DNA from: Campylobacterales bacterium
GTDB taxonomy: Bacteria > Campylobacterota > Campylobacteria > Campylobacterales > Sulfurospirillaceae
Reading direction: 5' to 3'
DNA length: 64,000 nucleotides
Assembly (NCBI GenBank): GCA_016930915.1
Contig: JAFGFU010000005.1
Span: 1-64,000, forward strand
Positions 1-64,000 of the stretch are shown here, piece after piece. The notes under the pieces were generated by a model that worked only from the letters and a program-made list of their open reading frames with translations, had not been told where the DNA came from and did no database searches. Position 1 is the first letter of the stretch. Each line of letters opens with the position of its first letter. Made by a program: the position numbers and the translations under genes.

Positions 1-22
1 AAGCACAAAGAGTTTAACATTC

Positions 23-37
23 TGATAATGGTTATTA
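23..37. promoter_or_regulatory. Putative Fur box upstream of exbB
   Basis: TGATAATGGTTATTA matches 12 of 14 informative positions of the 7-1-7 Fur pattern TGATAAT-N-ATTATCA. It overlaps a -10-like GATAAT and lies 17 bases before the exbB start, which fits iron repression of the exbB-exbD-hemP-tonB unit. The match is visible; Fur binding is inferred. Confidence 0.6.
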
Positions 38-53
38 CAACAATAGAGGGCAA

Positions 54-488
54 ATGGAAAATATTAAATTAGCGGTAGATTATGGGGCGTTAGGGATTTT
101 GCTTTTAATGAGCATTCTGGTTGTTGGCTATAGCATTGAGCGCTATTTCTTTTTTAAATCTTTACATGTAAAAGCGTATGCAACCAAAAGTAGCCTTGAG
201 CGAGATGTTTCAAAAAACCTGACCATCATCTCTTTGATGGGCTCAAACGCTCCTTATGTTGGGCTTTTAGGAACGGTTGGTGGGATTATGGTAGTTTTCT
301 ATGACATTGGAATGAGCGGTGGCGCTTTGGATACTTCAAAGGTGATTGTAGGACTTGCTTTAGCGCTGAAAGTAACCGCTGCTGGGCTTTTGGTGGCGAT
401 TCCTTCGACGATGATTTATGGTGGATTTATGCGAAAAGTCGATGTGGCTGTGAGTGAGTGGGAAGATGAAATCATTAAAGCGGGTTGA
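54..488 (+). CDS. exbB: ExbB-type proton channel protein of the TonB system
   Basis: Inner-membrane MotA/TolQ/ExbB-family subunit that, with ExbD, uses the proton gradient to energise TonB. The 144 residues show a membrane segment near residues 12-30 and two more in the second half (about 58-80 and 98-122) containing the conserved Gly-rich stretch LLGTVGGIM and the Ala/Gly-rich third helix. The short length is usual for the epsilonproteobacterial form, which lacks the extended N-terminus of E. coli ExbB. AGAGGG lies just before the ATG. The 3' end overlaps exbD. A copy of the TTACATGTAA palindrome sits in frame at residues 36-40 (SLHVK). First gene of an apparently Fur-controlled operon. Confidence 0.9.
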   Translation: MENIKLAVDYGALGILLLMSILVVGYSIERYFFFKSLHVKAYATKSSLERDVSKNLTIISLMGSNAPYVGLLGTVGGIMVVFYDIGMSGGALDTSKVIVGLALALKVTAAGLLVAIPSTMIYGGFMRKVDVAVSEWEDEIIKAG

Positions 489-849
489 GGGGATTAATGT
501 CGTCCCTTTGATTGACATTATGCTGGTTTTACTCACCATTGTTTTAACGGTCTCTTCATTCATTGCTCTTGGAAAAATCGAAATCTCTTTGCCTCAAGCG
601 ACCAATTTTAGCAAGGTTGAACCTAAATTTTATGAGATTGGCATTGATGCGGAACATCAGTTTTTTATTAATGGCGAATTAACGCCCAAAGAAGAATTAC
701 ATGTAAAGTTTGAAAGCCTCACCAAAGAGGATTCGGTGGCAGTAAGTGCAGATAAATTGGCTTCTTATGAGGATTTTATTTATGTGATTGATTTACTCAA
801 AGCCAAAGAAATCGAAAAAATAGGAATGGTCGTCAATAAAAATGAGTAA
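466..849 (+). CDS. exbD: ExbD biopolymer transport protein
   Basis: ExbD/TolR family partner of ExbB: a single N-terminal membrane helix with the essential membrane aspartate in NVVPLIDIMLVLL, followed by a periplasmic domain. About 127 residues, normal for the family. I place the start at the ATG at 466, which overlaps exbB by 23 bases; a GTG at 454 would add four residues and cannot be excluded because neither has a well-spaced ribosome site. The 3' end overlaps hemP by 8 bases (ATGAGTAA), indicating translational coupling. The TTACATGTAA palindrome is read as ELHVK in the periplasmic domain. Confidence 0.88.
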   Translation: MKSLKRVEGINVVPLIDIMLVLLTIVLTVSSFIALGKIEISLPQATNFSKVEPKFYEIGIDAEHQFFINGELTPKEELHVKFESLTKEDSVAVSADKLASYEDFIYVIDLLKAKEIEKIGMVVNKNE

Positions 850-976
850 CACAACGTATAAAAAAGTGGATACAAAGGTGCTTTTTGGCGAGGATAAGAT
901 TGTCAAAATCGTTCATAATGGGGTGGAGTATGTGCTTCGCATCACCAAAGAAGATAAGCTGATTTTGACAAAGTAA
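842..976 (+). CDS. hemP: HemP-type hemin uptake peptide
   Basis: A 44-codon gene overlapping the end of exbD. Its C-terminus, VEYVLRITKEDKLILTK, has the hallmark of the HemP family (a short beta-strand-forming protein ending in GKLILTK-like sequence), found next to heme or siderophore uptake genes. In some bacteria HemP acts as a small activator of hemin receptor expression; whether that applies here is not shown by the sequence. It sits between exbD and tonB, so its product is made together with the energising complex. The gene is easily missed because it is under 50 codons. Confidence 0.82.
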   Translation: MSNTTYKKVDTKVLFGEDKIVKIVHNGVEYVLRITKEDKLILTK

Positions 977-988
977 AAAGGGGTTGTT

Positions 989-1747
989 ATGGCAAATGCA
1001 ATGTATCGTGTCGCACAAGGAAATGCAGAGAGCAAAGCGCTTCTGCTCTCTTTTGTCCTGCATGCGAGCGTTATAGGGTTTTATCTTTTGTTTATGTATC
1101 AAAAACCATCCTATATGATGCCAAGTAAGGCGATTGTTTTGGAGATTTCAAGTATTGAGCGTGTGGCTCCCACACCGCCAATACCCACACCACCAAAGCC
1201 AGAACCTGTGGTACCACAAGAGGTGATTAAGCCTATGGAACCTGTTAAAGCTATCGAGCCTGTGAAGCCGATTGAAAAAGTGAAGCCAAAACCAAAACCT
1301 ATGCTCAAACCAAAACCCATCGCAGAGCCAAAAGCGTTTCAGGAAAAAGCAGTGGAAGAGGCGATACCACCACCCATGACCTCACTAGCCAGTGAGCCTG
1401 TCGTAGCAGCGGTACCTTCAACGGCAACAACGCCTACAACGCCCAGTTCGACCAACAGTGCGGAGCCTTATGAGAGAACCGATTTTGAGATTATTCGAGA
1501 TAAGGTACTCTCTCGTTTAATCTATCCTAGCGTAGCACGTCGTATGGGATGGAATGGGGTCGTGCAAGTCGAATTGGTGATTGATACTACGGGAAAGCTT
1601 ATAAGCGCAACCATTTATAAAAGTTCCAATCGCAGTGTTTTGGATGAGGCGGCTCTAAGTGCTGCTTTAAAACTTCAAGGACAACAGCTCCCAAAACCAA
1701 AGAGTCTTAGTACCATCATTTTGCCTATAGCGTTTAAACTTCGATAA
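989..1747 (+). CDS. tonB: TonB energy-transducing protein
   Basis: 252 residues with the TonB layout: an N-terminal inner-membrane anchor (about residues 18-38, ALLLSFVLHASVIGFYLLF), a long Pro/Lys/Glu-rich periplasmic spacer (about 60-150, with repeated KPKP and EPVKPIE units), and a C-terminal TonB domain (about 165-252) starting at YPSVARRMGWNGVVQVEL with the family's YP and G-V-V elements. It couples ExbBD to the outer-membrane receptors encoded just downstream. AAAGGGG precedes the ATG by 5 bases. Last gene of the exbB-exbD-hemP-tonB unit. Confidence 0.92.
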   Translation: MANAMYRVAQGNAESKALLLSFVLHASVIGFYLLFMYQKPSYMMPSKAIVLEISSIERVAPTPPIPTPPKPEPVVPQEVIKPMEPVKAIEPVKPIEKVKPKPKPMLKPKPIAEPKAFQEKAVEEAIPPPMTSLASEPVVAAVPSTATTPTTPSSTNSAEPYERTDFEIIRDKVLSRLIYPSVARRMGWNGVVQVELVIDTTGKLISATIYKSSNRSVLDEAALSAALKLQGQQLPKPKSLSTIILPIAFKLR

Positions 1748-1749
1748 CA

Positions 1750-1812
1750 CCATGAGGGGAGACCCTTATGGCACTTCGTGATTATTACTTCGTTAAGGTT
1801 GAAGACCTATAA
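1750..1812 (+). promoter_or_regulatory. Hairpin with a possible 14-codon leader peptide before the PepSY gene
   Basis: CCATGAGGG (1750-1758) and CCCTTATGG (1763-1771) form a 9-bp stem with one G-T pair and a GAGA loop, without a U-tract. The stem contains both a ribosome-site-like GAGGGGAG and an ATG at 1768 that opens a 14-codon frame (MALRDYYFVKVEDL) ending at 1812. A TATAAT at 1808-1813 overlaps its stop codon. It could be a translated leader, or simply a hairpin after tonB plus a promoter for the next gene. Confidence 0.35.
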
Positions 1813-1852
1813 TTTTCTTTTATGAAACAAAAAAGTTGTGAGGAAGCGTGAT

Positions 1853-3019
1853 ATGCAAAAAAAGATTTGGTTTTATACGCACTGGTTATTGGGATTGGTT
1901 GCGGGATTTATTTTGGTGATTGTGGGTGTAAGTGGGGCACTTTTATCGTATGAAAAAGAGATTATGGGATTGATGAATCAAAAAAGTTTTCGTATCGAGG
2001 CAAGCGCTAATGAAAAGCTTTCTCCTAATGTTTTGTTAAACGCTTTTAAAAAAGTACATCCTGATGCGGTTGTGGTTGGTTTACGTATGCTTTCTGATCC
2101 CAATGCTTCTGCTGCTATTATGGTGCAAGGCGCAAAAGAGGGTGGAAAAAATATGCTCAATTATTATATCAACCCTTACAGTGCAGAGCTATTGCCTGAA
2201 GCAAGAGGAGATACATTTTTTCGTGTAGTGTTAGAGGTACATCGAAGATTACTCTTAGGGGAGGTAGGTAAACAGATAGTAGCAGCATCCACGGTGGCGC
2301 TTTTGATACTCTCTTTTTCGGGGATTTATCTCTATTGGGGGAGTATCCGTAAGAGTTTAAAATCAAGCCTTAGCATCAACTTTAAAGCCAAAGGCAGAGG
2401 CTTTTTGTACAAATTGCACTCAGCTCTTGGCTTATGGGGTCTTTTGTTTTTTATTTTAATTTCACTCACGGGACTCACATGGTCGTATGAGTGGTATAGA
2501 ACTTCTTTGTACCGTATGGTTGGGGTTGAAGCGCCACAACACGGGATGCACCATGGGGGTGGTAAAAAACGAGATTCTTCATCTATGCCATCAGGACAAA
2601 AAAATTCAATGATGGACGGGGGTACGCAAAGTGCCCTGATTGCTCAAGCATGGGAGCTTTTTGAAGCCACACGTAAAGGTGAGTACAGCTTTGCATTTTT
2701 CCGTCTGCCTAATGGAAAAGGTAACGTTGAGTTTATGTATCTCGATAAAAAAGCACCTCATTCACGAGCGTTTAATACTCTCTTGGTGGATGCTAAAGAG
2801 GGTACAGTGCTTTCCCATGTCCGTTATGATGATAAGCGTGTGGCGGAGCAGGTGATGGGCAGTATGTTGCCACTTCACAGCGGAGAGTTTTTTGGATGGA
2901 GTGGACGGTTGTTAATCTTTCTCTCAAGTTTAAGTATGGTGCTTTTTGGAGTGACAGGGCTGATGCTCTATCTGGATAGACGTAAAAAAGCACGCAAAAA
3001 AGCAGCCCTTCGCATTTAA
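1853..3019 (+). CDS. PepSY-associated membrane protein
   Basis: About 388 residues of the PepSY-associated transmembrane family, which includes proteins of iron-siderophore and heme utilisation loci. Four membrane segments are visible: residues about 7-33 (THWLLGLVAGFILVIVGVSG), about 144-166, about 190-210 (YKLHSALGLWGLLFFILISL), and about 350-376. Membrane-embedded histidines near the cytoplasmic ends, as in b-type redox proteins, suggest electron transfer to imported ferric ligands, but this is inference. GAGGAAG at 1840-1846 is well spaced for the ATG at 1853, so the in-frame GTG at 1838 is not used as the start. Gene neighbours are tonB and a receptor. Confidence 0.78.
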   Translation: MQKKIWFYTHWLLGLVAGFILVIVGVSGALLSYEKEIMGLMNQKSFRIEASANEKLSPNVLLNAFKKVHPDAVVVGLRMLSDPNASAAIMVQGAKEGGKNMLNYYINPYSAELLPEARGDTFFRVVLEVHRRLLLGEVGKQIVAASTVALLILSFSGIYLYWGSIRKSLKSSLSINFKAKGRGFLYKLHSALGLWGLLFFILISLTGLTWSYEWYRTSLYRMVGVEAPQHGMHHGGGKKRDSSSMPSGQKNSMMDGGTQSALIAQAWELFEATRKGEYSFAFFRLPNGKGNVEFMYLDKKAPHSRAFNTLLVDAKEGTVLSHVRYDDKRVAEQVMGSMLPLHSGEFFGWSGRLLIFLSSLSMVLFGVTGLMLYLDRRKKARKKAALRI

Positions 3020-3086
3020 GGAGGGTTGTTTATTTTTTACATGTAAAAAGGGTAGCGTTTGTATCGTTGCCCTAGAATATATAAAA

Positions 3087-3101
3087 CGATAAAGATTATC
3101 A
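3087..3101. promoter_or_regulatory. Putative Fur box upstream of the first TonB-dependent receptor
   Basis: CGATAAAGATTATCA matches 12 of 14 informative positions of the Fur 7-1-7 pattern, with a perfect right half ATTATCA. It lies in the 230-base gap between the PepSY gene and the receptor, about 150 bases before the start codon. Two TTACATGTAA palindromes bracket the same gap (3036 and 3220). Confidence 0.6.
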
Positions 3102-3249
3102 TGTTTATAGATAATTAAGCTACTTCTATCTATACTATCACCTCTATTTATGATATAGCCAGCCACAACACTTAGCCAGCCAGTATCTTCTACCTTTGAC
3201 AAAACAGGATATTTACCATTTTACATGTAAAGATTCCTAAGGAGATAGT

Positions 3250-5214
3250 ATGCGAAAAAAAGGCGTTTTAGGGCTTAGTTTGGTGGCATCTTTATGTTTA
3301 ATACCCAGTATTGGTTTAGCAGATGCCTTTGTAACCTTAGAGAGTGTGACTTTGATAGAAGAGTCTCTTAGTGGCATTGGCGAAGCCAAAGTGATTTCCC
3401 AAGAGAGTTTGGAAAAAACACAAGCCAAAGAGATGAAAGAGGTCTTTAAAAATGAGCCTTCCGTCTCGGTAGGCGGTGGGGCGAGAAATGCCCAGAGGGT
3501 TTATCTACGAGGTATTGAGGGAAACAATCTTAACATCACCATTGATGGCGCAAAACAAGGGGGGAGTCTGTTTCAGCACATGGGTGATGTGGGAAGTATT
3601 GACCCCTCTTTGCTTAAAAGCGTTGAGGTTTCAACCATTGCAGGAGCCGATAAAGGCAATGGGGCACTGGGTGGAAGCATTGCGTTTGAAACGGTGGATG
3701 CGCAAGATTTACTTCAAGAGGAGCAAGAGTTAGGAGCAACGCTTCGAGGTGGTTACTACAGTGCTTCCAAGGGCGTGCGTGGTGGGACTTCCGTGTATGG
3801 CAAAAGCGGGCATGTAGGCGTTTTACTAGATGTCTCTGGGCTCAATCAGCACGATTACCGCACAGGTGAGGGTGGTGATGCGGATAATACCGCTGTTAAA
3901 GATAGAAACTACTTCTTTAAAGCGAGTTTACTCGACTATTATGACCACAGTCTCAAAGTAGGGGCTACGCATACGACCAATGATGGGCATTATATTGCAG
4001 GCAGTTCTGGAAGCGATATGGGTGTTCCCAATCCAAATGTGGCGACCAGTCATATTAGCACGACACGTGATACCTATACGCTTGATTATCGTTACAATCC
4101 CCAAAGCGAGTGGATTGATCTTAAAGCCAATGTTTACTACAACGACCGCAATTACGACAATAAAACCAATAACACCGATGTCACCAGTGAAAACTACGGT
4201 GGAAACATTAAAAACAGTTTTGGTTTTGAAACAGGCGCTTTAAACCATTTTTACAGTGTAGGAATGGATTATGACATTGAAGATGGTGTTACTAAAACCA
4301 ACTCAGGCGACATCACCAACACCTCTAAAACCCTAGGCGCTTTTGCTCAAGGCAGTTCTAATTACAAAATTGCCACGTTGCGCTATGGCGTTCGTTTGGA
4401 TGAGTATTCCATCGAATACGGTCCTAGCAATGAAGTAACAGGGCATGAATTTTCCCCCAATGTTGGCTTAGATGTTGAACTCATCGAGGGATTGACCGCT
4501 TTTACCAATTACAGTGAGGCGATTAAAATCGGCAGTGTCATTCCTGTGCAATGGCTCTCTAACGCCAATGCAGCAACCACGTTTAATGGCACGTTAAATG
4601 GTGATTTGGAGCCTGAGAGTTCTAAACAAATTGAGGGGGGACTCCGCTATAAAACTAAAAACCTTTTGGCAGATACAGACAGTATTGTTTTAGGTATGAG
4701 CCTCTTTAAAACGACTATTTCAGATTTAATTTCGAAAAATCCAGCAGGTGGTCCTACCATTGCAAATATTTATAACAGCGATGTGGATGTCATCTCTAAA
4801 GGGTATGAACTTAAAGCCTCGTATGCCCTTGCTCCGTTTAAAACCTCACTAAGCTTTTTACATGCCAATGTGGAGGATGAAAACGGCGTAGCCATTTTAA
4901 GTAGACGTATTGCAGGTTCTGTGGGCGATACCTTGGTTTGGGACAATTCATGGTGCATTCATCCACAGTTTACTTTAGGCTATACGCTGACGTCTGTGGG
5001 TAAATTGGACGATGAGATTAAGCGGGATAGTTATGTGGTGCATGATCTCTCTTTGGAGTATAAACCTGCATCTTTGAAAAATTTAACGCTTTATTTTGCC
5101 ATTAACAACCTCTTTGATAAAGAGTATTACGCACAAACGTCATTTGAGAGCGGTGATACTTTGGTTGAAGAAGCGGGGCGTGATTTTAGAGCGTCCTTTA
5201 AATACGTATTTTAA
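3250..5214 (+). CDS. TonB-dependent outer-membrane receptor (heme/siderophore class)
   Basis: 654 residues with a signal peptide (about 1-25, ending GLADAF), a plug domain (about 40-150: KVISQESLEKTQ, VYLRGIEGNNLNITIDG, GALGGSIAFET) and a 22-strand barrel ending in the outer-membrane sorting residue Phe (RASFKYVF). It should bind an iron complex outside the cell and pass it through the plug using TonB. The plug style resembles hemin and hemophore receptors, which fits hemP next door, but I do not see the FRAP/NPNL heme signature, so the ligand is unassigned. AAGGAG sits 6 bases before ATG. It is followed after 18 bases by a DUF4198 gene, likely in one transcript. Confidence 0.85.
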   Translation: MRKKGVLGLSLVASLCLIPSIGLADAFVTLESVTLIEESLSGIGEAKVISQESLEKTQAKEMKEVFKNEPSVSVGGGARNAQRVYLRGIEGNNLNITIDGAKQGGSLFQHMGDVGSIDPSLLKSVEVSTIAGADKGNGALGGSIAFETVDAQDLLQEEQELGATLRGGYYSASKGVRGGTSVYGKSGHVGVLLDVSGLNQHDYRTGEGGDADNTAVKDRNYFFKASLLDYYDHSLKVGATHTTNDGHYIAGSSGSDMGVPNPNVATSHISTTRDTYTLDYRYNPQSEWIDLKANVYYNDRNYDNKTNNTDVTSENYGGNIKNSFGFETGALNHFYSVGMDYDIEDGVTKTNSGDITNTSKTLGAFAQGSSNYKIATLRYGVRLDEYSIEYGPSNEVTGHEFSPNVGLDVELIEGLTAFTNYSEAIKIGSVIPVQWLSNANAATTFNGTLNGDLEPESSKQIEGGLRYKTKNLLADTDSIVLGMSLFKTTISDLISKNPAGGPTIANIYNSDVDVISKGYELKASYALAPFKTSLSFLHANVEDENGVAILSRRIAGSVGDTLVWDNSWCIHPQFTLGYTLTSVGKLDDEIKRDSYVVHDLSLEYKPASLKNLTLYFAINNLFDKEYYAQTSFESGDTLVEEAGRDFRASFKYVF

Positions 5215-5232
5215 ACATCTTAAGGAGAAAAC

Positions 5233-5868
5233 ATGAAAAAAAGTTTGTTGGCTTTTATGGCTATTATTGGATTAAGTGCGCCTTTGGCAGCTCATCAGGT
5301 GTGGTTGGAGCGTGAGGGCTCTGTCCTTCATGAATACTTTGGACATTGGCTAGCTTTTAAAGAAAAAGCAGATGGCAAACGTTTGGATGCGATTAAAGGC
5401 GTTGAGTTAAGTCCTAAAGATGCGTATCTTAAAACGGTAAGAGGTGAGGATGGCATTGCTATTTTTGTCAATAAAGTAGGCGATATGGGTGTGACTGAAG
5501 TCATGACGCCTCGTAAGGGAAAATTTGTTGATTTTACCGTGCGTACTATTTTTCTAGCCCGTGAGGGACGCAGTGAGAGTAAAACACTTTTAGCGCTTGA
5601 TATGGTTCCTGATTCCCCAAATAGTAATACGTTTACCCTAATGCTAGATGGAAAACCGCTTCCTAAAGCGAAAGTGGCACTCAAGGCTCCTAATACATGG
5701 AGTAAAAATTTCATGAGCGATGAAGCAGGAAAAGTGACCCTTCAAACGCCTTGGTTGGGTAATTATGTGGCACAACTCGATTACACCGATAAAACCAAAG
5801 GCGAGGCGGAGGGAATTGCGTATGACCAAACCAATTATGTGATGACCTTGCATTTTAGTGTGAAATAA
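5233..5868 (+). CDS. DUF4198 family periplasmic protein
   Basis: 211 residues with a cleavable signal peptide (about 1-20, cut near AA-HQVWLERE). The mature N-terminus HQVWLERE and the C-terminal Ig-like half (LDGKPLPKAKVALKAP, AGKVTLQTPWLGNYVAQL) are typical of DUF4198, a family found next to TonB-dependent receptors and nickel/cobalt or iron uptake genes. Its mature N-terminal histidine could bind metal; this is an inference. The gene follows the receptor by 18 bases with AAGGAG before its ATG and ends in a strong terminator. A second DUF4198 gene lies at 12085. Confidence 0.75.
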   Translation: MKKSLLAFMAIIGLSAPLAAHQVWLEREGSVLHEYFGHWLAFKEKADGKRLDAIKGVELSPKDAYLKTVRGEDGIAIFVNKVGDMGVTEVMTPRKGKFVDFTVRTIFLAREGRSESKTLLALDMVPDSPNSNTFTLMLDGKPLPKAKVALKAPNTWSKNFMSDEAGKVTLQTPWLGNYVAQLDYTDKTKGEAEGIAYDQTNYVMTLHFSVK

Positions 5869-5876
5869 GGCTGTGA

Positions 5877-5905
5877 AACGGCACACTAACGTGCCGTTTT
5901 TTTTT
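5877..5905 (+). terminator. Rho-independent terminator after the DUF4198 gene
   Basis: ACGGCAC (5878-5884) and GTGCCGT (5891-5897) form a 7-bp GC-rich stem with a 6-base loop followed by eight or more T residues. The T-tract runs directly into the TTACATGTAA palindrome at 5903. Confidence 0.9.
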
Positions 5906-5933
5906 ACATGTAAAGATATTTTGGAGAAAAAAA

Positions 5934-6242
5934 ATGAAAAAAAGTATAGTGGTTATAGGAATGATGGCTCTTTTAGGAAGCAGTGCGTTTGCGCACACAG
6001 CACTCATGAGTTGCATGGAAAATGCGGATGCGACCATTACCTGCGAAGCGGGATTTAGTGATGGCTCTAGTGCGGCAGGAGTGATGTTTAAAGTGGTGCA
6101 AGAGGGAAAGGTGGTTTTTGAGAAGAAGTTTGATGAGAACAGCGAGATTACCTTTAAAAAGCCACAAGGTGAATACACCGCCCTTTTTGATGGTGGCGAT
6201 GGGCATAGTTTGAGCATTCCTAGTCGCTCCATTTTGAAATAA
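5934..6242 (+). CDS. Small Cys-containing periplasmic protein, paralogue 1
   Basis: 102 residues: a signal peptide (about 1-20, MKKSIVVIGMMALLGSSAFA) and a mature protein beginning HTALMSC. It shares with the protein at 11705 a block His-X-Ala-X-Met-X-Cys, then TITCE-GFSDGSS-GV, and a C-terminal strand pair (TFKKP-G-YTA-F--GEGH). Two conserved cysteines and the first-residue histidine look like a metal or disulfide site. The C-terminal half resembles the tail of DUF4198 proteins. I do not recognise a named family. It sits between a DUF4198 gene and a TonB receptor, so a role in metal uptake is likely but unproven. Confidence 0.7.
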   Translation: MKKSIVVIGMMALLGSSAFAHTALMSCMENADATITCEAGFSDGSSAAGVMFKVVQEGKVVFEKKFDENSEITFKKPQGEYTALFDGGDGHSLSIPSRSILK

Positions 6243-6273
6243 TCGCTTTACATGTAAAAAGGAGATGTACGTA

Positions 6274-8328
6274 ATGCGAAGATACTTTATAGGAAGTTTG
6301 ATTGCCAGTGTGGCTTTGTATGCCAATGAGGTACATTTTTTGGATGAAATTGTCACCATTGGTACGAAGAGTGAAAAGAGTGTGAGTGAACAGACCACGC
6401 ATGTTGAGGTTATCAACTCCGAAGAGATTGAAAACTCAGGAGCGAGTAATCTCTCAGAAGTGTTAAATGCAACCCCTTTCGTATACGTTGCGCCCTCAGG
6501 TAAAACGATAAGCATTCGAGGGATGGGGCATTCTGATACGCTTTTATTGATTGATGGCAAACGGGTCAATGGCGAGTTTGCAAAAACCTATGAGCTAGAG
6601 CGAATTCCAGCTGGAATGATTGAGCGCATTGAGATTTTAAAAGGAAGTTCTAGTTTGCTTTATGGTAGCGATGCTATGGGTGGGGTGATTAATATCATTA
6701 CCAAAAAACCCTCCAATGAGGATGTGAGTGGCAATGTGCAAGTGATTGGTGGCAAAGATAAAGAGAGTGTGGACACCTTTGTTTCAGGCAGGGTCGATAA
6801 ACTCTCCTACACGTTTTATGCCAACTATCTCAACCGTGATGCCTACTCTAAGTCAAAAAGCACCGATGTTAAAGTAATGCAAGGAGGCGTCGAAAAATCC
6901 CCCTCTACGCTTAGCGGAGCAGGTGGATGGGCAAGTTTACGAAGCAACCTTTCAAACAGTTATACGATTAGCAACGACTACACCGATAATTTAGAAACGA
7001 AAAACGTGGGTGGCTCTTTAGCGTACGATTTTGGTGATTTTTTTAGAGCCTATATTGAAGCGTCCTATCTTAAAGAGAAAAAAGATGGGCTTTATGTGAG
7101 TGAAAGCTATGCAACCAACTATAAAAATGCGGGAAATACCATTATGGCAAAGTATATTCCAGCGCACCAATACGATGATAATGAGCGTTTTAATATTGCC
7201 ACAGGGTTTGATTATCATCCCAGTGAGACGCTTAAACTCACCTATAATCTTGCCTACTCTCGGTATGAAAAAGATAGAAAAGTCTATACCCCTTTATGGA
7301 GTGAACTAGGATACGCTTCCAAAGAAGCCTCCAAATCCAGTCTGAATGTCTCAACCTTAGAGTACCTCACCAATGATGCCCAACTTACATGGACGCTGGA
7401 TCAAAATAACCGCATTATTACAGGAGCGGAGCATCGCATCCATGATGCCACATCTACCGCATATAACGTGGATGATAGAACCTACACAGGGGCTTTTGTC
7501 CAACACGAATATACGCCTTTTGAAAAGCTCCATTTTGTTTATGGTGTACGATACGATAGAACCTCTACGCATGAAGAAGAGACTTCATTGAGCGTTGGGG
7601 CAACGTATGACCTTTTGGAGCGTTTAAAGCTTAGAGCCAGTTACGCTCAAGGGTTTCGAAGTCCTGATGATAGAGAACTCTATGTCAATCAAACCAACCC
7701 TAATGGCAGAAAAATGTTAGGCGCAACCGTGATTGATACGAGTGCTGGAAAGAGCTCGCAATACGACTTAAAGTCTGAAACAAGTGAAACCTTTGAAATA
7801 GGCTTTTTAACACACGGCGATAGCTGGATGTTCGATGTGGCAGCTTTTACTACCACCATTGATGATCGAATCTCCCAAGTCTCATACACAACTGGTGGTT
7901 CTAACTATAACACCTTTGAAAACATTAGCGACAGTGAAATTAAAGGGGTTGAGGCTACCTTTGATGTGGGATTGCACGAAAATGTTTGGCTTCAATTAGG
8001 CTATACCTACCAAGATGCTCAAAATAAAACAGAACATACCAAACTCTCAGATGTGCCAAAACGTATAGCAAGCCTGAGTCTTAGCTATACGCCTATAAAA
8101 AACCTTGAGTTTCGCTCAACCACCAAATATATCGGTGAGCAAGAGGGCATTGATGGAGAGGATGTGGGAGGTTTTAGTGTAACCAATGTGAAAGTGATTG
8201 CTAGGGAGCTTTTCAAAAACACCGATGTGTTTGCAGGCGTGGATAATGTGTTTGAAAAGAGAACCCCTGATTACTTAGGTTTGTTGCCTGAATTTGCTTA
8301 TTATGTAGGCTTTAATTATAAATTTTAG
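6274..8328 (+). CDS. TonB-dependent receptor, CirA/FepA-like
   Basis: 684 residues from the ATG at 6274; GGAG at 6261-6264 is correctly spaced for this ATG and touches the upstream in-frame ATG at 6265, which is therefore rejected. Signal peptide about 1-18 (cut near YA-NEVHFL), a TonB box-like DEIVTIG at the mature N-terminus, a plug (about 45-150 with ISIRGMGHSDTLLLIDG, LKGSSSLLYGSDAMGGVINI) and a barrel ending in FNYKF. The plug matches the catecholate-siderophore/colicin receptor group. It is the third gene after the small Cys protein and precedes a Spy-like gene by 8 bases. Confidence 0.87.
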   Translation: MRRYFIGSLIASVALYANEVHFLDEIVTIGTKSEKSVSEQTTHVEVINSEEIENSGASNLSEVLNATPFVYVAPSGKTISIRGMGHSDTLLLIDGKRVNGEFAKTYELERIPAGMIERIEILKGSSSLLYGSDAMGGVINIITKKPSNEDVSGNVQVIGGKDKESVDTFVSGRVDKLSYTFYANYLNRDAYSKSKSTDVKVMQGGVEKSPSTLSGAGGWASLRSNLSNSYTISNDYTDNLETKNVGGSLAYDFGDFFRAYIEASYLKEKKDGLYVSESYATNYKNAGNTIMAKYIPAHQYDDNERFNIATGFDYHPSETLKLTYNLAYSRYEKDRKVYTPLWSELGYASKEASKSSLNVSTLEYLTNDAQLTWTLDQNNRIITGAEHRIHDATSTAYNVDDRTYTGAFVQHEYTPFEKLHFVYGVRYDRTSTHEEETSLSVGATYDLLERLKLRASYAQGFRSPDDRELYVNQTNPNGRKMLGATVIDTSAGKSSQYDLKSETSETFEIGFLTHGDSWMFDVAAFTTTIDDRISQVSYTTGGSNYNTFENISDSEIKGVEATFDVGLHENVWLQLGYTYQDAQNKTEHTKLSDVPKRIASLSLSYTPIKNLEFRSTTKYIGEQEGIDGEDVGGFSVTNVKVIARELFKNTDVFAGVDNVFEKRTPDYLGLLPEFAYYVGFNYKF

Positions 8329-8336
8329 GAGAGAAA

Positions 8337-8747
8337 ATGAAAAAAATTGTTTTAGCCATGCTGTGTGTTTGTGTCTCTTTGATGGCAGAGGGGAAGAATC
8401 AAGCGTTTATTATTCATGATTTAATCACACTAGAAATGCCTGGTGGTGCGATTAAGAGTGGGGCATTGGAGCTCAGTGGCGATCAGGTGATTCGTATTTC
8501 TAAAGAGGTAAGACCCATTATGCATGAGACCTATCAATCCAAAATAAACGAAGCCTTTGGTCTGGAAAAACGAGTGCAAAAACTCTTAAAACAAGGCAAA
8601 TCCAAAGAAGAGGTTAAAACCTATCTCGATCAAATCGCACGTATTAAGCGAGAAGCAATGGATATTAAAATAGATGCATACAAAGCCTTTCAAGCGATTT
8701 TGACGCCTGAACAGTGGCAACGTTATTTAGCATTGAGTGAGCGTTAA
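8337..8747 (+). CDS. Spy/CpxP-like periplasmic helical protein
   Basis: 136 residues with a signal peptide (about 1-18, cut near LMA-EGKNQ) and a long helical mature part. ILTPEQWQRYLAL near the C-terminus matches the LTxxQ repeat of the Spy/CpxP fold, which includes periplasmic chaperones and metal-responsive proteins. The gene starts 8 bases after the receptor with AGGAG before ATG, so it is probably the last cistron of that unit. A metal-binding or chaperone function is inferred from the family only. Confidence 0.6.
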   Translation: MKKIVLAMLCVCVSLMAEGKNQAFIIHDLITLEMPGGAIKSGALELSGDQVIRISKEVRPIMHETYQSKINEAFGLEKRVQKLLKQGKSKEEVKTYLDQIARIKREAMDIKIDAYKAFQAILTPEQWQRYLALSER

Positions 8748-8793
8748 AAGTAAAATCGTGATGAATTGCGCAGAGAATAAGCACTTTCTAATT

Positions 8794-8818
8794 GAAAACA
8801 ACTATCAAAGTTATTTTC
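8794..8818. promoter_or_regulatory. 25-bp imperfect palindrome upstream of feoA
   Basis: The outer arms are GAAAACAACT and AGTTATTTTC, which pair except at one position, around the centre ATCAA. It lies about 50 bases before the feoA start, where an operator would be expected. It does not fit the standard Fur 7-1-7 pattern, so either a divergent Fur site or another regulator is possible. Confidence 0.5.
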
Positions 8819-8868
8819 TTTTAAGTCAAGTTGCTCTATCATTCCTGAATTAAATTTAAGGAAAGAGT

Positions 8869-9093
8869 ATGCATTTAGGTGAACTGAGAAAAGGGCAAAA
8901 GTGCACATTAGTCAACATTCATGGTGCGGGAAAACTCAAACAAAAACTTCTCGATATGGGATTTATTTTTGGAGTAGACATTGAAGTTGTTAGAGAAGCT
9001 CCTTTGTACGACCCGATGGAGCTGCGTATTCAAAACTATCTTGTTAGCCTAAGACGCAATGAAGCAACCCTTTTAGAGGTGAAAGTTTTATGA
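8869..9093 (+). CDS. feoA: FeoA, SH3-like partner of the ferrous iron transporter
   Basis: 74 residues of the FeoA SH3-like fold (LGELRKGQKCTLVNI, KLKQKLLDMGFIFGVDIEVV, DPMELRIQNYLVSLRRNEA). It is a small cytoplasmic protein needed for FeoB activity. GGAAAGAG precedes the ATG, and the stop overlaps the feoB start by 4 bases (ATGA), so the two are translationally coupled. Confidence 0.93.
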   Translation: MHLGELRKGQKCTLVNIHGAGKLKQKLLDMGFIFGVDIEVVREAPLYDPMELRIQNYLVSLRRNEATLLEVKVL

Positions 9094-11558
9094 TAAAAGT
9101 CGCACTTGCGGGGCAGCCAAATTGTGGAAAATCAACGATTTTCAATCTTGTCAGTGGTATTCATCAGCATGTTGCTAACTATCCAGGAGTTACCGTTGAT
9201 AAAAAAGTAGGGCGTTTTGACTATAAAGATAAAAAAATTGAAATAGTGGATTTGCCAGGAACGTACTCGTTTAGCTCCTATTCACTTGAAGAGCGGGTGG
9301 CTAAGGATTTTTTATACGATGAGTCTCCTGATATTATTGTCAACATTGTAGATGCTTCCAATATCAAACGCCATCTTTACCTCACCTTTCAGTTGCTTGA
9401 AATTGGTATTCCTGTAGTCATTGTCTTAAATATGATGGATGTGGCAAGTCGTAGAGGCATTTACATTGATGCACCTAAAATACAAGAGATGTTAGGTGCG
9501 CCTGTGGTCTGTGCGAGTGGTGCCAAAGGTGAGGGCGGTGAAGCGATTATGGAAGCCATTGTCTTAGCATACCAGCAAAAAGAGCAGTATCAAAATTTTA
9601 AGATTAATTATGAAGAACTAGAAGCGTTTATTCATGAGATTGAGGCTGAAATTGCTGAGGTGAATGTTCCTTTAAACAGACGTTGGTTGGCGATTAAGAT
9701 TTTAGAGGAAGATAAAGCGCTTGTGGAGAAGTTAGGTGATAATTTTACTTATTTGCAAGAAAAAGCTAAAGCGTGTGAAGAGCGTTTTCATGCGACGTAT
9801 GATAAAGATATTAGCGCATTTTTAGCGGCGATTCGTTATGACTCAGCCGATGTTATTTTTCATAAGTGTGTGAAAGTGACCAAATCGCATGAAGAGACAC
9901 TCACGGATAAAGTCGATAAAATCGTTTTAAACCGTTGGTTAGCCTTTCCTATTTTATTGTTGGTGATGTTTTTGGTCTATGAACTCTCTATCGTTTATGG
10001 GTACAAGCTGACCGATTACACGTGGCCCCTTTTAGCCATGTTTAAAAATTTTGTGATTGACATTTTGCCTGAGCCTGATTTGATTCGTGTGCCAATGATG
10101 ACAGATTTATCCATTTGGATGGTCAATAGTGCGATTGCATTGATTAACTACATTCCTATCTTTTTTATTCTCTTTGCGTTGATTGCGATTATGGAAGATG
10201 TGGGTTATATGCCACGCCTTGCGTTTATTTTGGATAAGGTCTTTAAAAAATTTGGACTTCACGGTCAATCAACGCTTCCTTTGGTTTTAGGCGGAGCGAT
10301 GGTTGGTGGGTGCGCTGTTCCTGGGGTTATGTCTACCAAAGGCATTGCCGATGAGAGAGCGAGAATGGCAACCATTTTAGCGGTTCCTTATATGAACTGT
10401 TTGGCAAAAGTTCCTTTTTACACCCTTCTTTTAGGCGCATTTTTTAAAGAAGAGATGGGCTTGATGATGTTTTACATCTCAACGGTGACTCTTTTTATTG
10501 CGCTGATTGTCTCCAAACTTTTAACCAGCACCGTTTTAAAAAATAGAGAAACGGCTCCTTTTGTCATGGAATTACCACCGTATCATTTACCCACTTTTAA
10601 GGGGGTGATTATTCGTTCAGCACAAAGGGTGTGGGTTTATATTAATAAAGTAGTCACCATTGTTTTAGCCGTGGCGATTGTTCTCTTTGCGATGTTACAG
10701 TTTCCAGGTTTGAGCGAGGAATCGCAGCAAAAATACGATGAAAAAATAGTACAAGCGCTCAGTACATTTGATACAAAAGTCAAAAAATCTTCTTATTATG
10801 AGAGGGTCGATACGAAAGAAGAGGTTTCAGCGCTTATCAATTACTATGATAACTACAAAGCCAAACGTATGGTTGTCTCTGGTGCAGAGGGGGCAAAAAG
10901 CGTGGATGAGTCATTTTTGAAAAAAGATGCAAAGCTCTTTATTTTCGTAAAACCTGAAAACGATAAAGATGCCAAAATGATCAATAGCGCTTTGCGTCAG
11001 ATATCCAATGTCAGAAAAGATGTGTTGCGTCAGATTAAAAACGAAAAAATTGAAAATAGCTTTTTGGGCATGGTGGGACATTCCATGGAGCCCGTGACAC
11101 AGTTTGCAGGATTTGATTGGAAGATTAACGTGGCATTTTTAAGCTCTTTTGCTGCACGTGAGAGTGCGGTAGCCACGCTGGGTTCTTTGTATGAAAATAA
11201 TAAAGCAGATTCCAAACGTGCGGAAGAAGCGATGTATGAGAATAGTGGATATACGCCATTACATGCGGTGGCGATTATTATTTTTATGATTTTAACGCCT
11301 CCTTGTATTGCGACGATGATTGTGGTGAAGATGCAGTCTAACAGTTACAAATGGATGTTTTTTGCGATTTTCTTTCCAATTACATTGGGTGTTATTATCT
11401 CCTCATTTCTCTTCTCTTTTGGCTCCGTAGCGGGTTGGAGTGGAGTAGAGGCGATGAGTTATTTTTATGTAGTGGTTGTCTTTTTAGCGTTATTTTTAGG
11501 CTTGATACCAAACCGTCAAAATGGCTGGTTAGGTGGATTTAAACATAAGAGTTCTTGA
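9090..11558 (+). CDS. feoB: FeoB ferrous iron transporter
   Basis: 822 residues: an N-terminal G-protein domain with G1 GQPNCGKST (8-16), G3 VDLPGTYSF, G4 LNMMD and a GDI-like helical part to about 270, then the membrane domain with the two Gate motifs (conserved Cys in GGCAVPGVMSTKG and PYMNCLAKVPFYTLLL) and a C-terminal ILTPPCIATMIVV segment. It imports Fe2+ across the inner membrane. Compared with E. coli FeoB it carries an additional soluble stretch at about residues 545-655 between membrane segments, rich in Lys and Glu. The last codons and the stop lie inside a hairpin that begins a dispersed repeat. Confidence 0.95.
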   Translation: MIKVALAGQPNCGKSTIFNLVSGIHQHVANYPGVTVDKKVGRFDYKDKKIEIVDLPGTYSFSSYSLEERVAKDFLYDESPDIIVNIVDASNIKRHLYLTFQLLEIGIPVVIVLNMMDVASRRGIYIDAPKIQEMLGAPVVCASGAKGEGGEAIMEAIVLAYQQKEQYQNFKINYEELEAFIHEIEAEIAEVNVPLNRRWLAIKILEEDKALVEKLGDNFTYLQEKAKACEERFHATYDKDISAFLAAIRYDSADVIFHKCVKVTKSHEETLTDKVDKIVLNRWLAFPILLLVMFLVYELSIVYGYKLTDYTWPLLAMFKNFVIDILPEPDLIRVPMMTDLSIWMVNSAIALINYIPIFFILFALIAIMEDVGYMPRLAFILDKVFKKFGLHGQSTLPLVLGGAMVGGCAVPGVMSTKGIADERARMATILAVPYMNCLAKVPFYTLLLGAFFKEEMGLMMFYISTVTLFIALIVSKLLTSTVLKNRETAPFVMELPPYHLPTFKGVIIRSAQRVWVYINKVVTIVLAVAIVLFAMLQFPGLSEESQQKYDEKIVQALSTFDTKVKKSSYYERVDTKEEVSALINYYDNYKAKRMVVSGAEGAKSVDESFLKKDAKLFIFVKPENDKDAKMINSALRQISNVRKDVLRQIKNEKIENSFLGMVGHSMEPVTQFAGFDWKINVAFLSSFAARESAVATLGSLYENNKADSKRAEEAMYENSGYTPLHAVAIIIFMILTPPCIATMIVVKMQSNSYKWMFFAIFFPITLGVIISSFLFSFGSVAGWSGVEAMSYFYVVVVFLALFLGLIPNRQNGWLGGFKHKSS

Positions 11559-11679
11559 AGAACTCTTGACACACCTTTAAAGCAAAGCTCTAAAGGCTAC
11601 GTTAACACTGGGTTTTCTTCGGCAGAAAGCCCGCGCACCCTTGGTGCTTTTCTTTCTAGCAAAATGAGTTTTGCAAGAA
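11547..11679 (+). repeat. Structured intergenic repeat, copy A
   Basis: About 133 bases that recur in inverse orientation at 22810-22943 with about 88 percent identity by eye, and in a shorter divergent copy at 41061-41150. Four hairpins in order: AAGAGTTCT/AGAACTCTT (around the feoB TGA), CCTTTA-AGC/GCT-TAAAGG with an AAA loop, GGGTTTTCT/AGAAAGCCC with a TCGGC loop, and GCACC/GGTGC followed by GCAAAA/TTTTGC. No coding frame of note. It may act as the feoB terminator, or may be a small RNA or palindromic repeat element. Confidence 0.85.
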
Positions 11680-11704
11680 GCCCATACTTTATAAAGGAGA
11701 AAAA

Positions 11705-12007
11705 ATGTTGAAAAAAACAGTATTTGGGATGTTAGTGGTTGCCAATTTACTTTTCGCACACTCTGCGATTATGAATTGCTTTGATAATGGTGATGGTACG
11801 ATCACATGCGAAGGTGGCTTTAGTGATGGCAGTAGTGCGAGTGGTGTAGAATTTAGGGTGGAACAAGATGGCAAGGTTCTTCTTAAAGATAAGATGAGCA
11901 AAAACAGTGAATTTACCTTTAAAAAACCAAGCGGTACGTACACCGCTATTTTTAATGCAGGTGAGGGACATCAAGTTGTGATTGATGGTAAGGATATTGT
12001 TCAGTAG
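11705..12007 (+). CDS. Small Cys-containing periplasmic protein, paralogue 2
   Basis: 100 residues, clearly paralogous to the product at 5934: signal peptide (about 1-18, cut near LLFA-HSAIMNC), then H-A-M-C, TITCEGGFSDGSSASGVEFRV and a closing TFKKPSGTYTAIF-AGEGHQV. Both cysteines and the first mature histidine are kept. It follows feoB and precedes another DUF4198 gene, just as paralogue 1 sits beside the first DUF4198 gene, so the small protein and DUF4198 protein seem to travel as a pair. Function unknown. AAAGGAG lies 6 bases before ATG. Confidence 0.72.
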   Translation: MLKKTVFGMLVVANLLFAHSAIMNCFDNGDGTITCEGGFSDGSSASGVEFRVEQDGKVLLKDKMSKNSEFTFKKPSGTYTAIFNAGEGHQVVIDGKDIVQ

Positions 12008-12012
12008 GCTTT

Positions 12013-12038
12013 AATACTCTTTTTTGGGAGTATTTTTT
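12013..12038 (+). terminator. Rho-independent terminator after the small Cys protein gene
   Basis: AATACTC (12013-12019) pairs with GAGTATT (12028-12034), followed by a T-run to 12038. It separates this gene from the Fur-box-preceded DUF4198 gene. Confidence 0.85.
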
Positions 12039-12050
12039 ATGATTTTTAGA

Positions 12051-12065
12051 TGATAGTAATTATTA
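12051..12065. promoter_or_regulatory. Putative Fur box upstream of the second DUF4198 gene
   Basis: TGATAGTAATTATTA matches 12 of 14 informative positions of the Fur 7-1-7 pattern. It lies 20 bases before the start codon at 12085, just after a terminator, as expected for an operator. Confidence 0.6.
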
Positions 12066-12084
12066 ACATTATAAAGGATTTTTT

Positions 12085-12906
12085 ATGACAAAGAGTTTTC
12101 TTAAGGTTGCGTTGGTTTCTTCAGTGATTGCTTCAAGTGCATTAGCACACTTTCAAATGCTTTATACGCCAAATATGGCACTCGAAAAAGGTGGTAAGAT
12201 AGAATTACGTCATGTTTTCACTCACCCCTTCGCAGATGAACATACCATGGATATGGGAAAACAACATGACAGTGACGCTCTAGCGCCTGTGGTGGATTTT
12301 TTTGCAGTTAATAAAGAGCAAAAAACCGATTTAAAAGCAACCCTTAAAGAGATTACCTTTAAAGGCAATCATAACAGTGGTAAAGGCTTTGCTTCTGAGT
12401 ATAAAGCACAAAAAATGGGTGATCATATTTTGGTGTTAACACCAGCACCTTATTATGAAAAAGGGGAAGATGCGTATATTCAGCAAATTACCAAAACCAT
12501 CGTGAATGTTGCGGGAACACCAACGGATTGGGATGCAGATTTGGGGCTTAAAGCAGAAATCGTGCCTTTAACAAAGCCTTATGCTATTTGGGAAGGTGGC
12601 AGTTTTACTGGGGTTGTTAAGTCCAATGGCAAACCTGTACCTTTTGCAGAAATTGAAGTGGAATATATCAATCGTGATGTGGATATAAAAAACAATAAAA
12701 TGGGAAAAGACCGTGTCAAAGCCCCTCAAGACGCGTTTGTCACGATGGGCATTAAAGCCAATAAAGATGGTGAGTTTACCTTCGCACTTCCAAAAGCAGG
12801 ATTTTGGGGCTTTGCCGCATTAGGTGTTGGACCTGATAAAGAGTATAAAGGTAAAGAACTCAGTCAAGATGGGGTTATTTGGGTGGAAGCAAAACCGATG
12901 AAATAA
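12085..12906 (+). CDS. DUF4198 family periplasmic protein, Fur-box associated
   Basis: 273 residues with a signal peptide (about 1-22, cut near ALA-HFQMLYTP). The mature protein starts with histidine, carries a His-rich loop (HVFTHPFADEHTMDMGKQHD, about residues 48-67) and ends with an Ig-like domain (GKPVPFAEIEVEYIN, DGEFTFALPKAGFWGFAALG). This is the longer DUF4198 form found near cobalt, nickel and iron uptake systems; the His-rich loop suggests metal binding. It has its own promoter region with a Fur-like box. The stop is followed by a long hairpin. Confidence 0.78.
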   Translation: MTKSFLKVALVSSVIASSALAHFQMLYTPNMALEKGGKIELRHVFTHPFADEHTMDMGKQHDSDALAPVVDFFAVNKEQKTDLKATLKEITFKGNHNSGKGFASEYKAQKMGDHILVLTPAPYYEKGEDAYIQQITKTIVNVAGTPTDWDADLGLKAEIVPLTKPYAIWEGGSFTGVVKSNGKPVPFAEIEVEYINRDVDIKNNKMGKDRVKAPQDAFVTMGIKANKDGEFTFALPKAGFWGFAALGVGPDKEYKGKELSQDGVIWVEAKPMK

Positions 12907-12944
12907 AGATAAAGAGGGACTCCCCTCTTATCTTTACATGTAAA
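12905..12944 (+). terminator. Hairpin after the DUF4198 gene, fused to a TTACATGTAA palindrome
   Basis: Left arm 12905-12918 and right arm 12923-12935 form a stem of about 13 bp with one bulged A. The right arm ends in CTTT, which also begins the palindrome at 12933-12944. There is no long T-run, so termination strength is uncertain. Confidence 0.55.
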
Positions 12945-12987
12945 GACTCCAAACTTTCTTTTTACTCTCATTTTACAAGGTTTTATC

Positions 12988-13128
12988 ATGCTTGAAAACA
13001 TTTTTTTAGGATTGGTGACGTTAGGTGCTATCTACTATCTTTATCGAACACTCTTTAAAACGAAAGGCTGTGGCTGTGGTAAGGATAGTTGCAATATTAA
13101 AAAAGCAGTTATTGAAAAAGACAAATAG
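12988..13128 (+). CDS. FeoB-associated Cys-rich small membrane protein
   Basis: 46 codons: one N-terminal membrane helix (about residues 3-20) followed by a basic linker and a short cysteine cluster CGCGKDSC. This is the layout of the FeoB-associated Cys-rich membrane protein family, thought to assist ferrous iron transport or membrane iron handling. It is one gene away from feoAB, after the DUF4198 gene, in the direction of transcription. Too short for most gene callers. A ribosome site is weak (ACAAGG at 12975-12980). Confidence 0.7.
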   Translation: MLENIFLGLVTLGAIYYLYRTLFKTKGCGCGKDSCNIKKAVIEKDK

Positions 13129-13137
13129 TATATTAGT

Positions 13138-13174
13138 TAATAATTATTCTTATTTAAGAAAACTATGCTATAAT
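13138..13174 (+). promoter_or_regulatory. dps promoter with a Per-like box
   Basis: An extended -10 (TG at 13166-13167, TATAAT at 13169-13174) lies about 36 bases before dps. Just upstream, TAATAATTATTCTTA at 13138-13152 matches 11 of 14 positions of the PerR pattern TTATAAT-N-ATTATAA. Peroxide control of dps would be expected in this phylum; PerR binding is inferred. Confidence 0.5.
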
Positions 13175-13209
13175 TTTTTCGTCAATAAAATAAATTTTAG
13201 GAGTCTATC

Positions 13210-13647
13210 ATGTCAAAAGTTATTAAACAATTACAAGAGATTCAAGCTAACAGTCACGTTTTATACGTCACGTTTCATAACTATCATTGGAATGTTAAAG
13301 GCATGCAGTTTTTCCCTGTGCATGAGATGACTGAAAAGCTTTACGATGCAATGTCAGAAATTTTTGATGATACAGCAGAGCGTATTTTACAATTAGGCGG
13401 TAAGCCTCTCGTTACTCTTTCTGAAATTGTAGCGGCTTCAACATTTAAAGAAGAGACTAAAAATTCATTTGAAGCCAAAGAGGTGATTTCTCATGTCGTG
13501 AAAGCATTAGAAGCAATGCTTGCAGAATGGGTTAAACTCTCTAAACTTGCAGAAGAGGTTCGTGATACCACTACAATGGCGATGGCAGATGAAAAAGTAG
13601 CCGAGCTTGAAAAACAACTTTGGATGTACAAAGCAACCCTTGCGTAA
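13210..13647 (+). CDS. dps: Dps ferritin-like DNA-protection protein
   Basis: 145 residues of the Dps/ferritin-like four-helix bundle. The inter-subunit ferroxidase ligands are visible: His in VTFHNYHWNVKG and the Asp/Glu pair in EIFDDTAERI. It oxidises Fe2+ with peroxide and stores it as a dodecamer, protecting DNA. AGGAGT lies 6 bases before the ATG. It has its own promoter and a strong terminator and sits at the end of the iron island, completing uptake with storage. Confidence 0.93.
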   Translation: MSKVIKQLQEIQANSHVLYVTFHNYHWNVKGMQFFPVHEMTEKLYDAMSEIFDDTAERILQLGGKPLVTLSEIVAASTFKEETKNSFEAKEVISHVVKALEAMLAEWVKLSKLAEEVRDTTTMAMADEKVAELEKQLWMYKATLA

Positions 13648-13653
13648 TCTCTA

Positions 13654-13682
13654 AAGCACACGCTTTTGCGTGTGCTTCTTCT
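13654..13682 (+). terminator. Rho-independent terminator after dps
   Basis: AAGCACACGC (13654-13663) pairs with GCGTGTGCTT (13668-13677) around a TTTT loop, followed by a T-rich CTTCTTTT. Confidence 0.92.
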
Positions 13683-13726
13683 TTTCACACTTCTTTTAAA
13701 AAAATAATTTTCTTACCAGATTAAAA

Positions 13727-13791
13727 TGATAATTTATATCATATTATCAAAAATTAAGCTCCTTTTGCATACTATTCGATATTAGTTATCA
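13727..13791. promoter_or_regulatory. Two putative Fur boxes upstream of the porin gene
   Basis: TGATAATTTATATCA (13727-13741) matches 12 of 14 and CGATATTAGTTATCA (13777-13791) matches 11 of 14 positions of the Fur 7-1-7 pattern. The second is 21 bases before the start codon. An ATATTATCA directly after the first suggests overlapping sites. Confidence 0.55.
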
Positions 13792-13812
13792 ATAATTAAA
13801 AAAGGGTAAAAT

Positions 13813-14937
13813 ATGAAATTTCGTTATTCAAATGTCTTAGCAGCATTGATTTTAGGAAGTTCTTTAAGTGTCGCAGCGGATGCCACTTCACTAGAAGAAG
13901 CACTTACAAAAGCTGAGGTTACAGGTACTGTTGGTTGGTTTGGTGTTCATAATGATAGAAAAGGTGATAGTAGAAACGATAGTTTTTCCAATGGTTATCT
14001 TAATGTGGGTTTTGAAACGGCTGCGTTTCATGGTGTGAGTGTTGGTGTTGCTGGTTGGGGCAGTGTTCAAACCAGTAGTTATCATGATGCGTACGATGAG
14101 GCTATGGCAGATAGAATGGCTCTTTCAAAAGCTTATCTTAAAATCGAACAAGAAGGTATGGGTAAAATAGTTTTAGGACGCCAAGATGTTGATTTTAATT
14201 GGTTGACAGATTATATTGATGGTGTGACTGCTGAAGTAACCGCAGTCGATAATTTAGTGCTTAGTATGGCGTGGGCACAATCCAATGCGGTCATTGATAT
14301 TGATGAAATTTCAGAGCGTTTCACCAAAATCAACGGGCATGATGGTGTCTATATGCTCGATGCAAAATACACGCCTGTAGAAGTTTTAGAACTCAATCCT
14401 TATTTGTATTACGGTAATGATTTGTTGAGTGCGTATGGTATGAAGGCAACGTTAAGCCTTGAGCCAAGCGATGCGGTGAAAACGACAACAATGGCGCACT
14501 ATGTTAAAGTTAATAGTGATATGACAGATGTTGAAGATGGTTCTTTCGCCCAATTTGAGCAAGGGGTAGAACTCTTTGGCGTGGCATTGGCTGCTGGGTA
14601 TATGCGCACCCATGATGATGGAATGGGAGGTTTAAACGAGTTGGGTGACCAATCTCCATTTGAAGAGGGCAATCACGTCTTTGATCCTGATGCTAAAACA
14701 CCTTATGTAAGTGCTTCGTATGAAATTGAGGGAGTAACGCTTAGTGCATTGTATGGTCAAACCAAATATTATGATGGGGACGCTGATAAAAAATTCAAAG
14801 AAAAAGAGTTAGATCTGAGCGTGAGCTATGAGATTATCAAAAATCTTGAAGCTTCTTTGATGTACGTGAATGTCGATAATGACCAAAAAGATGAGAGTTA
14901 TGATGCCTACAAAGCCCATATCTCTTATAACTTTTAA
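13813..14937 (+). CDS. Outer-membrane porin, OprD-like epsilonproteobacterial type
   Basis: 374 residues with a signal peptide (about 1-22, cut near VAA-DATSLEEAL), then LTKAEVTGTVGWFGVHNDRKGD and alternating beta-strands ending in the outer-membrane C-terminus AHISYNF. The layout (short N-terminal helix, 16-18 strands, terminal Phe) fits the Campylobacterales/OprD-type porins. Two Fur-like boxes upstream suggest iron-dependent expression, unusual for a general porin, so a specific role in iron-ligand diffusion is possible. It is convergent with the PAS gene, and two palindromes fill the gap. Confidence 0.75.
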   Translation: MKFRYSNVLAALILGSSLSVAADATSLEEALTKAEVTGTVGWFGVHNDRKGDSRNDSFSNGYLNVGFETAAFHGVSVGVAGWGSVQTSSYHDAYDEAMADRMALSKAYLKIEQEGMGKIVLGRQDVDFNWLTDYIDGVTAEVTAVDNLVLSMAWAQSNAVIDIDEISERFTKINGHDGVYMLDAKYTPVEVLELNPYLYYGNDLLSAYGMKATLSLEPSDAVKTTTMAHYVKVNSDMTDVEDGSFAQFEQGVELFGVALAAGYMRTHDDGMGGLNELGDQSPFEEGNHVFDPDAKTPYVSASYEIEGVTLSALYGQTKYYDGDADKKFKEKELDLSVSYEIIKNLEASLMYVNVDNDQKDESYDAYKAHISYNF

Positions 14938-14961
14938 GTAAAATTCTAGGTATAAACTATT

Positions 14962-14995
14962 TTTACATGTAAAGATCAAACGCTTTACATGTAAA
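14962..14995. repeat. Closely spaced pair of TTACATGTAA palindromes between convergent genes
   Basis: Two full copies, 14962-14973 and 14984-14995, with a 10-base spacer. Because each is self-complementary, the two can also pair with each other to form a 12-bp stem (CTTTACATGTAA-type) followed by A/T runs on both strands. It could serve as a two-way terminator for the porin and the PAS gene. Confidence 0.7.
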
Positions 14996-15002
14996 AAAGT
15001 AT

Positions 15003-15686
15003 TTAAGAAACAAGGGCTGATTGAATGAGTGTTTCGTTGGCTTCAAATTGAATCGTACAATTGCTTTTGTGTGCAATCTCTTCAATATTTTTCTCATAAT
15101 GCAATAATGAAGCGTCGCTTTTAATCGAGATAGAAAAAATAGGGTATTTTTTATTGTTAAAGCGAATATATTCTCCTGTAATTAATGAGAGGCGTGTGGT
15201 AATCACGGTTGCTTCTTTGTGGGCTTGGTAAATTTTATTGAGCAGTTTAATAAAATTTTCAACGTTAAGATGAAGATCAGGAAAGGTGGGATCAAACTCT
15301 TTTTTAAATTTAATAGTGGCATTCGTGGAAGCAGCGCTAATACATAAATCTAGCAATGCATAAATATTAACACTCTCCCCATCTTCTTCAACATTAGCAA
15401 ATTTCTTTGTTGCGTTTTTGTACAGTTTAATACCAATAACATCCTCATCCAAATAACCAACGGTAATGGCATAAAATTTGTAGGAATTAAATGCAATGTC
15501 AACAATGGTAGTTTTAAATCCATAGGTGATACTCGCATACGTTCCTGCAATATCAAAAATTTTTTTATGATTGACCTCACCAAGAAGGTATTGCGCTTCT
15601 TGGTTGAGGGAGACAATTTTGCCACTATTATCAAAGACTATAAAGGGATTATAGTCATGTTCTATCCACTCTTCAGCAAAATTCAT
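15003..15686 (-). CDS. PAS-domain protein downstream of rpoD
   Basis: 227 residues. The N-terminus (about 8-60: NPFIVFDNSGKIVSLNQEAQYLLG) is a PAS-type sensor fold. The rest looks like a degenerate ATPase end of a histidine kinase (an N-box-like LNVENFIKLLNKIY around 135-150) without a phosphoacceptor His or glycine boxes, so it is unlikely to be an active kinase. It begins 3 bases after the rpoD stop and is probably co-transcribed with rpoD. Function unknown; a link between sensing and the main sigma factor is only suggested by position. Confidence 0.6.
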   Translation of the reverse strand: MNFAEEWIEHDYNPFIVFDNSGKIVSLNQEAQYLLGEVNHKKIFDIAGTYASITYGFKTTIVDIAFNSYKFYAITVGYLDEDVIGIKLYKNATKKFANVEEDGESVNIYALLDLCISAASTNATIKFKKEFDPTFPDLHLNVENFIKLLNKIYQAHKEATVITTRLSLITGEYIRFNNKKYPIFSISIKSDASLLHYEKNIEEIAHKSNCTIQFEANETLIQSALVS

Positions 15687-15689
15687 GGT

Positions 15690-17540
15690 TTAACTTTCAA
15701 TGTAATTTTTAAGTTTTCTTCCCACTTTTGGATGTTTAAGTTTTTTAATGGCTGAACTTTCGATTTGGCGAACACGTTCACGTGTGACGTTAAGCTCTTT
15801 ACCAATCTCTTCTAAGGTTCTATCGCTTTCATCGTGCATCAAACCAAAACGCATACGAATCACCGCTTTTTCTCTGTCATTAAGTTGGTCTAAGACATCG
15901 TCAATTTGCTCTTTAAGGTCAGCTTTTAAGATATGGTCCATAGGTGCAATAGAAGTTTTATCTTCCACAAAATCGCCAAACTTGCCATCGTCTTCATTAC
16001 CAATAGGTGCTTCTAAAGAGATAGGCTCTTTGGTGATTTTAATGACATTTTTGACCTTATCAGCACTCAAGCCCACTTCTTCAGCAATGGTTTCAATGTC
16101 TGGTTCTTTACCTTCTTCTTGAAGGTGTTTACGAATGATTTTATTGATACGGTTAATGGTTTCAATCATGTGAATAGGAATACGAATGGTGCGTGCTTGA
16201 TCCGCAATCGCACGTGAAATGGCTTGACGAATCCACCATGTTGCATAGGTTGAAAATTTGTACCCTTTTTTGTACTCAAACTTATCAACCGCTTTCATCA
16301 AACCAATATTACCTTCTTGAATCAAATCTAAGAATGGTAAACCACGGTTGGTGTAACGTTTTGCAATAGAAACAACCAGACGAAGGTTACTTTTTGCCAT
16401 ACGTGTTTTTGACTCGTCAGCAATTTTTTTACCCCGTTTGATTTGCTCCAAAATCTCTTTGAGTTTTTCGGGGTCCAAATCAAAACCTTGTTTACTGGCT
16501 TCTTTGGTTTGAAAAAGTTTTTTAATTTCCATATAGGTTGAAACCATGGTAGCTTCTGGAACCATGATAGCAATATCTTCTTTGTTTAAATCGATAATAT
16601 TCTTAAGTAAGTTAAGATGATTTTCTTTAAGTGTATCGTTAAAAAGTGGTAAACGATATTCTAAGCGTTTGAGTTCTTTGTCAAATTCAAAATCACTTTT
16701 AAGGGCTGTTTCCATAGATTTAACGAGTTCATTAATGAGTTTACTCGTAGGGCCTAAATCCATCAACGCATCTTTAAGCAATTTCTTTTTATACGCCAAT
16801 GCTAAATCGTAATTCATCATCTCTTCAGCGTCAAGATTCTCTTCAGGTGGACGAGCAAAACTCTTCATCCAATCTTTTTTTGCTTTCTCTAATGCTTTAA
16901 AACTTTCGATGACTTTTTCGGTTCGAGAGTTGTCTTTTTTAGAGAGGGTGCGTTTTTCTTCACCTTCTTCATCAAACTCCTCTGTATCATCATCGTTATC
17001 ATCATCTTCACCATCATCTTCAAAGGTTTTAAAGAGCTCTTTTACACGACGCTCCCGATTAATCAAGGCTTCTTTATAATCTAAAATAAAGTCGATAAGA
17101 TAAGGGACAGAACAGAAAGCATCGATGATAATATCTTCACCGAATTCAATCTTTTTACTGATATCAATCTCTTCATCTTTAGTTAAAAGTGAAATTTGTC
17201 CCATCTCACGTAAATACATACGTACAGGACTATCGCTGCGTGACCACTCTAAAAGCTCTTTTTCGCTGGCAAGATCAAACTCATCTTCTAGTGCTTCATC
17301 TTGGAGCTTTTGGCGCTCTTCCTCACGTTTTTTCGCCTCTTCTTTGTTTCGAAGTTTTGCAATTTCAGCCGAGGAGATAAGCGTGACTTTGTATTTGTCA
17401 ATTAAATTCATCATTTTTTTGACATTGGCGGAGGTTGGAGGTTTTGTAAAAAGTTCCATCACGTTTTCATACGTGACGTACGCTTTTTCATTTTCTACGA
17501 AAAGTTCTTCTAGTTCAGTATAAAGTTCTTTTGAAGCCAT
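15690..17540 (-). CDS. rpoD: RpoD, primary sigma-70 factor
   Basis: 616 residues with all the sigma-70 regions: 1.1/1.2 at the N-terminus ([16 protein letters not shown]), 2.1-2.4 ([39 protein letters not shown]), 3 ([17 protein letters not shown]) and 4.2 ([20 protein letters not shown]). It directs RNA polymerase to housekeeping promoters. A non-conserved region after 1.2 contains a run almost wholly of Asp and Glu (about residues 170-190). AAGGAG lies before the ATG. It is followed directly by the PAS gene. Confidence 0.97.
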
Positions 17541-17672
17541 GGGTATAACTCTCCTTAAGAGTAAGGGTGTGGAGGTTTTTTATTGTAAATATCTTTGCAA
17601 TAATTTGTAATAAAAGATGTGGATTATACCGAGTTTTTTTTTAAATAGTGGTAAAAGACATTTTTTTCAAAG

Positions 17673-17689
17673 TTGGAACAGGAGTTGCT
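17673..17689 (+). promoter_or_regulatory. Sigma-54 promoter of flgF-flgG
   Basis: TTGGAACAGGAGTTGCT has the invariant GG (17675-17676) and GC (17687-17688) exactly 10 bases apart, as in the -24/-12 pattern TGG-N-A-N5-TTGC. It ends 38 bases before the start codon of flgF. Hook and rod genes are RpoN-controlled in Campylobacterota, which supports the call. Confidence 0.8.
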
Positions 17690-17727
17690 TTAATCAAGAA
17701 AGAATTTTTTAATGAGCGGATAAAACA

Positions 17728-18531
17728 ATGCAAAATGGCTACTATGACGTTACTGGAGCAATGGTTACTCAGTTTAACAGACTCAATGTTATCTCCAATA
17801 ATCTTGCCAATTTAAACACTACAGCCTTTAAAAGAGATGATGTGGTTATTGGTGATTTTAAGCGCATTTTTCAAGAATACAAAGAAGAGATGCCTCTTGC
17901 TGATAACACCAAAGAAGCAAGTAAATTTGTGAATGCTGCTATGTCACGGGTGCCTCAGGTTGCAGAACACTACATTAAGTACGAACAAGGTGGGATTAAA
18001 AATACAGGCAATACGCTTGATTTTGCGCTAAAACGTGAAGATGCTTTTTTTATGGTAGAGACGCCCAATGGTATTCGTTTAACCCAAAATGGCTCTTTTA
18101 CCTTAAATAATGAAGGTGTTTTGACGACGAAAGAGGGCTATCCTGTGCTTCCTTCTACTTATTTTCAAAATCAACAATACATTGTTATACCAGAAGATGG
18201 TGAGCTTCGTGTTGATAGAAGTGGGGCAGTGTATAACATTGATGATGAAATAGGACGAATGTATATTGTTCAAAGTGACGATGTGAAGTCACTTACCAAA
18301 GAGGGTGATAGTTTGTATGCATTTAAAAGTACCGATGAGCTTACGACTCTTGAAAATGGAGATTTAGTTGCGCAAGGATTTTTAGAGACCAGTAACATTA
18401 ATCCCGTAAGTGAAATGGTAGGGTTGATTGAAACCAATCGTTTGGTAGAAATGTACCAAAAAGTAATGAAATCACACATGAATGATTTAAATTCAGATGC
18501 CATTTCTAAATTAGCATCGACCAAAGCATAA
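17728..18531 (+). CDS. flgF: Flagellar basal-body rod protein FlgF (FlgG2)
   Basis: 267 residues of the flagellar hook-basal body family. The N-terminal rod motif (GAMVTQFNRLNVISNNLANLNTTAFKRD) and the C-terminal ETNRLVEMYQKVMKSHMNDL frame the central domain, which has the GNTLDFAL and RLTQNGSFTLNNEG signatures. In C. jejuni the same gene is called flgG2 and also lies directly before flgG. It is exported through the flagellar type III apparatus and forms the proximal rod. Confidence 0.88.
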   Translation: MQNGYYDVTGAMVTQFNRLNVISNNLANLNTTAFKRDDVVIGDFKRIFQEYKEEMPLADNTKEASKFVNAAMSRVPQVAEHYIKYEQGGIKNTGNTLDFALKREDAFFMVETPNGIRLTQNGSFTLNNEGVLTTKEGYPVLPSTYFQNQQYIVIPEDGELRVDRSGAVYNIDDEIGRMYIVQSDDVKSLTKEGDSLYAFKSTDELTTLENGDLVAQGFLETSNINPVSEMVGLIETNRLVEMYQKVMKSHMNDLNSDAISKLASTKA

Positions 18532-18550
18532 TAGAAACGAAGGAAAATAA

Positions 18551-19339
18551 ATGATACGTTCACTTTATACTGCTGCAACAGGTATGATTGCACAGCAAAC
18601 ACAAATCGATACCACATCAAATAATATTTCAAACGTCAATACCATTGGTTATAAAAAACAGCGTGCAGAATTTGCGGATTTGATGTATCAAACGATGACG
18701 TATGCAGGAACGTCAACCAGTGCTACTACAACCTCTCCTACGGGGATTGAAGTAGGTCTTGGTGTTCGACCCACTGCCATTGCTAAGCAGTTTACGCAAG
18801 GTAACTTTAAAGAGACAGGTAACTCGCTTGATGTTGCCATTACGGGGAATGGTTTCTTTCAAATCCAACTTCCAGATGGTACCACAGGTTATACGAGAAA
18901 TGGCTCATTTAAACTCGATAGCGAGGGAAATGTGGTGAACAGTGATGGGTATAGACTTTTACCAGAATTGGTCATTCCTGAAGATGCGACCCAAATTACT
19001 ATTGGTGTGAATGGTGTGGTTTCTGTGCTTCAAGCAGGACAGACAGCTACGAATGAAATTGGACAACTGGAGCTTGCTAATTTTATTAACCCAGCAGGAC
19101 TTCACTCTTTAGGCGATAATAACTACATTAACACCTCCGCTTCAGGAGACCCGATTGTCAGTGAACCTGGACTCAATGGTCTTGGGCAAACCAGACAGCA
19201 GTTTGTTGAGATGAGTAACGTGCAGTTGGTCGAAGAGATGACAGACTTAATTACAGGACAGCGTGCTTATGAGGCAAATTCAAAAGCGATTACGACTAGT
19301 GATGAGATGCTTCAAACCGTAAATGCACTCAAACAATAG
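18551..19339 (+). CDS. flgG: Flagellar distal rod protein FlgG
   Basis: 262 residues with the FlgG hallmarks: MIRSLYTAATGMIAQQTQID at the start, SNNISNVNTIGYKKQRAEFADL, the GNSLDVAI and YTRNGSFKLDSEG central motifs and ELTDLITGQRAYEANSK at the C-terminus. Length equals the usual 260-262. It is 19 bases after flgF with AAGGAAA before the ATG, sharing the sigma-54 promoter. Confidence 0.95.
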   Translation: MIRSLYTAATGMIAQQTQIDTTSNNISNVNTIGYKKQRAEFADLMYQTMTYAGTSTSATTTSPTGIEVGLGVRPTAIAKQFTQGNFKETGNSLDVAITGNGFFQIQLPDGTTGYTRNGSFKLDSEGNVVNSDGYRLLPELVIPEDATQITIGVNGVVSVLQAGQTATNEIGQLELANFINPAGLHSLGDNNYINTSASGDPIVSEPGLNGLGQTRQQFVEMSNVQLVEEMTDLITGQRAYEANSKAITTSDEMLQTVNALKQ

Positions 19340-19347
19340 ATTTTAGT

Positions 19348-19518
19348 ATGATTTTTCTGATTCCTATTTTTGTGTTGGTCGCTATTATTGTGGCGATTGA
19401 CTTTTTCTATTTTTCAGATGTTACACCCAAAGAGAAAGCTTCTAAAAAGGAGCTTTCTCAAAAAAGCCATGAGCAAAATTCCACCCAAAATTATCTCAAT
19501 CGCTATATTAAAAAATAG
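19348..19518 (+). CDS. Small single-pass membrane protein after flgG
   Basis: 56 codons starting 8 bases after the flgG stop. One N-terminal membrane helix (about residues 2-22, MIFLIPIFVLVAIIVAIDFF) and a polar Lys/Ser/Gln-rich tail. No family recognised. Composition matches its neighbours, and the frame is open up to a TTACATGTAA palindrome that begins 1 base after its stop. A ribosome site is not obvious; it may be translationally coupled to flgG. Confidence 0.5.
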   Translation: MIFLIPIFVLVAIIVAIDFFYFSDVTPKEKASKKELSQKSHEQNSTQNYLNRYIKK

Positions 19519-19536
19519 CTTTACATGTAAAGAATC

Positions 19537-20214
19537 ATGATGAATTTTTTTGCCATTTTTAAACTGACTATTCCTGTGTTAATGGGCTATATTCCTCTGG
19601 GGATGGCATTTGGACTTTTGCTTTCCAAACTGCTTATTCCGTGGTACTACGCTTTTTTTATGAGTCTCTTTATTTTTGCGGGTTCGGGGCAGTTTTTAGC
19701 ACTGACTCTTTTTGCTTCACAAGCGACCATTTTAGAGATAGCCATTGCCACGTTTTTACTCAATCTTCGCCACACCTTTTATGGGCTTTCGATGATTTCA
19801 GCTTTTAAAAATTTTTCGTGGAAAAAACATTACCTTATTTTTGGACTCACTGATGAGACCTTTGCGCTTTTAAAAACGAGTGAGATTGAAGAGCAGCACC
19901 GTGAGAGGGCTTATCTTATCATTACCTTTTTAAATCAATGCTATTGGATTCTTGGCAGTGTGGTGGGAGCTGTTTTAGGCAACGTTGTTCCTTTTAATTA
20001 CGAGGGCATTGAGTTTTCACTGACCGCTTTATTTGTCGTACTTTCTATTGAGTTGTATAAAAAAAGTAGACTCCATCAACCTTTTTTTGTGGCACTCATT
20101 ATTGGACTGTTTGGCATGATGTTTTTTCCACCGCAAAAAATGCTCATTTTATCACTCTGTTTGGCGGCGTTTGTGTTGATTGTTTTTAAAAGGAGCATGC
20201 AAGATGCAGAGTAG
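19537..20214 (+). CDS. azlC: AzlC family amino-acid exporter subunit
   Basis: 225 residues of the AzlC family, the large subunit of a branched-chain amino-acid (or azaleucine) exporter. About five to six membrane helices are visible with the family sequences IPLGMAFGLLLSK, FIFAGSGQFLALTLF and LLNLRHTFYGLSMISAF and GLTDETFAL. It pairs with AzlD, whose start overlaps its 3' end by 11 bases. The TTACATGTAA palindrome ends 5 bases before the ATG. Confidence 0.87.
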   Translation: MMNFFAIFKLTIPVLMGYIPLGMAFGLLLSKLLIPWYYAFFMSLFIFAGSGQFLALTLFASQATILEIAIATFLLNLRHTFYGLSMISAFKNFSWKKHYLIFGLTDETFALLKTSEIEEQHRERAYLIITFLNQCYWILGSVVGAVLGNVVPFNYEGIEFSLTALFVVLSIELYKKSRLHQPFFVALIIGLFGMMFFPPQKMLILSLCLAAFVLIVFKRSMQDAE

Positions 20215-20527
20215 TTATCTTATTGGAGGTATTGTCATCGCTATGCTTGCGACGTATGCCACACGTATCATTCCCTTTTTGCTCTTTCGTACCCGTGAAC
20301 CTTCGCCTTTGGTTAAGTATATTGAACGCAATATGCCTTTGATGATTATGGTCATTTTGGTCTTTTATGCGCTTAAAGATGTGAAATGGGAAGTATATCC
20401 GTATGGTTTGGCGGAGATTATTGGGGTGAGTGTTGCGATTGTTTTACATGTAAGTTTTAAAAATGCGCTTTTAAGCATTTTTACCGCAACACTCACCTAT
20501 ATGATTTTAATTCAGAATGTCTTTTAA
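20204..20527 (+). CDS. azlD: AzlD family amino-acid exporter subunit
   Basis: 107 residues with four hydrophobic segments and the AzlD opening [20 protein letters not shown]. It is the small partner of AzlC. I use the ATG at 20204, 8 bases after GGAG (20192-20195); an upstream in-frame TTG at 20180 has no ribosome site. The palindrome at 20443 is read as VLHVS within a membrane segment. It converges with yjdM, overlapping its stop by a few bases. Confidence 0.82.
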
Positions 20528-20865
20528 GCTTTTTTCACAAATTCAGATTTTAAGCCCATCGCACCAATGCCTTCAACTTTGCAATCAAGATTGTGATCAC
20601 TTTCAAAATTAAGGCGAATGTTTTTTACTTTGGTGCCGCCTTTGATGACCGCTGAAGAGCCTTTGAGTTTTAAGTCTTTGATGACGACAACGGTATCACC
20701 ATCGGCTAAAACTGTTCCATGTGCATCTTTGACAACCATGCTATTTTCTTCGCTTGAGTTGCTCTCTTTTGACCATTCGTGCGCACACTCAGGGCAGATA
20801 AACATCGCTCCATCTTCGTAGGTGTATTCGCAGTGACATTTAGGACATGCAGGTAAATTTTCCAT
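20524..20865 (-). CDS. yjdM: YjdM/PhnA family zinc-ribbon protein
   Basis: 113 residues: an N-terminal zinc ribbon with two CxxC pairs (CPKCHCEY and CPECAHEW) and the conserved [24 protein letters not shown] block with a C-terminal KNIRL-DHNLDCK segment. This is the YjdM (PhnA) family, historically tied to alkylphosphonate utilisation though E. coli yjdM is not part of the C-P lyase. Cytoplasmic. AGGAAA precedes the start. Confidence 0.88.
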
Positions 20866-20933
20866 AGATTTCCTCTCTTTTTTGGCGAAAGTATGCCTAA
20901 AAGCCTCTCAAAAAGAGATAAACCTTTTTTGTG

Positions 20934-21401
20934 TTATAAGAGAAAAGGAAATTTTTTATCTCTCTCATAGCGTTTCATCTTTTCTTCATACTGTTCAATG
21001 ACATCAACCATTTGCTTAGCAAAATCCGTTTCAATAAGGTAATCTTTTTGGTTTACATGTAAAGATTCTAAGCCTCTTTTTTTGGCATTGTACATTAGTG
21101 CTGGTCGTATCTCTTCAGCATGATTAGAGGTAAGCCTTTTGATGTCATGCCCCAACCCCGTCACCCACAAATCCATAAATTCAACACGAAATGGGAGAAT
21201 TTTCCCCCATGTTTGTTGCATTAAAAGCCCATCTTTTTGAGAAAATTCATAAAATAAAATGGCATCCATACTTTCATCATAGACGGCTAGGGTTTGGTTT
21301 GGAAGGGGCTTAATTGAAGGGTTAATGGTTGCCATATCAACGATTTTTGGAGCACAGCCCATTAGGAATAATAGGCTTAGGAGCATTAAGATGTATTTCA
21401 T
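20934..21401 (-). CDS. Putative lipoprotein
   Basis: 155 residues from the ATG at 21401, which follows AAAGGA with good spacing; an upstream in-frame ATG at 21428 would place nine polar residues before the signal. The signal ends in a lipobox LLFLMGC (residue 16), so the mature protein should be lipid-anchored. The rest has no family I recognise. The palindrome at 21052 is read as SLHVN. It is flanked by yjdM and a divergently transcribed helicase gene. Confidence 0.65.
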   Translation of the reverse strand: MKYILMLLSLLFLMGCAPKIVDMATINPSIKPLPNQTLAVYDESMDAILFYEFSQKDGLLMQQTWGKILPFRVEFMDLWVTGLGHDIKRLTSNHAEEIRPALMYNAKKRGLESLHVNQKDYLIETDFAKQMVDVIEQYEEKMKRYERDKKFPFLL

Positions 21402-21497
21402 AAAAATCCTTTGCTTTTGTATGGTCAAAGTCTAGTAGTCGATGTTTTAAATAAACCTTAGGTACAATAAAAATAGATAAAAGAAGAAGGAAATACA

Positions 21498-22808
21498 ATG
21501 GTATTTGAAAAATTAGGCTTAAGCGAGCCCATTAGGGATGCGGTGCGTGAGTTAGGATATACCAAACCTACACCCGTACAAAACAAGGTAATTCCTTTGG
21601 TGCTTGAGGGTAAAGATGTCATGGCAACGGCGCAAACAGGAACAGGTAAAACAGCAGCCTATGCACTTCCTTTGCTTCATATTCTAAGCAAAAAAACACA
21701 AAAATCAACTACTTCCAAAGTGGTACGTGCGCTTATTTTGGTTCCTACAAGAGAGTTAGCTTCACAAGTGGGTGCGAGTGTGCAAGCGTATGGCAAAAAT
21801 GTGGCGCTTAGCAGTGCGGCGATTTATGGTGGAGTGAAGTTTACCCCACAAGCTAAAAAGTTGGATAAAGGCATTGATATTTTGATTGCAACGCCTGGAA
21901 GACTTTTGGAGCATGTAAAGCTGGGCAATGTGGATTTGTCTCGTGTAGAAATTGTCGTTTTTGATGAAGCCGATAGAATCTTAGATATGGGGTTTTGGGA
22001 TGAGGTACAAACGCTTTTAAATTTGTTTCCTAAAAAGCGTCAAACGCTACTTTTTTCTGTGGGACTTTCAAAATCGGTCAAACGTCTCTCTGAAGTGAGT
22101 TTAAAAAAACCTGTCACAGTTGCCATTAATAATCAAGGTGATTTTGCAAAAAAAGTGGAGCAAACACTCTATTTGGTGGATAAAGAGCGTAAATGTGAAT
22201 TGCTTTCTTTTATGATAGGTACCCACAATTGGCATCAAGTGTTAGTCTTTACAAAGACTAAACAGAGTGCGGATGAGGTGGGAGCGTACTTAAATGAGAG
22301 TGGTTTAAAAACCCTTGTTTTACATGGAGATAAAGCACACTCTAAACGGACACAAGCCATTCATGCGTTTAAAGAAAATGCTATTAGAGTGCTTGTTGCA
22401 ACGGACATTGCTTCTCGTGGGCTTGATATCGAAGATTTACCCTATGTTATTAACTATGAGTTACCAGGTGATGCAGAAGATTATACACACAGAGCAGGAC
22501 GAACAGGGCGTGCAGGAAAAGAAGGAAGAGCTATTTCACTTGTCGCTCAAGAAGAAAAAAACAAATTTAAAGAGATTGAAAAGATTTTAAAATACACCAT
22601 TAAAACCGAGTTCTATCCTGGTTTTGAAACCAAAGAGTGGGTTGACAAAGAGGCGAAAAAACATACGATTCAAGCTAAAATTGACCGTGAAAAAGCCAAT
22701 AAACGTCCTAATGGACTTCGTAAAAAACGAGAAGAGATTAAAGCGAATAAAGCTAAAAAAGCCGCTAAGACGTGTGGCATTGGCGCTAAAAATTGTAAAG
22801 TTAAATAG
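21498..22808 (+). CDS. DEAD-box RNA helicase, RhlE-like, with atypical motif III
   Basis: 436 residues. Q-motif (GYTKPTPVQNKVIP), Walker A AQTGTGKTAAYALP, PTRELASQ, TPGRLLE, DEAD in VVFDEADRILDMGF and the C-terminal motifs VLVATDIASRGLDI and YTHRAGRTGRAG are all present, followed by a basic tail (about 375-436) rich in Lys. Motif III, normally SAT, is read here as SVG (LLFSVGLSK), which is unexpected because SAT couples ATP hydrolysis to unwinding. An ATP-dependent RNA remodeler is likely; the effect of the change is unknown. It is followed by repeat copy B. Confidence 0.88.
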   Translation: MVFEKLGLSEPIRDAVRELGYTKPTPVQNKVIPLVLEGKDVMATAQTGTGKTAAYALPLLHILSKKTQKSTTSKVVRALILVPTRELASQVGASVQAYGKNVALSSAAIYGGVKFTPQAKKLDKGIDILIATPGRLLEHVKLGNVDLSRVEIVVFDEADRILDMGFWDEVQTLLNLFPKKRQTLLFSVGLSKSVKRLSEVSLKKPVTVAINNQGDFAKKVEQTLYLVDKERKCELLSFMIGTHNWHQVLVFTKTKQSADEVGAYLNESGLKTLVLHGDKAHSKRTQAIHAFKENAIRVLVATDIASRGLDIEDLPYVINYELPGDAEDYTHRAGRTGRAGKEGRAISLVAQEEKNKFKEIEKILKYTIKTEFYPGFETKEWVDKEAKKHTIQAKIDREKANKRPNGLRKKREEIKANKAKKAAKTCGIGAKNCKVK

Positions 22809-22809
22809 A

Positions 22810-22943
22810 CTTTTTGCAAAATTCATTTTGCGAGAAAGAAAAGTACCAAGGGTGCGTGGGCATTCCGCCGAGGAAAACTCAGCGTTAGCGTAGCCTTTAG
22901 AGCTTTGCTTTAAAGGCGTGTTAAGAGTTCTACAAGAACTCTA
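22810..22943 (-). repeat. Structured intergenic repeat, copy B
   Basis: Reverse-complement copy of the element at 11547-11679, about 88 percent identical over its whole length by eye. It keeps the AGAGTTCT/AGAACTCT hairpin, the CCTTTA-AGC/GCT-TAAAGG hairpin with AAA loop, the TCGGC-capped hairpin (closing pair changed from T-A to C-G) and GCAAAA/TTTTGC. It starts 2 bases after the helicase stop and fills the gap to the next gene. Confidence 0.85.
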
Positions 22944-22966
22944 ATATAATAAAAAAGGATACGTAC

Positions 22967-23440
22967 ATGATGGTTGAAATGCAAAAATTGCACTATTTTA
23001 AAGATTTTATTGAACAAGAAGAAAATCCACGGGGTAAAAACCTTTATATGATGATTTTAGCGGTGGAAGCGTATTATGAATTTGTTGCAGAAGTGTTGAT
23101 TCCTGGGACTTCTCGTAGTATGACGCAGTTTAAACTTTTAGAAGAATTACGTGCGTTAAAGACGATTAGTGAGCAGGAGTTTGTCATTATGAACGAGACA
23201 CGAAAGCTTAAAAATGATGTGACGCACCGTTTGGATTATGAGATTAATGCGACCTATTTGTTTGATTTTTGCAACAACTGTGGCGTGAAAGACAAAATCA
23301 TTCCTGAAGATAAAAATAACCAACAAGAGCTAAATGCCGCACTTTTAGATGCTCTTTTAAAAAGCTATAAAGTGGTTGATTTGAAGCTCTACTCTAAGGT
23401 GCGTAAAGAGCTTGAAAAGGTTCATGGAGAGCAAGCGTGA
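22967..23440 (+). CDS. Uncharacterised protein, possibly HEPN/DUF4145-like
   Basis: 157 residues, helical, no signal or membrane segment. The stretch ETRKLKNDVTHRLDYEIN around residues 82-99 resembles the Arg-X4-6-His part of HEPN or DUF4145-type domains, but the match is weak. A CNNCG pair occurs near residue 105. The stop overlaps the thioesterase start (GTGA), so it is probably co-translated with it. GG at AAAAAGGATACGTACATG serves as ribosome site. Function unassigned. Confidence 0.45.
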   Translation: MMVEMQKLHYFKDFIEQEENPRGKNLYMMILAVEAYYEFVAEVLIPGTSRSMTQFKLLEELRALKTISEQEFVIMNETRKLKNDVTHRLDYEINATYLFDFCNNCGVKDKIIPEDKNNQQELNAALLDALLKSYKVVDLKLYSKVRKELEKVHGEQA

Positions 23441-23940
23441 AGTGGAGGGTCACAGGCAAACAGCACATTTCAAAAAACTGTTTGGTGTGTGGCATCGAAA
23501 ATCCTTTTGGATTGAAGACAAAATTTTACGAGCTGGAAAATAAAGAGGTTGTGGGCTATTTTACGGGGCATACTTACTTGCAAAGTTACCCAAATATTTT
23601 ACACGGTGGTATCTCTGCAACCATTTTAGATGAGACGATTGGGCGAGCCATTATGGCGCATTACGGGCAAGAGAGTTTTGGCGTGACGATAGAGCTTAAT
23701 TTAAAATACAAAAAGCCCGTTCCTTTGGATGTAGAGCTTAAAGTTATTGGGCGCATCGTGAATGATAAGGGGCGCATTTTTGAAGGCACAGGAGAGCTAA
23801 TCCTTCCTGATGGTGAAGTTGCCGTTACCGCCTCAGGTCGCTACATGAAGCGCAATGTGACACAAATTGTTGAGAGTGATTTTATCGAGGATGAGTGGTT
23901 TGCAAGCGATGGCAAAGATAGAGACGAGATAGAACTTTAG
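23437..23940 (+). CDS. PaaI-family hotdog-fold thioesterase
   Basis: 167 residues of the PaaI/4HBT thioesterase group: CLVCGIENPFGLKTKFY at the N-terminus, the catalytic helix region NILHGGISATILDETIGRA with HGG and the downstream Asp/Glu, and the strand SFGVTIELNLKYKKPVPL. It would hydrolyse an acyl-CoA thioester; substrate unknown. GTG start overlapping the previous stop by 3 bases, and its stop directly abuts the recQ start. Confidence 0.8.
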   Translation: MKWRVTGKQHISKNCLVCGIENPFGLKTKFYELENKEVVGYFTGHTYLQSYPNILHGGISATILDETIGRAIMAHYGQESFGVTIELNLKYKKPVPLDVELKVIGRIVNDKGRIFEGTGELILPDGEVAVTASGRYMKRNVTQIVESDFIEDEWFASDGKDRDEIEL

Positions 23941-25731
23941 GTGAATACAGCGTACGACATCCTTCAGCGTGTCTTTGGACACCATCATTTTAGAGCCAAT
24001 CAAGAAGAGGCGGTCAATGCGATTTTATCGCAGAAAGATTTGATGATGATTTTACCCACGGGGGCTGGAAAGTCACTGTGTTATCAGCTTCCCTCTTTGG
24101 TGATGGAAGGCATGAGCGTGGTTATTTCACCGCTTTTAGCGCTCATGCACGACCAAATCACCGCACTCTCTGCCTTTGGCATTAAAGCAGCGATGATTTC
24201 CTCCATGCAATCTTCCCAAGAAATCCAAGAGAGTATGCGAGCGTGTCGTAATGGCGAGATTAAACTGCTTTACGTTGCGCCTGAACGTCTCAAAGGTGAG
24301 TCGTTTTTACACTTTTTACAAACCCTTTGCCTTAACTTTTTTGTTATTGATGAAGCACATTGTGTGAGCGAATGGGGGCATGAATTTAGGGAAGATTACC
24401 GCCAACTCTTTCGTCTAAAGCACTACTTTCCTCATACACCGATTGCCGCATTTACCGCAACAGCGACAAAAATCGTTGAGCATGACATTCTTCATCAATT
24501 AGGTCTCGTCAATCCCTTAATCATTCGTGCCAAAGTGGAGCGTGACAATCTTACGATTAAAGCGGATTATCGCAATGGCAATGGACGTGAGCAACTTTTG
24601 AATTTTTTACGTGCGTTTCAAAACGAGAGTGGCATCATCTATACACTTACACGCAAAGAGACGGAGAGTTTAGCCCTCTTTTTGGAGGGCTACAAAATCC
24701 GTGCACGCGCCTATCATGCAGGACTTTCTACTGAGGAGAAAAACGAAACGTACCGTGCCTTTTTGAACGATGAAATCGACGTGGTGGTCGCCACCGTCGC
24801 CTTTGGTATGGGCATTGATAAGAGCAATATTCGCTTTGTGGCGCACATGTCATTGCCTAAAACCATTGAGAACTATTACCAAGAAATCGGGCGTGCGGGG
24901 CGAGATGGGCTTCCTTCTTCTACTTTATTGCTTTTTTCAGCATCCGACATTGTGGAGCATAAGCGTCGCATTGGTGAGCAACCTGCCTCAGAGTACCAAA
25001 AAGTAGCCTATGAAAAGCTAGACGTCATGGCAAAATTTGCAACCTCACAAGTGTGTCGTCATCAACAAATAGCGACCTATTTTGACGATGCCATTCTTAC
25101 ATGTAACACCCGTTGCGATAACTGCGTGGAGGGTGAAAAGCAGAGTGTTGATATCTCCCATGAAGCACTCAAATTGTTATCGAGTGTGTACCGTACGGGA
25201 CAACGCTTTGGGTTACAATACGTGGTCGATGTATTGATGGGTGCAAACAATGAAAAAATTGTACAAAATGGACACGAAAGTCTCTCGGTTTATGGCATTG
25301 GAAGGGATAAAAGCAAAGCGCAGTGGCTGAGTATCGGCGATAGACTCTTAGAGCTTGAAGCGTTAAACGTGGGTGAATACCGTGTGGTCAGTCTCAGTGA
25401 ATACGGAGCGCAGATTATCAAAGAGCGTTTAGCGGTGAGTATTCATGCGAAGCGTTTAGAAGAGCGCAAAAAAGTCTCGAAAAAAGCGACGAAAGTGCTT
25501 ACAGGAGCGTTTGAGCTTTCCATTTTTGAGAAATTGCGTGCTTTGCGTTTGGAGATTGCTAAAGAGAATGGCATTCCACCGTATGTGGTTTTTAGTGACA
25601 AAACCCTCAAAGAGATGGCAGAAAAACTCCCGCACGATAAAGAAGCGATGCTCGATGTTAGTGGCGTGGGTGAAGTGAAGTTTGAGCGCTACGGTGAAGC
25701 GTTTTTAGCCTTGTGTCGCACCCTCTCTTAA
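23941..25731 (+). CDS. recQ: RecQ ATP-dependent DNA helicase
   Basis: 596 residues: Walker A LPTGAGKSLCYQLP, DEAH in FVIDEAHCVSEWGHEFREDYRQL, motif IV-VI (IYTLTRKETE, VVATVAFGMGIDKSNIRFVAH, YYQEIGRAGRDG), the RecQ-C-terminal zinc site with cysteines in SQVCRHQQ and TCNTRCDNC, and a C-terminal HRDC domain (about 520-590). It unwinds recombination and replication intermediates. GTG start directly after the thioesterase stop. The TTACATGTAA palindrome at 25097 encodes LTCN and so supplies one of the zinc cysteines. Confidence 0.93.
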   Translation: MNTAYDILQRVFGHHHFRANQEEAVNAILSQKDLMMILPTGAGKSLCYQLPSLVMEGMSVVISPLLALMHDQITALSAFGIKAAMISSMQSSQEIQESMRACRNGEIKLLYVAPERLKGESFLHFLQTLCLNFFVIDEAHCVSEWGHEFREDYRQLFRLKHYFPHTPIAAFTATATKIVEHDILHQLGLVNPLIIRAKVERDNLTIKADYRNGNGREQLLNFLRAFQNESGIIYTLTRKETESLALFLEGYKIRARAYHAGLSTEEKNETYRAFLNDEIDVVVATVAFGMGIDKSNIRFVAHMSLPKTIENYYQEIGRAGRDGLPSSTLLLFSASDIVEHKRRIGEQPASEYQKVAYEKLDVMAKFATSQVCRHQQIATYFDDAILTCNTRCDNCVEGEKQSVDISHEALKLLSSVYRTGQRFGLQYVVDVLMGANNEKIVQNGHESLSVYGIGRDKSKAQWLSIGDRLLELEALNVGEYRVVSLSEYGAQIIKERLAVSIHAKRLEERKKVSKKATKVLTGAFELSIFEKLRALRLEIAKENGIPPYVVFSDKTLKEMAEKLPHDKEAMLDVSGVGEVKFERYGEAFLALCRTLS

Positions 25732-25733
25732 GC

Positions 25734-25778
25734 TTTACATATAAACAAAAACGTGTATAATAGAGCATTATATGTAAA
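25734..25778 (+). promoter_or_regulatory. ywbE promoter flanked by two degenerate palindromes
   Basis: TATAAT at 25756-25761 is the -10. TTTACATATAAA (25734-25745) and TTATATGTAAA (25768-25778) are near-copies of the window's palindrome, each with the same one-base change (G to A in the core), arranged as inverted repeats around the -10. The AAAGG of the second forms the ribosome site. Confidence 0.55.
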
Positions 25779-25786
25779 GGATAAAC

Positions 25787-25984
25787 ATGAGTGCTGGACA
25801 AAGTAGAAGCAACATTCACAAAGGCGTTAAAGTTTTCATCGTTTTAAAAGAGGACCAAAAGAGTGGAAAGCTTACCGAAGGTGTGGTAAAAGATATTTTG
25901 ACCAATTCGGCGAACCATCCGCATGGCATTAAAGTGCGACTTGAAAGCGGTGAAGTGGGGCGTGTGAAAGAGATTATTCTCTAA
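25787..25984 (+). CDS. ywbE: YwbE family protein
   Basis: 65 residues matching the small YwbE (DUF2196) family in full: RSNIHKGVKVFIVLKEDQ, SGKLTEGVVKDILTNSANHPHGIKVRLESGEVGRVK. The sequence suggests a compact KOW/SH3-like beta fold; the function of the family is not established. AAAGG precedes ATG. It lies between recQ and a UPF0316 gene. Confidence 0.85.
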   Translation: MSAGQSRSNIHKGVKVFIVLKEDQKSGKLTEGVVKDILTNSANHPHGIKVRLESGEVGRVKEIIL

Positions 25985-25996
25985 GAGGAGGAGTGC

Positions 25997-26584
25997 ATGA
26001 GCGAATTTTTTGCAAGTGAGGCGTTCACGCTTTATGGCATACCACTTTTAATCTGTCTTGCCCGAATTACGGATGTGAGCATAGGTACACTTCGTATTAT
26101 TTTTGTCTCCAAAGGGCTTCGCCTTTGGGCGCCCATACTGGGCTTTTTTGAGGTGAGCATTTGGCTGATGGCGATTTCAAAAGTCATGGCAAATTTGACC
26201 AATCCGATTAATTACATTGCTTATGCTTTGGGTTTTTCTTTGGGTAATTACATTGGGATGTTCATCGAAAGCCGTTTGGCATTGGGGATGGTGGTGATTC
26301 GAATTATTACGAAAAAAGATTCGCACGATTTGGTTAGTGCGCTTCGCTCGCTTCGTTACAGTGTCACGGTAACGGATGCTGAGGGGAATGCGGGTTCTGT
26401 AAATATCGTTTTTACCGTCATTAAACGCTCCGACATTGAGAAGGTACGCTCGTTAATTGGAACGTATAACCCTCAAGCCGTCTACTCCATTGAAGATGTC
26501 CGCCATGCGAGTGACCCTAGTTTCCCAATGGAAGAGAAGAAGCATTCTGTTTTTTCAATGCTCTTTAGAGGAAATCGAAGATAA
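25997..26584 (+). CDS. UPF0316 membrane protein (DUF5698/DUF2179)
   Basis: 195 residues. Three membrane segments in the first half (about 14-34, 43-62, 68-88) with ARITDVSIGTLRIIFVSKG, then a cytoplasmic DUF2179 domain (about 110-175, RSLRYSVTVTDAEG, VIKRSDIEKVRSLI). The family is widespread and uncharacterised. Start 12 bases after ywbE with AGAGGAGG before the ATG; the gene ends 3 bases before a palindrome at 26588. Confidence 0.82.
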   Translation: MSEFFASEAFTLYGIPLLICLARITDVSIGTLRIIFVSKGLRLWAPILGFFEVSIWLMAISKVMANLTNPINYIAYALGFSLGNYIGMFIESRLALGMVVIRIITKKDSHDLVSALRSLRYSVTVTDAEGNAGSVNIVFTVIKRSDIEKVRSLIGTYNPQAVYSIEDVRHASDPSFPMEEKKHSVFSMLFRGNRR

Positions 26585-26602
26585 GTTTTTACATGTAAAG
26601 TA

Positions 26603-27202
26603 TTAGCTCAGCAGTAGCATGAAAGCAAGGCTGAGCATCACCACCCCGATAAGCACTTCCAAAACTTTACATGCGATGGCTTTACGAAACAGAGGGGCTA
26701 AAAGTCGTGCGCCATAGCCTAAAGAGAAGAAAAAGACAAACGAAGCGCTCATCGCTCCAAAGCCAAAAATTGGGGATAAGTCGCCAAATTTAGTTGAAAC
26801 AGAACCTAATAAAATGACGGTATCGAGATACACATGTGGATTGAGCCATGTAAATGCAAGGGTAAGTAAAATGGTTTTAAAGAGCGATGTAGTTGCCACG
26901 CCCTCAGGTTTTAGCTCATGCGACATACGCCACGCCGAGTAAAAGCTTTTTAACCCATAGACAAACAAAAAGGCAAAACCGCCATACTTTGCAAAGCTCT
27001 GTAAAGAGGGAAATTGCTCTACCAAATAGCCAAACCCAGAAACTCCCGCAAAAATGAGAATGGCATCGGAAAGGGCACAGACAAAACAGATAACAAAGAC
27101 ATGCTCTTTTTTAATGCCTTGTTTGAGCACAAACGCATTTTGCGCCCCAATGGCAAGAATAAGCGAGAAACCAAGGCTAAAACCTGAGAGATATGCGTTC
27201 AT
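26603..27202 (-). CDS. argO: LysE/ArgO family amino-acid exporter
   Basis: 199 residues, six hydrophobic segments, with the LysE/ArgO signature GFSLGFSLILAIGAQNAFVLKQG at the N-terminus and AFTWLNPHVYLDTVILLGSVS in the fourth segment. It exports basic amino acids such as arginine or lysine. Convergent with the UPF0316 gene, sharing a palindrome in the gap. The ArgO assignment over other LysE members rests on the GAQNAFVLKQG and LNPHVYLDT elements. Confidence 0.85.
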   Translation of the reverse strand: MNAYLSGFSLGFSLILAIGAQNAFVLKQGIKKEHVFVICFVCALSDAILIFAGVSGFGYLVEQFPSLQSFAKYGGFAFLFVYGLKSFYSAWRMSHELKPEGVATTSLFKTILLTLAFTWLNPHVYLDTVILLGSVSTKFGDLSPIFGFGAMSASFVFFFSLGYGARLLAPLFRKAIACKVLEVLIGVVMLSLAFMLLLS

Positions 27203-27219
27203 GAGTGTTCTTTTATAAC

Positions 27220-27999
27220 TTAAAGATTAGATTGAATAATTTCAATATTAGATAAATTATATTTTTCTAAAATATCAGCAATTACTTTATAGTACCACTT
27301 AGGAGCATATGGAGATAGATATATTTTTGATATTAGCTTTGCAATATTAACTTTACAATGAACTACATGGGTTTGAAGATATAGAGCTTTTCGAATAGGT
27401 TCTATTTCTTTATGAGTCTTTAAATGTAATAGTTGATCTTCAATAATTCTAGGATATGCTAATAGAAGCCTAAATTCATTTTCTGATTTATATTCTTTTC
27501 TTTTTATAGTGAATGCTGTCAAACCATTTGCTTGCCAGTTAATATAATCATGTGCATAATCTAAATAGCGTATTTCTGTTGGGTAAACATCTTCTGATGA
27601 TTCAATAGATTTTTTTAGACGTTCGTAATCAGTTTTTATAGCAATTCCATTTTCTTTGGAATATATTTTCCACATGTGAACCATTTCATGATTTTCTTTG
27701 CACCAACAGTTTAAATAAACAGTTTTTTTCCCTTCATTGAAGATTCTAGCAGAGCTAAAATTTGTGTATTCTGGAACTAGTTTTCCCTCTTTAACTAATT
27801 GTTGAACAGACAATTCTAAGGAGCTTGCGGTTTGTTGTGGTAGTATTCCTTCATTTTTATCTTCAAATAAATCTGCTCTTACAAAGGTTAAAGTTTCACT
27901 AGTTATAAGTGATAAAAAAGATGGGATATCCATATATCTCCAGAGATCAATATTTCTTTCAGGCATAGTTAATACTGGATGATTTTCGTTTATGGGCAT
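27220..27999 (-). CDS. DUF2971 family protein
   Basis: 259 residues of the DUF2971 family: LWRYMDIPSFLSLITSETLTFVRADLFED near the N-terminus, a central CW-KEN---MWKIYSK-NGIAI block and a KRKEYKSENEFRLLLAYP motif. Its role is not known; members are patchy and often in mobile regions. It is noticeably more AT-rich than its neighbours, contains no TTACATGTAA palindrome, and interrupts two housekeeping-like genes, so it was probably acquired. A promoter is not clear. Confidence 0.75.
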   Translation of the reverse strand: MPINENHPVLTMPERNIDLWRYMDIPSFLSLITSETLTFVRADLFEDKNEGILPQQTASSLELSVQQLVKEGKLVPEYTNFSSARIFNEGKKTVYLNCWCKENHEMVHMWKIYSKENGIAIKTDYERLKKSIESSEDVYPTEIRYLDYAHDYINWQANGLTAFTIKRKEYKSENEFRLLLAYPRIIEDQLLHLKTHKEIEPIRKALYLQTHVVHCKVNIAKLISKIYLSPYAPKWYYKVIADILEKYNLSNIEIIQSNL

Positions 28000-28030
28000 G
28001 TGTTTTACTTATGAAATTAAGATAAATGTA

Positions 28031-28585
28031 TCAAGGTGCATTATATAACAAATTATTTTTTAAATGAAAAATTCTCTCCCCTAAAAGTATGACACTCATC
28101 GCAACGACACCATACTCAAACACCCCAGCCACCTTTTGCGCCCAGAAGCTATGAAGAAGCGCTAAGATAAGAGCGATATAGACGGCTTTGTGGTATTTTG
28201 AAAAGCGAGCGAAGCGTTTTTTTGTGGAGGTCAGTGCCATAAAAAGCACGATAGCAAAGGCGATAACGCCTACATAAATGAACGGTTTTTTGAGGCTTTT
28301 TTCAACGATGGAGAGGAAGTCTAATTCGCTATCAAGTACGATAAAAACGCTTACATGTAAAAGGGCATAGGCAAAGCTTAACAGTCCGATGGTTTTGCGA
28401 TAGCGAAGGAAGTTTTGCCCGCAGACTCTTTTACATGTAGAAGGTATGAGCGAGAGTATAAGAAGGCAAATCGCTCCAACCCCTGTGATGGTATAGAGCA
28501 TCTTGATGGGGTCGATGGCACTTTCAAGAGCGTAGTAAGCATAGCCCAAAGGAAGCAGGGCGATGAGGGAAATGAGCGTTTTCAA
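28031..28585 (-). CDS. msrQ: MsrQ, heme-containing membrane partner of MsrP
   Basis: 184 residues with five to six membrane helices of the ferric-reductase-like MsrQ (YedZ) fold; helix histidines are seen in [16 protein letters not shown] and LALLHSFWA. It passes electrons from the quinone pool or a flavoprotein to periplasmic MsrP. It overlaps the msrP stop by 4 bases. Two palindromes occur inside it: 28351 (read as LLHVS, where the H is a likely heme ligand) and a variant at 28430 (STCKR). Confidence 0.88.
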
Positions 28586-29499
28586 AAAAACTTCCTCAAA
28601 TCCATTCCCACATACAAATGCCCCACCTCTTTTTCGTAGCCATTAAACATCAAGGTCTCTTGTTTGGAAAGCTTACCCAAGACTCGCTCTTTGGCTTGAC
28701 TCCATCTGGGGTGGTCTACATTGGGATTGACATTGGCATAGAAGCCATACTCTTTTGAGTCCATTACTTGCCAAGTATTTTTAGGCTCTTCTTCCACGCA
28801 TTCGATAAGGTCAATGGACTTGATGGATTTAAATCCGTATTTCCATGGAACCACTAAGCGCATAGGTGCGCCGTTTTGTTTTGGAAGGGGCTTGCCATAC
28901 ATGCCCACGGCTAAAAAGGTTAAAGGATGGCGTGCCTCATCCATGCGTAAGCCTTCCACATAAGGGTGTTTGATGGAAGCAAAAAGCCCTCTTTGTTGGT
29001 CGGGGAACATCGCAGGTTCATGACGAGTCGTAAACTTCACATATTTTGCTTTGGTGTTTGGCTCTAAATAATCCAGCAATTTATACAGCGGAAACCCAAT
29101 CCATGGAACCACCATCGACCAGCCCTCGACACAGCGAAAGCGATAAATCCGCTCTTCAAGCCCAAATTTGGCGATGAGCTCATCTACTTCAAGCATCTGC
29201 TCGGTTTTGATTTCACCAAAAAAGCCGACATTCCACGGTTTTGTTTTCATACTCTGTGCCATTTTGACAGGGGCGGTTTTGTCGGTGGAAAATTCGTAAA
29301 AATTGACATAATTGCTTGCTTGCTCAAAAGTGTTTGGGGTGAGTTTGAGTGGGTTGGCATCTTTGGTAAAGGAGAGTTGAATTTCTTCTGGCATGGAGGC
29401 TAAAAGTTTGGAAAGTGCCGTGGTGCTTACCAGCGCACCCGCTCCTAGTTTTAAAAAATGACGGCGTGCTTCAAAGAGCACTTCTGGGGTAATGTGCAT
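28582..29499 (-). CDS. msrP: MsrP, periplasmic methionine sulfoxide reductase
   Basis: 305 residues of the sulfite-oxidase-fold Mo enzyme MsrP (YedY). The N-terminus carries a Tat signal ([14 protein letters not shown]) and the Mo-ligand Cys is in [17 protein letters not shown]. It repairs oxidised methionines in periplasmic proteins using electrons from MsrQ, encoded next. AAAGGAG lies 6 bases before the ATG. The presence of MsrPQ implies Mo-cofactor synthesis and Tat export in this organism. Confidence 0.93.
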
Positions 29500-29585
29500 G
29501 GGTGACTCCTTTGCAAAGTTGGTTTATTGTAACACAAAAGTCACAACAGAATAACCTTTTTACATGTAAGGCGTTGAAGAGAGGA

Positions 29586-29608
29586 GAAAAGCCCTTAAAA
29601 AGGGCTTT
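29586..29608 (-). terminator. Rho-independent terminator after the chemoreceptor gene
   Basis: AAAGCCCTT (29588-29596) pairs with AAGGGCTTT (29600-29608); read on the minus strand the stem is followed by TTTTCTCC. It lies 10 bases downstream of the chemoreceptor stop. Confidence 0.8.
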
Positions 29609-29617
29609 GTAAAATAA

Positions 29618-31231
29618 TTAGGCGGTTTTAAAAACTGAGAGCGTTGTGCTTAAATTGGAAGCGAGTTTTGAGAGGTGTTCTGCTGCTCCTGCGATCTCTT
29701 CAACGCTTCTGGCATTGGAGCTTGAGAGGGTGTTGATTTTGGTTATATTTTCAATGACAGCGGTTTGAATCAGCGTGACATTTTCTTTCGCTTTGGCAAC
29801 CACGTCGTCGGTGGCTAGAGCACTCTCATCTAAAAGCTTCACCGCATCGTTGGTTTGAGTGGTCACTTGCTCGGAAAATTGGCAAAGGTCTTGAATACGG
29901 TTGGCGTTGAGGTTCATCTCTTGGCTAATGTCGGTGATGGATTGGACGATGACATTGACCGTTGCGTTGGTTTCGATGAGGCTTTTTTGGGTGCGTTCAG
30001 CGAGTTTTCGCACTTCATCGGCTACGACGGCAAAACCTCGTCCATGCTCTCCCGCACGGGCAGCTTCGATGGCAGCGTTGAGCGCTAAAAGGTTGGTTTG
30101 GTCGGCAATATCTCCGATGACATCTAAAACATTTTTGACCTGTTGTGCATCTTGGGAAAGGTGGTTGAGACGCTCGTTAATGCTCGCCTCATTGTGAGCG
30201 GTTTGTGTCAGGTTTTGCATGGTTTCAGAAAGAAGATTTTGAGCACTTTGAAGGCTTTTTTGTGCTTGTTCCGTAAGAGATTTAACGTGTTGGGATTGCG
30301 CATTAGCTTCTTGAATAGCGTTTGCAACTTCTTTAGCTTCTTGGGTGGTCATCTGTACGACATTGGCTTCTTCTTCCGCTCGTTTGCCTATTTGAAGGCT
30401 GGTACTGGAGAGTTCTTCTGCCACAGAAGCATTTTCGATAGCATTGTTTTTAGCGCTATTAAGAGCTGAAGAGACTTCTTGAATTAAGGAGTTGACAGCA
30501 TGCATAATGTTTGCGATTTCATCTTTAGCGTTAATAGTAAGGGGTTCGCTTAAATTTTTGCTCATCCTCATTCTTTCGCAGTCTTCTTGTGCATGATTGA
30601 CGGATGCTTTAATGGATTTTGTGACGTAAAAAAATATGATAAAAACAATGAGTATTACAAGAGCAATGGCAGTTTCTACTATAAGTTTATTAGTATCGAG
30701 GCGATTAAAGTTGGATTGTTTGACTTCATCTGCTAGTTCTTTAAATTTGTCTAAAATAACAACAAATAATTCTGCACTTTGTTTGTAGAGTGTTTCTAGT
30801 TTTTTTGCGTCTTCAGGGTAGGTCTGTGCAAAATTTTCATCGTAAAGCTTTGTGCCGTATTTGCTGTAAAGCACCATACGAGGAGCATTGATGGCATGCC
30901 ACTCTTGAAGAAGTTTTTTGAGTGCATCAATGCGTTCATGATTTATTTTGCTGAGTAACATTCCTTTGAGTGTCTCCAAATCGCTAAGGAGGGTTTGGTA
31001 GATTTTCTCGTATTTTTCTAAACTTTTAGCCTGAAAATGGACTTGATAGTTTCGCTGTTCGATGCGAAGTTCTAGGGTGAGTTTCTCAATGGTAGAAATG
31101 GTAACAAGACGGGTTGCTGCCATTTTGGCATCATGGCTCTCTTTGAGAATTTCATATCCCAATAGCCCAAACCCAACGATAAGGACGATAAGCAGTAGGG
31201 TAAGTTTATTTTTGATGGTTGAAAATGACAT
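29618..31231 (-). CDS. Transmembrane methyl-accepting chemotaxis protein
   Basis: About 537 residues from the ATG at 31231, which follows AAAGGA; an upstream in-frame ATG at 31264 has no ribosome site. Layout: TM1 (about 8-28), a helical periplasmic sensor of the four-helix-bundle kind (about 30-180), TM2 (about 185-205, [12 protein letters not shown]), a HAMP-like linker and a long signalling coiled coil with the tip sequence [37 protein letters not shown]. It signals to CheA/CheW. The sensed ligand is not evident. Confidence 0.9.
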
Positions 31232-31312
31232 AACATTCCTTTGGTACGTTGTATATTTGTTCATAAGTCTAATAAAAATATGTAAATTTTATGTAATCTC
31301 CCGTAAATACCT

Positions 31313-32578
31313 TTACATGTAAAGAGTTGCGAGGCTTAAGAGAACGAGTAAAAGAATGGGTGGGGTGACAATGAGCCCAAATTTTGAGTATTCCCAAAAG
31401 CTGATTTTTACCCCTTTGTTCGCCATAACATGCAACCACAGAAGCGTGGCGAGTGAGCCAAATGGGGTCATTTTTGGCCCTAAATTGCACCCGATGATAT
31501 TGGCGTACGCTAAGGCATTATTGGGGATGTCATGCAAGGCTATATCCATAATCATGACGGTGGGCATATTGTTCATAATAGCACTTAAAAAAGCTGCTAT
31601 AAAGCCCGTACCTAGAATGGCAATGGTATCACCTTGTGCGTTGAGCTGTGTTAAGATGGTACTCAAATAATCCGTCAGTCCAGCGTTTTTAAGCCCATAC
31701 ACCACAATGTACAGTCCAATGCTAAACCATACCACTTGCCACGGAGCGGTTTTAATGATATGCGATGGTTTGGCGGCTTTAAAAGAGGTCGCAATGGCTA
31801 AAAACACAAGCGCACCGCCTAGGGCAATAAAGCTAATGGGTAAGTGGTACATTTCTCCCACAAAGTAGCTTGCCATCAGTCCTACGATAAAGAACCAACT
31901 GAGGTAAAAAAGGGGTTTGCTTTTTAAGACATCATCGGGATTTTTAAGAAGCTCAGTGTTTACATGTAAAGGAATATCTTTGCGTAAAAAAAGCCATAAA
32001 ATGCCGATAGATACGATGGTACTAACAATGTAAGGTGTGAACATCACACTCAAATACGTCGCAAAACCAATGTTAAAATAGTTGGCGGTGACGATGTTCG
32101 TAAGGTTGGAAAAGACAAACGGAAGCGAGGCTGAGTCTGAGATAAAACCTCCTGCGAGCAAAAAGGCGACAATGGTTTTAGCATTCAGCTTTAAAATGCG
32201 CATTTTAGCCAGTAAAATGGGGGTTAAAATGAGCACGGCACCATCATTGGCAAACAAAGCGGAGATGAGCGCACCCAAAAGCAATGAATAGACAAACATC
32301 AAATGCCCATTGCCATACGAGAGCTTTGCCATTTTAATGGCACACCACTCAAAAAAGCCTATTTCATCAAGGACAAGTGAGAGAATAATAATGCCAATAA
32401 ACGCTAACGTCGCATCCCAAACAATGTCTGTAACGACCAATACATCCGCAAAACTGACCACACCTAAAAGCAGGGCACACACCGCACCTATGATGGCAGA
32501 CGTGCCAATTTTAAGCCCACGAGGTTGAATAATCACCAGCAAAAGCGTGGCTAAAAAGAGAGAAAACGCAAGAATCAT
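31313..32578 (-). CDS. arsB: ArsB arsenite transporter
   Basis: 421 residues, about 11-12 membrane helices, of the ArsB/NhaD permease superfamily: DIVWDATLAFIGIIILSLVLDEIGFF near the N-terminus, ALFANDGAVLILTPI, and CNLGPKMTPFGSLATLLW in the C-terminal half. It extrudes arsenite. The start overlaps the arsR stop by 4 bases. Its stop codon TAA is part of the palindrome at 31312 (read as ATLYM-stop). Confidence 0.9.
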   Translation of the reverse strand: MILAFSLFLATLLLVIIQPRGLKIGTSAIIGAVCALLLGVVSFADVLVVTDIVWDATLAFIGIIILSLVLDEIGFFEWCAIKMAKLSYGNGHLMFVYSLLLGALISALFANDGAVLILTPILLAKMRILKLNAKTIVAFLLAGGFISDSASLPFVFSNLTNIVTANYFNIGFATYLSVMFTPYIVSTIVSIGILWLFLRKDIPLHVNTELLKNPDDVLKSKPLFYLSWFFIVGLMASYFVGEMYHLPISFIALGGALVFLAIATSFKAAKPSHIIKTAPWQVVWFSIGLYIVVYGLKNAGLTDYLSTILTQLNAQGDTIAILGTGFIAAFLSAIMNNMPTVMIMDIALHDIPNNALAYANIIGCNLGPKMTPFGSLATLLWLHVMANKGVKISFWEYSKFGLIVTPPILLLVLLSLATLYM

Positions 32579-32889
32579 TCTGCATCCTTACAGTGAGTTT
32601 TGATGTGGGGTAAAGCAATATCAAGGTAACTTAGCTCTTCTAAACACTCTAATCGAAATCTATCCAATGGCATACGGATGGTGTAATACGCCCATTTTCC
32701 ACGTCTATCGACCCGTAAAAAACCCGCTTCTTTAAGAATTTTTAGGTGACGGGAGGTACGTGATTGAATCATATTAAACGACGCTTCTATCTCACAGACA
32801 CATACTTCGCCATTTTCGTGAATAAAACGAAGAATTTGCAAACGGGTTTCGTCATTGAGTGCACTAATGGTTTTTAAAAAGGTTTCCAT
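32575..32889 (-). CDS. arsR: ArsR family arsenic-responsive repressor
   Basis: 104 residues, winged helix-turn-helix. The metal-binding loop EVCVCEIEAS resembles the ELCVCDL arsenite site of ArsR (two cysteines, with a further Cys at about 80 and near the C-terminus), and the recognition helix is SRTSRHLKILKEAGFL. It represses arsB until arsenite binds. A matching operator lies upstream at 32941. The downstream arsB overlaps it. Confidence 0.92.
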   Translation of the reverse strand: METFLKTISALNDETRLQILRFIHENGEVCVCEIEASFNMIQSRTSRHLKILKEAGFLRVDRRGKWAYYTIRMPLDRFRLECLEELSYLDIALPHIKTHCKDAE

Positions 32890-32940
32890 ACTTTTATACT
32901 CTTTTGGGTGTGATTTTTATGTGAGTATAGCAGAATAAAA

Positions 32941-32970
32941 TTTTCATATCAAGATATGTTGATATGAAAA
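32941..32970. promoter_or_regulatory. ArsR operator: perfect 11-bp inverted repeat
   Basis: TTTTCATATCA and TGATATGAAAA are perfect inverted repeats with an 8-base spacer. The centre has the exact ATCAA-N6-TTGAT pattern known for ArsR sites. It lies between arsR and the divergent ABC gene and is about 20 bases before the latter's -10, so it may control both. Confidence 0.85.
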
Positions 32971-32987
32971 AAAGAGAGGCATGAACG

Positions 32988-32996
32988 TGTTATAAT
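32988..32996 (+). promoter_or_regulatory. Extended -10 promoter of the ABC ATPase gene
   Basis: TG-T-TATAAT (TG at 32988-32989, TATAAT at 32991-32996) lies about 19 bases before the ATG at 33015, with AAAAGGAG between. It faces away from arsR. Confidence 0.6.
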
Positions 32997-33014
32997 TTGG
33001 AAAAGGAGTGAGCG

Positions 33015-33803
33015 ATGGGTATTGTCAATTTTGAGCATATTTGTGTGGCGTATGAAGATAAAAACGTCTTGCATGACATTAGTTTAAAGATAGAAGAGGG
33101 TGAACACACGGCGATTTTAGGAGCTAATGGCTCAGGCAAATCAACGCTTTTAAAACTCTTCTCCAACGATATTTACCCTCGTTACAGCGAGGTAATGAAA
33201 AAAGAGGTGTTTGGCAAAAGCGTTTGGGATATTTGGGAGCTGAAGAAACATTTAGGCATTATTACCAACGATTTGCACTACCAATTTAGCGAGCGCTCCC
33301 CTGATTTAAGCGGATTTGAAGTAGCCCTTTCAGGCTTTTTTAGCAGTTTTCATCTCTACGAACATCAAGGTTTTTCTCCTTTACATGTAAAGAAGGTGGA
33401 GGAGGTTTTAGCCTCTTTGGAGATTTCGCATTTAAGAGATAAACGCATCTCCAGCATGAGTACAGGGGAGCTTAGACGCTGCATCATCGCACGCTCTTTG
33501 GTGCACGAACCCAAAGCCATGATACTCGATGAGCCCACCGTGGGGCTGGACATCAAAGCGCAAATGGAATTTTTAGCGCTACTGCAAGACCTTGCTAAAG
33601 AGCGTACCATCATCTTAGTCACGCACCATTTAGAAGAGATATTTGCATCCATTTCGCAGGTAGTGCTCATCAAAGAGGGGCGCATTGTCGCACATGGCAA
33701 AAAAGAGGAGATTTTAAGCGATGAAAACCTCTCGGATGTCTTTGGTATCTCTTTACATGTAACGTGTGAAAACGGGAGGTATGTGATTGAAAGTGTCCAT
33801 TAG
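33015..33803 (+). CDS. Orphan ABC transporter ATP-binding protein
   Basis: 262 residues with a complete nucleotide-binding domain: Walker A GANGSGKSTLL, Q-loop, signature MSTGELRRC, Walker B AMILDEPTVGLD and H-loop LVTHHLEE. No permease or binding protein is next to it. The closest groups by feel are the ModF/PhrA-like or metal-uptake ATPases, but no substrate can be assigned. Divergent from arsR across a shared operator region. Two palindromes occur in frame (33380, PLHVK; 33752, SLHVT). Confidence 0.85.
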   Translation: MGIVNFEHICVAYEDKNVLHDISLKIEEGEHTAILGANGSGKSTLLKLFSNDIYPRYSEVMKKEVFGKSVWDIWELKKHLGIITNDLHYQFSERSPDLSGFEVALSGFFSSFHLYEHQGFSPLHVKKVEEVLASLEISHLRDKRISSMSTGELRRCIIARSLVHEPKAMILDEPTVGLDIKAQMEFLALLQDLAKERTIILVTHHLEEIFASISQVVLIKEGRIVAHGKKEEILSDENLSDVFGISLHVTCENGRYVIESVH

Positions 33804-33851
33804 AAGCAAAGGAGCACGAGACTCTTTTTTGCTATAATTGACACATGAAAT

Positions 33852-34055
33852 ATGCAAAGTCATGTTTTGCGTTTTGAAAAAGTAGTACAGATGTATTTAA
33901 CGCAAGACTACAAAGACATTGACGGTGTTGTCTTTGCAGATGCTTGGGCAAATAAAAAAGATGTTATTACGTCATTTAGCTTAAATATTGATGATTTAAT
34001 AAAAAAAAGACGGCATCCAATAGACCAAAAGATAAATTTGATTTGGAACAATTAA
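33852..34055 (+). CDS. Small hypothetical protein, doubtful
   Basis: 67 codons after an extended -10 (TG-C-TATAAT at 33830-33838). The sequence contains a polar MYLTQDYKDIDGVVFADAW segment and a Lys/Arg-rich end. No family recognised. A second short frame opens at 33845, so this may be a remnant. It lies between the ABC gene and the KAP gene, in the AT-rich accessory patch. Confidence 0.3.
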   Translation: MQSHVLRFEKVVQMYLTQDYKDIDGVVFADAWANKKDVITSFSLNIDDLIKKRRHPIDQKINLIWNN

Positions 34056-34068
34056 AAGAGATTGTTAG

Positions 34069-36006
34069 ATGTTGAAAAAGTTAAAAAACATATTTTATAA
34101 AATAAGAAGTAAAAACATGAACAAAGAAGATAATATTATTCATCCAAATATCCATATTCAAGAATATTTAGACAACTATTTGAAACTTTCAAATCCAGAA
34201 TATGCGATTTTGCTAAATGGCAAATGGGGAAGTGGTAAAACATATTTTATAGATAACTTTATTAGTGAATATAAAGAACCGAATGTTAAATTTATTAAAA
34301 TAAGTCTTTTTGGACTCAAAAACACAAATTCAATAGATGAAGAAATTTTTCAAAATTTACATCCGCTATTAGGCTCAAAGTATGCAAAAATAACAGGCAA
34401 TATATTAAAAAGTGCACTAAAATTAGGTATTAATCTTGATTGGAATCAGGATGATAAAAAAGATGGAACAGCAAATATTGATTTAAAAGAATTTAACCCT
34501 TTGGATTTTTTTTCTGATAAGAAAAAATCTAAACAGGAAATAATATTTATTTTTGATGACTTAGAAAGAACCGAAATAAATTTAAAAGAAGTTCTTGGGT
34601 ATCTAAACTATTTAGTAGAACAATCAAATTTTAAAGTCATCATACTAGCTAATGAAGAAAAAATTAATAACGATGAGTACGAAGAGTTCAAAGAAAAAAT
34701 TATTGGCAAAACATTTGAAGTAAAACATTCTTTTGAATATATATTAACTTCTTTTATAGATAGTAAAACCAATCTATCAAAAGAAGTATTAAATGCAAAT
34801 ACTCGGATAATAAAAGAAAATTATGAGCTAGCAAATTATAATAATTTAAGACATATTTCTCAAATATTATTTGATTTTGAATATTTTGTTAAAAATATTG
34901 ATGAAGAATATTTAAAATGTGAAGATTTTGTTTCTATTTTAATAAATCATTTTTTTGCAATATCTATAGAGTTAAAAAGTGCAAAATTAAAAAGAGAAGA
35001 ATTATCAAAAAGAAAAACTATGGTTTGGGATTTTTCAGATAATAAAGATAAAGAAAAAACAAATATTGAAAAAATATATGAAAAATACAATATTAAAAAC
35101 AACCCTTTATTTGATGGAGAGAATTGGGTTAAAATTCTTTTAGACAATTCAATGCAAAAAGAAGAATTAAATGAATTAATAAGTAACCTGTCTTTCTTTT
35201 TAGAAAAAAAAGAAAAAGCACAACCGTCTTGGACCAAGATATGGCACTATAGAGAGTTGTCAAATGAGGAATTTACTAAAAACCCTAATGATGTACTTAC
35301 AAAATTTCAAAATTGCGAATATGATATTCCTGAACATTTTATACATGTAATTGCATTACTTATATTTTTTAGTAAAAACCAATTATGTGAACTTACAGTA
35401 GAAGATATTAAAGTGCAGGTGAAGACCTGTATTCATGACAAATATCAAAATGGTCAAAATTGGAAAAAGAAACTTTTTAAAAATAGCATAAGATTTAACG
35501 GAACTGGATTAGGTTATATAGGTGAAGATGACAATGATTTTAGAGAAATCTTTTCTTTAATCATAGAAAAAAATAAAACTATTTATGAAGTAGAAGAAAA
35601 TGATAAACAACAGCAACTATTGAATAAATTTCTAGAATCAATAAAAGAACTAAATGAAGAATTTTTACTGGATTTTTTTATAAAATTTGAATCAACTCCA
35701 ATACTTAGTCATTTAAATCATAAGAATTTTACAGAAATATTGACAAGTATAGAAAATAAAAATATTTCTAAATTAGGTGCGATTCTACATTCAAGATATA
35801 GTGATAATAAAACTTTAAATGGTAGAGTGTATTATTGGTATTTAACCAATGAATTGAATTTTTGGAAATCTGTAAACAATGACTTGGATAGTCACTTGCA
35901 AAATACACAAAACAAAACGTTAAATACTTTTTTACTAAATCAGTTCAATACTTATTTGGTAAAAGATGTCATTGAGAAAATGGAAAAGTGCTTGGTCTCC
36001 CAATAA
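34069..36006 (+). CDS. KAP family P-loop NTPase
   Basis: 645 residues. Walker A NGKWGSGKT (about residues 50-58) and Walker B IFIFDDLERTE (about 162-172) match the KAP NTPase fold, which occurs in bacterial defence and membrane-remodelling systems. No membrane insert in the ATPase domain is evident; the second half is Lys/Asn/Asp-rich and helical without a known domain. Strongly AT-rich, lacks the exact TTACATGTAA palindrome and is flanked by a toxin-antitoxin pair, so acquired. An alternative start is the ATG at 34117. A defence role is an inference from the family. Confidence 0.75.
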   Translation: MLKKLKNIFYKIRSKNMNKEDNIIHPNIHIQEYLDNYLKLSNPEYAILLNGKWGSGKTYFIDNFISEYKEPNVKFIKISLFGLKNTNSIDEEIFQNLHPLLGSKYAKITGNILKSALKLGINLDWNQDDKKDGTANIDLKEFNPLDFFSDKKKSKQEIIFIFDDLERTEINLKEVLGYLNYLVEQSNFKVIILANEEKINNDEYEEFKEKIIGKTFEVKHSFEYILTSFIDSKTNLSKEVLNANTRIIKENYELANYNNLRHISQILFDFEYFVKNIDEEYLKCEDFVSILINHFFAISIELKSAKLKREELSKRKTMVWDFSDNKDKEKTNIEKIYEKYNIKNNPLFDGENWVKILLDNSMQKEELNELISNLSFFLEKKEKAQPSWTKIWHYRELSNEEFTKNPNDVLTKFQNCEYDIPEHFIHVIALLIFFSKNQLCELTVEDIKVQVKTCIHDKYQNGQNWKKKLFKNSIRFNGTGLGYIGEDDNDFREIFSLIIEKNKTIYEVEENDKQQQLLNKFLESIKELNEEFLLDFFIKFESTPILSHLNHKNFTEILTSIENKNISKLGAILHSRYSDNKTLNGRVYYWYLTNELNFWKSVNNDLDSHLQNTQNKTLNTFLLNQFNTYLVKDVIEKMEKCLVSQ

Positions 36007-36032
36007 ATCTTAGTGAAAAAGGAGTAAAAGAA

Positions 36033-36419
36033 TTAGGAGGGAGGGAGACTAAACCAAACCAAACCTTGCAATGCCACTATATTTTTTTCTAACACTTCAA
36101 GCTCACTGCTGCAAATATCAAACACAATTTCTGCATCAATCGCTACGTAATGATGGGAAATAAAATCACGTGTCTTGATAATCTCACTCCAATACGTCTC
36201 ATCTGCTACTTTGAGCAAAAGAGATTTTTCACGTTTCATCAGATTTTTGAGGGCTTCACCGATGGATTGAAGGCGCATAGCAATAGCGTCAAGTTTTTCA
36301 AGTCCTACTTCATTTTGCAGAAAGTCATCACTTGATTTAATAGTTTGAAAACGCTTTTTCACCAGAGCCAAACTCTCTAAAATAAAGGCTAAAAGCTCTT
36401 TTGTCGACGCTTTATCCAT
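36033..36419 (-). CDS. hepT: HepT-type HEPN toxin
   Basis: 128 residues starting at the ATG at 36419, which overlaps the MntA stop by 8 bases. The HEPN RNase/target motif R-X4-H-X-Y is visible as RDFISHHYVAI near residue 90. In HepT-MntA modules the MntA nucleotidyltransferase adenylylates the Tyr to silence the toxin. A longer reading starting at 36617 is only an extension through the overlapping mntA frame. The KAP gene ends just downstream and converges with it. Confidence 0.85.
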   Translation of the reverse strand: MDKASTKELLAFILESLALVKKRFQTIKSSDDFLQNEVGLEKLDAIAMRLQSIGEALKNLMKREKSLLLKVADETYWSEIIKTRDFISHHYVAIDAEIVFDICSSELEVLEKNIVALQGLVWFSLPPS

Positions 36420-36726
36420 AGATGACTTCCTTTTGTATTTCCTCAAAAATAGCACCTTGACTTTGTTTGTGCTTGTGAAGTAGGTCAATTTTTCGTTGAT
36501 ACAATTTTTCAAGATAAACCCAAAGCCCAGCGATATTACGGAATGTTTTGTGTTTAAATTCCACATAGATGTCGATGTCACTTTGTGTGGTTTGGGTATT
36601 GTGTGCAAAACTTCCAAAAAGACCTATTTTATCGACATCGTATGTTTTTTTTATAAATGCTTTATGCTCACGCAGTGTTGCTAAAATATCCTCTTTTTGA
36701 AGAATTTTTGAACCAGAAGTTTGCAT
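36412..36726 (-). CDS. mntA: MntA-type nucleotidyltransferase antitoxin
   Basis: 104 residues of the minimal nucleotidyltransferase family. The active site GS-X10-D-X-D is present as GSFAHNTQTTQSDIDIYVEF. It pairs with the downstream HepT toxin, to which it transfers AMP. AAGGTAG lies before the ATG. First gene of the toxin-antitoxin operon. Confidence 0.88.
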   Translation of the reverse strand: MQTSGSKILQKEDILATLREHKAFIKKTYDVDKIGLFGSFAHNTQTTQSDIDIYVEFKHKTFRNIAGLWVYLEKLYQRKIDLLHKHKQSQGAIFEEIQKEVIYG

Positions 36727-36900
36727 GATTATCTACCTTTTTATTATGCCTTTTAAATCTAGCTTTATTTTACCAAAAAAGCGTAAACTCTTCTATCTTT
36801 AAAGCGTGAATTTATGCGCTTCCTTGGCAATTAAACTTTTTCACAACCCCATTTAGATAAAATCATCCCCATAAATCTAAGAACGGCACGAAGGATAATC

Positions 36901-37389
36901 ATGAGTACGATTAGTGGAAAAGTGTGGTGTTTTGGCGACAACATCGACACAGACTTAATCATTGCGGCACGTTATTTAAACACGTCTGACCCCAAAGAGT
37001 TGGCAAAGCATGTCATGGAAGATGCAGACCCTGAGTTTGTAAGCAAAGTTGGGGCGGGTGACATCATTGTCGCAGGGGAGAATTTTGGCTGTGGTAGTAG
37101 CCGTGAGCATGCTCCTATTGCGTTAAAAGCTGCGGGTGTAAGTGCGGTGGTGGCTAAAAGTTTTGCGCGTATTTTTTACCGCAATGCGTTTAACACAGGA
37201 CTTCCTATTTTTGAGCTTTCCAACACCGAGGCGATTCAAGAAGGAGAGAGCATTGCGATTTCCATGGAGAGTGGCGAGATAACGCATGGCTCAAAAACCT
37301 ACAAATTTACCCCCATTCCTCCCTTTATGCAAGAGCTTTTAGATGCGGGCGGATTGATGAATTATGCACAAAAAGAGATGAAAAAATGA
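36901..37389 (+). CDS. leuD: LeuD, isopropylmalate isomerase small subunit
   Basis: 162 residues, bacterial LeuD short type: [20 protein letters not shown] at the N-terminus and [22 protein letters not shown], the conserved swivel-domain loop. With LeuC it converts 2-isopropylmalate to 3-isopropylmalate in leucine synthesis; leuC is not in the window. AAGGATAATC precedes the ATG. The stop overlaps leuB by 4 bases (ATGA). Confidence 0.95.
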
Positions 37390-38459
37390 AAAAAATCTAT
37401 AACATAGCGGTGATTCGTGGTGATGGCATTGGCCCTGAAATTGTGGATGAAGCCATTAAAGTATTGGACAGTGTGTGCGCAAAAGAGAATTTTGAACTAC
37501 GGTATGAAGACTACCTTATGGGTGGCGTGGCGTATGATTTTAAAGGCACACCGCTTCCTGATGAGACCATTGAGGGGTGTTTAAAAAGCGATGCGGTTTT
37601 ATTTGGTGCGATTGGTGGGCAAAAGTGGGATACCTTGCCTCGTGAATTTCGTCCAGAAACAGGTCTTTTAAAACTTCGCAAATCCTTAGGTCTTTTTGCA
37701 AATCTTCGCCCTACATCGGTGTTTGATGAGCTTTTAGATGCCAGTACGCTTAAGCCTGAAGTTTTAAAAGGGGTTGATTTGTTCGTGGTGCGAGAGCTTA
37801 CGGGAGGGATTTATTTTGGTGAGCCTCGTGCCAATGATGGTTTTACGGGCTATAACACCATGATTTATACCAAACCTGAGATTGAGCGCATCGCACATGT
37901 GGCGTTTGAATCGGCGATGAAACGCCGCAAAGAGGTCTGTTCTGTCGATAAAGCCAATGTCTTAGAAGTAAGCCAACTCTGGAGAGACACCGTTAATGAA
38001 GTAGCTAAAGAGTACCCAGAAGTGACGTTAACACACATGTACGTAGACAATGCGGCGATGCAACTCGTGCGCAATCCTCGCCAGTTTGACGTGATTTTAA
38101 CGGGCAACATTTTTGGGGATATTTTAAGCGATGAAGCGAGCATGATCAGCGGTTCAATTGGTTTACTTCCTTCAGCATCTATTGGTGGAAAAGTAGGCTT
38201 GTTTGAGCCGATTCATGGCTCAGCGCCTGACATTGCAGGACAGGGCATTGCCAATCCTTTGGCTACCATTTTAAGTGCCTCTATGATGTTACGTTTTGCA
38301 TTGGGCGAAATTAAAGCAGCCGATAGAATTGAGAGTGCCATTAAAAAAGTGCTTCAAGATGGGTATCGCACAAAAGATTTGGCAAATTATGGTGCTAAAG
38401 AGGTGTGCTCAACCACGCAAATGGGCTCTATTATTGCAGATTACGTTAATAAACTATGA
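37386..38459 (+). CDS. leuB: LeuB, 3-isopropylmalate dehydrogenase
   Basis: 357 residues, normal length. Opening [14 protein letters not shown], active-site region [16 protein letters not shown] and [13 protein letters not shown], and the NAD-binding end [21 protein letters not shown] are all present. It oxidises and decarboxylates 3-isopropylmalate. The 3' end overlaps the next small gene by 4 bases. Confidence 0.96.
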
Positions 38460-38704
38460 AAACACTCACCCTTGCATCAATCTATGAACTTCAAGGTCTC
38501 AAAAATGAGGCTTTGGAGATTTATAAAGAGCTATTAATGGCAAATTCTGATAATAAAGAGGCGAAAATTGCGATTAAGCGTCTTTCAGGGATTCGTAAAA
38601 AATATCTCGGTGTTGATGAAGAGATGAAGAAGTTTTTTTTAAATATGAATTCCGAAGTGGAATTTTTAGAATTTGAAAGGTGGTTGGTAAAGCTATGGAA
38701 TTAA
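38456..38704 (+). CDS. Small TPR-like protein (Cj0787 positional homologue)
   Basis: 82 residues; [36 protein letters not shown] is a single tetratricopeptide-like helix pair. In C. jejuni the gene at this place in the order Cj0787-Cj0788-cca-purU is likewise short and uncharacterised. It overlaps leuB at its start (ATGA) and the next gene by 10 bases at its end, so the run is translationally coupled. Confidence 0.6.
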
Positions 38705-39081
38705 AAGAGATGATTTTATCGACCCTCAAAGAGCTTGAAGAGGTTGCGCCCAAAGAAGAAGAGGCAAAATCACAAATGTTGCAGCCACCTCGCCAGATTG
38801 ATGCGGATGCGTTTGAGCCTGAACCAATGTTGGAAATCAGTGAGGAAATTTTCTCTACTACCACCTTGAGTACTTCTTGTTGCGAAGAGAACCCAAATGA
38901 AAACAGAGAGCGACAGTTTTATATTAATTTAAGAGAGCGTATTTTAGTTCTTTTTGAGGGTTTTCAGTCGCCCAATAATAAAAATATTGAAGCCAAAATA
39001 GATTTGACCTTGAACTTTTTAGAGTATCTTTTAGCCACGATTGATGAACAGTTGGAGAAAATGGAAACGTCCCAACAATGA
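38695..39081 (+). CDS. CiaD-like protein (Cj0788 positional homologue)
   Basis: 128 residues from the ATG at 38695 (an upstream GTG at 38680 is less likely). A polar, acidic N-terminal half (KELEEVAPKEEEAKSQ, low complexity) and a more conserved C-terminal helical half, ERQFYINLRERILVLFEGFQ and KIDLTLNFLEYLLATID. In C. jejuni the gene between Cj0787 and cca is ciaD, reported as a secreted invasion antigen. Its presence in what looks like a free-living relative suggests an ancestral role unrelated to invasion. Homology is inferred from gene order and the helical C-terminus. Confidence 0.6.
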   Translation: MELKEMILSTLKELEEVAPKEEEAKSQMLQPPRQIDADAFEPEPMLEISEEIFSTTTLSTSCCEENPNENRERQFYINLRERILVLFEGFQSPNNKNIEAKIDLTLNFLEYLLATIDEQLEKMETSQQ

Positions 39082-40205
39082 AATTACCCATAGACCTCAC
39101 AGGGTCATTTTTCACCCAATTTGAAACTGCCAAAACATTTTTAGCGCCTTATACCAAACGTGTGTATTTGGTAGGAGGCAGTGTGAGAGATCTCTATTTA
39201 AATGCGCCTTTGCATGATTTGGATATTGAAGTGTACGATATGGCGCCTGATGTTTTTGATGATGTGATGAAACGTGTGGGAGCTGTGGGTGTAGGCAAAA
39301 GTTTTTTTGTTTATAGATTAGGTGCGATTGATTTTTCTTTGCCTCGTGTTGAGCGTAAAAGTGGTGTTGGGCATAGTGCTTTTGAGGTTGAAGTGTGTCA
39401 AGATGAGAAAGAGGCTTCCAAAAGACGTGATTTTAGTATGAACGCTATGATGGTCAATATTTTTACGCAAGAATTGTTTGATTTTTGGGGTGGAAAAGAT
39501 GCTATTGCAAAAAAAAGGCTTGTTATTATTGATGAACAAAGTTTCAAAGAAGATAGTCTAAGAGTGCTTCGCGCCATGCAATTTAGTGCCCGTTTGGGTT
39601 TTAAAATAGAGAGCAAAAGTCTCAAAATTATGCAAGAAATTAGCCTTGCAGATTTAACTAAACCACGTATTTTATGGGAGTTTGAAAAGCTTTTTAGTGC
39701 GTCATTTTTGCATATTGGGCTTTTTTACATGTATCAACTCTCTTTGTTTGAGAAATGTTTTACATGTAAAGTGGAAAATCGTTTTTTTGAAATTGCTCGT
39801 GAATTGATACGATGTAAGCACAATTTTGAAGAGGAGCTAGTCTCTTATTATTTTGTTTACATCGTAGCCAATCGACTGAAGCAAGACCCTTTGGTATGGT
39901 TAGAAGCGCTTGATGCTCCCAATCATTACCGCCGTCTTTTTCGAAATCAGCCTTTTATAGAAGGTGAAATAAGCGATGAAATGCTTTTACATGTAAGCCT
40001 TGATATGCCTTTATGTGAATGGTTAGGGCATTACCGTGTGGGGATAAGAGAACGGGCTGAGGTTTTGGGTATTTGGGAGAAGCCTTTTGATGGAGGCATT
40101 AGCGTTCATGATGTTATGGCAGAGGGGTTTGAGGGGCGTGGTATTGGTGAAGAGTTAAAAAGAAGACGTATGAAAAAAATTCAAGAATTATGTGAGGCAG
40201 AGTAG
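39078..40205 (+). CDS. cca: Cca tRNA nucleotidyltransferase
   Basis: 375 residues: N-terminal nucleotidyltransferase domain with VYLVGGSVRDLYLNAPLHDLDIEVYD (GGSVRD and the DxD metal site), the RRDFSMNAM motif and an EDSLRVLRAMQFSARLGF segment, then a helical domain. It adds or repairs the CCA end of tRNAs. The start overlaps the CiaD-like gene by 4 bases. It carries a palindrome copy at 39759 (FTCK), another at 39986 (LHVS) and a variant at 39724 (FYMY). Confidence 0.9.
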   Translation: MKLPIDLTGSFFTQFETAKTFLAPYTKRVYLVGGSVRDLYLNAPLHDLDIEVYDMAPDVFDDVMKRVGAVGVGKSFFVYRLGAIDFSLPRVERKSGVGHSAFEVEVCQDEKEASKRRDFSMNAMMVNIFTQELFDFWGGKDAIAKKRLVIIDEQSFKEDSLRVLRAMQFSARLGFKIESKSLKIMQEISLADLTKPRILWEFEKLFSASFLHIGLFYMYQLSLFEKCFTCKVENRFFEIARELIRCKHNFEEELVSYYFVYIVANRLKQDPLVWLEALDAPNHYRRLFRNQPFIEGEISDEMLLHVSLDMPLCEWLGHYRVGIRERAEVLGIWEKPFDGGISVHDVMAEGFEGRGIGEELKRRRMKKIQELCEAE

Positions 40206-40207
40206 TA

Positions 40208-41050
40208 ATGGATAAAAATAAAAATTATATTTTAAAAATTGATTGTCCTGATGAAAAGGGTTTAATTTACCGTATTGCGGATGTGGTATTTAAATATCAG
40301 CTCAATATCATTAAAAACGATGAGTATGTGGATAGGGAAAATGGTAAGTTCTTTATGCGTGCAGAACTCAATGGTGAGGCGGATTTGAATGCGTTTAAAG
40401 GCACGCTTCAAGCGATGCTTCCTGCACGTTCAAACATTTATGTCTTTGAGGCACGTAAAAAAGATATTATCCTCATGGGTACCAAAGAGATGCACTGTTT
40501 GGGCGATATTTTACTCAAACATGACAGTGGCGATTTAAATGCAAATATTTTAGCGATTGTCTCAAACTATGAAGATTTGAAAAATTTAAGCGAAAAATTC
40601 AACATTCCGTTTCATTGTGTGAGCCACGAGGGACTCAACCGAGTAGAACACGAAACAAAAGTGTTGGAAGTCCTAGCTGGATACAGCGTGGATTATATTG
40701 TTCTTGCCAAATACATGCGTATTTTATCGAGCGAGTTTGTGGGGCATTATGAAGAGAAGATGATTAACATTCACCACTCATTTTTGCCTGCGTTTATCGG
40801 TGCGAATCCTTACAAGCAGGCGTATGAGCGAGGTGTGAAGATTATAGGTGCAACGGCGCACTTTGTCAATAACCATTTGGATGAGGGGCCTATCATTGCG
40901 CAAGATGTCATTCATGTGAACCATGAGATGAGCTGGAGAGACATGCAAAAAGCAGGGCGAAATGTTGAAAAAGTAGTCCTATCCAATGCGCTTGATTTAG
41001 TCTTTGAAGAGCGTATTTTTGTGCATGATAATAAAACGATTATCTTTTGA
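40208..41050 (+). CDS. purU: PurU formyltetrahydrofolate deformylase
   Basis: 280 residues: an N-terminal ACT domain (about 8-80, YILKIDCPDEKGLIYRIADVVF) and a C-terminal formyltransferase fold with NIHHSFLPAFIGANPYKQAY and GATAHFVNNHLDEGPIIAQ, holding the catalytic Asn-His-Asp set. It hydrolyses 10-formyl-THF, balancing one-carbon and purine pools. It follows cca by 2 bases, completing the order seen in C. jejuni. A structured repeat copy follows. Confidence 0.93.
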   Translation: MDKNKNYILKIDCPDEKGLIYRIADVVFKYQLNIIKNDEYVDRENGKFFMRAELNGEADLNAFKGTLQAMLPARSNIYVFEARKKDIILMGTKEMHCLGDILLKHDSGDLNANILAIVSNYEDLKNLSEKFNIPFHCVSHEGLNRVEHETKVLEVLAGYSVDYIVLAKYMRILSSEFVGHYEEKMINIHHSFLPAFIGANPYKQAYERGVKIIGATAHFVNNHLDEGPIIAQDVIHVNHEMSWRDMQKAGRNVEKVVLSNALDLVFEERIFVHDNKTIIF

Positions 41051-41060
41051 AACCATTTTT

Positions 41061-41150
41061 ATACGCTTCTTAGGCAAAGCCCAAGAAGCTACGTTACACT
41101 GGGTACTAAAGCTTGCCTCTTTGAGGCAGAAAAAGGGCATGGTGCGTTTT
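41061..41150 (+). repeat. Structured intergenic repeat, divergent copy C
   Basis: Shares with copies A and B the core GCTACGTT-ACACTGGGT and the preceding hairpin geometry: GCTTCTT-A-GGC-AAA-GCC-C-AAGAAGC here against CCTTTA-A-AGC-AAA-GCT-C-TAAAGG in copy A. Stem bases differ on both sides while pairing, the A-C mismatch and the AAA loop are kept. A second hairpin TGCCTC/GAGGCA follows. Lacks the first AGAGTTCT hairpin. It sits between purU and trmL. Confidence 0.65.
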
Positions 41151-41170
41151 GATATTTAGGAGATTAGTTT

Positions 41171-41641
41171 ATGTTTAATATTGTTTTAGTTCATCCTCAA
41201 ATTCCTCAAAATACGGGAAGCATTGGTCGTATGTGTGTCAATGCCGATTGTAGTTTGCACATTGTCAAACCCACTATGTTTGAGATTAGCGATAAGACCG
41301 TGAAGCGTGCGGGGCTTGATTATTGGCATTTACTCGATGTGCACGTGTATGAAAACTTAGAGGAGTTTTTAACGATGCATGCCGATAAAGTGGAGCGTTT
41401 TTTCTTTGCTACGACCAAAACGAAAAAGCCCTATTTTGAAGCCTCGTTTCAAGCAGGTGATTTTCTCTTTTTTGGAGGCGAATCCACGGGACTTCCCATG
41501 GAATTGATGCAGTTGAAGTGGGACAATGCCATTACCATTCCGATGGGAAAAAACGGCAGAAGCCTTAATCAAGCCACATCGGCTGGGATTATTCTCTACG
41601 ATGCGATTCGTCAAAATTTTAGTACGTTTGAGATGGTTTAA
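41171..41641 (+). CDS. trmL: TrmL tRNA (cytidine/uridine-34-2'-O) methyltransferase
   Basis: 156 residues of the SPOUT superfamily: FNIVLVHPQIPQNTGSIGRM at the start, FFGGESTGLP and IPMGKNGRSLNQATSAGIILYD, the knotted SAM-binding C-terminus. It methylates the wobble base of tRNA-Leu. Length is typical. AGGAG is 7 bases before the ATG. Confidence 0.93.
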   Translation: MFNIVLVHPQIPQNTGSIGRMCVNADCSLHIVKPTMFEISDKTVKRAGLDYWHLLDVHVYENLEEFLTMHADKVERFFFATTKTKKPYFEASFQAGDFLFFGGESTGLPMELMQLKWDNAITIPMGKNGRSLNQATSAGIILYDAIRQNFSTFEMV

Positions 41642-41653
41642 AGGAGTTTTGCA

Positions 41654-42352
41654 ATGAAACGATTTTTCTCTTTTTGTTTGTTGGCCGTTTTTCCATTGTT
41701 GTTGTGTGCGGATATAGAGATTACCACGCAAGAGAGTGTTTCTAACATGCTCATGCCTGAACGTCTACGAGGCGAATTCTCGTTTGAAGAAGAACATAAA
41801 AATAGCAATGTGATTAAAGAGCATCTCAATGCCTTAGTCGCTGAAGTGAAGCAATTTGATGCTAAAAATGAGCTCTGTCAAGGAGGAGGGTATCGTCTCT
41901 CTCCCTCGTATCAGTATAAAGATAACAAACCCGTTTTTGTGGGGTACAAAGGAAATCTTTTCTTTTCGTGTGAATTAAACTCCGTTGAGCAGTACAACAT
42001 GCTGGTTGAAAGAGTAGAAAAGGTGAAGGCTCCTAGTGTCATCACCCATCAAGGGGCTTTGGCATGGGTGGTGAGTGATGCGACACACAATGCAAACCGT
42101 TTGGCATTGCGCTCATCTTTGCTCAAAGTGGCACATGAACAAGCCCTCTCTTTTTCCAAAGAGACCCATCAAAAATGTGTTGTGAAAGAGGTTGTTTTTG
42201 ACAATGCCTCACCAGCGCATCCTGTGTTGATGCGAGCAGCCGCTCCAATGACAAAGTCTTTCTCCTCTGTTCCCACGCAAGCGCCTTTGGTGCATCCTGA
42301 AACTTTCGTCTTAAACGCAACCGTGCGGTACAGCTGTACGGCGCAACAATAA
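41654..42352 (+). CDS. SIMPL (DUF541) domain periplasmic protein
   Basis: 232 residues with a signal peptide (about 1-19, ending LLLCA-DIEI) and a SIMPL-like fold (RGEFSFEEEHKNSNVIKEHLNALVAEVK, then a middle part with GALAWVVSDATHNANRLALRSSLLKVAHEQALSF). It starts 12 bases after trmL. Members of this family are periplasmic with unclear roles. AGGAG precedes the ATG. Confidence 0.7.
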   Translation: MKRFFSFCLLAVFPLLLCADIEITTQESVSNMLMPERLRGEFSFEEEHKNSNVIKEHLNALVAEVKQFDAKNELCQGGGYRLSPSYQYKDNKPVFVGYKGNLFFSCELNSVEQYNMLVERVEKVKAPSVITHQGALAWVVSDATHNANRLALRSSLLKVAHEQALSFSKETHQKCVVKEVVFDNASPAHPVLMRAAAPMTKSFSSVPTQAPLVHPETFVLNATVRYSCTAQQ

Positions 42353-42374
42353 GATTATTGAGAAAGTACGCCCT

Positions 42375-43514
42375 TTGAAAATTCACGAAATTTGTTTTAT
42401 TGGCGCAGGGGCAGGGGCTTTAATGGCAGCTTCGCACCTTCAAGGAAGAGATGTCGCTCTCATTGATACCAATGCTAAAATTGGCGCAAAACTTTTAATT
42501 TCTGGTGGAGGAAAGTGTAACCTTACCAATCGCTATGCGAGTGAAGCAAACTATTTGGGGGATAGGGCGTTTATAAAGCCCATTTTAGAGGCGTTTGATA
42601 CTTCTGAAACGCTAAAGTTTGTTAAAGCACATCGCTTAAGTCTTGAAGAGCGCTCTCATGGGCAAATCTTTTGTGCCAACAGTGCTAAAGAGTTGGTTTC
42701 TATTTTTGGGCGTTTGAGTGCTTTTTGCACCTTTTATCTCTCTACTACTGTTTTACATGTAACGAAAAAAGAGCATTTTATTATTTACACTAATAAGGGT
42801 GAGATACATACCCAAAAGCTAGTGGTTGCGAGTGGTGGGCTTAGTTATGCAAGCATAGGGGCGAGTGATATTGGCTTTAAAATTGCAGAACAGTTTGGGC
42901 ACACCCTCATCACCCCTGCGCCTGCATTGGTGGGTTTAACGCTTCAAAAAGAGCAGTTTTGGATGAAAGAGCTTAGCGGTATTGCTTTGCCTGTTGCTTT
43001 ACATGTAGAGGGAAAAACCTTTTGTGAAAACCTTCTTTTTGCGCACAAAGGCATCAGCGGTCCTTGTGTGCTGAGTGGCTCTTTGTATTGGAAAAAAGGG
43101 AACATTAGCATTGACTTTTTACCCCACATCGCTTCGATGGAAGCCTTGTTTAAAACCCACGCAAAAAAGCAGATAACCACCGCACTTGGGCTTCCTAAAC
43201 GTTTTAGCAAAGCTTTTTTAGATGCCACTGGTTTGGAAGACAAAGTGCTCTCAAAACTAAGTAGCACCGAAAAAGCGCTTCTAGCTTCTCTTAAAGCCTA
43301 TACCTTTGCCCCTGCTGGAAACTTTGGCTACACCAAAGCAGAAGCAACACGTGGCGGTGTAAGTACGGATGAAATCGATGGTGCTTCGATGCAGAGTTTA
43401 AAATGCGAGGGGCTTTATTTTGTCGGGGAAGTTTTAGATGTGACAGGCGAGCTTGGCGGTTTTAATTTTCAATGGGCATTTGCCTCAGCCATGCGATGTG
43501 CTAAGGCAGTGTAA
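42375..43514 (+). CDS. BaiN/HI0933-type flavoprotein
   Basis: 379 residues. FAD-binding Rossmann motif at the N-terminus (CFIGAGAGALMAASHL), GAKLLISGGGKCNLTN, and the C-terminal GEVLDVTGELGGFNFQWAFASA that marks the YhiN/BaiN family. It is a NAD(P)/FAD oxidoreductase of unestablished substrate. The start is TTG at 42375, read from AAATTCACG; a ribosome site is weak. Two palindromes (42752, LHVT; variant at 42998, LHVE) lie inside. Confidence 0.8.
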   Translation: MKIHEICFIGAGAGALMAASHLQGRDVALIDTNAKIGAKLLISGGGKCNLTNRYASEANYLGDRAFIKPILEAFDTSETLKFVKAHRLSLEERSHGQIFCANSAKELVSIFGRLSAFCTFYLSTTVLHVTKKEHFIIYTNKGEIHTQKLVVASGGLSYASIGASDIGFKIAEQFGHTLITPAPALVGLTLQKEQFWMKELSGIALPVALHVEGKTFCENLLFAHKGISGPCVLSGSLYWKKGNISIDFLPHIASMEALFKTHAKKQITTALGLPKRFSKAFLDATGLEDKVLSKLSSTEKALLASLKAYTFAPAGNFGYTKAEATRGGVSTDEIDGASMQSLKCEGLYFVGEVLDVTGELGGFNFQWAFASAMRCAKAV

Positions 43515-43517
43515 GAT

Positions 43518-43829
43518 TTAGTTAGCGTATGCGCAACAATAAGTTGCAACTGTTTTTACATGTAAGGTAAAACTAGAATTTGCAGGTACCTCAAACGTGG
43601 CTTCACCTTGAATCACTAAAGGCTCTTTTTGGTTGGGTAACTCAACGCTGAGTTCACCGCTTAAAAACTCCATGACTTCTGCCGCACCTGTATTAAACGT
43701 ATAATCTCCTGCTTGCATCACGCCTAGCGTTTTGGTCGTACCATCTTCGCATTTTACGGTATAACTAACTACCTTGCCATCAAAATAGACATTGGCTTTT
43801 TTCAAAATAGTTGCGTTTTTAAATTCCAT
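43518..43829 (-). CDS. ppnP: PpnP pyrimidine/purine nucleoside phosphorylase
   Basis: 103 residues of the small cupin family formerly UPF0345: KKANVYFDGKVVSYTVKCEDG, KTLGVMQAGDYTFNTGAAEVMEFLSGEL and FEVPANSSFTLHV. It phosphorolyses nucleosides. The palindrome at 43555 is read as TLHVK, where the family usually has an FxLxV strand. It converges with the BaiN gene, 3 bases apart. Confidence 0.9.
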   Translation of the reverse strand: MEFKNATILKKANVYFDGKVVSYTVKCEDGTTKTLGVMQAGDYTFNTGAAEVMEFLSGELSVELPNQKEPLVIQGEATFEVPANSSFTLHVKTVATYCCAYAN

Positions 43830-43939
43830 GATTTTCCTTTATGCTTTAAAAAATTGGAGCTATTATAATCACTTTGTGCTTGTAATTTCTTTGTTTGGAC
43901 TCTTTTTGTATACTTTCAAAAATCTCAAAAGGATGAAGA

Positions 43940-44590
43940 ATGAAAATTGCGGATTTGATTAGTGGTTATGAAAAATTCAAAGATACGAAGTTTAAAAAGT
44001 ATGAAAATAAGTTTTTAGATTTGGTCAAAAACGGTCAAAATCCAAAAGTGCTCTTCATTGCGTGTAGTGATTCGAGGGTGGACCCTTCTTTAATTACACT
44101 CTCCGCTCCTGGGGATTTGTTTGTACTGCGTAATGTGGGCAATTTTGTACCACCGTTTGCTCCTGATAATGACTACCACGCCACAGCAGCAGGCATTGAG
44201 TATGCCGTTTCTGTGTTGGAAGTAACCGATATTATCGTGTGTGGGCATTCGCATTGTGGGGCGATTGAGACGATGTATACGAAGATTACGGATATTAATT
44301 TAGTGCATGTTAAAAAATGGCTAGAACTAGGGCTTGAAGCGAAAAATTATGTGACACAGAAGTTGATTTCACAGAGTGTTTCGCATGAAGAACGTTTGGA
44401 ATTAACCGAGAAAATTTCCTTGCTTTTTCAGTCAAAAAACCTTCTCAGTTATCCAGATGTACAGCGTCGTGTCAATGAGGGTGAGCTTTTTATTCGTTCG
44501 TGGTATTACCGTTTGGATACGGGTGAATTGGAATATTTTAATACCGAATCAGGCGAATTTGAGCCGATGTCTTCAAGCAGTGAGTTTTAA
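43940..44590 (+). CDS. Beta-class carbonic anhydrase
   Basis: 216 residues. Zinc ligands are visible: Cys in FIACSDSRVDPSL and His-Cys in VCGHSHCGAIE, with the Asp-Arg dyad in DSRVD. It interconverts CO2 and bicarbonate. AAAGGATGAAGA precedes the ATG. Its stop overlaps the next gene's ATG (TAATG). Confidence 0.93.
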   Translation: MKIADLISGYEKFKDTKFKKYENKFLDLVKNGQNPKVLFIACSDSRVDPSLITLSAPGDLFVLRNVGNFVPPFAPDNDYHATAAGIEYAVSVLEVTDIIVCGHSHCGAIETMYTKITDINLVHVKKWLELGLEAKNYVTQKLISQSVSHEERLELTEKISLLFQSKNLLSYPDVQRRVNEGELFIRSWYYRLDTGELEYFNTESGEFEPMSSSSEF

Positions 44591-45522
44591 TGCGTTTTTT
44601 ACTTCTTTTTGTTCCCTTTTTTCTCTTTGGTTTAGAGTTTAAGGTTGCTAGTTACAATGTTGAAAATCTTTTTGATGCGACTAAAAATGGAAGCGAATAC
44701 ACTGAGTACACACCCCATACCAAACACGGCTGGAATGAAGCGATGGTGGAGCGTAAAATTGCGCACATTGCACAGGTCATTGGTGATATGAATGCGGATG
44801 TGATTGCCCTAGCAGAAGTAGAAAACAAGGAAGTCTTAGAGCGTTTAAATAAGGCCTTAGGCGCTAAAGCCTATCCCTATCTTTTCTTTCCGAAGAAAAA
44901 AGAGCGTGTTTCCATAGAATCAGCGCTGCTTTCACGTTTTCCTATTGTGAGAACCGAGTCTTTTTTTATGAAAGACCAGCCGCGAGGTATTCACCGCATT
45001 ATCCTTAGCATTGAGCACCATCTCTTGGATGTTTACATTAACCATTGGCCAGCACATAAAGAAAAAGAGGCAGAGCGTCTTGTTTATGCAACCACGCTTA
45101 AAAATGCTTTGCTGAAAGAAAAAGGCAAAGCCTTTATTTTGCTGGGGGATTTTAACTCGCCCTATCGGGTGCAAAAAGAGGATTGGGGTTTAGGATTTGC
45201 CACGGTTTTAGGTACGGGTGATAAAACCGCACCTTTGTACAACACGTGGTATGACCTGCCTCAAAACGAGCGCTACTCGCACAGTTACGGCAAGCAAAAA
45301 ACAGCACTTGATCACATCGTCATTGCGCCAACGCTTTACGATAACAAAGGCATCGAGTATAAAGCTAACTCTTTGAAGCGTTTTGAAGCGCCTTATATGC
45401 TCGATGAAAATGGCAACCCCAAACGATGGCAAATCAGCCAAAAAGGAAAAGGTGAACACCTAGGAGAGGGGTATTCGGATCACTTTCCTGTGACTGCAAT
45501 TTTCCATACGTTAAAAGATTAA
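44590..45522 (+). CDS. Endonuclease/exonuclease/phosphatase family protein
   Basis: 310 residues with a signal-like N-terminus (about 1-18, FLLLFVPFFLFGLEFKVAS). The EEP fold motifs are ASYNVENLFD, VIALAEVENKEVL, LLGDFNSPYRV and GYSDHFPVTAIF. This fold includes secreted nucleases and phosphodiesterases; substrate unknown. The start overlaps the carbonic anhydrase stop. Confidence 0.85.
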   Translation: MRFLLLFVPFFLFGLEFKVASYNVENLFDATKNGSEYTEYTPHTKHGWNEAMVERKIAHIAQVIGDMNADVIALAEVENKEVLERLNKALGAKAYPYLFFPKKKERVSIESALLSRFPIVRTESFFMKDQPRGIHRIILSIEHHLLDVYINHWPAHKEKEAERLVYATTLKNALLKEKGKAFILLGDFNSPYRVQKEDWGLGFATVLGTGDKTAPLYNTWYDLPQNERYSHSYGKQKTALDHIVIAPTLYDNKGIEYKANSLKRFEAPYMLDENGNPKRWQISQKGKGEHLGEGYSDHFPVTAIFHTLKD

Positions 45523-45594
45523 GTCACAAAAATAACACTTTTTTAAGTCCTTTATTTTTATAGTTCTCTCTTATAACTAACATAAAAGGATAAA

Positions 45595-45801
45595 ATGATG
45601 TTATGTGCTGAGAAACTTCAACGTCTTGTTATGGCAGGGGTACTTTTGGTGGCGACGTATCTTATGAGTATTGGCTCGATTTATGGAACCATTTTACTTG
45701 GTTTTGTGATTGCCATGATTGTGGTGTGGGCAATTACCGATTTTTGTCCTTCCATCTGGTTATTTGCCAAACTTTTTGGAGCGTGCAAATCGAACCGCTA
45801 G
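45595..45801 (+). CDS. Small two-helix membrane protein (DUF2892-like)
   Basis: 68 residues with two membrane helices (about 10-27 and 30-50) and a CPSIWLFAKLFGACK tail holding two cysteines, like the DUF2892/YgaP-type inner membrane proteins. AAAGGATAAA precedes the first of two ATGs. Two palindromes follow it in the gap to glyS. Function unknown. Confidence 0.7.
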   Translation: MMLCAEKLQRLVMAGVLLVATYLMSIGSIYGTILLGFVIAMIVVWAITDFCPSIWLFAKLFGACKSNR

Positions 45802-45813
45802 AGGCGTTTTACC

Positions 45814-45879
45814 TTTACATGTAAAAGGACGATTTAACCAACTTTGCGTTACAATCGGCTTAAATTATTTACATGTAAA
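45814..45879. repeat. Pair of TTACATGTAA palindromes before glyS
   Basis: Copies at 45814-45825 and 45868-45879, 42 bases apart, fill most of the gap after the small membrane protein gene. The second lies directly before the glyS ribosome site: its final AAAG plus the next G is AAAGG, 6 bases before the ATG at 45888. TACAAT at 45850 could be a -10. Confidence 0.65.
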
Positions 45880-45887
45880 GGTTGATC

Positions 45888-47942
45888 ATGGTCAAACCCC
45901 TTTTGATAGAAATTGGTGTTGAAGAACTTCCTGCAATTCCCTTTTTGAAAGAACTCCCTACAATTGAAAAACAATGGCTTGATATTTTAGAAAACAATGC
46001 CTTAGCGTGTGCGTTTGAGTTTTATTACACACCGCGTCGTTTGGTGCTGTGGCATGAAGTGTTTCCGACCGAGCAAGGTGAAAAAGAGGAGGAGTTTTTT
46101 GGAGCGCCTCTGAGTGTTGCTCTTAAAGATGGCGTACCTACTCCTGCGGCGTTAGGATTTGCGAAAAAATGTGGCGTGGAATTTAGCGAAGTAAGCACTG
46201 CCTTAAAAGATGGCAAAGAGGTGTTGTACTATAAGCGAACCATCGCGCCTCAAAGTTCTAAACCACTGCTTAAAGAGATGATTGAGCAGTTTATTAAGGG
46301 ACTAAATTTTGGAAAGTCTATGCGTTGGGGCTTTTTGGAAGAGAGTTTTATTCGCCCGATTCGCTGGTTTGGGTGTATGTTAGGCGATGAGCATGTGCCT
46401 TTTTCTCTTTTTGGTGTTGAATCCACACCCTTTTCTTACCCACACCGTACCATTTCGTATGAGCCTTTTGCGTATATGTTTGCAGGGGATTATTTTGAGC
46501 GTTTGGCGCAGCGTGGCGTGGTGCTTTACCCTTGCAGACGTGAAGAGATTATTTTAAATGCGTTTAAGGCGATTGAGGCAAAAGAAGAGGGTGTTCGCAT
46601 TGAGATTGATGCTGATCTTTTGGCAGAAGTCGTGGCGATTACGGAGTATCCTACGGCATTGATTGGCTCTTTTGAAGAGCGATTTTTACGTTTGCCTCCT
46701 GAGGTGATTATTACCTCCATGAAAGAGAATCAACGCTATTTCCCTGTGTTTAAAGAGGGTAAACTCACCAACCGTTTTATTGTGGTTTCCAATGCCATTA
46801 GCGATGATTATGACCTTATTGTCAGAGGGAATGAGAAAGTGCTTCGTGCCCGTTTATCTGACGCACTTTTCTTCTTAGACAATGATCTTAAAAAAGGGCT
46901 TCATTATGAGGGGCTAAAAGATATTACCTATTTGGATGGGCTAGGCTCTTTGATGGATAAGACCGAGCGTGAAAAAGCCATAGCACTCTATTTAAGTAAG
47001 CAGTATGAAGAGAGACTTTTAGCGCAGCACAACCGTTTAAATGCGCAAAGCTTGCATGCACTTATGGAAAAATCCGTACTCTATGCTAAGAGCGATTTGC
47101 TCAGTGAAATGGTCTATGAATTTACCGAACTTCAAGGTCTTATGGGCTACTACTACGCTAAAGAAGCGGGCGAGGATGAACTTTTTGCCCTAGCGCTTAA
47201 AGAGCAGTACCTTCCAAATTCTGAGGAGAGTGCGCTTCCTAGTACGCTTTTTAGTGCCATTGTTGCTTTGGTGTACAAATTAGATTCTTTGATTGCGCTT
47301 TTTAGCATCAACAAAATCCCCACAGGCAACAAAGACCCGTATGCGCTTCGCCGTGCGGTCAATGGCATTGTGAAAATTGTCTTAGAACAAGGGATTGCTT
47401 TTGATATTTCTAAAGATTTAAAAGCGCTTTCACAGAGTTATAAAGCGTTTGATTTTGCGCTTTTGGAGAGTTTCTTCTTAGAGCGAATGTATCAGTTTTT
47501 TGATGTGAATCCTTCCATTATTGCAGCGGTGATTAGCAGTGGGGAGCGAGACATTGTGCGCTTGTCTTTGAAAATCAAAGCATTGGCGTACATCGTTCAA
47601 GATGATGGTTTTAAAGAGATGTTTTCAACGTTTAAACGGGTGGCAAATATCATTAAAAATATGAAAACGGATGAAGCATTGCGTGTCAATAAAGCACTCT
47701 TTGAGAATGCGTACGAACATGCGCTTTTTGATGCATTTGATGCGGTTAATGCTCAAAGCTATGAGACGTTTGAAGCGCATTTAGACGCACTTTTTGCACT
47801 TAAGCCACATATTGATGCTTTTTTCGATAATGTCATGGTCAATGCTGAAAATCTTGAGCTAAGAGCCAATCGTCAAAACCTCATTGCCTCTATTTACATG
47901 GCGTTTAAGTCGATTGCAGATATTAAAGAGATTACACTCTAA
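45888..47942 (+). CDS. glyS: GlyS, glycyl-tRNA synthetase beta subunit
   Basis: 684 residues from the ATG at 45888. Opening LLIEIGVEELPAIPFLKEL, PTPAALGFAKKCGVE, MRWG and FIRPIRWFGCMLGD, PPEVIITSMKENQRYFPVF and the C-terminal NKIPTGNKDPYALRRAVNGIV are family signatures. Works with GlyQ, not in this window, as the alpha2beta2 enzyme. The upstream in-frame TTG at 45882 is rejected because AAAGG fits the ATG. A terminator follows. Confidence 0.97.
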   Translation: MVKPLLIEIGVEELPAIPFLKELPTIEKQWLDILENNALACAFEFYYTPRRLVLWHEVFPTEQGEKEEEFFGAPLSVALKDGVPTPAALGFAKKCGVEFSEVSTALKDGKEVLYYKRTIAPQSSKPLLKEMIEQFIKGLNFGKSMRWGFLEESFIRPIRWFGCMLGDEHVPFSLFGVESTPFSYPHRTISYEPFAYMFAGDYFERLAQRGVVLYPCRREEIILNAFKAIEAKEEGVRIEIDADLLAEVVAITEYPTALIGSFEERFLRLPPEVIITSMKENQRYFPVFKEGKLTNRFIVVSNAISDDYDLIVRGNEKVLRARLSDALFFLDNDLKKGLHYEGLKDITYLDGLGSLMDKTEREKAIALYLSKQYEERLLAQHNRLNAQSLHALMEKSVLYAKSDLLSEMVYEFTELQGLMGYYYAKEAGEDELFALALKEQYLPNSEESALPSTLFSAIVALVYKLDSLIALFSINKIPTGNKDPYALRRAVNGIVKIVLEQGIAFDISKDLKALSQSYKAFDFALLESFFLERMYQFFDVNPSIIAAVISSGERDIVRLSLKIKALAYIVQDDGFKEMFSTFKRVANIIKNMKTDEALRVNKALFENAYEHALFDAFDAVNAQSYETFEAHLDALFALKPHIDAFFDNVMVNAENLELRANRQNLIASIYMAFKSIADIKEITL

Positions 47943-47950
47943 ACCCTTAC

Positions 47951-47974
47951 AAGGAGACACTTTGGTCTCCTTCT
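47951..47974 (+). terminator. Hairpin terminator after glyS
   Basis: AAGGAGAC (47951-47958) pairs with GTCTCCTT (47965-47972), a perfect 8-bp stem with a 6-base loop followed by TTCTC. The T-run is short, so strength is moderate. Confidence 0.7.
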
Positions 47975-47999
47975 CTAAACACACCAAAGGGGCGTTAAA

Positions 48000-49741
48000 A
48001 TGCGTTTAACAACCTGTCCGCTTGATTGTTTTGATGGATGCAGCATTGTTGTTGGGGATGATTTAAAACTCAAAGGAAACAAAGCCCATCCCATCACGCA
48101 GGGCTATTTGTGTCACCACCTCAACCATTACCACCATTTTGAACGTATTGAAGAGCCTCGTTATTTGGGGCAGAGTATCTCACTGCAAGAGGCTTTTGAT
48201 ATTTTGGTGGAGAAGCTTAAAACACATGCACCCTCTCAAACACTCTATTTTAAAGGCAGTGGCAATTTAGGGGTGATGCAAGGCGTGAGTAAACGTTTTT
48301 TTGCAGAGCACCACGCCATTTTAGCCTCAGGTTCTTTGTGCGATGAAGCAGGGGATGTGGGAATTTGCGAGGGACGAGGGGCGAATTTAGCCCTTTCACC
48401 TTTACATGTAAAAGAGGCGGAGGTGGTGATTATTTGGGGGCGGAATCCCTCGGTGACCAATTCGCATATGCTCCCTTCGCTTAAAGGTAAGAAGCTCATC
48501 GTCATCAATCCCGTGGCAATAGACTTTGCAAAACATGCGGCGTTGTTTCTTCAAATTAAACCCAAAGGGGATCTTTTTTTAGCGCTGGCTTTGTGCAAAG
48601 CGCTTTTACATGTAAAAGGAGAAGATAAAGCATTTTTGCAAGAGCGCACGCTTAATTATGAAGCGTTTCGAAATTTTCTTGAGGGCTTTACACAAGAGGA
48701 ATTACTCTCTAAATCGGATATTTCTGTGGTGCAGATAGAGCAATTTTTAGAACTCATTCACGGTAAAAAAGTGTGCATTTTAGTGGGCGTTGGGGTTCAA
48801 AAGTACCGTTTTGGACATAGTGTTTTACGCTCTATTGATGCATTGGGTGCTCTTTTAGGACTTTTTGGAAAAATGGGGTGTGGCGTTGGCTATTTGAGCA
48901 ATAGCGGTTTTGGATTTGATGCTCCCTTTAAAGTCAACGCTAAAACAACGCCTCTGCCCGTTGTAGATTTTGGTCATTACGAGATGGTGTTTATTCAAGG
49001 GGGAAATCCCCTGAGTCAAATGCCCTCAACCTTAAAGATCAGAGAGGGAATTACTAAAGCTTCATGCGTGGTTTACTTTGGTTTGCATGAAAATGAGACC
49101 TCTCAAAAGGCGCATTTGGTTATTCCAGCATGTTCCTTTTTGGAAAAAGAGGATGTAAAACTAAGCTACGGGCACCCGTTTGTGGGGAGAATGCCCAAAA
49201 TCGTGGAGAGTGAGATAGGCATCAGTGAGTATGCGCTTACGCAAAAACTCTTAGAGGTGTTTGGATACACGCCTTTAGAAAGTGAAGAGGCAATTCTTCA
49301 AAAAGTGATAGACTCGAACAGTATGCAAAAAGAGGGTTTTTTGGTCTCAAAAAGTTACGAGGAACTTCCTTATGCCACAGGGTTTTACACGCCCAGTGGA
49401 ACGTTTGAATTTTTAGAAGCCTTTGAGGAAGAGCCTTTGGAAGAGGAGGGCTTTTTTCTTTTAAGTGCCAAACAAAACAGGTCGCTTAACTCGCAATTTA
49501 TTACCGATGATTATTTGTATGTGCCTAAAAGTTTGGGCTTAGAGCAAGAGGATAGGGTGCTCTTAAGCAGTATTTACGGAAGCTGTGAATATGCGGTAAT
49601 GCCTTGTGTTGCTCTGAGGGATGATTGTGTTTTGCTTTACAGTGGTGCGAAAAATAGCAATGTTCTCACGCCTCATCTTATGAGTCAAAAGGGAACATGT
49701 GCGGTGTATCAAGAAGTTAAAGTGCGATTGGATAGAAAAAA

Positions 49742-49745
<4 letters not shown>
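48000..49745 (+). CDS. Molybdopterin-bisPGD oxidoreductase
   Basis: 581 residues of the DMSO-reductase superfamily, shorter than formate dehydrogenases. The N-terminal iron-sulfur motif is TTCPLDCFDGC with a fourth Cys in GYLCHHLNHYHHF; the cofactor-binding parts IIWGRNPSVTNSHMLPS, FIQGGNPLSQMPSTLK and a C-terminal substrate domain are visible. No Tat signal, so it is probably cytoplasmic. Substrate unassigned. The stop overlaps the next gene by 4 bases. Two palindromes (48401, 48605) are read as LHVK. Confidence 0.85.
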
Positions 49746-50790
<1,045 letters not shown>

Positions 50791-50801
50791 CTATCCTTTG
50801 C

Positions 50802-52118
50802 TTATCTTAAGTTAAAGGCTTTTTCGCCGTGTTCCATCTCATCTAAGCCTTGTGATTCAACCTCTGCGATGACACGAGCACCACCGGTGAGAAGAGAGGC
50901 TACTTTAAAGATAATCGCTGTGGCAATGGCTGTATAGATGGCGGTTACCACAACGCCTTCTATTTGGATGAGCACTTGTGAGGCGTTACCGTATAAAAGC
51001 CCAGTACCAAGTTCATTCACTTCTGGGTTTGCAAAAATACCTGTGGCGATGGCACCCCAAATACCTGCTAAACCGTGGATACCAAAGGCATCCAAAGAGT
51101 CATCGTATTTGAACGCTTTTTTAAGACCATTGACACCGTAAAAACCAACCAATCCCGCAACCAATCCAATGACAAGTGCTCCTTTAGTATCGACAAATCC
51201 TGCTGCTGGAGTAATCGCAACCAATCCTGCTACAATACCTGAAGCAATGCCTAGAAGGGTAAACTTTTTGTAGGTGACATACTCGATAATCATCCATGAA
51301 AGTGCTGCAATCGCTGCTGCTGTGTTCGTGACTAAAAAGGCACTCGCTGCAATGCCATCAGCTCCTAATTCACTGCCTGCGTTAAAGCCAAACCATCCAA
51401 ACCAAAGCATACTCGCACCTAAAACAGTGAGGGTCACTGAAGAAGGGAACATCGCTTTACCAAAATCGCTTCGTTTGCCAAGCATGATGGCAATGACTAA
51501 GCCTGCTACACCTGCGTTAATGTGAACAACCGTACCGCCTGCAAAGTCAAGCACGCCATCTTTAGAGAGAAAACCGCCACCCCACACCCAGTGTGCAACA
51601 GGTGCATACACCCCAATAATCCACAATGCCGCAAAAATCATCCATGTTGAAAATTTTAGTCTCTCAATCAATGCACCGCTAATGAGCGCTACGGTGATGC
51701 CCGCAAAGGTCATTTGAAAGGCGACAAAAAGAAGAACAGGAATGTTACCTGTTGCCCAAATATCAGTCACTTTAATGCCACTTAAAAAGAGGGAATCAAA
51801 CCCAATCACTCCGCCAATGTCCGCACCAAATGCTAAAGAGTATCCACACACAATCCAAACGATGGAAGCGATAATATACCCCATAACACTCATTGCAACG
51901 GTGTTAAGTAAGTTTTTAGAGCGTGACATGCCACCATAAAACAGTGCTAAACCAGCCGGTGTCATTAGCATCACCAGTGCAGTTGCCATTAAAACCCATG
52001 CGGTATTTCCAACATCGAGTGTTGGAATTGTCTCTGCGACCTCAGTAACACCCTCTTCAGCAGCCCATGTGCTTGAGAGAGCAAGCAGTGTTAAAAGTAC
52101 AAAGAGTTTTGTTCTCAT
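50802..52118 (-). CDS. amtB: AmtB ammonium transporter
   Basis: About 438 residues: a signal peptide (about 1-20), 11 membrane helices and the pore histidines in APVAHWVWGGG and FGIHGLAGIWG. The start is placed at 52118: AGGAGG is 6 bases before this ATG and touches the alternative ATG at 52124. It imports ammonium and is controlled by GlnK, encoded next. Confidence 0.95.
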   Translation of the reverse strand: MRTKLFVLLTLLALSSTWAAEEGVTEVAETIPTLDVGNTAWVLMATALVMLMTPAGLALFYGGMSRSKNLLNTVAMSVMGYIIASIVWIVCGYSLAFGADIGGVIGFDSLFLSGIKVTDIWATGNIPVLLFVAFQMTFAGITVALISGALIERLKFSTWMIFAALWIIGVYAPVAHWVWGGGFLSKDGVLDFAGGTVVHINAGVAGLVIAIMLGKRSDFGKAMFPSSVTLTVLGASMLWFGWFGFNAGSELGADGIAASAFLVTNTAAAIAALSWMIIEYVTYKKFTLLGIASGIVAGLVAITPAAGFVDTKGALVIGLVAGLVGFYGVNGLKKAFKYDDSLDAFGIHGLAGIWGAIATGIFANPEVNELGTGLLYGNASQVLIQIEGVVVTAIYTAIATAIIFKVASLLTGGARVIAEVESQGLDEMEHGEKAFNLR

Positions 52119-52323
52119 ATCCATCCTCCTAAAAGTTAAACTGATGAAAGTTTAGCACTCAATGGAGTTTAAACTATGCAAGTAAATGATTAAATTTTAA
52201 TCATAGGAGAGAAAAGCAGTAATTAGGCTGAGAATGCTGATAAAAAGCTATAATGCGCACGTAACTTATAGACTTTTTTCATAACTCATTGAAAAAAGTT
52301 TAATTTAAGGATAGGCACTACGT

Positions 52324-54258
52324 ATGAATATTTTTTTATGGCTTTCTCTGGGGCTTTTTTTACTTTTTCTTTTTACATGTAAAAACCGTACTCAAAACAG
52401 TAAAAGTGCTTTCTTAGGGGCTTTGGTTGTTTTTATCTATATGATTTTAGGTGCTTTTTATCTTGTTTCTGATTATTTTACGGGAGAGGGAATTAACGAT
52501 GCGGTTATTTTTCACCTTCTTTATGGATTAGACGGTTCGGGCTTTGGTGATTATTATATCATCATTGCTTTTGGCGTAGGGCTTTTTATTGCTAGTTTGA
52601 TTTTTTCAATTGTTTATTATCGTTTAATGAAAAATGTTTTGCTTGAAACGCCTAAGAAAGTAAAAGGTTTTTTCTCCTTAATGCTTCTTCTGAGTGCTTT
52701 TGCTTTACATCCGAGTATTCATTTTTTGACTCAAAGCCTTTTAAAAACGATAGGGATTGAAAATGCGCTCAGTCTTGAGTATCCTTTTTTAGAGTATTAC
52801 CAAGAGCCCAGTTTAACATCCATCAGCGAGGAACACCCTAATTTAGTCTATATTTTTGCGGAGAGTTTGGAAGATACCTATTTTGATGAGAGCATTTTCC
52901 CCTCTTTAATGACACGCTTAAAATCCATTCGTGAAGCCAATATCTATTTTACAGAGATTGAACAGGCACAAGGAACGAGCTGGACAATTGCTGGGATGAC
53001 CTCTGTATTGTGTGGTATACCTTTGGTTACTCCTTCCACAGGAGAGCATTCACCGCAGGGAAACTCAATGTCTAAAATGAGCACGTTTTACTCAGGAGCC
53101 GTTTGTATGAGCGATATGCTGCATAAAGAGGGGTATAAACTTATCTATCGCAGTGGCTCTTCTTTGGAATTTGCGGGAGTTGATAAGCTCTATAAAACCC
53201 ATAAGTTTGATGATATTAAGGGCATCAATGAGCTAAAACCACGTTTAAAAAACAGAGGGTATCAAACACCGTGGGGCTTGTATGATGATAGCTTGTTTGA
53301 ATTTTCCATGAGTGATTTTAAAAAACTTTCCAAAAGTAAACAAAAATTTGCGATGTTTATCTCCACGATGGATACCCATCATCCCCATGGGCATGTCTCC
53401 AAAAGTTGTAAAGCACAGCGTTATCAAAAAGGGGATAACTCAATGCTTAATGCGGCGATGTGTTCGGATGAGTTGATTGCTCGTTTTATTGAGCAGATTC
53501 AAAAATCACCGTATGGTCAAAATACGATTATCGTGGTAGGTTCAGACCACCTTGCTATGCACAATATGGCGATTGATGATTTGATGAAGGGCAAACGTCG
53601 CAATCAATTTATGATTATCGATCCACGCCAAAAAGAGGGAAAAAAGGTCGAAAAAGTAGGCACAACGCTTGATATTGGTGCGACACTTTTACCGTTTTTA
53701 GGGTATGACGCAACGCTAGGGTTGGGGCGAAATTTACTCCAAGAAACTCCTTCATTAGCTGAATCATTTTCGAATTTTGATGCACTTTTAAGTGCGTGGT
53801 CAAAAGAGATTAGCCGTTTTTGGGCATTTCCAAAAATCGAGCATGATTTGGTGCTTGATGGAACGAAAAAACAGCTCAAAATTGGCTCAACGCTTTATAA
53901 ATTTCCTATTTTGTTGCGGTTAAATGAAACTTTAGAAGTCAATCCTTTTTTTGAAGTGAAGATTAAATTTTTTGAGACAACAAAACTCTTTGGTTATTTA
54001 CATGATTTTAGCGATGATGACCCTTTTGTTTGGGTTGATACTTGTTCACGTATTGCACAGCTTGAGCCTTCAGAAAAAGTACCTTCAAAATCACTCTGTT
54101 ATGCGTATGGCAAGTTGGGTTCAAAGATAGAATTAGGTGTTCTAAAGAAACCTTATACTCTGAGTTTAGAGATGTTAAACCAAACTGTATCGCTTTTGGT
54201 GGATGCAGAAGTGGCAAAAGCAAGACGTGAAAATGTGTTGAAAATTAATGAAAAATAG
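52324..54258 (+). CDS. OpgB/MdoB-like phosphoglycerol transferase
   Basis: 644 residues: four N-terminal membrane helices (about 1-18, 27-48, 74-96, 112-130) then a large sulfatase-like domain with the metal/nucleophile site in VYIFAESLED, the threonine region GTSWTIAGMTSVLCGIPL and VVGSDHLAMHN. This is the LTA-synthase/MdoB group that transfers phosphoglycerol to periplasmic glucans or surface glycans. AAGGATAGGC precedes the ATG. A palindrome at 52372 is read as LFTCK in the first helix region, and another begins 3 bases after the stop. Confidence 0.82.
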   Translation: MNIFLWLSLGLFLLFLFTCKNRTQNSKSAFLGALVVFIYMILGAFYLVSDYFTGEGINDAVIFHLLYGLDGSGFGDYYIIIAFGVGLFIASLIFSIVYYRLMKNVLLETPKKVKGFFSLMLLLSAFALHPSIHFLTQSLLKTIGIENALSLEYPFLEYYQEPSLTSISEEHPNLVYIFAESLEDTYFDESIFPSLMTRLKSIREANIYFTEIEQAQGTSWTIAGMTSVLCGIPLVTPSTGEHSPQGNSMSKMSTFYSGAVCMSDMLHKEGYKLIYRSGSSLEFAGVDKLYKTHKFDDIKGINELKPRLKNRGYQTPWGLYDDSLFEFSMSDFKKLSKSKQKFAMFISTMDTHHPHGHVSKSCKAQRYQKGDNSMLNAAMCSDELIARFIEQIQKSPYGQNTIIVVGSDHLAMHNMAIDDLMKGKRRNQFMIIDPRQKEGKKVEKVGTTLDIGATLLPFLGYDATLGLGRNLLQETPSLAESFSNFDALLSAWSKEISRFWAFPKIEHDLVLDGTKKQLKIGSTLYKFPILLRLNETLEVNPFFEVKIKFFETTKLFGYLHDFSDDDPFVWVDTCSRIAQLEPSEKVPSKSLCYAYGKLGSKIELGVLKKPYTLSLEMLNQTVSLLVDAEVAKARRENVLKINEK

Positions 54259-54370
54259 TCTTTACATGTAAAAAAGATGCGGTGGGAATTTTGGTAATAC
54301 ATCCAACATAAAAAAGAGAGAAATAGATTTAATCTCATTTTTATCCGTTCTTTTGGCTTATAATAAATCT

Positions 54371-54401
54371 TTCTTGTGCCGGCTTAAAAAGCGTACAAGA
54401 A
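54371..54401 (+). promoter_or_regulatory. Inverted repeat in the leader of the soluble chemoreceptor
   Basis: TTCTTGT (54371-54377) and ACAAGAA (54395-54401) are perfect inverted repeats with a 17-base spacer, just downstream of a TATAAT-like -10 near 54359-54364 and 47 bases before the start codon. It could be an operator or a 5' hairpin. No known family fits. Confidence 0.4.
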
Positions 54402-54448
54402 TTTTGTGACATTGATACCGTTTTTAAAGCATTGAACAAAGGAAAACA

Positions 54449-55630
54449 ATGAGCGTTAATCTACTTTTAATTGGAGCAAATGAAGCAACGACGCAAGAAC
54501 TTGTCTCGTTAGTTGATGCTACACTGGCAACAGCTGCGACCTATCAAAAAGCGACGTTGGCAAATTATCAAAATTTTGATGTTTCCCGTTTTGATTTGGT
54601 GGTTTGTTTTGCAAACCGTTACGATGAAATGGTTAAAAAATATGGACAAGAAAAAGTTATTTCTGTTGAATTTGTGCCACCTACAGATTTCTTTGTTGCG
54701 GTAAGTCGTATTTCTGCTGGAGAAAATGTCATTATTTTTAACAACAGCCAATCAGGGGCTAATGGGTTACTGAAATTTTTAAAATTTTATAAATTAGATC
54801 ATGTTAGTTATAAAATTGTTCCTTTTGATGAGTGCAGTGAGGCTGAGACACGAGAAGCACTAAGCAATGCTAAATATATTATTGGAACAGATGGTTATGT
54901 CTCTTCAGGAAAGGCTTTGTATACAAAATACAGCTCTTTATTGCGACCTGATGTTACGGTCATTCCAAGTCCACCACGAACAGCGACGGCAGAGAGCGTT
55001 AGCTCTTTAGCACAAGTGGTTACAGCCATTAATAGTGATAAAGCACTGCAAGAAGCACGTGATATTTCTAAAACATTAGCAGAACAAACGAAAGAGATTT
55101 CACTGATTACGCAAAATGCTTCAAAATCCATTGAAGATACAGCCAATACGATTGTTGTCGTAAATACCAAATTGGCTTCAGAGGTGAAAAATGTTCAAGT
55201 AACCAATGATATGGCACAAGAGTTAACCAACGCTGTAGAGCAAATTGGAAATATCACAACAGCGATTAAATATATTGCTAGCGAAACTAATCTTTTAGCA
55301 CTCAATGCAACCATTGAAGCTGCACGTGCTGGAGATCATGGTCGAGGCTTTGCGGTTGTGGCAAGTGAAGTTCGTAAACTCTCTGATCAAAGCAATAAAT
55401 CAACCGATAGCATTCGTGTTTCTATTATGGAAGTACAAAAAGTGGTTGACCAAATTGTGCCAGCACTTCAACGCATGGTGGATGAAATTATTCATACACA
55501 AGCTGAAGTGGAGCGCATTAGTATTGCTGCAAAAGAAGAGAGCCGTGCTATGGAAGATATTATTAAAAAATTGCAAATTATTGTAGATGTTTCACAAGCA
55601 CTCAATGTTGCTGAAAATAACCACGCATAA
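54449..55630 (+). CDS. Soluble chemoreceptor with a PrpR_N-like sensor domain
   Basis: 393 residues with no membrane segment. The N-terminal half (about 1-190) looks like a PrpR_N-type ligand domain: [19 protein letters not shown] and a [22 protein letters not shown] segment resemble the propionate-regulator sensor. The C-terminal half is a short MCP signalling coiled coil with the tip [33 protein letters not shown]. It would report an internal small molecule to the chemotaxis kinase from the cytoplasm. No methylation helices comparable to long MCPs. Own promoter and terminator. Confidence 0.8.
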
Positions 55631-55636
55631 TTCCAC

Positions 55637-55659
55637 GAGAGGGTTTCCCTCTCTTTTTT
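55637..55659 (+). terminator. Rho-independent terminator after the soluble chemoreceptor
   Basis: GAGAGGG (55637-55643) and CCCTCTC (55647-55653) form a 7-bp stem around TTT, followed by a T-run to 55659. Confidence 0.92.
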
Positions 55660-55732
55660 CTTTTCTCCTCTTTTGATTCAAACCTAATCTTCATTGTGTT
55701 AAACTTTTAGCGCAATTTTAAAGGAGTCATGT

Positions 55733-56851
55733 ATGCGTTTATCTGTGAAATTAATGAGCTTTGCTGCTATTTTGGCAACAAGCATGATGGCAAAAGAGGT
55801 AAGTGTGGGTGTTATTCTTCCCATGAGTGGTGCCCTTGCTGGGTATGGTCAAGTTGCGTATGAAGGGATTGAGCTTGCCAATGCGCTTGAGCCAAAACTT
55901 CAAAATGGTGACAGCGTTAAATTGGTCTTAGTCGATACCAAAGGCGATAAAGTTGAAGCAGCCAATGCCGCAACACGAGTGATTATTTCAGACAAAGTGG
56001 TGGGAATTATTGGTGAGATGATTAGCACCAATACCGCGCAAATTATTTCCATTGCAGAAAAAAAACAGGTTCCCGTGATTGCGCCTGCGGCAACCAATGA
56101 TAAATTGACTGAAAAACGAATGTATGCAAATCGTGTCTGTTTTATTGATTCGTTTCAAGGTACGGTGGTTGCTAATTATGCTACCAAAGATTTGGGGTTA
56201 AAAACAGCAGTGGTGGTGACTGACCAAGCCCAGGTTTACTCATTGGGTCTTTCTAAAGCGTTTAGTGAAGCTTTTCGTAAAAACGGTGGAAAAGTGGTGA
56301 AAGAGATTCGCATTAACTCTGGCGATAAAGATTTTAAAGCCGTCATTTCACAAATTAAAGCGCTCAATGCAGATTTTATATTTCTACCCGTTTATCACAC
56401 AGAAGCCTCTATGATTAAACGTCAAGCAAAACAAGCAGATTTAAATAAACCCTTTTTCTCAGGCGATGGTGTTGCCAATCAAACTTTTATTGATTTAGGT
56501 GGGGATGCCATTGAAGGTTATATGTTTACCGATGCATTTGATTACAGTGCGCCTCCAACTGGGAAATCAAAAGATTTTATCGCAGCATATGAGAAAAAAA
56601 CAGGCAAGAAAGAGCTCAACTCCTTTACAGCCTTAGGTGCAGATGCCTACAACATCATGGTTGATGCGATGAATCGTTGTGCTAATCCAACGGATAGCGT
56701 TTGTGTGAATGAACAAATTCGTAAAACCGTTAAATTTGAGGGTGTTTCTGGTTTTATTAGCATTGATGAAAAAGGCAATGCAACACGTTCTGCGGTTATT
56801 AAAGAGATTAAAGGTGGAAAAGCCGTTTATAAATCAACGGTCAATCCTTAA
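55733..56851 (+). CDS. LivJ-type amino-acid-binding periplasmic protein
   Basis: 372 residues with a signal peptide (about 1-20, ending MMA-KEVSVG). VGVILPMSGALAGYGQVAYEGIELANAL, a FLPVYHTEASMIKRQAKQADL segment and a C-terminal NSFTALGADAYNIMVDAMNRC match the branched-chain amino-acid-binding (type I) family. No permease or ATPase genes are adjacent, so it is an orphan or works with a distant ABC system; it could also present a ligand to a chemoreceptor. AAAGGAG precedes the ATG. A palindrome follows its stop. Confidence 0.88.
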   Translation: MRLSVKLMSFAAILATSMMAKEVSVGVILPMSGALAGYGQVAYEGIELANALEPKLQNGDSVKLVLVDTKGDKVEAANAATRVIISDKVVGIIGEMISTNTAQIISIAEKKQVPVIAPAATNDKLTEKRMYANRVCFIDSFQGTVVANYATKDLGLKTAVVVTDQAQVYSLGLSKAFSEAFRKNGGKVVKEIRINSGDKDFKAVISQIKALNADFIFLPVYHTEASMIKRQAKQADLNKPFFSGDGVANQTFIDLGGDAIEGYMFTDAFDYSAPPTGKSKDFIAAYEKKTGKKELNSFTALGADAYNIMVDAMNRCANPTDSVCVNEQIRKTVKFEGVSGFISIDEKGNATRSAVIKEIKGGKAVYKSTVNP

Positions 56852-57084
56852 TCTTTACATGTAAAAAGCAAAGGGGCTATCTTTGGTCTCTTTGCGAGAG
56901 ATATTTCTGCGTGTTACAATTCTTCTATTTTTTCGTTTCTCCGTCTATTTTTTTCTCCTTTGTTTCTAAATATTGACAGCTATGATATTTAGTGATAGCA
57001 TTTAAACATATAGGAAATTAAGATAATAGTTTTTAATAAAAATGATACGTTTAAATTCAAAAACCTCAATTAAAAGGAGTGAAA

Positions 57085-57870
57085 ATGAAAAAGATACTTT
57101 TTACAGGGTGTGTTTTGGTGAGTGTGCTGTTTGGCGATAGTTTTACAAATTCGATTGGCATGACGTTTATAGAGATTCCTGAAGGTGATTTTTCCACAGG
57201 AAATCAAGCTGCAACATGTCCTAAGGACAATCCGTATACTGAGGTTAATGAACAACAAGTTTGTTTAGATGCCATAAAAAAAGACCAAAAAGCTAAAAGT
57301 GTTGTTCATCTTAAAAGTTTTTATATGCAAACTACGGAAGTGACGTAAAAACAGTGGTATGAAATTATGGGAACAAACCCTTCAAAATTTAAAACAGGGA
57401 ATCCTTCTATGCCTGTAGAGCAAATTAGTTTTAATGAAGCTAGAAAATTTGTCAAACTTTTAAATGAAAAAGAGAACACAACGAAGTATGACCTTCCAAC
57501 AGAAGCACAATGGGAGTATGTCTCTTGTGCAGGTAAGCCCATTGAATACAGTTGCGAAGAAGATTCTGATCGCTGTGTAAATATTTTGAATTTAAAAAAT
57601 ATTAATCCTCCCTCTCCCGTTGCCAGTGGTACGCCAAATGATTGGGGAATTTACGATATGAGGGGGAATGTATGGGAGTGGACGAAGGATTGCTACATTC
57701 CAACGACTTCAATGAAAAAGAGTGATGCTCCTTTGAGTGATGAGTTAAAATGTACAACGTGTTGTTGGGTTAATCTATCGGATGAATGTAATGCAATTTT
57801 CCGTTTTAACTACTCTTCAAATTATCGCTATTTTCCTGTTGGCTTTCGTGTCGTTATAACAAAAGATTAA
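57085..57870 (+). pseudogene. FGE-sulfatase family protein broken by an in-frame TAA
   Basis: From the ATG at 57085 (AGGAG at 57075-57079) the frame codes for a signal peptide and the start of an FGE-sulfatase/SUMF1 domain (IGMTFIEIPEGDFSTG, YMQTTEVT), stops at TAA (57346-57348), and continues in the same frame as KQWYEIMG through EWTKDCYIP to VGFRVVITKD at 57870. Family sequences read EVTQ/N at the stop, so a single C-to-T change (CAA to TAA) explains it. The downstream half has no start with a good ribosome site. Probably a recent pseudogene, or a sequencing error. Confidence 0.8.
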
Positions 57871-57900
57871 ACTTTACGGGAGTTTTTCCCGTAAAGTCTT
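57871..57900 (+). terminator. Rho-independent terminator after the FGE pseudogene
   Basis: ACTTTACGGGA (57871-57881) pairs with TCCCGTAAAGT (57887-57897) in an 11-bp stem, followed by CTTCCTTT. The stem begins directly after the stop codon. Confidence 0.85.
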
Positions 57901-57931
57901 CCTTTATTAGAGTTTTGATATGATATTTTTA

Positions 57932-57949
57932 TGTTATAAGAGAGTAGGA
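57932..57949 (+). promoter_or_regulatory. metH promoter and ribosome site
   Basis: An extended -10 (TG at 57932-57933, TATAAG at 57935-57940) is followed by AGGA at 57946-57949, 7 bases before the TTG start of metH. The spacing between the -10 and the start is short, leaving a leader of only about 10-12 bases. Confidence 0.5.
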
Positions 57950-57956
57950 ATATCAT

Positions 57957-60900
57957 TTGAGAACACTTCAAAAACTGATTCATGAAAAAATTTTAGTCAT
58001 TGACGGTGCGATGGGCACGCAGATACAAGCCCTTAAAATCACACCCGAACAATGGCAAGGCAAAGAGGGATGTAATGAGCTCTTAAACGTCAGCGCACGT
58101 GAGGAAATCTCAAAAATTCATCAAGGCTATTTAAAAGCAGGAGCGGACATCATCAAGACCAACACCTTTGGCGCATTGCCGTGGGTTTTGGAGGATTATG
58201 GTATTGGGGAGCAAACCTATGAGCTTGCCCGTGCGGGTGTGGCTATCGTCAAAGAGGCGTGTTTGGCGTTTTCAACAGAGCAAAAACCACGCTTTTGTGC
58301 CGCCGCTTTTGGTCCTGGGACGAAACTTCCATCCTTAGGGCACATCGGTTACGATGAAATGTACGAGGGCTATAAGGTCGCCGCACAAGGTGCAATGGAT
58401 GGAGGGTGTGACCTTTTTCTCATCGAAACGGCGCAAGACCCTCTTCAAATCAAAGCCGCCCTTCATGCGATTAGCGATGCGCAAACTTCTTTACATGTAA
58501 GGCTTCCTGTGATGGTTTCAGTCACCATTGAACTAAGTGGGTCGATGCTTATTGGAACGGACGCAAGCACGATTGCGGCTATCTTAGAACCGTTTGAACT
58601 TTTAAGCCTTGGCTTCAACTGCGGTACAGGCCCTGAACAAGTGGAAAAGCATGTCAAAACACTTAGCTCCGTGTGGGATAGACCCATCAGCGTTCATGCT
58701 AACGCAGGGCTCCCGCAAAACCGTGGCGGTTACACCTTTTACCCGATGGGACCTAGGGAGTTTGCGGAACTTCAAGAAAAATTTACGGAAATTGCAGGGG
58801 TAAGTATCTTGGGGGGATGTTGCGGGACAACGCCTCAGCATATTTTGGAACTAAGCAAAAAAGTGGAGGGGAAAAAACCTTTAGCCCCTGTGGGGAGTAT
58901 GCCTCGCTCCATCGCTTCACTCTTTGAAACAAGAAGCCTCAAACAAGACCCAGCCCCGTTTCTCATCGGTGAGCGAAGCAATGCTACGGGCTCTAAAGCC
59001 TTTCGTGACTTACTCTTAGCGGAGGATTACGATGGCACACTCAGTGTTGCCCAACAACAAGTCAGAAGCGGAGCGCACGGCATTGATGTGAGTGTGGGGT
59101 TTGCAGGGCGTGATGAGGAGAAAGACACCAAAGAGGTCATAGGGCGTTATGCGCAAAAGATAGCTCTGCCTCTTATGGTCGATACCACGCAAGTTAAATC
59201 CTTAGAGGTGGCACTCAAAATGGTGGGTGGAAGAGCTATTATCAACTCCGTGAACCTTGAAGATGGTATGGAAAAATTTGATACCGTCTGTTCTTTAGCC
59301 AAGCGTTTTGGGTGTGCGCTCGTGTGCCTCACCATCGACGAGCAGGGTATGGCAAAAACCAAAGCGCACAAAGTGGCGATTGCCGAGCGTATTTTTGAAT
59401 TAGCCACGAAAAAACATGGCATTCATGCAGGCGATTTGGTCTTTGACCTGCTTACCTTTACAGTAGGAAGTGGGGACGCTGAGTATTTTACGGCGGTGAT
59501 TGAGACCATCGAGGCGATTCGTGAATTTCACGCAATGCACCCAAAAGTTGGCTTTGTGCTTGGTATCTCTAACATCTCCTTTGGTTTAGCCAAACACGCC
59601 CGTGAATACCTAAACTCCGTCTTCTTGCACCACTGTGTGGAAGCGGGTTTAAGCATGGCGATTGTCAATGTTAAAAACACGCTTCCGATGCACAAAATCA
59701 GCGACGTGGATAAAAAAGTGTGTGAAGACTTGCTTTTTAACCGCCGAGAAGAGGGTGATCCACTCTTTAAATTTATCTCCCATTTTGAGGGTGTGGTAGA
59801 GAACAAAGACGAGAGCGATGCGGCGTACCTTGCGATGAGTACGAAAGAGAAACTATCGACGCTTCTTATTGATGGCGATAAAGAGCGCATGTTAGCTCTT
59901 TTACCCACCGCCAAAGAGGAGATAGCCGCTGAAATTATTGTCAATGAAATCCTCATCGATGCGATGAAAGTGGTCGGTGAGCTTTTTGGCAGTGGAAAGA
60001 TGCAACTGCCCTTTGTGCTTCAATCGGCTGAGGTGATGAAAGCCTCTGTGGATTATTTGCAACCTTTTTTACCCAAGAGCGAAAAGAACACGACCACGAC
60101 GCTCATCATCGGAACGGTGAAGGGTGATGTGCACGACGTGGGTAAAAACCTTGTCGATATCATTTTGAGTAACAATGGTTTTAAGGTGGTTAATATTGGG
60201 ATTAAAGCAGACTTAGAGCAGTTTTTGGAAGCGCTGAAAGAGCATAACGCCGATGCGATAGGCATGAGCGGACTTTTGGTGAAGTCCACCAATGTGATGA
60301 AAGAGAACTTAGAGGCGATGCAAAAGATGGGGATTAACATTCCCGTGATTTTAGGCGGAGCGGCTTTGACCGATGGTTTTGTGGAGGATTTTTGCCGTCC
60401 GATTTATGAGGGGCCTATTTTTTACTGCAAAGATGCGTTTGAGGGTATTGAGGCGATGAGTCGCATCGAGGCGAAGGACTTTAACACCGATTTTGGGCGT
60501 AAAGTTTTGGAAAATGCGGTGGTGAGAGCCAACAAAGAAGCCAAAGAGATTCCGCCGTTTTGCGAGCTGAAAATGCCAAGCCGTGACATCAAAATCCCCA
60601 CAGCACCATTTTGGGGCAGACGTGTGCTCAAAACTGACGTGAAAGAGTTGGCGTACTCGTGGATCAACCACAAAATTCTTTTCTCTCAGCGTTGGGGTTA
60701 CAGTGGAAAAGGACAGAGTAAAGAGGAGAAACAAAAACAGCTTGATGAGGTACTTTACCCAACGTATGAGCGGGTTCGGGCAGACATTGAGCGACTAGGG
60801 TTGTTTGAGCCGACCATCATTTACGGCTATTACCCCGCACGCTCCTTTGAAAACACGCTCTATCTTTTCGATGAGAGTGAGGGGTACTTTAGTGAAGAGC

Positions 60901-61427
60901 AGGTGTGTCGTGAGAGCATCGATGTGGTAGAAAAGCGTGCGATTAAAACCTTTGATTTTCCTCGTCAAAATAGGAATCCCTATAGAAGTTTGAGCGATTT
61001 TATCCATTCAGAGCGCCATGATGTTTTGGCTTTAACATGTGTGAGTGCGGGGGCGAAGTTTTCGGTGTATGAAAAAAAGTTGTACGATGCGGGCAATTTT
61101 AAGGAGTACTTTTTTGTGCATGGGTTAGGTGTGGAACTTGCCGAAGCGCTAGCGGAGATTGTGCATAAGCAGATACGCTTAGACTTAGGTATTGCCGAAA
61201 ATGAGGGGCATAGTTTGCGAGATGTGCAGATGAAGCGTTATAACGGGTGTCGCTACTCGTTTGGCTATCCTGCATGCCCAAATCTGGAAGATACCAAAGT
61301 GATATTTGAGCTTTTAAAGCCTGAAGAGTTTGGTATAGAGCTGAGCGAGACGTTCCAAATTCACCCAGAACAAAGTACCACGGCGATTGTGATGCACCAT
61401 AAAGAGGCGCTGTACTTTAACGTGTAA
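57957..61427 (+). CDS. metH: MetH, cobalamin-dependent methionine synthase
   Basis: 1156 residues, slightly shorter than E. coli MetH (1227). Domains in order: homocysteine-binding barrel (about 1-310, zinc site in GFNCGTG and GGCCGTTP), pterin-binding (about 330-590, GERSNATGSKAFRDLL), B12 cap and binding (about 620-860, GDVHDVGKNLVDIILSNNG with the His that ligates cobalt) and the activation domain (about 880-1150). It makes methionine from homocysteine. The start is TTG at 57957, following AGGA; no better ATG lies upstream in frame. One palindrome (58490) is read as SLHVR. Confidence 0.95.
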   Translation: MRTLQKLIHEKILVIDGAMGTQIQALKITPEQWQGKEGCNELLNVSAREEISKIHQGYLKAGADIIKTNTFGALPWVLEDYGIGEQTYELARAGVAIVKEACLAFSTEQKPRFCAAAFGPGTKLPSLGHIGYDEMYEGYKVAAQGAMDGGCDLFLIETAQDPLQIKAALHAISDAQTSLHVRLPVMVSVTIELSGSMLIGTDASTIAAILEPFELLSLGFNCGTGPEQVEKHVKTLSSVWDRPISVHANAGLPQNRGGYTFYPMGPREFAELQEKFTEIAGVSILGGCCGTTPQHILELSKKVEGKKPLAPVGSMPRSIASLFETRSLKQDPAPFLIGERSNATGSKAFRDLLLAEDYDGTLSVAQQQVRSGAHGIDVSVGFAGRDEEKDTKEVIGRYAQKIALPLMVDTTQVKSLEVALKMVGGRAIINSVNLEDGMEKFDTVCSLAKRFGCALVCLTIDEQGMAKTKAHKVAIAERIFELATKKHGIHAGDLVFDLLTFTVGSGDAEYFTAVIETIEAIREFHAMHPKVGFVLGISNISFGLAKHAREYLNSVFLHHCVEAGLSMAIVNVKNTLPMHKISDVDKKVCEDLLFNRREEGDPLFKFISHFEGVVENKDESDAAYLAMSTKEKLSTLLIDGDKERMLALLPTAKEEIAAEIIVNEILIDAMKVVGELFGSGKMQLPFVLQSAEVMKASVDYLQPFLPKSEKNTTTTLIIGTVKGDVHDVGKNLVDIILSNNGFKVVNIGIKADLEQFLEALKEHNADAIGMSGLLVKSTNVMKENLEAMQKMGINIPVILGGAALTDGFVEDFCRPIYEGPIFYCKDAFEGIEAMSRIEAKDFNTDFGRKVLENAVVRANKEAKEIPPFCELKMPSRDIKIPTAPFWGRRVLKTDVKELAYSWINHKILFSQRWGYSGKGQSKEEKQKQLDEVLYPTYERVRADIERLGLFEPTIIYGYYPARSFENTLYLFDESEGYFSEEQVCRESIDVVEKRAIKTFDFPRQNRNPYRSLSDFIHSERHDVLALTCVSAGAKFSVYEKKLYDAGNFKEYFFVHGLGVELAEALAEIVHKQIRLDLGIAENEGHSLRDVQMKRYNGCRYSFGYPACPNLEDTKVIFELLKPEEFGIELSETFQIHPEQSTTAIVMHHKEALYFNV

Positions 61428-61439
61428 GAGGAGTTTTTC

Positions 61440-62141
61440 ATGGCAAAAGTGGTGATATTTTCAGGCGCTGGTATCAGCGCTGAGAGTGGGCTTTCCACGT
61501 TTCGAGATGCGGATGGGCTGTGGGAGACGTACCGCATCGAGGAAATTTGTCAGGCAGGGTGCTTGTCATGGAATCGTGAAAATACCCTAGCATTTTACGA
61601 TGCAAGGCGTGAACAGCTCTCCTCTGTCACGCCCAATGCCGCACACTATGCCATCGCTAAACTTCAAGAGCGTTACCCGAGTGACATCGCCATCATCACC
61701 CAAAACGTGGACGACTTATTCGAGCGAGCAGGGTGTAAAGATGTTTTGCATTTACACGGTTTTTTACCACGACTTCGCTGTGAACAATGCGGCACAACCC
61801 ATCTCATCGGCTACGCCAAACAAGAGCGAACCTTTACATGTAAAAGCTGTAACGGCTCATTACGCCCCGACATCGTCTTTTTTGGCGAAGCTGCTCCGAT
61901 GTACGAACACCTCTACGAAGCGATGGAAGAATGCGAGTTTTTAGTCATCATCGGCTCTAGCGGAAACGTCGTTGCGATGGATCATTTCGCTTTACATGTA
62001 AAGATTTCTATCCTTAATAATTTGGAGCGAAGTGATGCCATTAACGAGAGGGTTTATACCAAAGTGTTGTATAAAAAAGCGACGGAGGCTATGGATGAGA
62101 TAGTGGGGGATGTGGAGAGGTTTTTATGTCAAAAAAAATAA
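61440..62141 (+). CDS. cobB: Sir2-family NAD-dependent protein deacylase
   Basis: 233 residues of the bacterial class III sirtuins: VIFSGAGISAESGLSTFRD at the N-terminus, IITQNVDDLFERAG with the Gln-Asn-X-Asp motif, LHLHGF with the catalytic His, and a zinc site with CEQCGTTH and CKSC. The Tyr/Arg pair that marks class III desuccinylases is near ATYRIEEI. It removes acyl groups from lysines. AGGAG precedes the ATG. It overlaps the next gene by 16 bases. The palindromes at 61834 and 61991 are read as FTCK (a zinc cysteine) and LHVK. Confidence 0.92.
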   Translation: MAKVVIFSGAGISAESGLSTFRDADGLWETYRIEEICQAGCLSWNRENTLAFYDARREQLSSVTPNAAHYAIAKLQERYPSDIAIITQNVDDLFERAGCKDVLHLHGFLPRLRCEQCGTTHLIGYAKQERTFTCKSCNGSLRPDIVFFGEAAPMYEHLYEAMEECEFLVIIGSSGNVVAMDHFALHVKISILNNLERSDAINERVYTKVLYKKATEAMDEIVGDVERFLCQKK

Positions 62142-63625
62142 ATATACTTATGCTTGATAATATGATGAATGCAAATTCTGAATTACTTTCAGACGATTGT
62201 GTGAAAAAATATCTTGAATTAGAAGACATAAAATCTCAGGAATTAACTACTGTTCAGAGACTATGTCAATATCTAAAAACAACTTCTCTTTTATATCAAT
62301 TCTATGAAAATTATTATTTGAATTATAAAATTCCGCAAATTGGAAAAGAATTTGATTTATTACGAATAGGTAGAGAATCCGTTGTCAATATTGAACTAAA
62401 GTCAGGACAAGTTAGTGATGAAGAAGTCTTAACACAATTAAAAAGAAACTATTATTATTTATCTTTTTTAGGTAGAACAATACATTGTTACACTTTTATG
62501 ACAGATGGTACACAAGATATATTATTTTATTTTGATGTAATAACTCAAGAATTACAACGGATTTCTGATAAGAATCATATTTTATACAACCTATATCATT
62601 TAAATGATATGGAAGATACTACTATTGATTCTTTATTTGTTCCAAGTAACTACCTAATTTCTCCGTTTAATACGACAGATAAGTTTATTGAAAACCAATA
62701 TTTTTTAACGCAACATCAAGAAGATATTAAAAAGGAAATAATTAAAGAAATAACTAGCAATAGTCAAAATAAAATATTTTCAATTTCAGGAACTGCTGGG
62801 ACAGGAAAGACTTTATTGACATATGATATTGCTAAAGAATTACGTAATATTGGTAAGAGCGTAACAATAATTCATTGTGCTCAATTCAATAATGGAATTA
62901 CAAAATTAAGAACACAATATCAATGGGATATTAGAACAATTAAAAACTATTCTATTTCGCCTTTATCCAATATTTTAATTGTTGATGAAGCGCAAAGGTT
63001 AGAAAAAAGTCAATTTGAAGCTCTTGTATCAATAGGTAATAAAACGATTATATTTTCACACGATGTTAATCAGCGTTTAAATAGAACAAATCAGGCACAA
63101 GAAGTTGTTGCTCTAATCAAATTAAATGCTCATAAATCACCATATGAATTATCACATAAAATAAGGCACAATAAAAGCCTTGCTTCTTTTTTAAAAAAAT
63201 TTTATGATTTGACTAAAATAACTACTGACACTTTAGTTTGCAAGGATTATGAAAATATTTTTTTCTATTATGCAAAAAATCTTAATGATGCACAGACATA
63301 TGTTTCATTTTTAATGACGAATGGTTGGGAATACATTTATTTGACGAATAGTCGTTATAATCAAGAATCGTTATCTCATTTAAAATTCAGTGATAATAGT
63401 GCTCACCAAGCAATTGGACAAGAATATGATAATGTCGTGGTAACAATCGATCAAAATTTCTTTTATAAAGAAAATAAGAAATTAGCTTATAGGTATGGCT
63501 GCTATTACAGTCCTTTAGAAACATTGTTTCAGGCAATAACACGTACTCGTAAAAAAATTATGTTTGTTATTATTAACAACAAAGAAGTTTATGAAAATTG
63601 TATAAGAATTATTGAAAAAAGGTGA
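62126..63625 (+). CDS. PD-(D/E)XK nuclease-like plus DUF2075 helicase protein
   Basis: 499 residues. The N-terminal part (about 70-130) has a nuclease core with EFDLL and, 12 residues later, NIELKSGQ, the D...E-X-K layout of restriction-type nucleases. The second half is a superfamily 1 helicase of the DUF2075 group: Walker A SGTAGTGKTLL (about residues 222-232), Walker B ILIVDEAQRLE, and later motifs VVVTIDQ and QAITRTRKKIMF. Strongly AT-rich, no exact TTACATGTAA. GAGAGG is 5 bases before the ATG, inside cobB. An accessory nucleic-acid processing or anti-phage enzyme is plausible but not shown. Confidence 0.7.
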   Translation: MSKKINILMLDNMMNANSELLSDDCVKKYLELEDIKSQELTTVQRLCQYLKTTSLLYQFYENYYLNYKIPQIGKEFDLLRIGRESVVNIELKSGQVSDEEVLTQLKRNYYYLSFLGRTIHCYTFMTDGTQDILFYFDVITQELQRISDKNHILYNLYHLNDMEDTTIDSLFVPSNYLISPFNTTDKFIENQYFLTQHQEDIKKEIIKEITSNSQNKIFSISGTAGTGKTLLTYDIAKELRNIGKSVTIIHCAQFNNGITKLRTQYQWDIRTIKNYSISPLSNILIVDEAQRLEKSQFEALVSIGNKTIIFSHDVNQRLNRTNQAQEVVALIKLNAHKSPYELSHKIRHNKSLASFLKKFYDLTKITTDTLVCKDYENIFFYYAKNLNDAQTYVSFLMTNGWEYIYLTNSRYNQESLSHLKFSDNSAHQAIGQEYDNVVVTIDQNFFYKENKKLAYRYGCYYSPLETLFQAITRTRKKIMFVIINNKEVYENCIRIIEKR

Positions 63626-63763
63626 TAGGCTACTTTATAAACAATCAGAAACTTCATTACTAGGAATCATTTTGTTTTACATGTAAAGGTTTAAATAGAA
63701 CGAAGTGAAGAGGTGGATGAAAGCGTAGAAGATGCGGAGTGGGTTTTTCTGAGGTAAGCGTTG

Positions 63764-63772
63764 TGCTACAAT
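63764..63772 (+). promoter_or_regulatory. Extended -10 promoter of the last gene
   Basis: TG-C-TACAAT (TG at 63764-63765, TACAAT at 63767-63772) lies 30 bases before the ATG at 63802, with AGGAG at 63790-63794. Confidence 0.6.
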
Positions 63773-63801
63773 AGGGGGAGAGAAAAGGATAGGAGATAAA
63801 A

Positions 63802-64000
63802 ATGTTGAAAAAATCGGGGAAAGCGATTATTCGTAATCTGTTTAGAGATGTTTTAGAATCCTCTGAAGTTGAACTATCTGTGATTGAAAAATACATTGAC
63901 CCTGGCTATATCCAAAAGGTCGATGGCGTGATTTTGGATTATCATGGATTTATTGAACATATGAAAAAACAAAAGCAAGTGATTGAGGCGATGTCGGTTA
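63802..64000 (+). CDS. NTF2/SnoaL-like protein, truncated by the window end
   Basis: First 66 codons of a gene that runs off the end. VEKYIDPGYIQKVDGVILDYHGFIEHMKKQK-type sequence (here starting IEKYIDPGYIQK at about residue 30) is like the opening of a SnoaL/NTF2-like fold, in which a small helical domain binds diverse ligands. AGGAG lies 7 bases before the ATG. The function cannot be assigned from this fragment. Confidence 0.65.
   Translation, partial: MLKKSGKAIIRNLFRDVLESSEVELSVIEKYIDPGYIQKVDGVILDYHGFIEHMKKQKQVIEAMSV

Follow-up and report, generated by a model that had tools for sequence, protein, structure and literature searches.

Histidine-1 periplasmic proteins of the NikK and NikL families as candidate ferrous-iron partners of a large class of FeoB

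FeoB is the main bacterial importer of ferrous iron, and how it is supplied with iron on the periplasmic side is, to our knowledge, an open question. The closest described relatives of the proteins considered here come from nickel transport. NikK and NikL were named in 2004 as additional periplasmic components of the NikMQO transporter, possibly binding nickel (PMC545781); a 2009 study pointed out orphan copies lacking NikMQO that perhaps do not depend on nickel (PMC2667541). The 2025 structure of IsDUF4198 from Ideonella sakaiensis has Ni(II) bound by the first-residue histidine and His18; Ni(II) is the preferred metal, with a Kd of 18 nM, and the metals listed in the accessible part of its description do not include Fe(II) (PMC12537917). 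The initial annotation of the locus regarded its parts as lacking an assigned function. This view does not hold, as they are relatives of NikK and NikL (PMC545781, PMC2667541), and one DUF4198 protein has been solved as a Ni(II) protein (PMC12537917); the families and the general metal theme are not new. DUF4198 also occurs in 1,500 PepSY-like flavinylation clusters (PMC8238504). In Caulobacter, DUF4198 genes are strongly regulated by Fur (PMC3751524), and in Alteromonas they adjoin iron-responsive TonB receptors and are themselves iron-responsive (PMC7190382). In the literature searched we found no description of FeoB arranged with DUF4198 or NikK, nor of periplasmic FeoB partners.

The island described here lies in the window, that is, the whole stretch of 64,000 nucleotides analysed. 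Open reading frames were present at all the positions initially given, and the features are as follows.

1838..3019, + strand: PepSY_TM membrane protein (PF03929, 211.8 bits), candidate ferric reductase of the island
3250..5214, + strand: TonB-dependent receptor 1, closest to a heme/haemoglobin-type family but under the cut-off of that model
5233..5868, + strand: K1, exported DUF4198-like protein, 211 aa (PF10670, 22.6 bits, sub-cut-off; profile match to K2)
5934..6242, + strand: L1, soluble NikL-like small Cys protein, 102 aa (NF058648, 39.5 bits), in the clade linked to TonB receptors and PepSY
6265..8328, + strand: TonB-dependent receptor 2 (family-model match)
8337..8747, + strand: small exported protein, weakly Spy/LTXXQ-like, adjoining feoAB in close relatives too
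8869..9093, + strand: FeoA, 74 aa (PF04023, 66.6 bits)
9090..11558, + strand: large-class FeoB, 822 aa (TIGR00437, 482.3 bits), with an extra helical segment at about 541-656 and a longer C-terminus
11705..12007, + strand: L2, soluble NikL-like small Cys protein, 100 aa, 3' of feoB (NF058648, 41.8 bits)
12085..12906, + strand: K2, exported DUF4198 (NikK-like) protein, 273 aa (DUF4198, 185.5 bits)

Family models confirm FeoA, FeoB and both TonB-dependent receptors; the resemblance of the product at 8337 to Spy is weak only (LTXXQ, 14.9 bits against a cut-off of 24.3). Close relatives keep the order ExbB-ExbD-TonB-PepSY-TonB receptor-K1-L1-TonB receptor-Spy-FeoA-FeoB-L2-K2. Just 3' of K2, at 12988-13128, the window encodes a 46-aa single-helix protein with a CGCG...C motif and no Pfam match, which by eye resembles the FeoB-associated Cys-rich proteins.

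As in the NikK and NikL components of NikKMLQO (PMC545781, PMC2667541), the same two families are adjacent, exported and equipped with an N-terminal histidine. However, the partner of the small protein is here FeoB and not NikM, NikQ or NikO. NikM/CbiM (PF01891) gave no match in the window genome, which is 99% complete, while the same model finds NikM in relatives; a nickel ECF system in this genome was rejected for want of CbiM/NikM. The L2-K2 pair is not a member of the NikKMLQO group and would work like the periplasmic accessory pair of an importer. The K1-L1 half can be compared with the PepSY-like iron-reduction clusters (PMC8238504), in which DUF4198 and PepSY_TM share a Fur-regulated iron locus; one such cluster, Caulobacter CCNA_03155-03159, combines DUF4198 with a flavinylated DUF2271 protein (PMC3751524, PMC11870441). 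Unlike these clusters, the island has a NikL-like partner, no DUF2271 or ApbE gene was noticed adjacent, and its second half goes with FeoB. In outline, EfeUOB/M likewise equips an inner-membrane iron permease with a periplasmic iron protein of its own (EfeO/M, PMC9174327), but the families are unrelated and the permease of that system is EfeU, not FeoB.

The claim of two paralogous small exported proteins with a first-residue histidine and two cysteines was borne out: L1 and L2 are 51% identical, and H19, C25, C35, E36 and H89 (L2 numbering) are invariant in 38 homologues, H19 being taken as the first mature residue from a signal peptide predicted by eye on an A-x-A-like motif. The single NCBIfam model that matches L1 and L2, over its first half only, is NF058648 ('NikL family nickel/cobalt ECF transporter subunit'). 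Each of the 38 short L proteins matches it (best E 4.1e-13); L2 covers model positions 3-88 of 180, corresponding to the N-terminal half of NikL, with 41.8 bits against a cut-off of 100. This cut-off is strict, since the L proteins of two nikKMLQO operons also stay below it (58.8 and 74.9 bits). In contrast to NikL, the small proteins are soluble and carry a conserved cysteine pair; the C-terminal transmembrane segment is absent and both stop after the soluble domain (100-102 aa), while a hydrophobic C-terminal segment is present in long L relatives of about 160-175 aa. The predicted structure of L2 is a seven-strand beta-sandwich (pLDDT 89), in which C25 and C35 lie on adjacent hairpin strands in a register that would face them, and H19 and H89 open the first and the last strand, respectively; in the model, therefore, C25 and C35, and likewise H19 and H89, would be close together. 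A search by sequence for a solved structure of L gave none that was convincing. By fold, the best match was a domain of alpha-2-macroglobulin (Z 12.3), a sandwich of the common macroglobulin/Ig type that gives no indication of function.

Of the two DUF4198 genes originally proposed, the one at 12085 is secure, K2 matching Pfam DUF4198 (PF10670) with 185.5 bits against a cut-off of 34 over profile positions 1-207 of 209, whereas K1, at 5233, falls short of the gathering score (22.6 against 34) and is recovered as a distant member by profile comparison only. Alignment of the K1 and K2 homologue profiles (hhalign: probability 96.7%, E 3.3e-10, 22% identity) supports the placement of K1 in a distant DUF4198 subfamily. 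K2 is also 35-37% identical to the proteins in the NikK position of two nikKMLQO-type operons. In K2, H22 (predicted mature H1) and H47 are invariant in 32 sequences, as is M55; in K1, H21 (predicted mature H1) is invariant and H38 is kept in at least 90% of 10 sequences. Both proteins therefore appear to have the DUF4198 metal-site pattern of a first-residue histidine and a second conserved histidine. With respect to the H1/H18 site of IsDUF4198 (PMC12537917), they agree in family and first residue, and H38 of K1 also falls on mature position 18; they differ in standing in an iron island, and the second histidine of K2 is at mature position 26. The K1 profile matches PDB chains 9mhi and 9mhk (E 3e-14), deposited as phosphoribosylglycinamide formyltransferase, which is probably a naming error; our literature search found no publication behind these entries. 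The two deposited variants are distinguished by histidines close to the N-terminus, a difference that suggests the probing of a metal site.

The two gene pairs do not represent one duplicated unit, as had been supposed: K1 and K2 belong to different subfamilies, the genes stand in opposite order (K1-L1 but L2-K2), and the L tree puts L1 and L2 into separate clades. A recent duplication of a two-gene module was rejected given the identity of about 22% between K1 and K2 and the separation of L1 from L2. Three rows of the tree (L138, L155 and L160) are mislabelled or badly cut, which leaves the conclusion on clades unaffected. The best reading is that K1 and L1 belong to a TonB-receptor/PepSY branch. 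K1 adjoins PepSY genes in seven loci (L028, L070, L099, L111, L117, L118 and L150).

The FeoB proteins of 397 Campylobacterota genomes split into two classes. The large class has a median length of 826 aa. Its proteins, found in 45 of the genomes, are at least 49% identical to the window FeoB, mostly over the full length, and ordinary FeoB proteins are about 31-37% identical to it over some 560 residues. The window protein matches TIGR00437 (482.3 bits, cut-off 315.65; FeoB_N 214.3 bits). After a predicted membrane helix, FeoB of the large class has an insert of about 115 residues (541-656) where an ordinary FeoB has a far shorter stretch, and its C-terminus is longer. AlphaFold2 renders this segment as helices (block pLDDT mostly 74-88), and it is probably periplasmic, as judged from the positively charged residues that precede the helix before it. 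The insert alone is insufficient to define the class: a second FeoB copy of 794 aa in L162 also has a long loop at this position, which weakens the insert as an all-or-nothing marker. Among the Foldseek matches listed for the whole FeoB model, the known structures were those of the G-domain (NFeoB) only. Two more FeoB genes of the window genome are ordinary and lie on other contigs, which lack L; all its L genes are on contig C14. In genome G066 the large feoB gene is in three pieces (L075:6146-8392), and the L and K2 genes 3' of it are intact.

Across Campylobacterota the short soluble Cys L gene nearly always stands 3' of feoAB and is usually followed by K2; the long NikL-like proteins with a membrane helix are encoded 3' of TonB receptor and PepSY genes instead, and nikKMLQO operons occur at L101 and L102. 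For a wider survey, GTDB contigs were scanned with the alignment of short Cys L proteins, and the best 80 of 359 relatives, that is, the closest ones, were kept; 61 short L genes among them had enough flanking DNA and were not at a contig edge. Within 1.5 kb of these, feoB was found in 58 of the 61 loci and a DUF4198 gene in 56 (both in 53, FeoB only in five, DUF4198 only in three, neither in none). Since the loci were picked by L alone, this result is not circular. The loci come from Campylobacterota, Thermodesulfobacteriota, Deferribacterota, SAR324, Myxococcota, Proteus faecis and Vibrio intestinalis. Thus the co-occurrence of the small Cys protein with DUF4198, on which the initial annotation had staked its proposal, is strong, and the two go together in many families and several phyla, with FeoB as well. 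A plasmid search returned 12 records, all under 60% identity. In V. intestinalis (L192:8785-10309) one DUF4198 gene lies between two different short L genes.

The short L is present in 43 of the 45 Campylobacterota genomes with large FeoB and in none of the 352 others (Fisher p about 1.1e-55, uncorrected for kinship). Genomes that have it and genomes that lack it alternate inside genera and also across families f1, f5, f6, f9, f11 and f14. The two exceptions with large FeoB (G007 and G019) have no L or K2 beside feoB, so the pair is not strictly needed. A gene of G007 that stands 3' of a PepSY gene (L203:1204-1704) encodes an exported protein of 166 aa, again with a first-residue histidine, which may be an L that has diverged strongly. 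The genes may be closely joined, as in L027 (G028), where the L reading frame overlaps the stop codon of feoB. However, feoAB and L-K2 are divergent in L177, L178, L189, L191 and L192, so that the association is not merely read-through from feoB. In the window itself, the gap between feoB and L2 is 146 bp and K2 has a Fur-like site of its own, hence feoB and L2-K2 need not share one transcript; a terminator-like hairpin lies between K1 and L1 (5875-5900).

Fur-like sites were scored in silico against TGATAATNATTATCA, out of 14 positions. Those of the window include the following.

23..37, unstranded: Fur-box-like site 5' of exbB, 12 of 14
3087..3101, unstranded: Fur-box-like site 5' of TonB-dependent receptor 1, 12 of 14
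8793..8807, unstranded: Fur-box-like site 5' of feoA, 11 of 14
12051..12065, unstranded: Fur-box-like site 5' of K2, 12 of 14

Only five sites in the 64 kb score at least 12 of 14, and four of them are in intergenic DNA of the island, preceding exbB, TonB receptor 1, K2 and a porin; the 1,149 bp of island intergenic DNA hold eight sites of at least 11 of 14, against 0.23 expected. Upstream of feoA in the module loci, predicted sites of at least 11 of 14 were found in 56% of cases in Campylobacterota (11% in shuffled sequence) and in 32% in the GTDB set (6% shuffled). The delta-proteobacterial Fur consensus showed little enrichment in Campylobacterota and was set aside. The window genome carries Fur-family genes and a NikR. 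The clustering of predicted sites upholds the description of the locus as an iron island, which is probably iron-regulated.

Taken on balance, it is somewhat probable that L2 and K2 form a dedicated periplasmic Fe(II)-binding accessory pair feeding the large-class FeoB. From homology, conservation, gene linkage, co-distribution, predicted folds and Fur-like sites we infer that the proteins bind metal, that this metal is Fe(II) and that it is handed over directly, and likewise the order of transfer between L and K and the docking site. The TonB receptors would carry ferric or heme iron into the periplasm, where Fe(II) could be made, for instance, by the PepSY protein reducing imported ferric iron; for the related protein VciB, a helping role in Fe(III) reduction is reported (as cited in PMC8238504 and PMC11870441). 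The L and K proteins would hold Fe(II) through their first histidines, and in both L2 and K2 the invariant second histidine, together with His1, could make up a facial site of three nitrogens for a divalent metal. L2 and K2 would then pass Fe(II) to the large FeoB, probably docking on its extra helical periplasmic domain, and K1-L1 may perform an analogous early step beside the receptors and the PepSY protein. Against Fe(II) stands the Ni(II) preference in the published DUF4198 metal data, as far as the accessible part of that source goes (PMC12537917). The locus is best read as encoding a periplasmic donor to FeoB, and the central idea of the initial annotation is strengthened in its main direction.

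A third gene context bears on the source of the iron. In L073, L079, L091 and L184, a CobN/magnesium-chelatase-like gene, whose product has about 1,390 aa and a signal-like N-terminus, is followed by L and K2, together with a TonB receptor. By family and context these loci seem to resemble the hmu heme operon; there the de-chelatase HmuS releases ferrous iron, for which FeoB has been proposed as importer (PMC12583661). At loci with such a CobN/HmuS-like gene, Fe(II) may come from heme de-chelation. More broadly, there may be a widespread FeoB subclass fed by a histidine-1 periplasmic pair from the NikK and NikL families, these types being general metal-delivery modules for NikMQO, PepSY systems, HmuS-like loci and FeoB; we offer this wider picture tentatively, as one that could well prove right or wrong.

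It is unlikely that the large FeoB, L2 and K2 together serve the uptake of nickel, cobalt or another divalent metal, with the pair retaining the metal preference of its NikK and NikL relatives. The NikL match of all 38 short L proteins and the 18 nM Kd of a DUF4198 protein for Ni(II) (PMC12537917) are what such a role would lead one to expect, but the partner feoA, the Fur-like boxes and the TonB/ExbBD, Dps, PepSY and CobN/HmuS-like neighbours point to iron. The nickel reading is also favoured by a NikR in the window genome together with no detectable NikM/CbiM, and by the lack of CbiM in about 16 of the 43 short-L genomes, where the nickel need would then be met otherwise. On the other side, CbiM is present in about 27 of the 43, so the module is no simple replacement for it, and the contig of the island also carries a gene for a NicO-type nickel/cobalt transporter.

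It is quite improbable that L2 and K2 are factors for the assembly, gating or protection of FeoB and not carriers, for example by keeping periplasmic loops transport-competent or by binding stray metal against Fenton damage. Such factors would account for the tight linkage to a single FeoB class with an extra domain, and invariant cysteines on adjacent strands suit a structural disulphide, but the invariant histidines at the predicted N-terminus suggest contact with metal, and the same families occur with NikMQO and CobN/HmuS-like genes away from feoB, where a FeoB-specific role would be inapplicable. Finally, that these genes are neighbours merely as Fur-regulated iron-starvation genes of separate pathways (K1-L1 in siderophore or heme uptake, K2 alone) is very improbable, for although feoA and K2 have separate Fur-like sites, terminator-like hairpins occur in the window and a minority of L loci lack an adjacent DUF4198 gene, shared regulation alone would not keep the order feoA-feoB-L-K2 across phyla and leaves unexplained the joint presence and absence of the short L and one FeoB class across genera.

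In following a single FeoB class from phylum to phylum, this gene pair provides directly testable candidates for periplasmic partners of FeoB. If the donor reading is true, FeoB has periplasmic substrate-delivery partners, and a role is found for part of the orphan NikK and NikL genes whose independence of nickel was considered possible in 2009 (PMC2667541). Caution is in order in labelling such NikK- and NikL-type genes nickel transporters. The hosts include species of Campylobacter, Helicobacter, Proteus and Vibrio, and many sulfate- and metal-reducing bacteria.

Genes for an ABC ATPase and a DUF4857 membrane protein often stand 3' of K2 (DUF4857 within 6 kb in 24 of the 61 loci), for example in L123, L124, L128, L144, L145 and L192, sometimes with a GGDEF gene between. 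In Bacteroides thetaiotaomicron, iron starvation induces a DUF4857-ABC-PepSY-TonB-receptor locus 37- to 128-fold (PMC10434189). Elsewhere on contig C14 of the window genome, at about 71.4-75.3 kb (L023:7415-11298), a TonB receptor gene and a PepSY gene, each in two open reading frames, stand 5' of a long NikL-like gene; in the relative L032 the same two genes are unbroken, encoding 677 and 529 aa.
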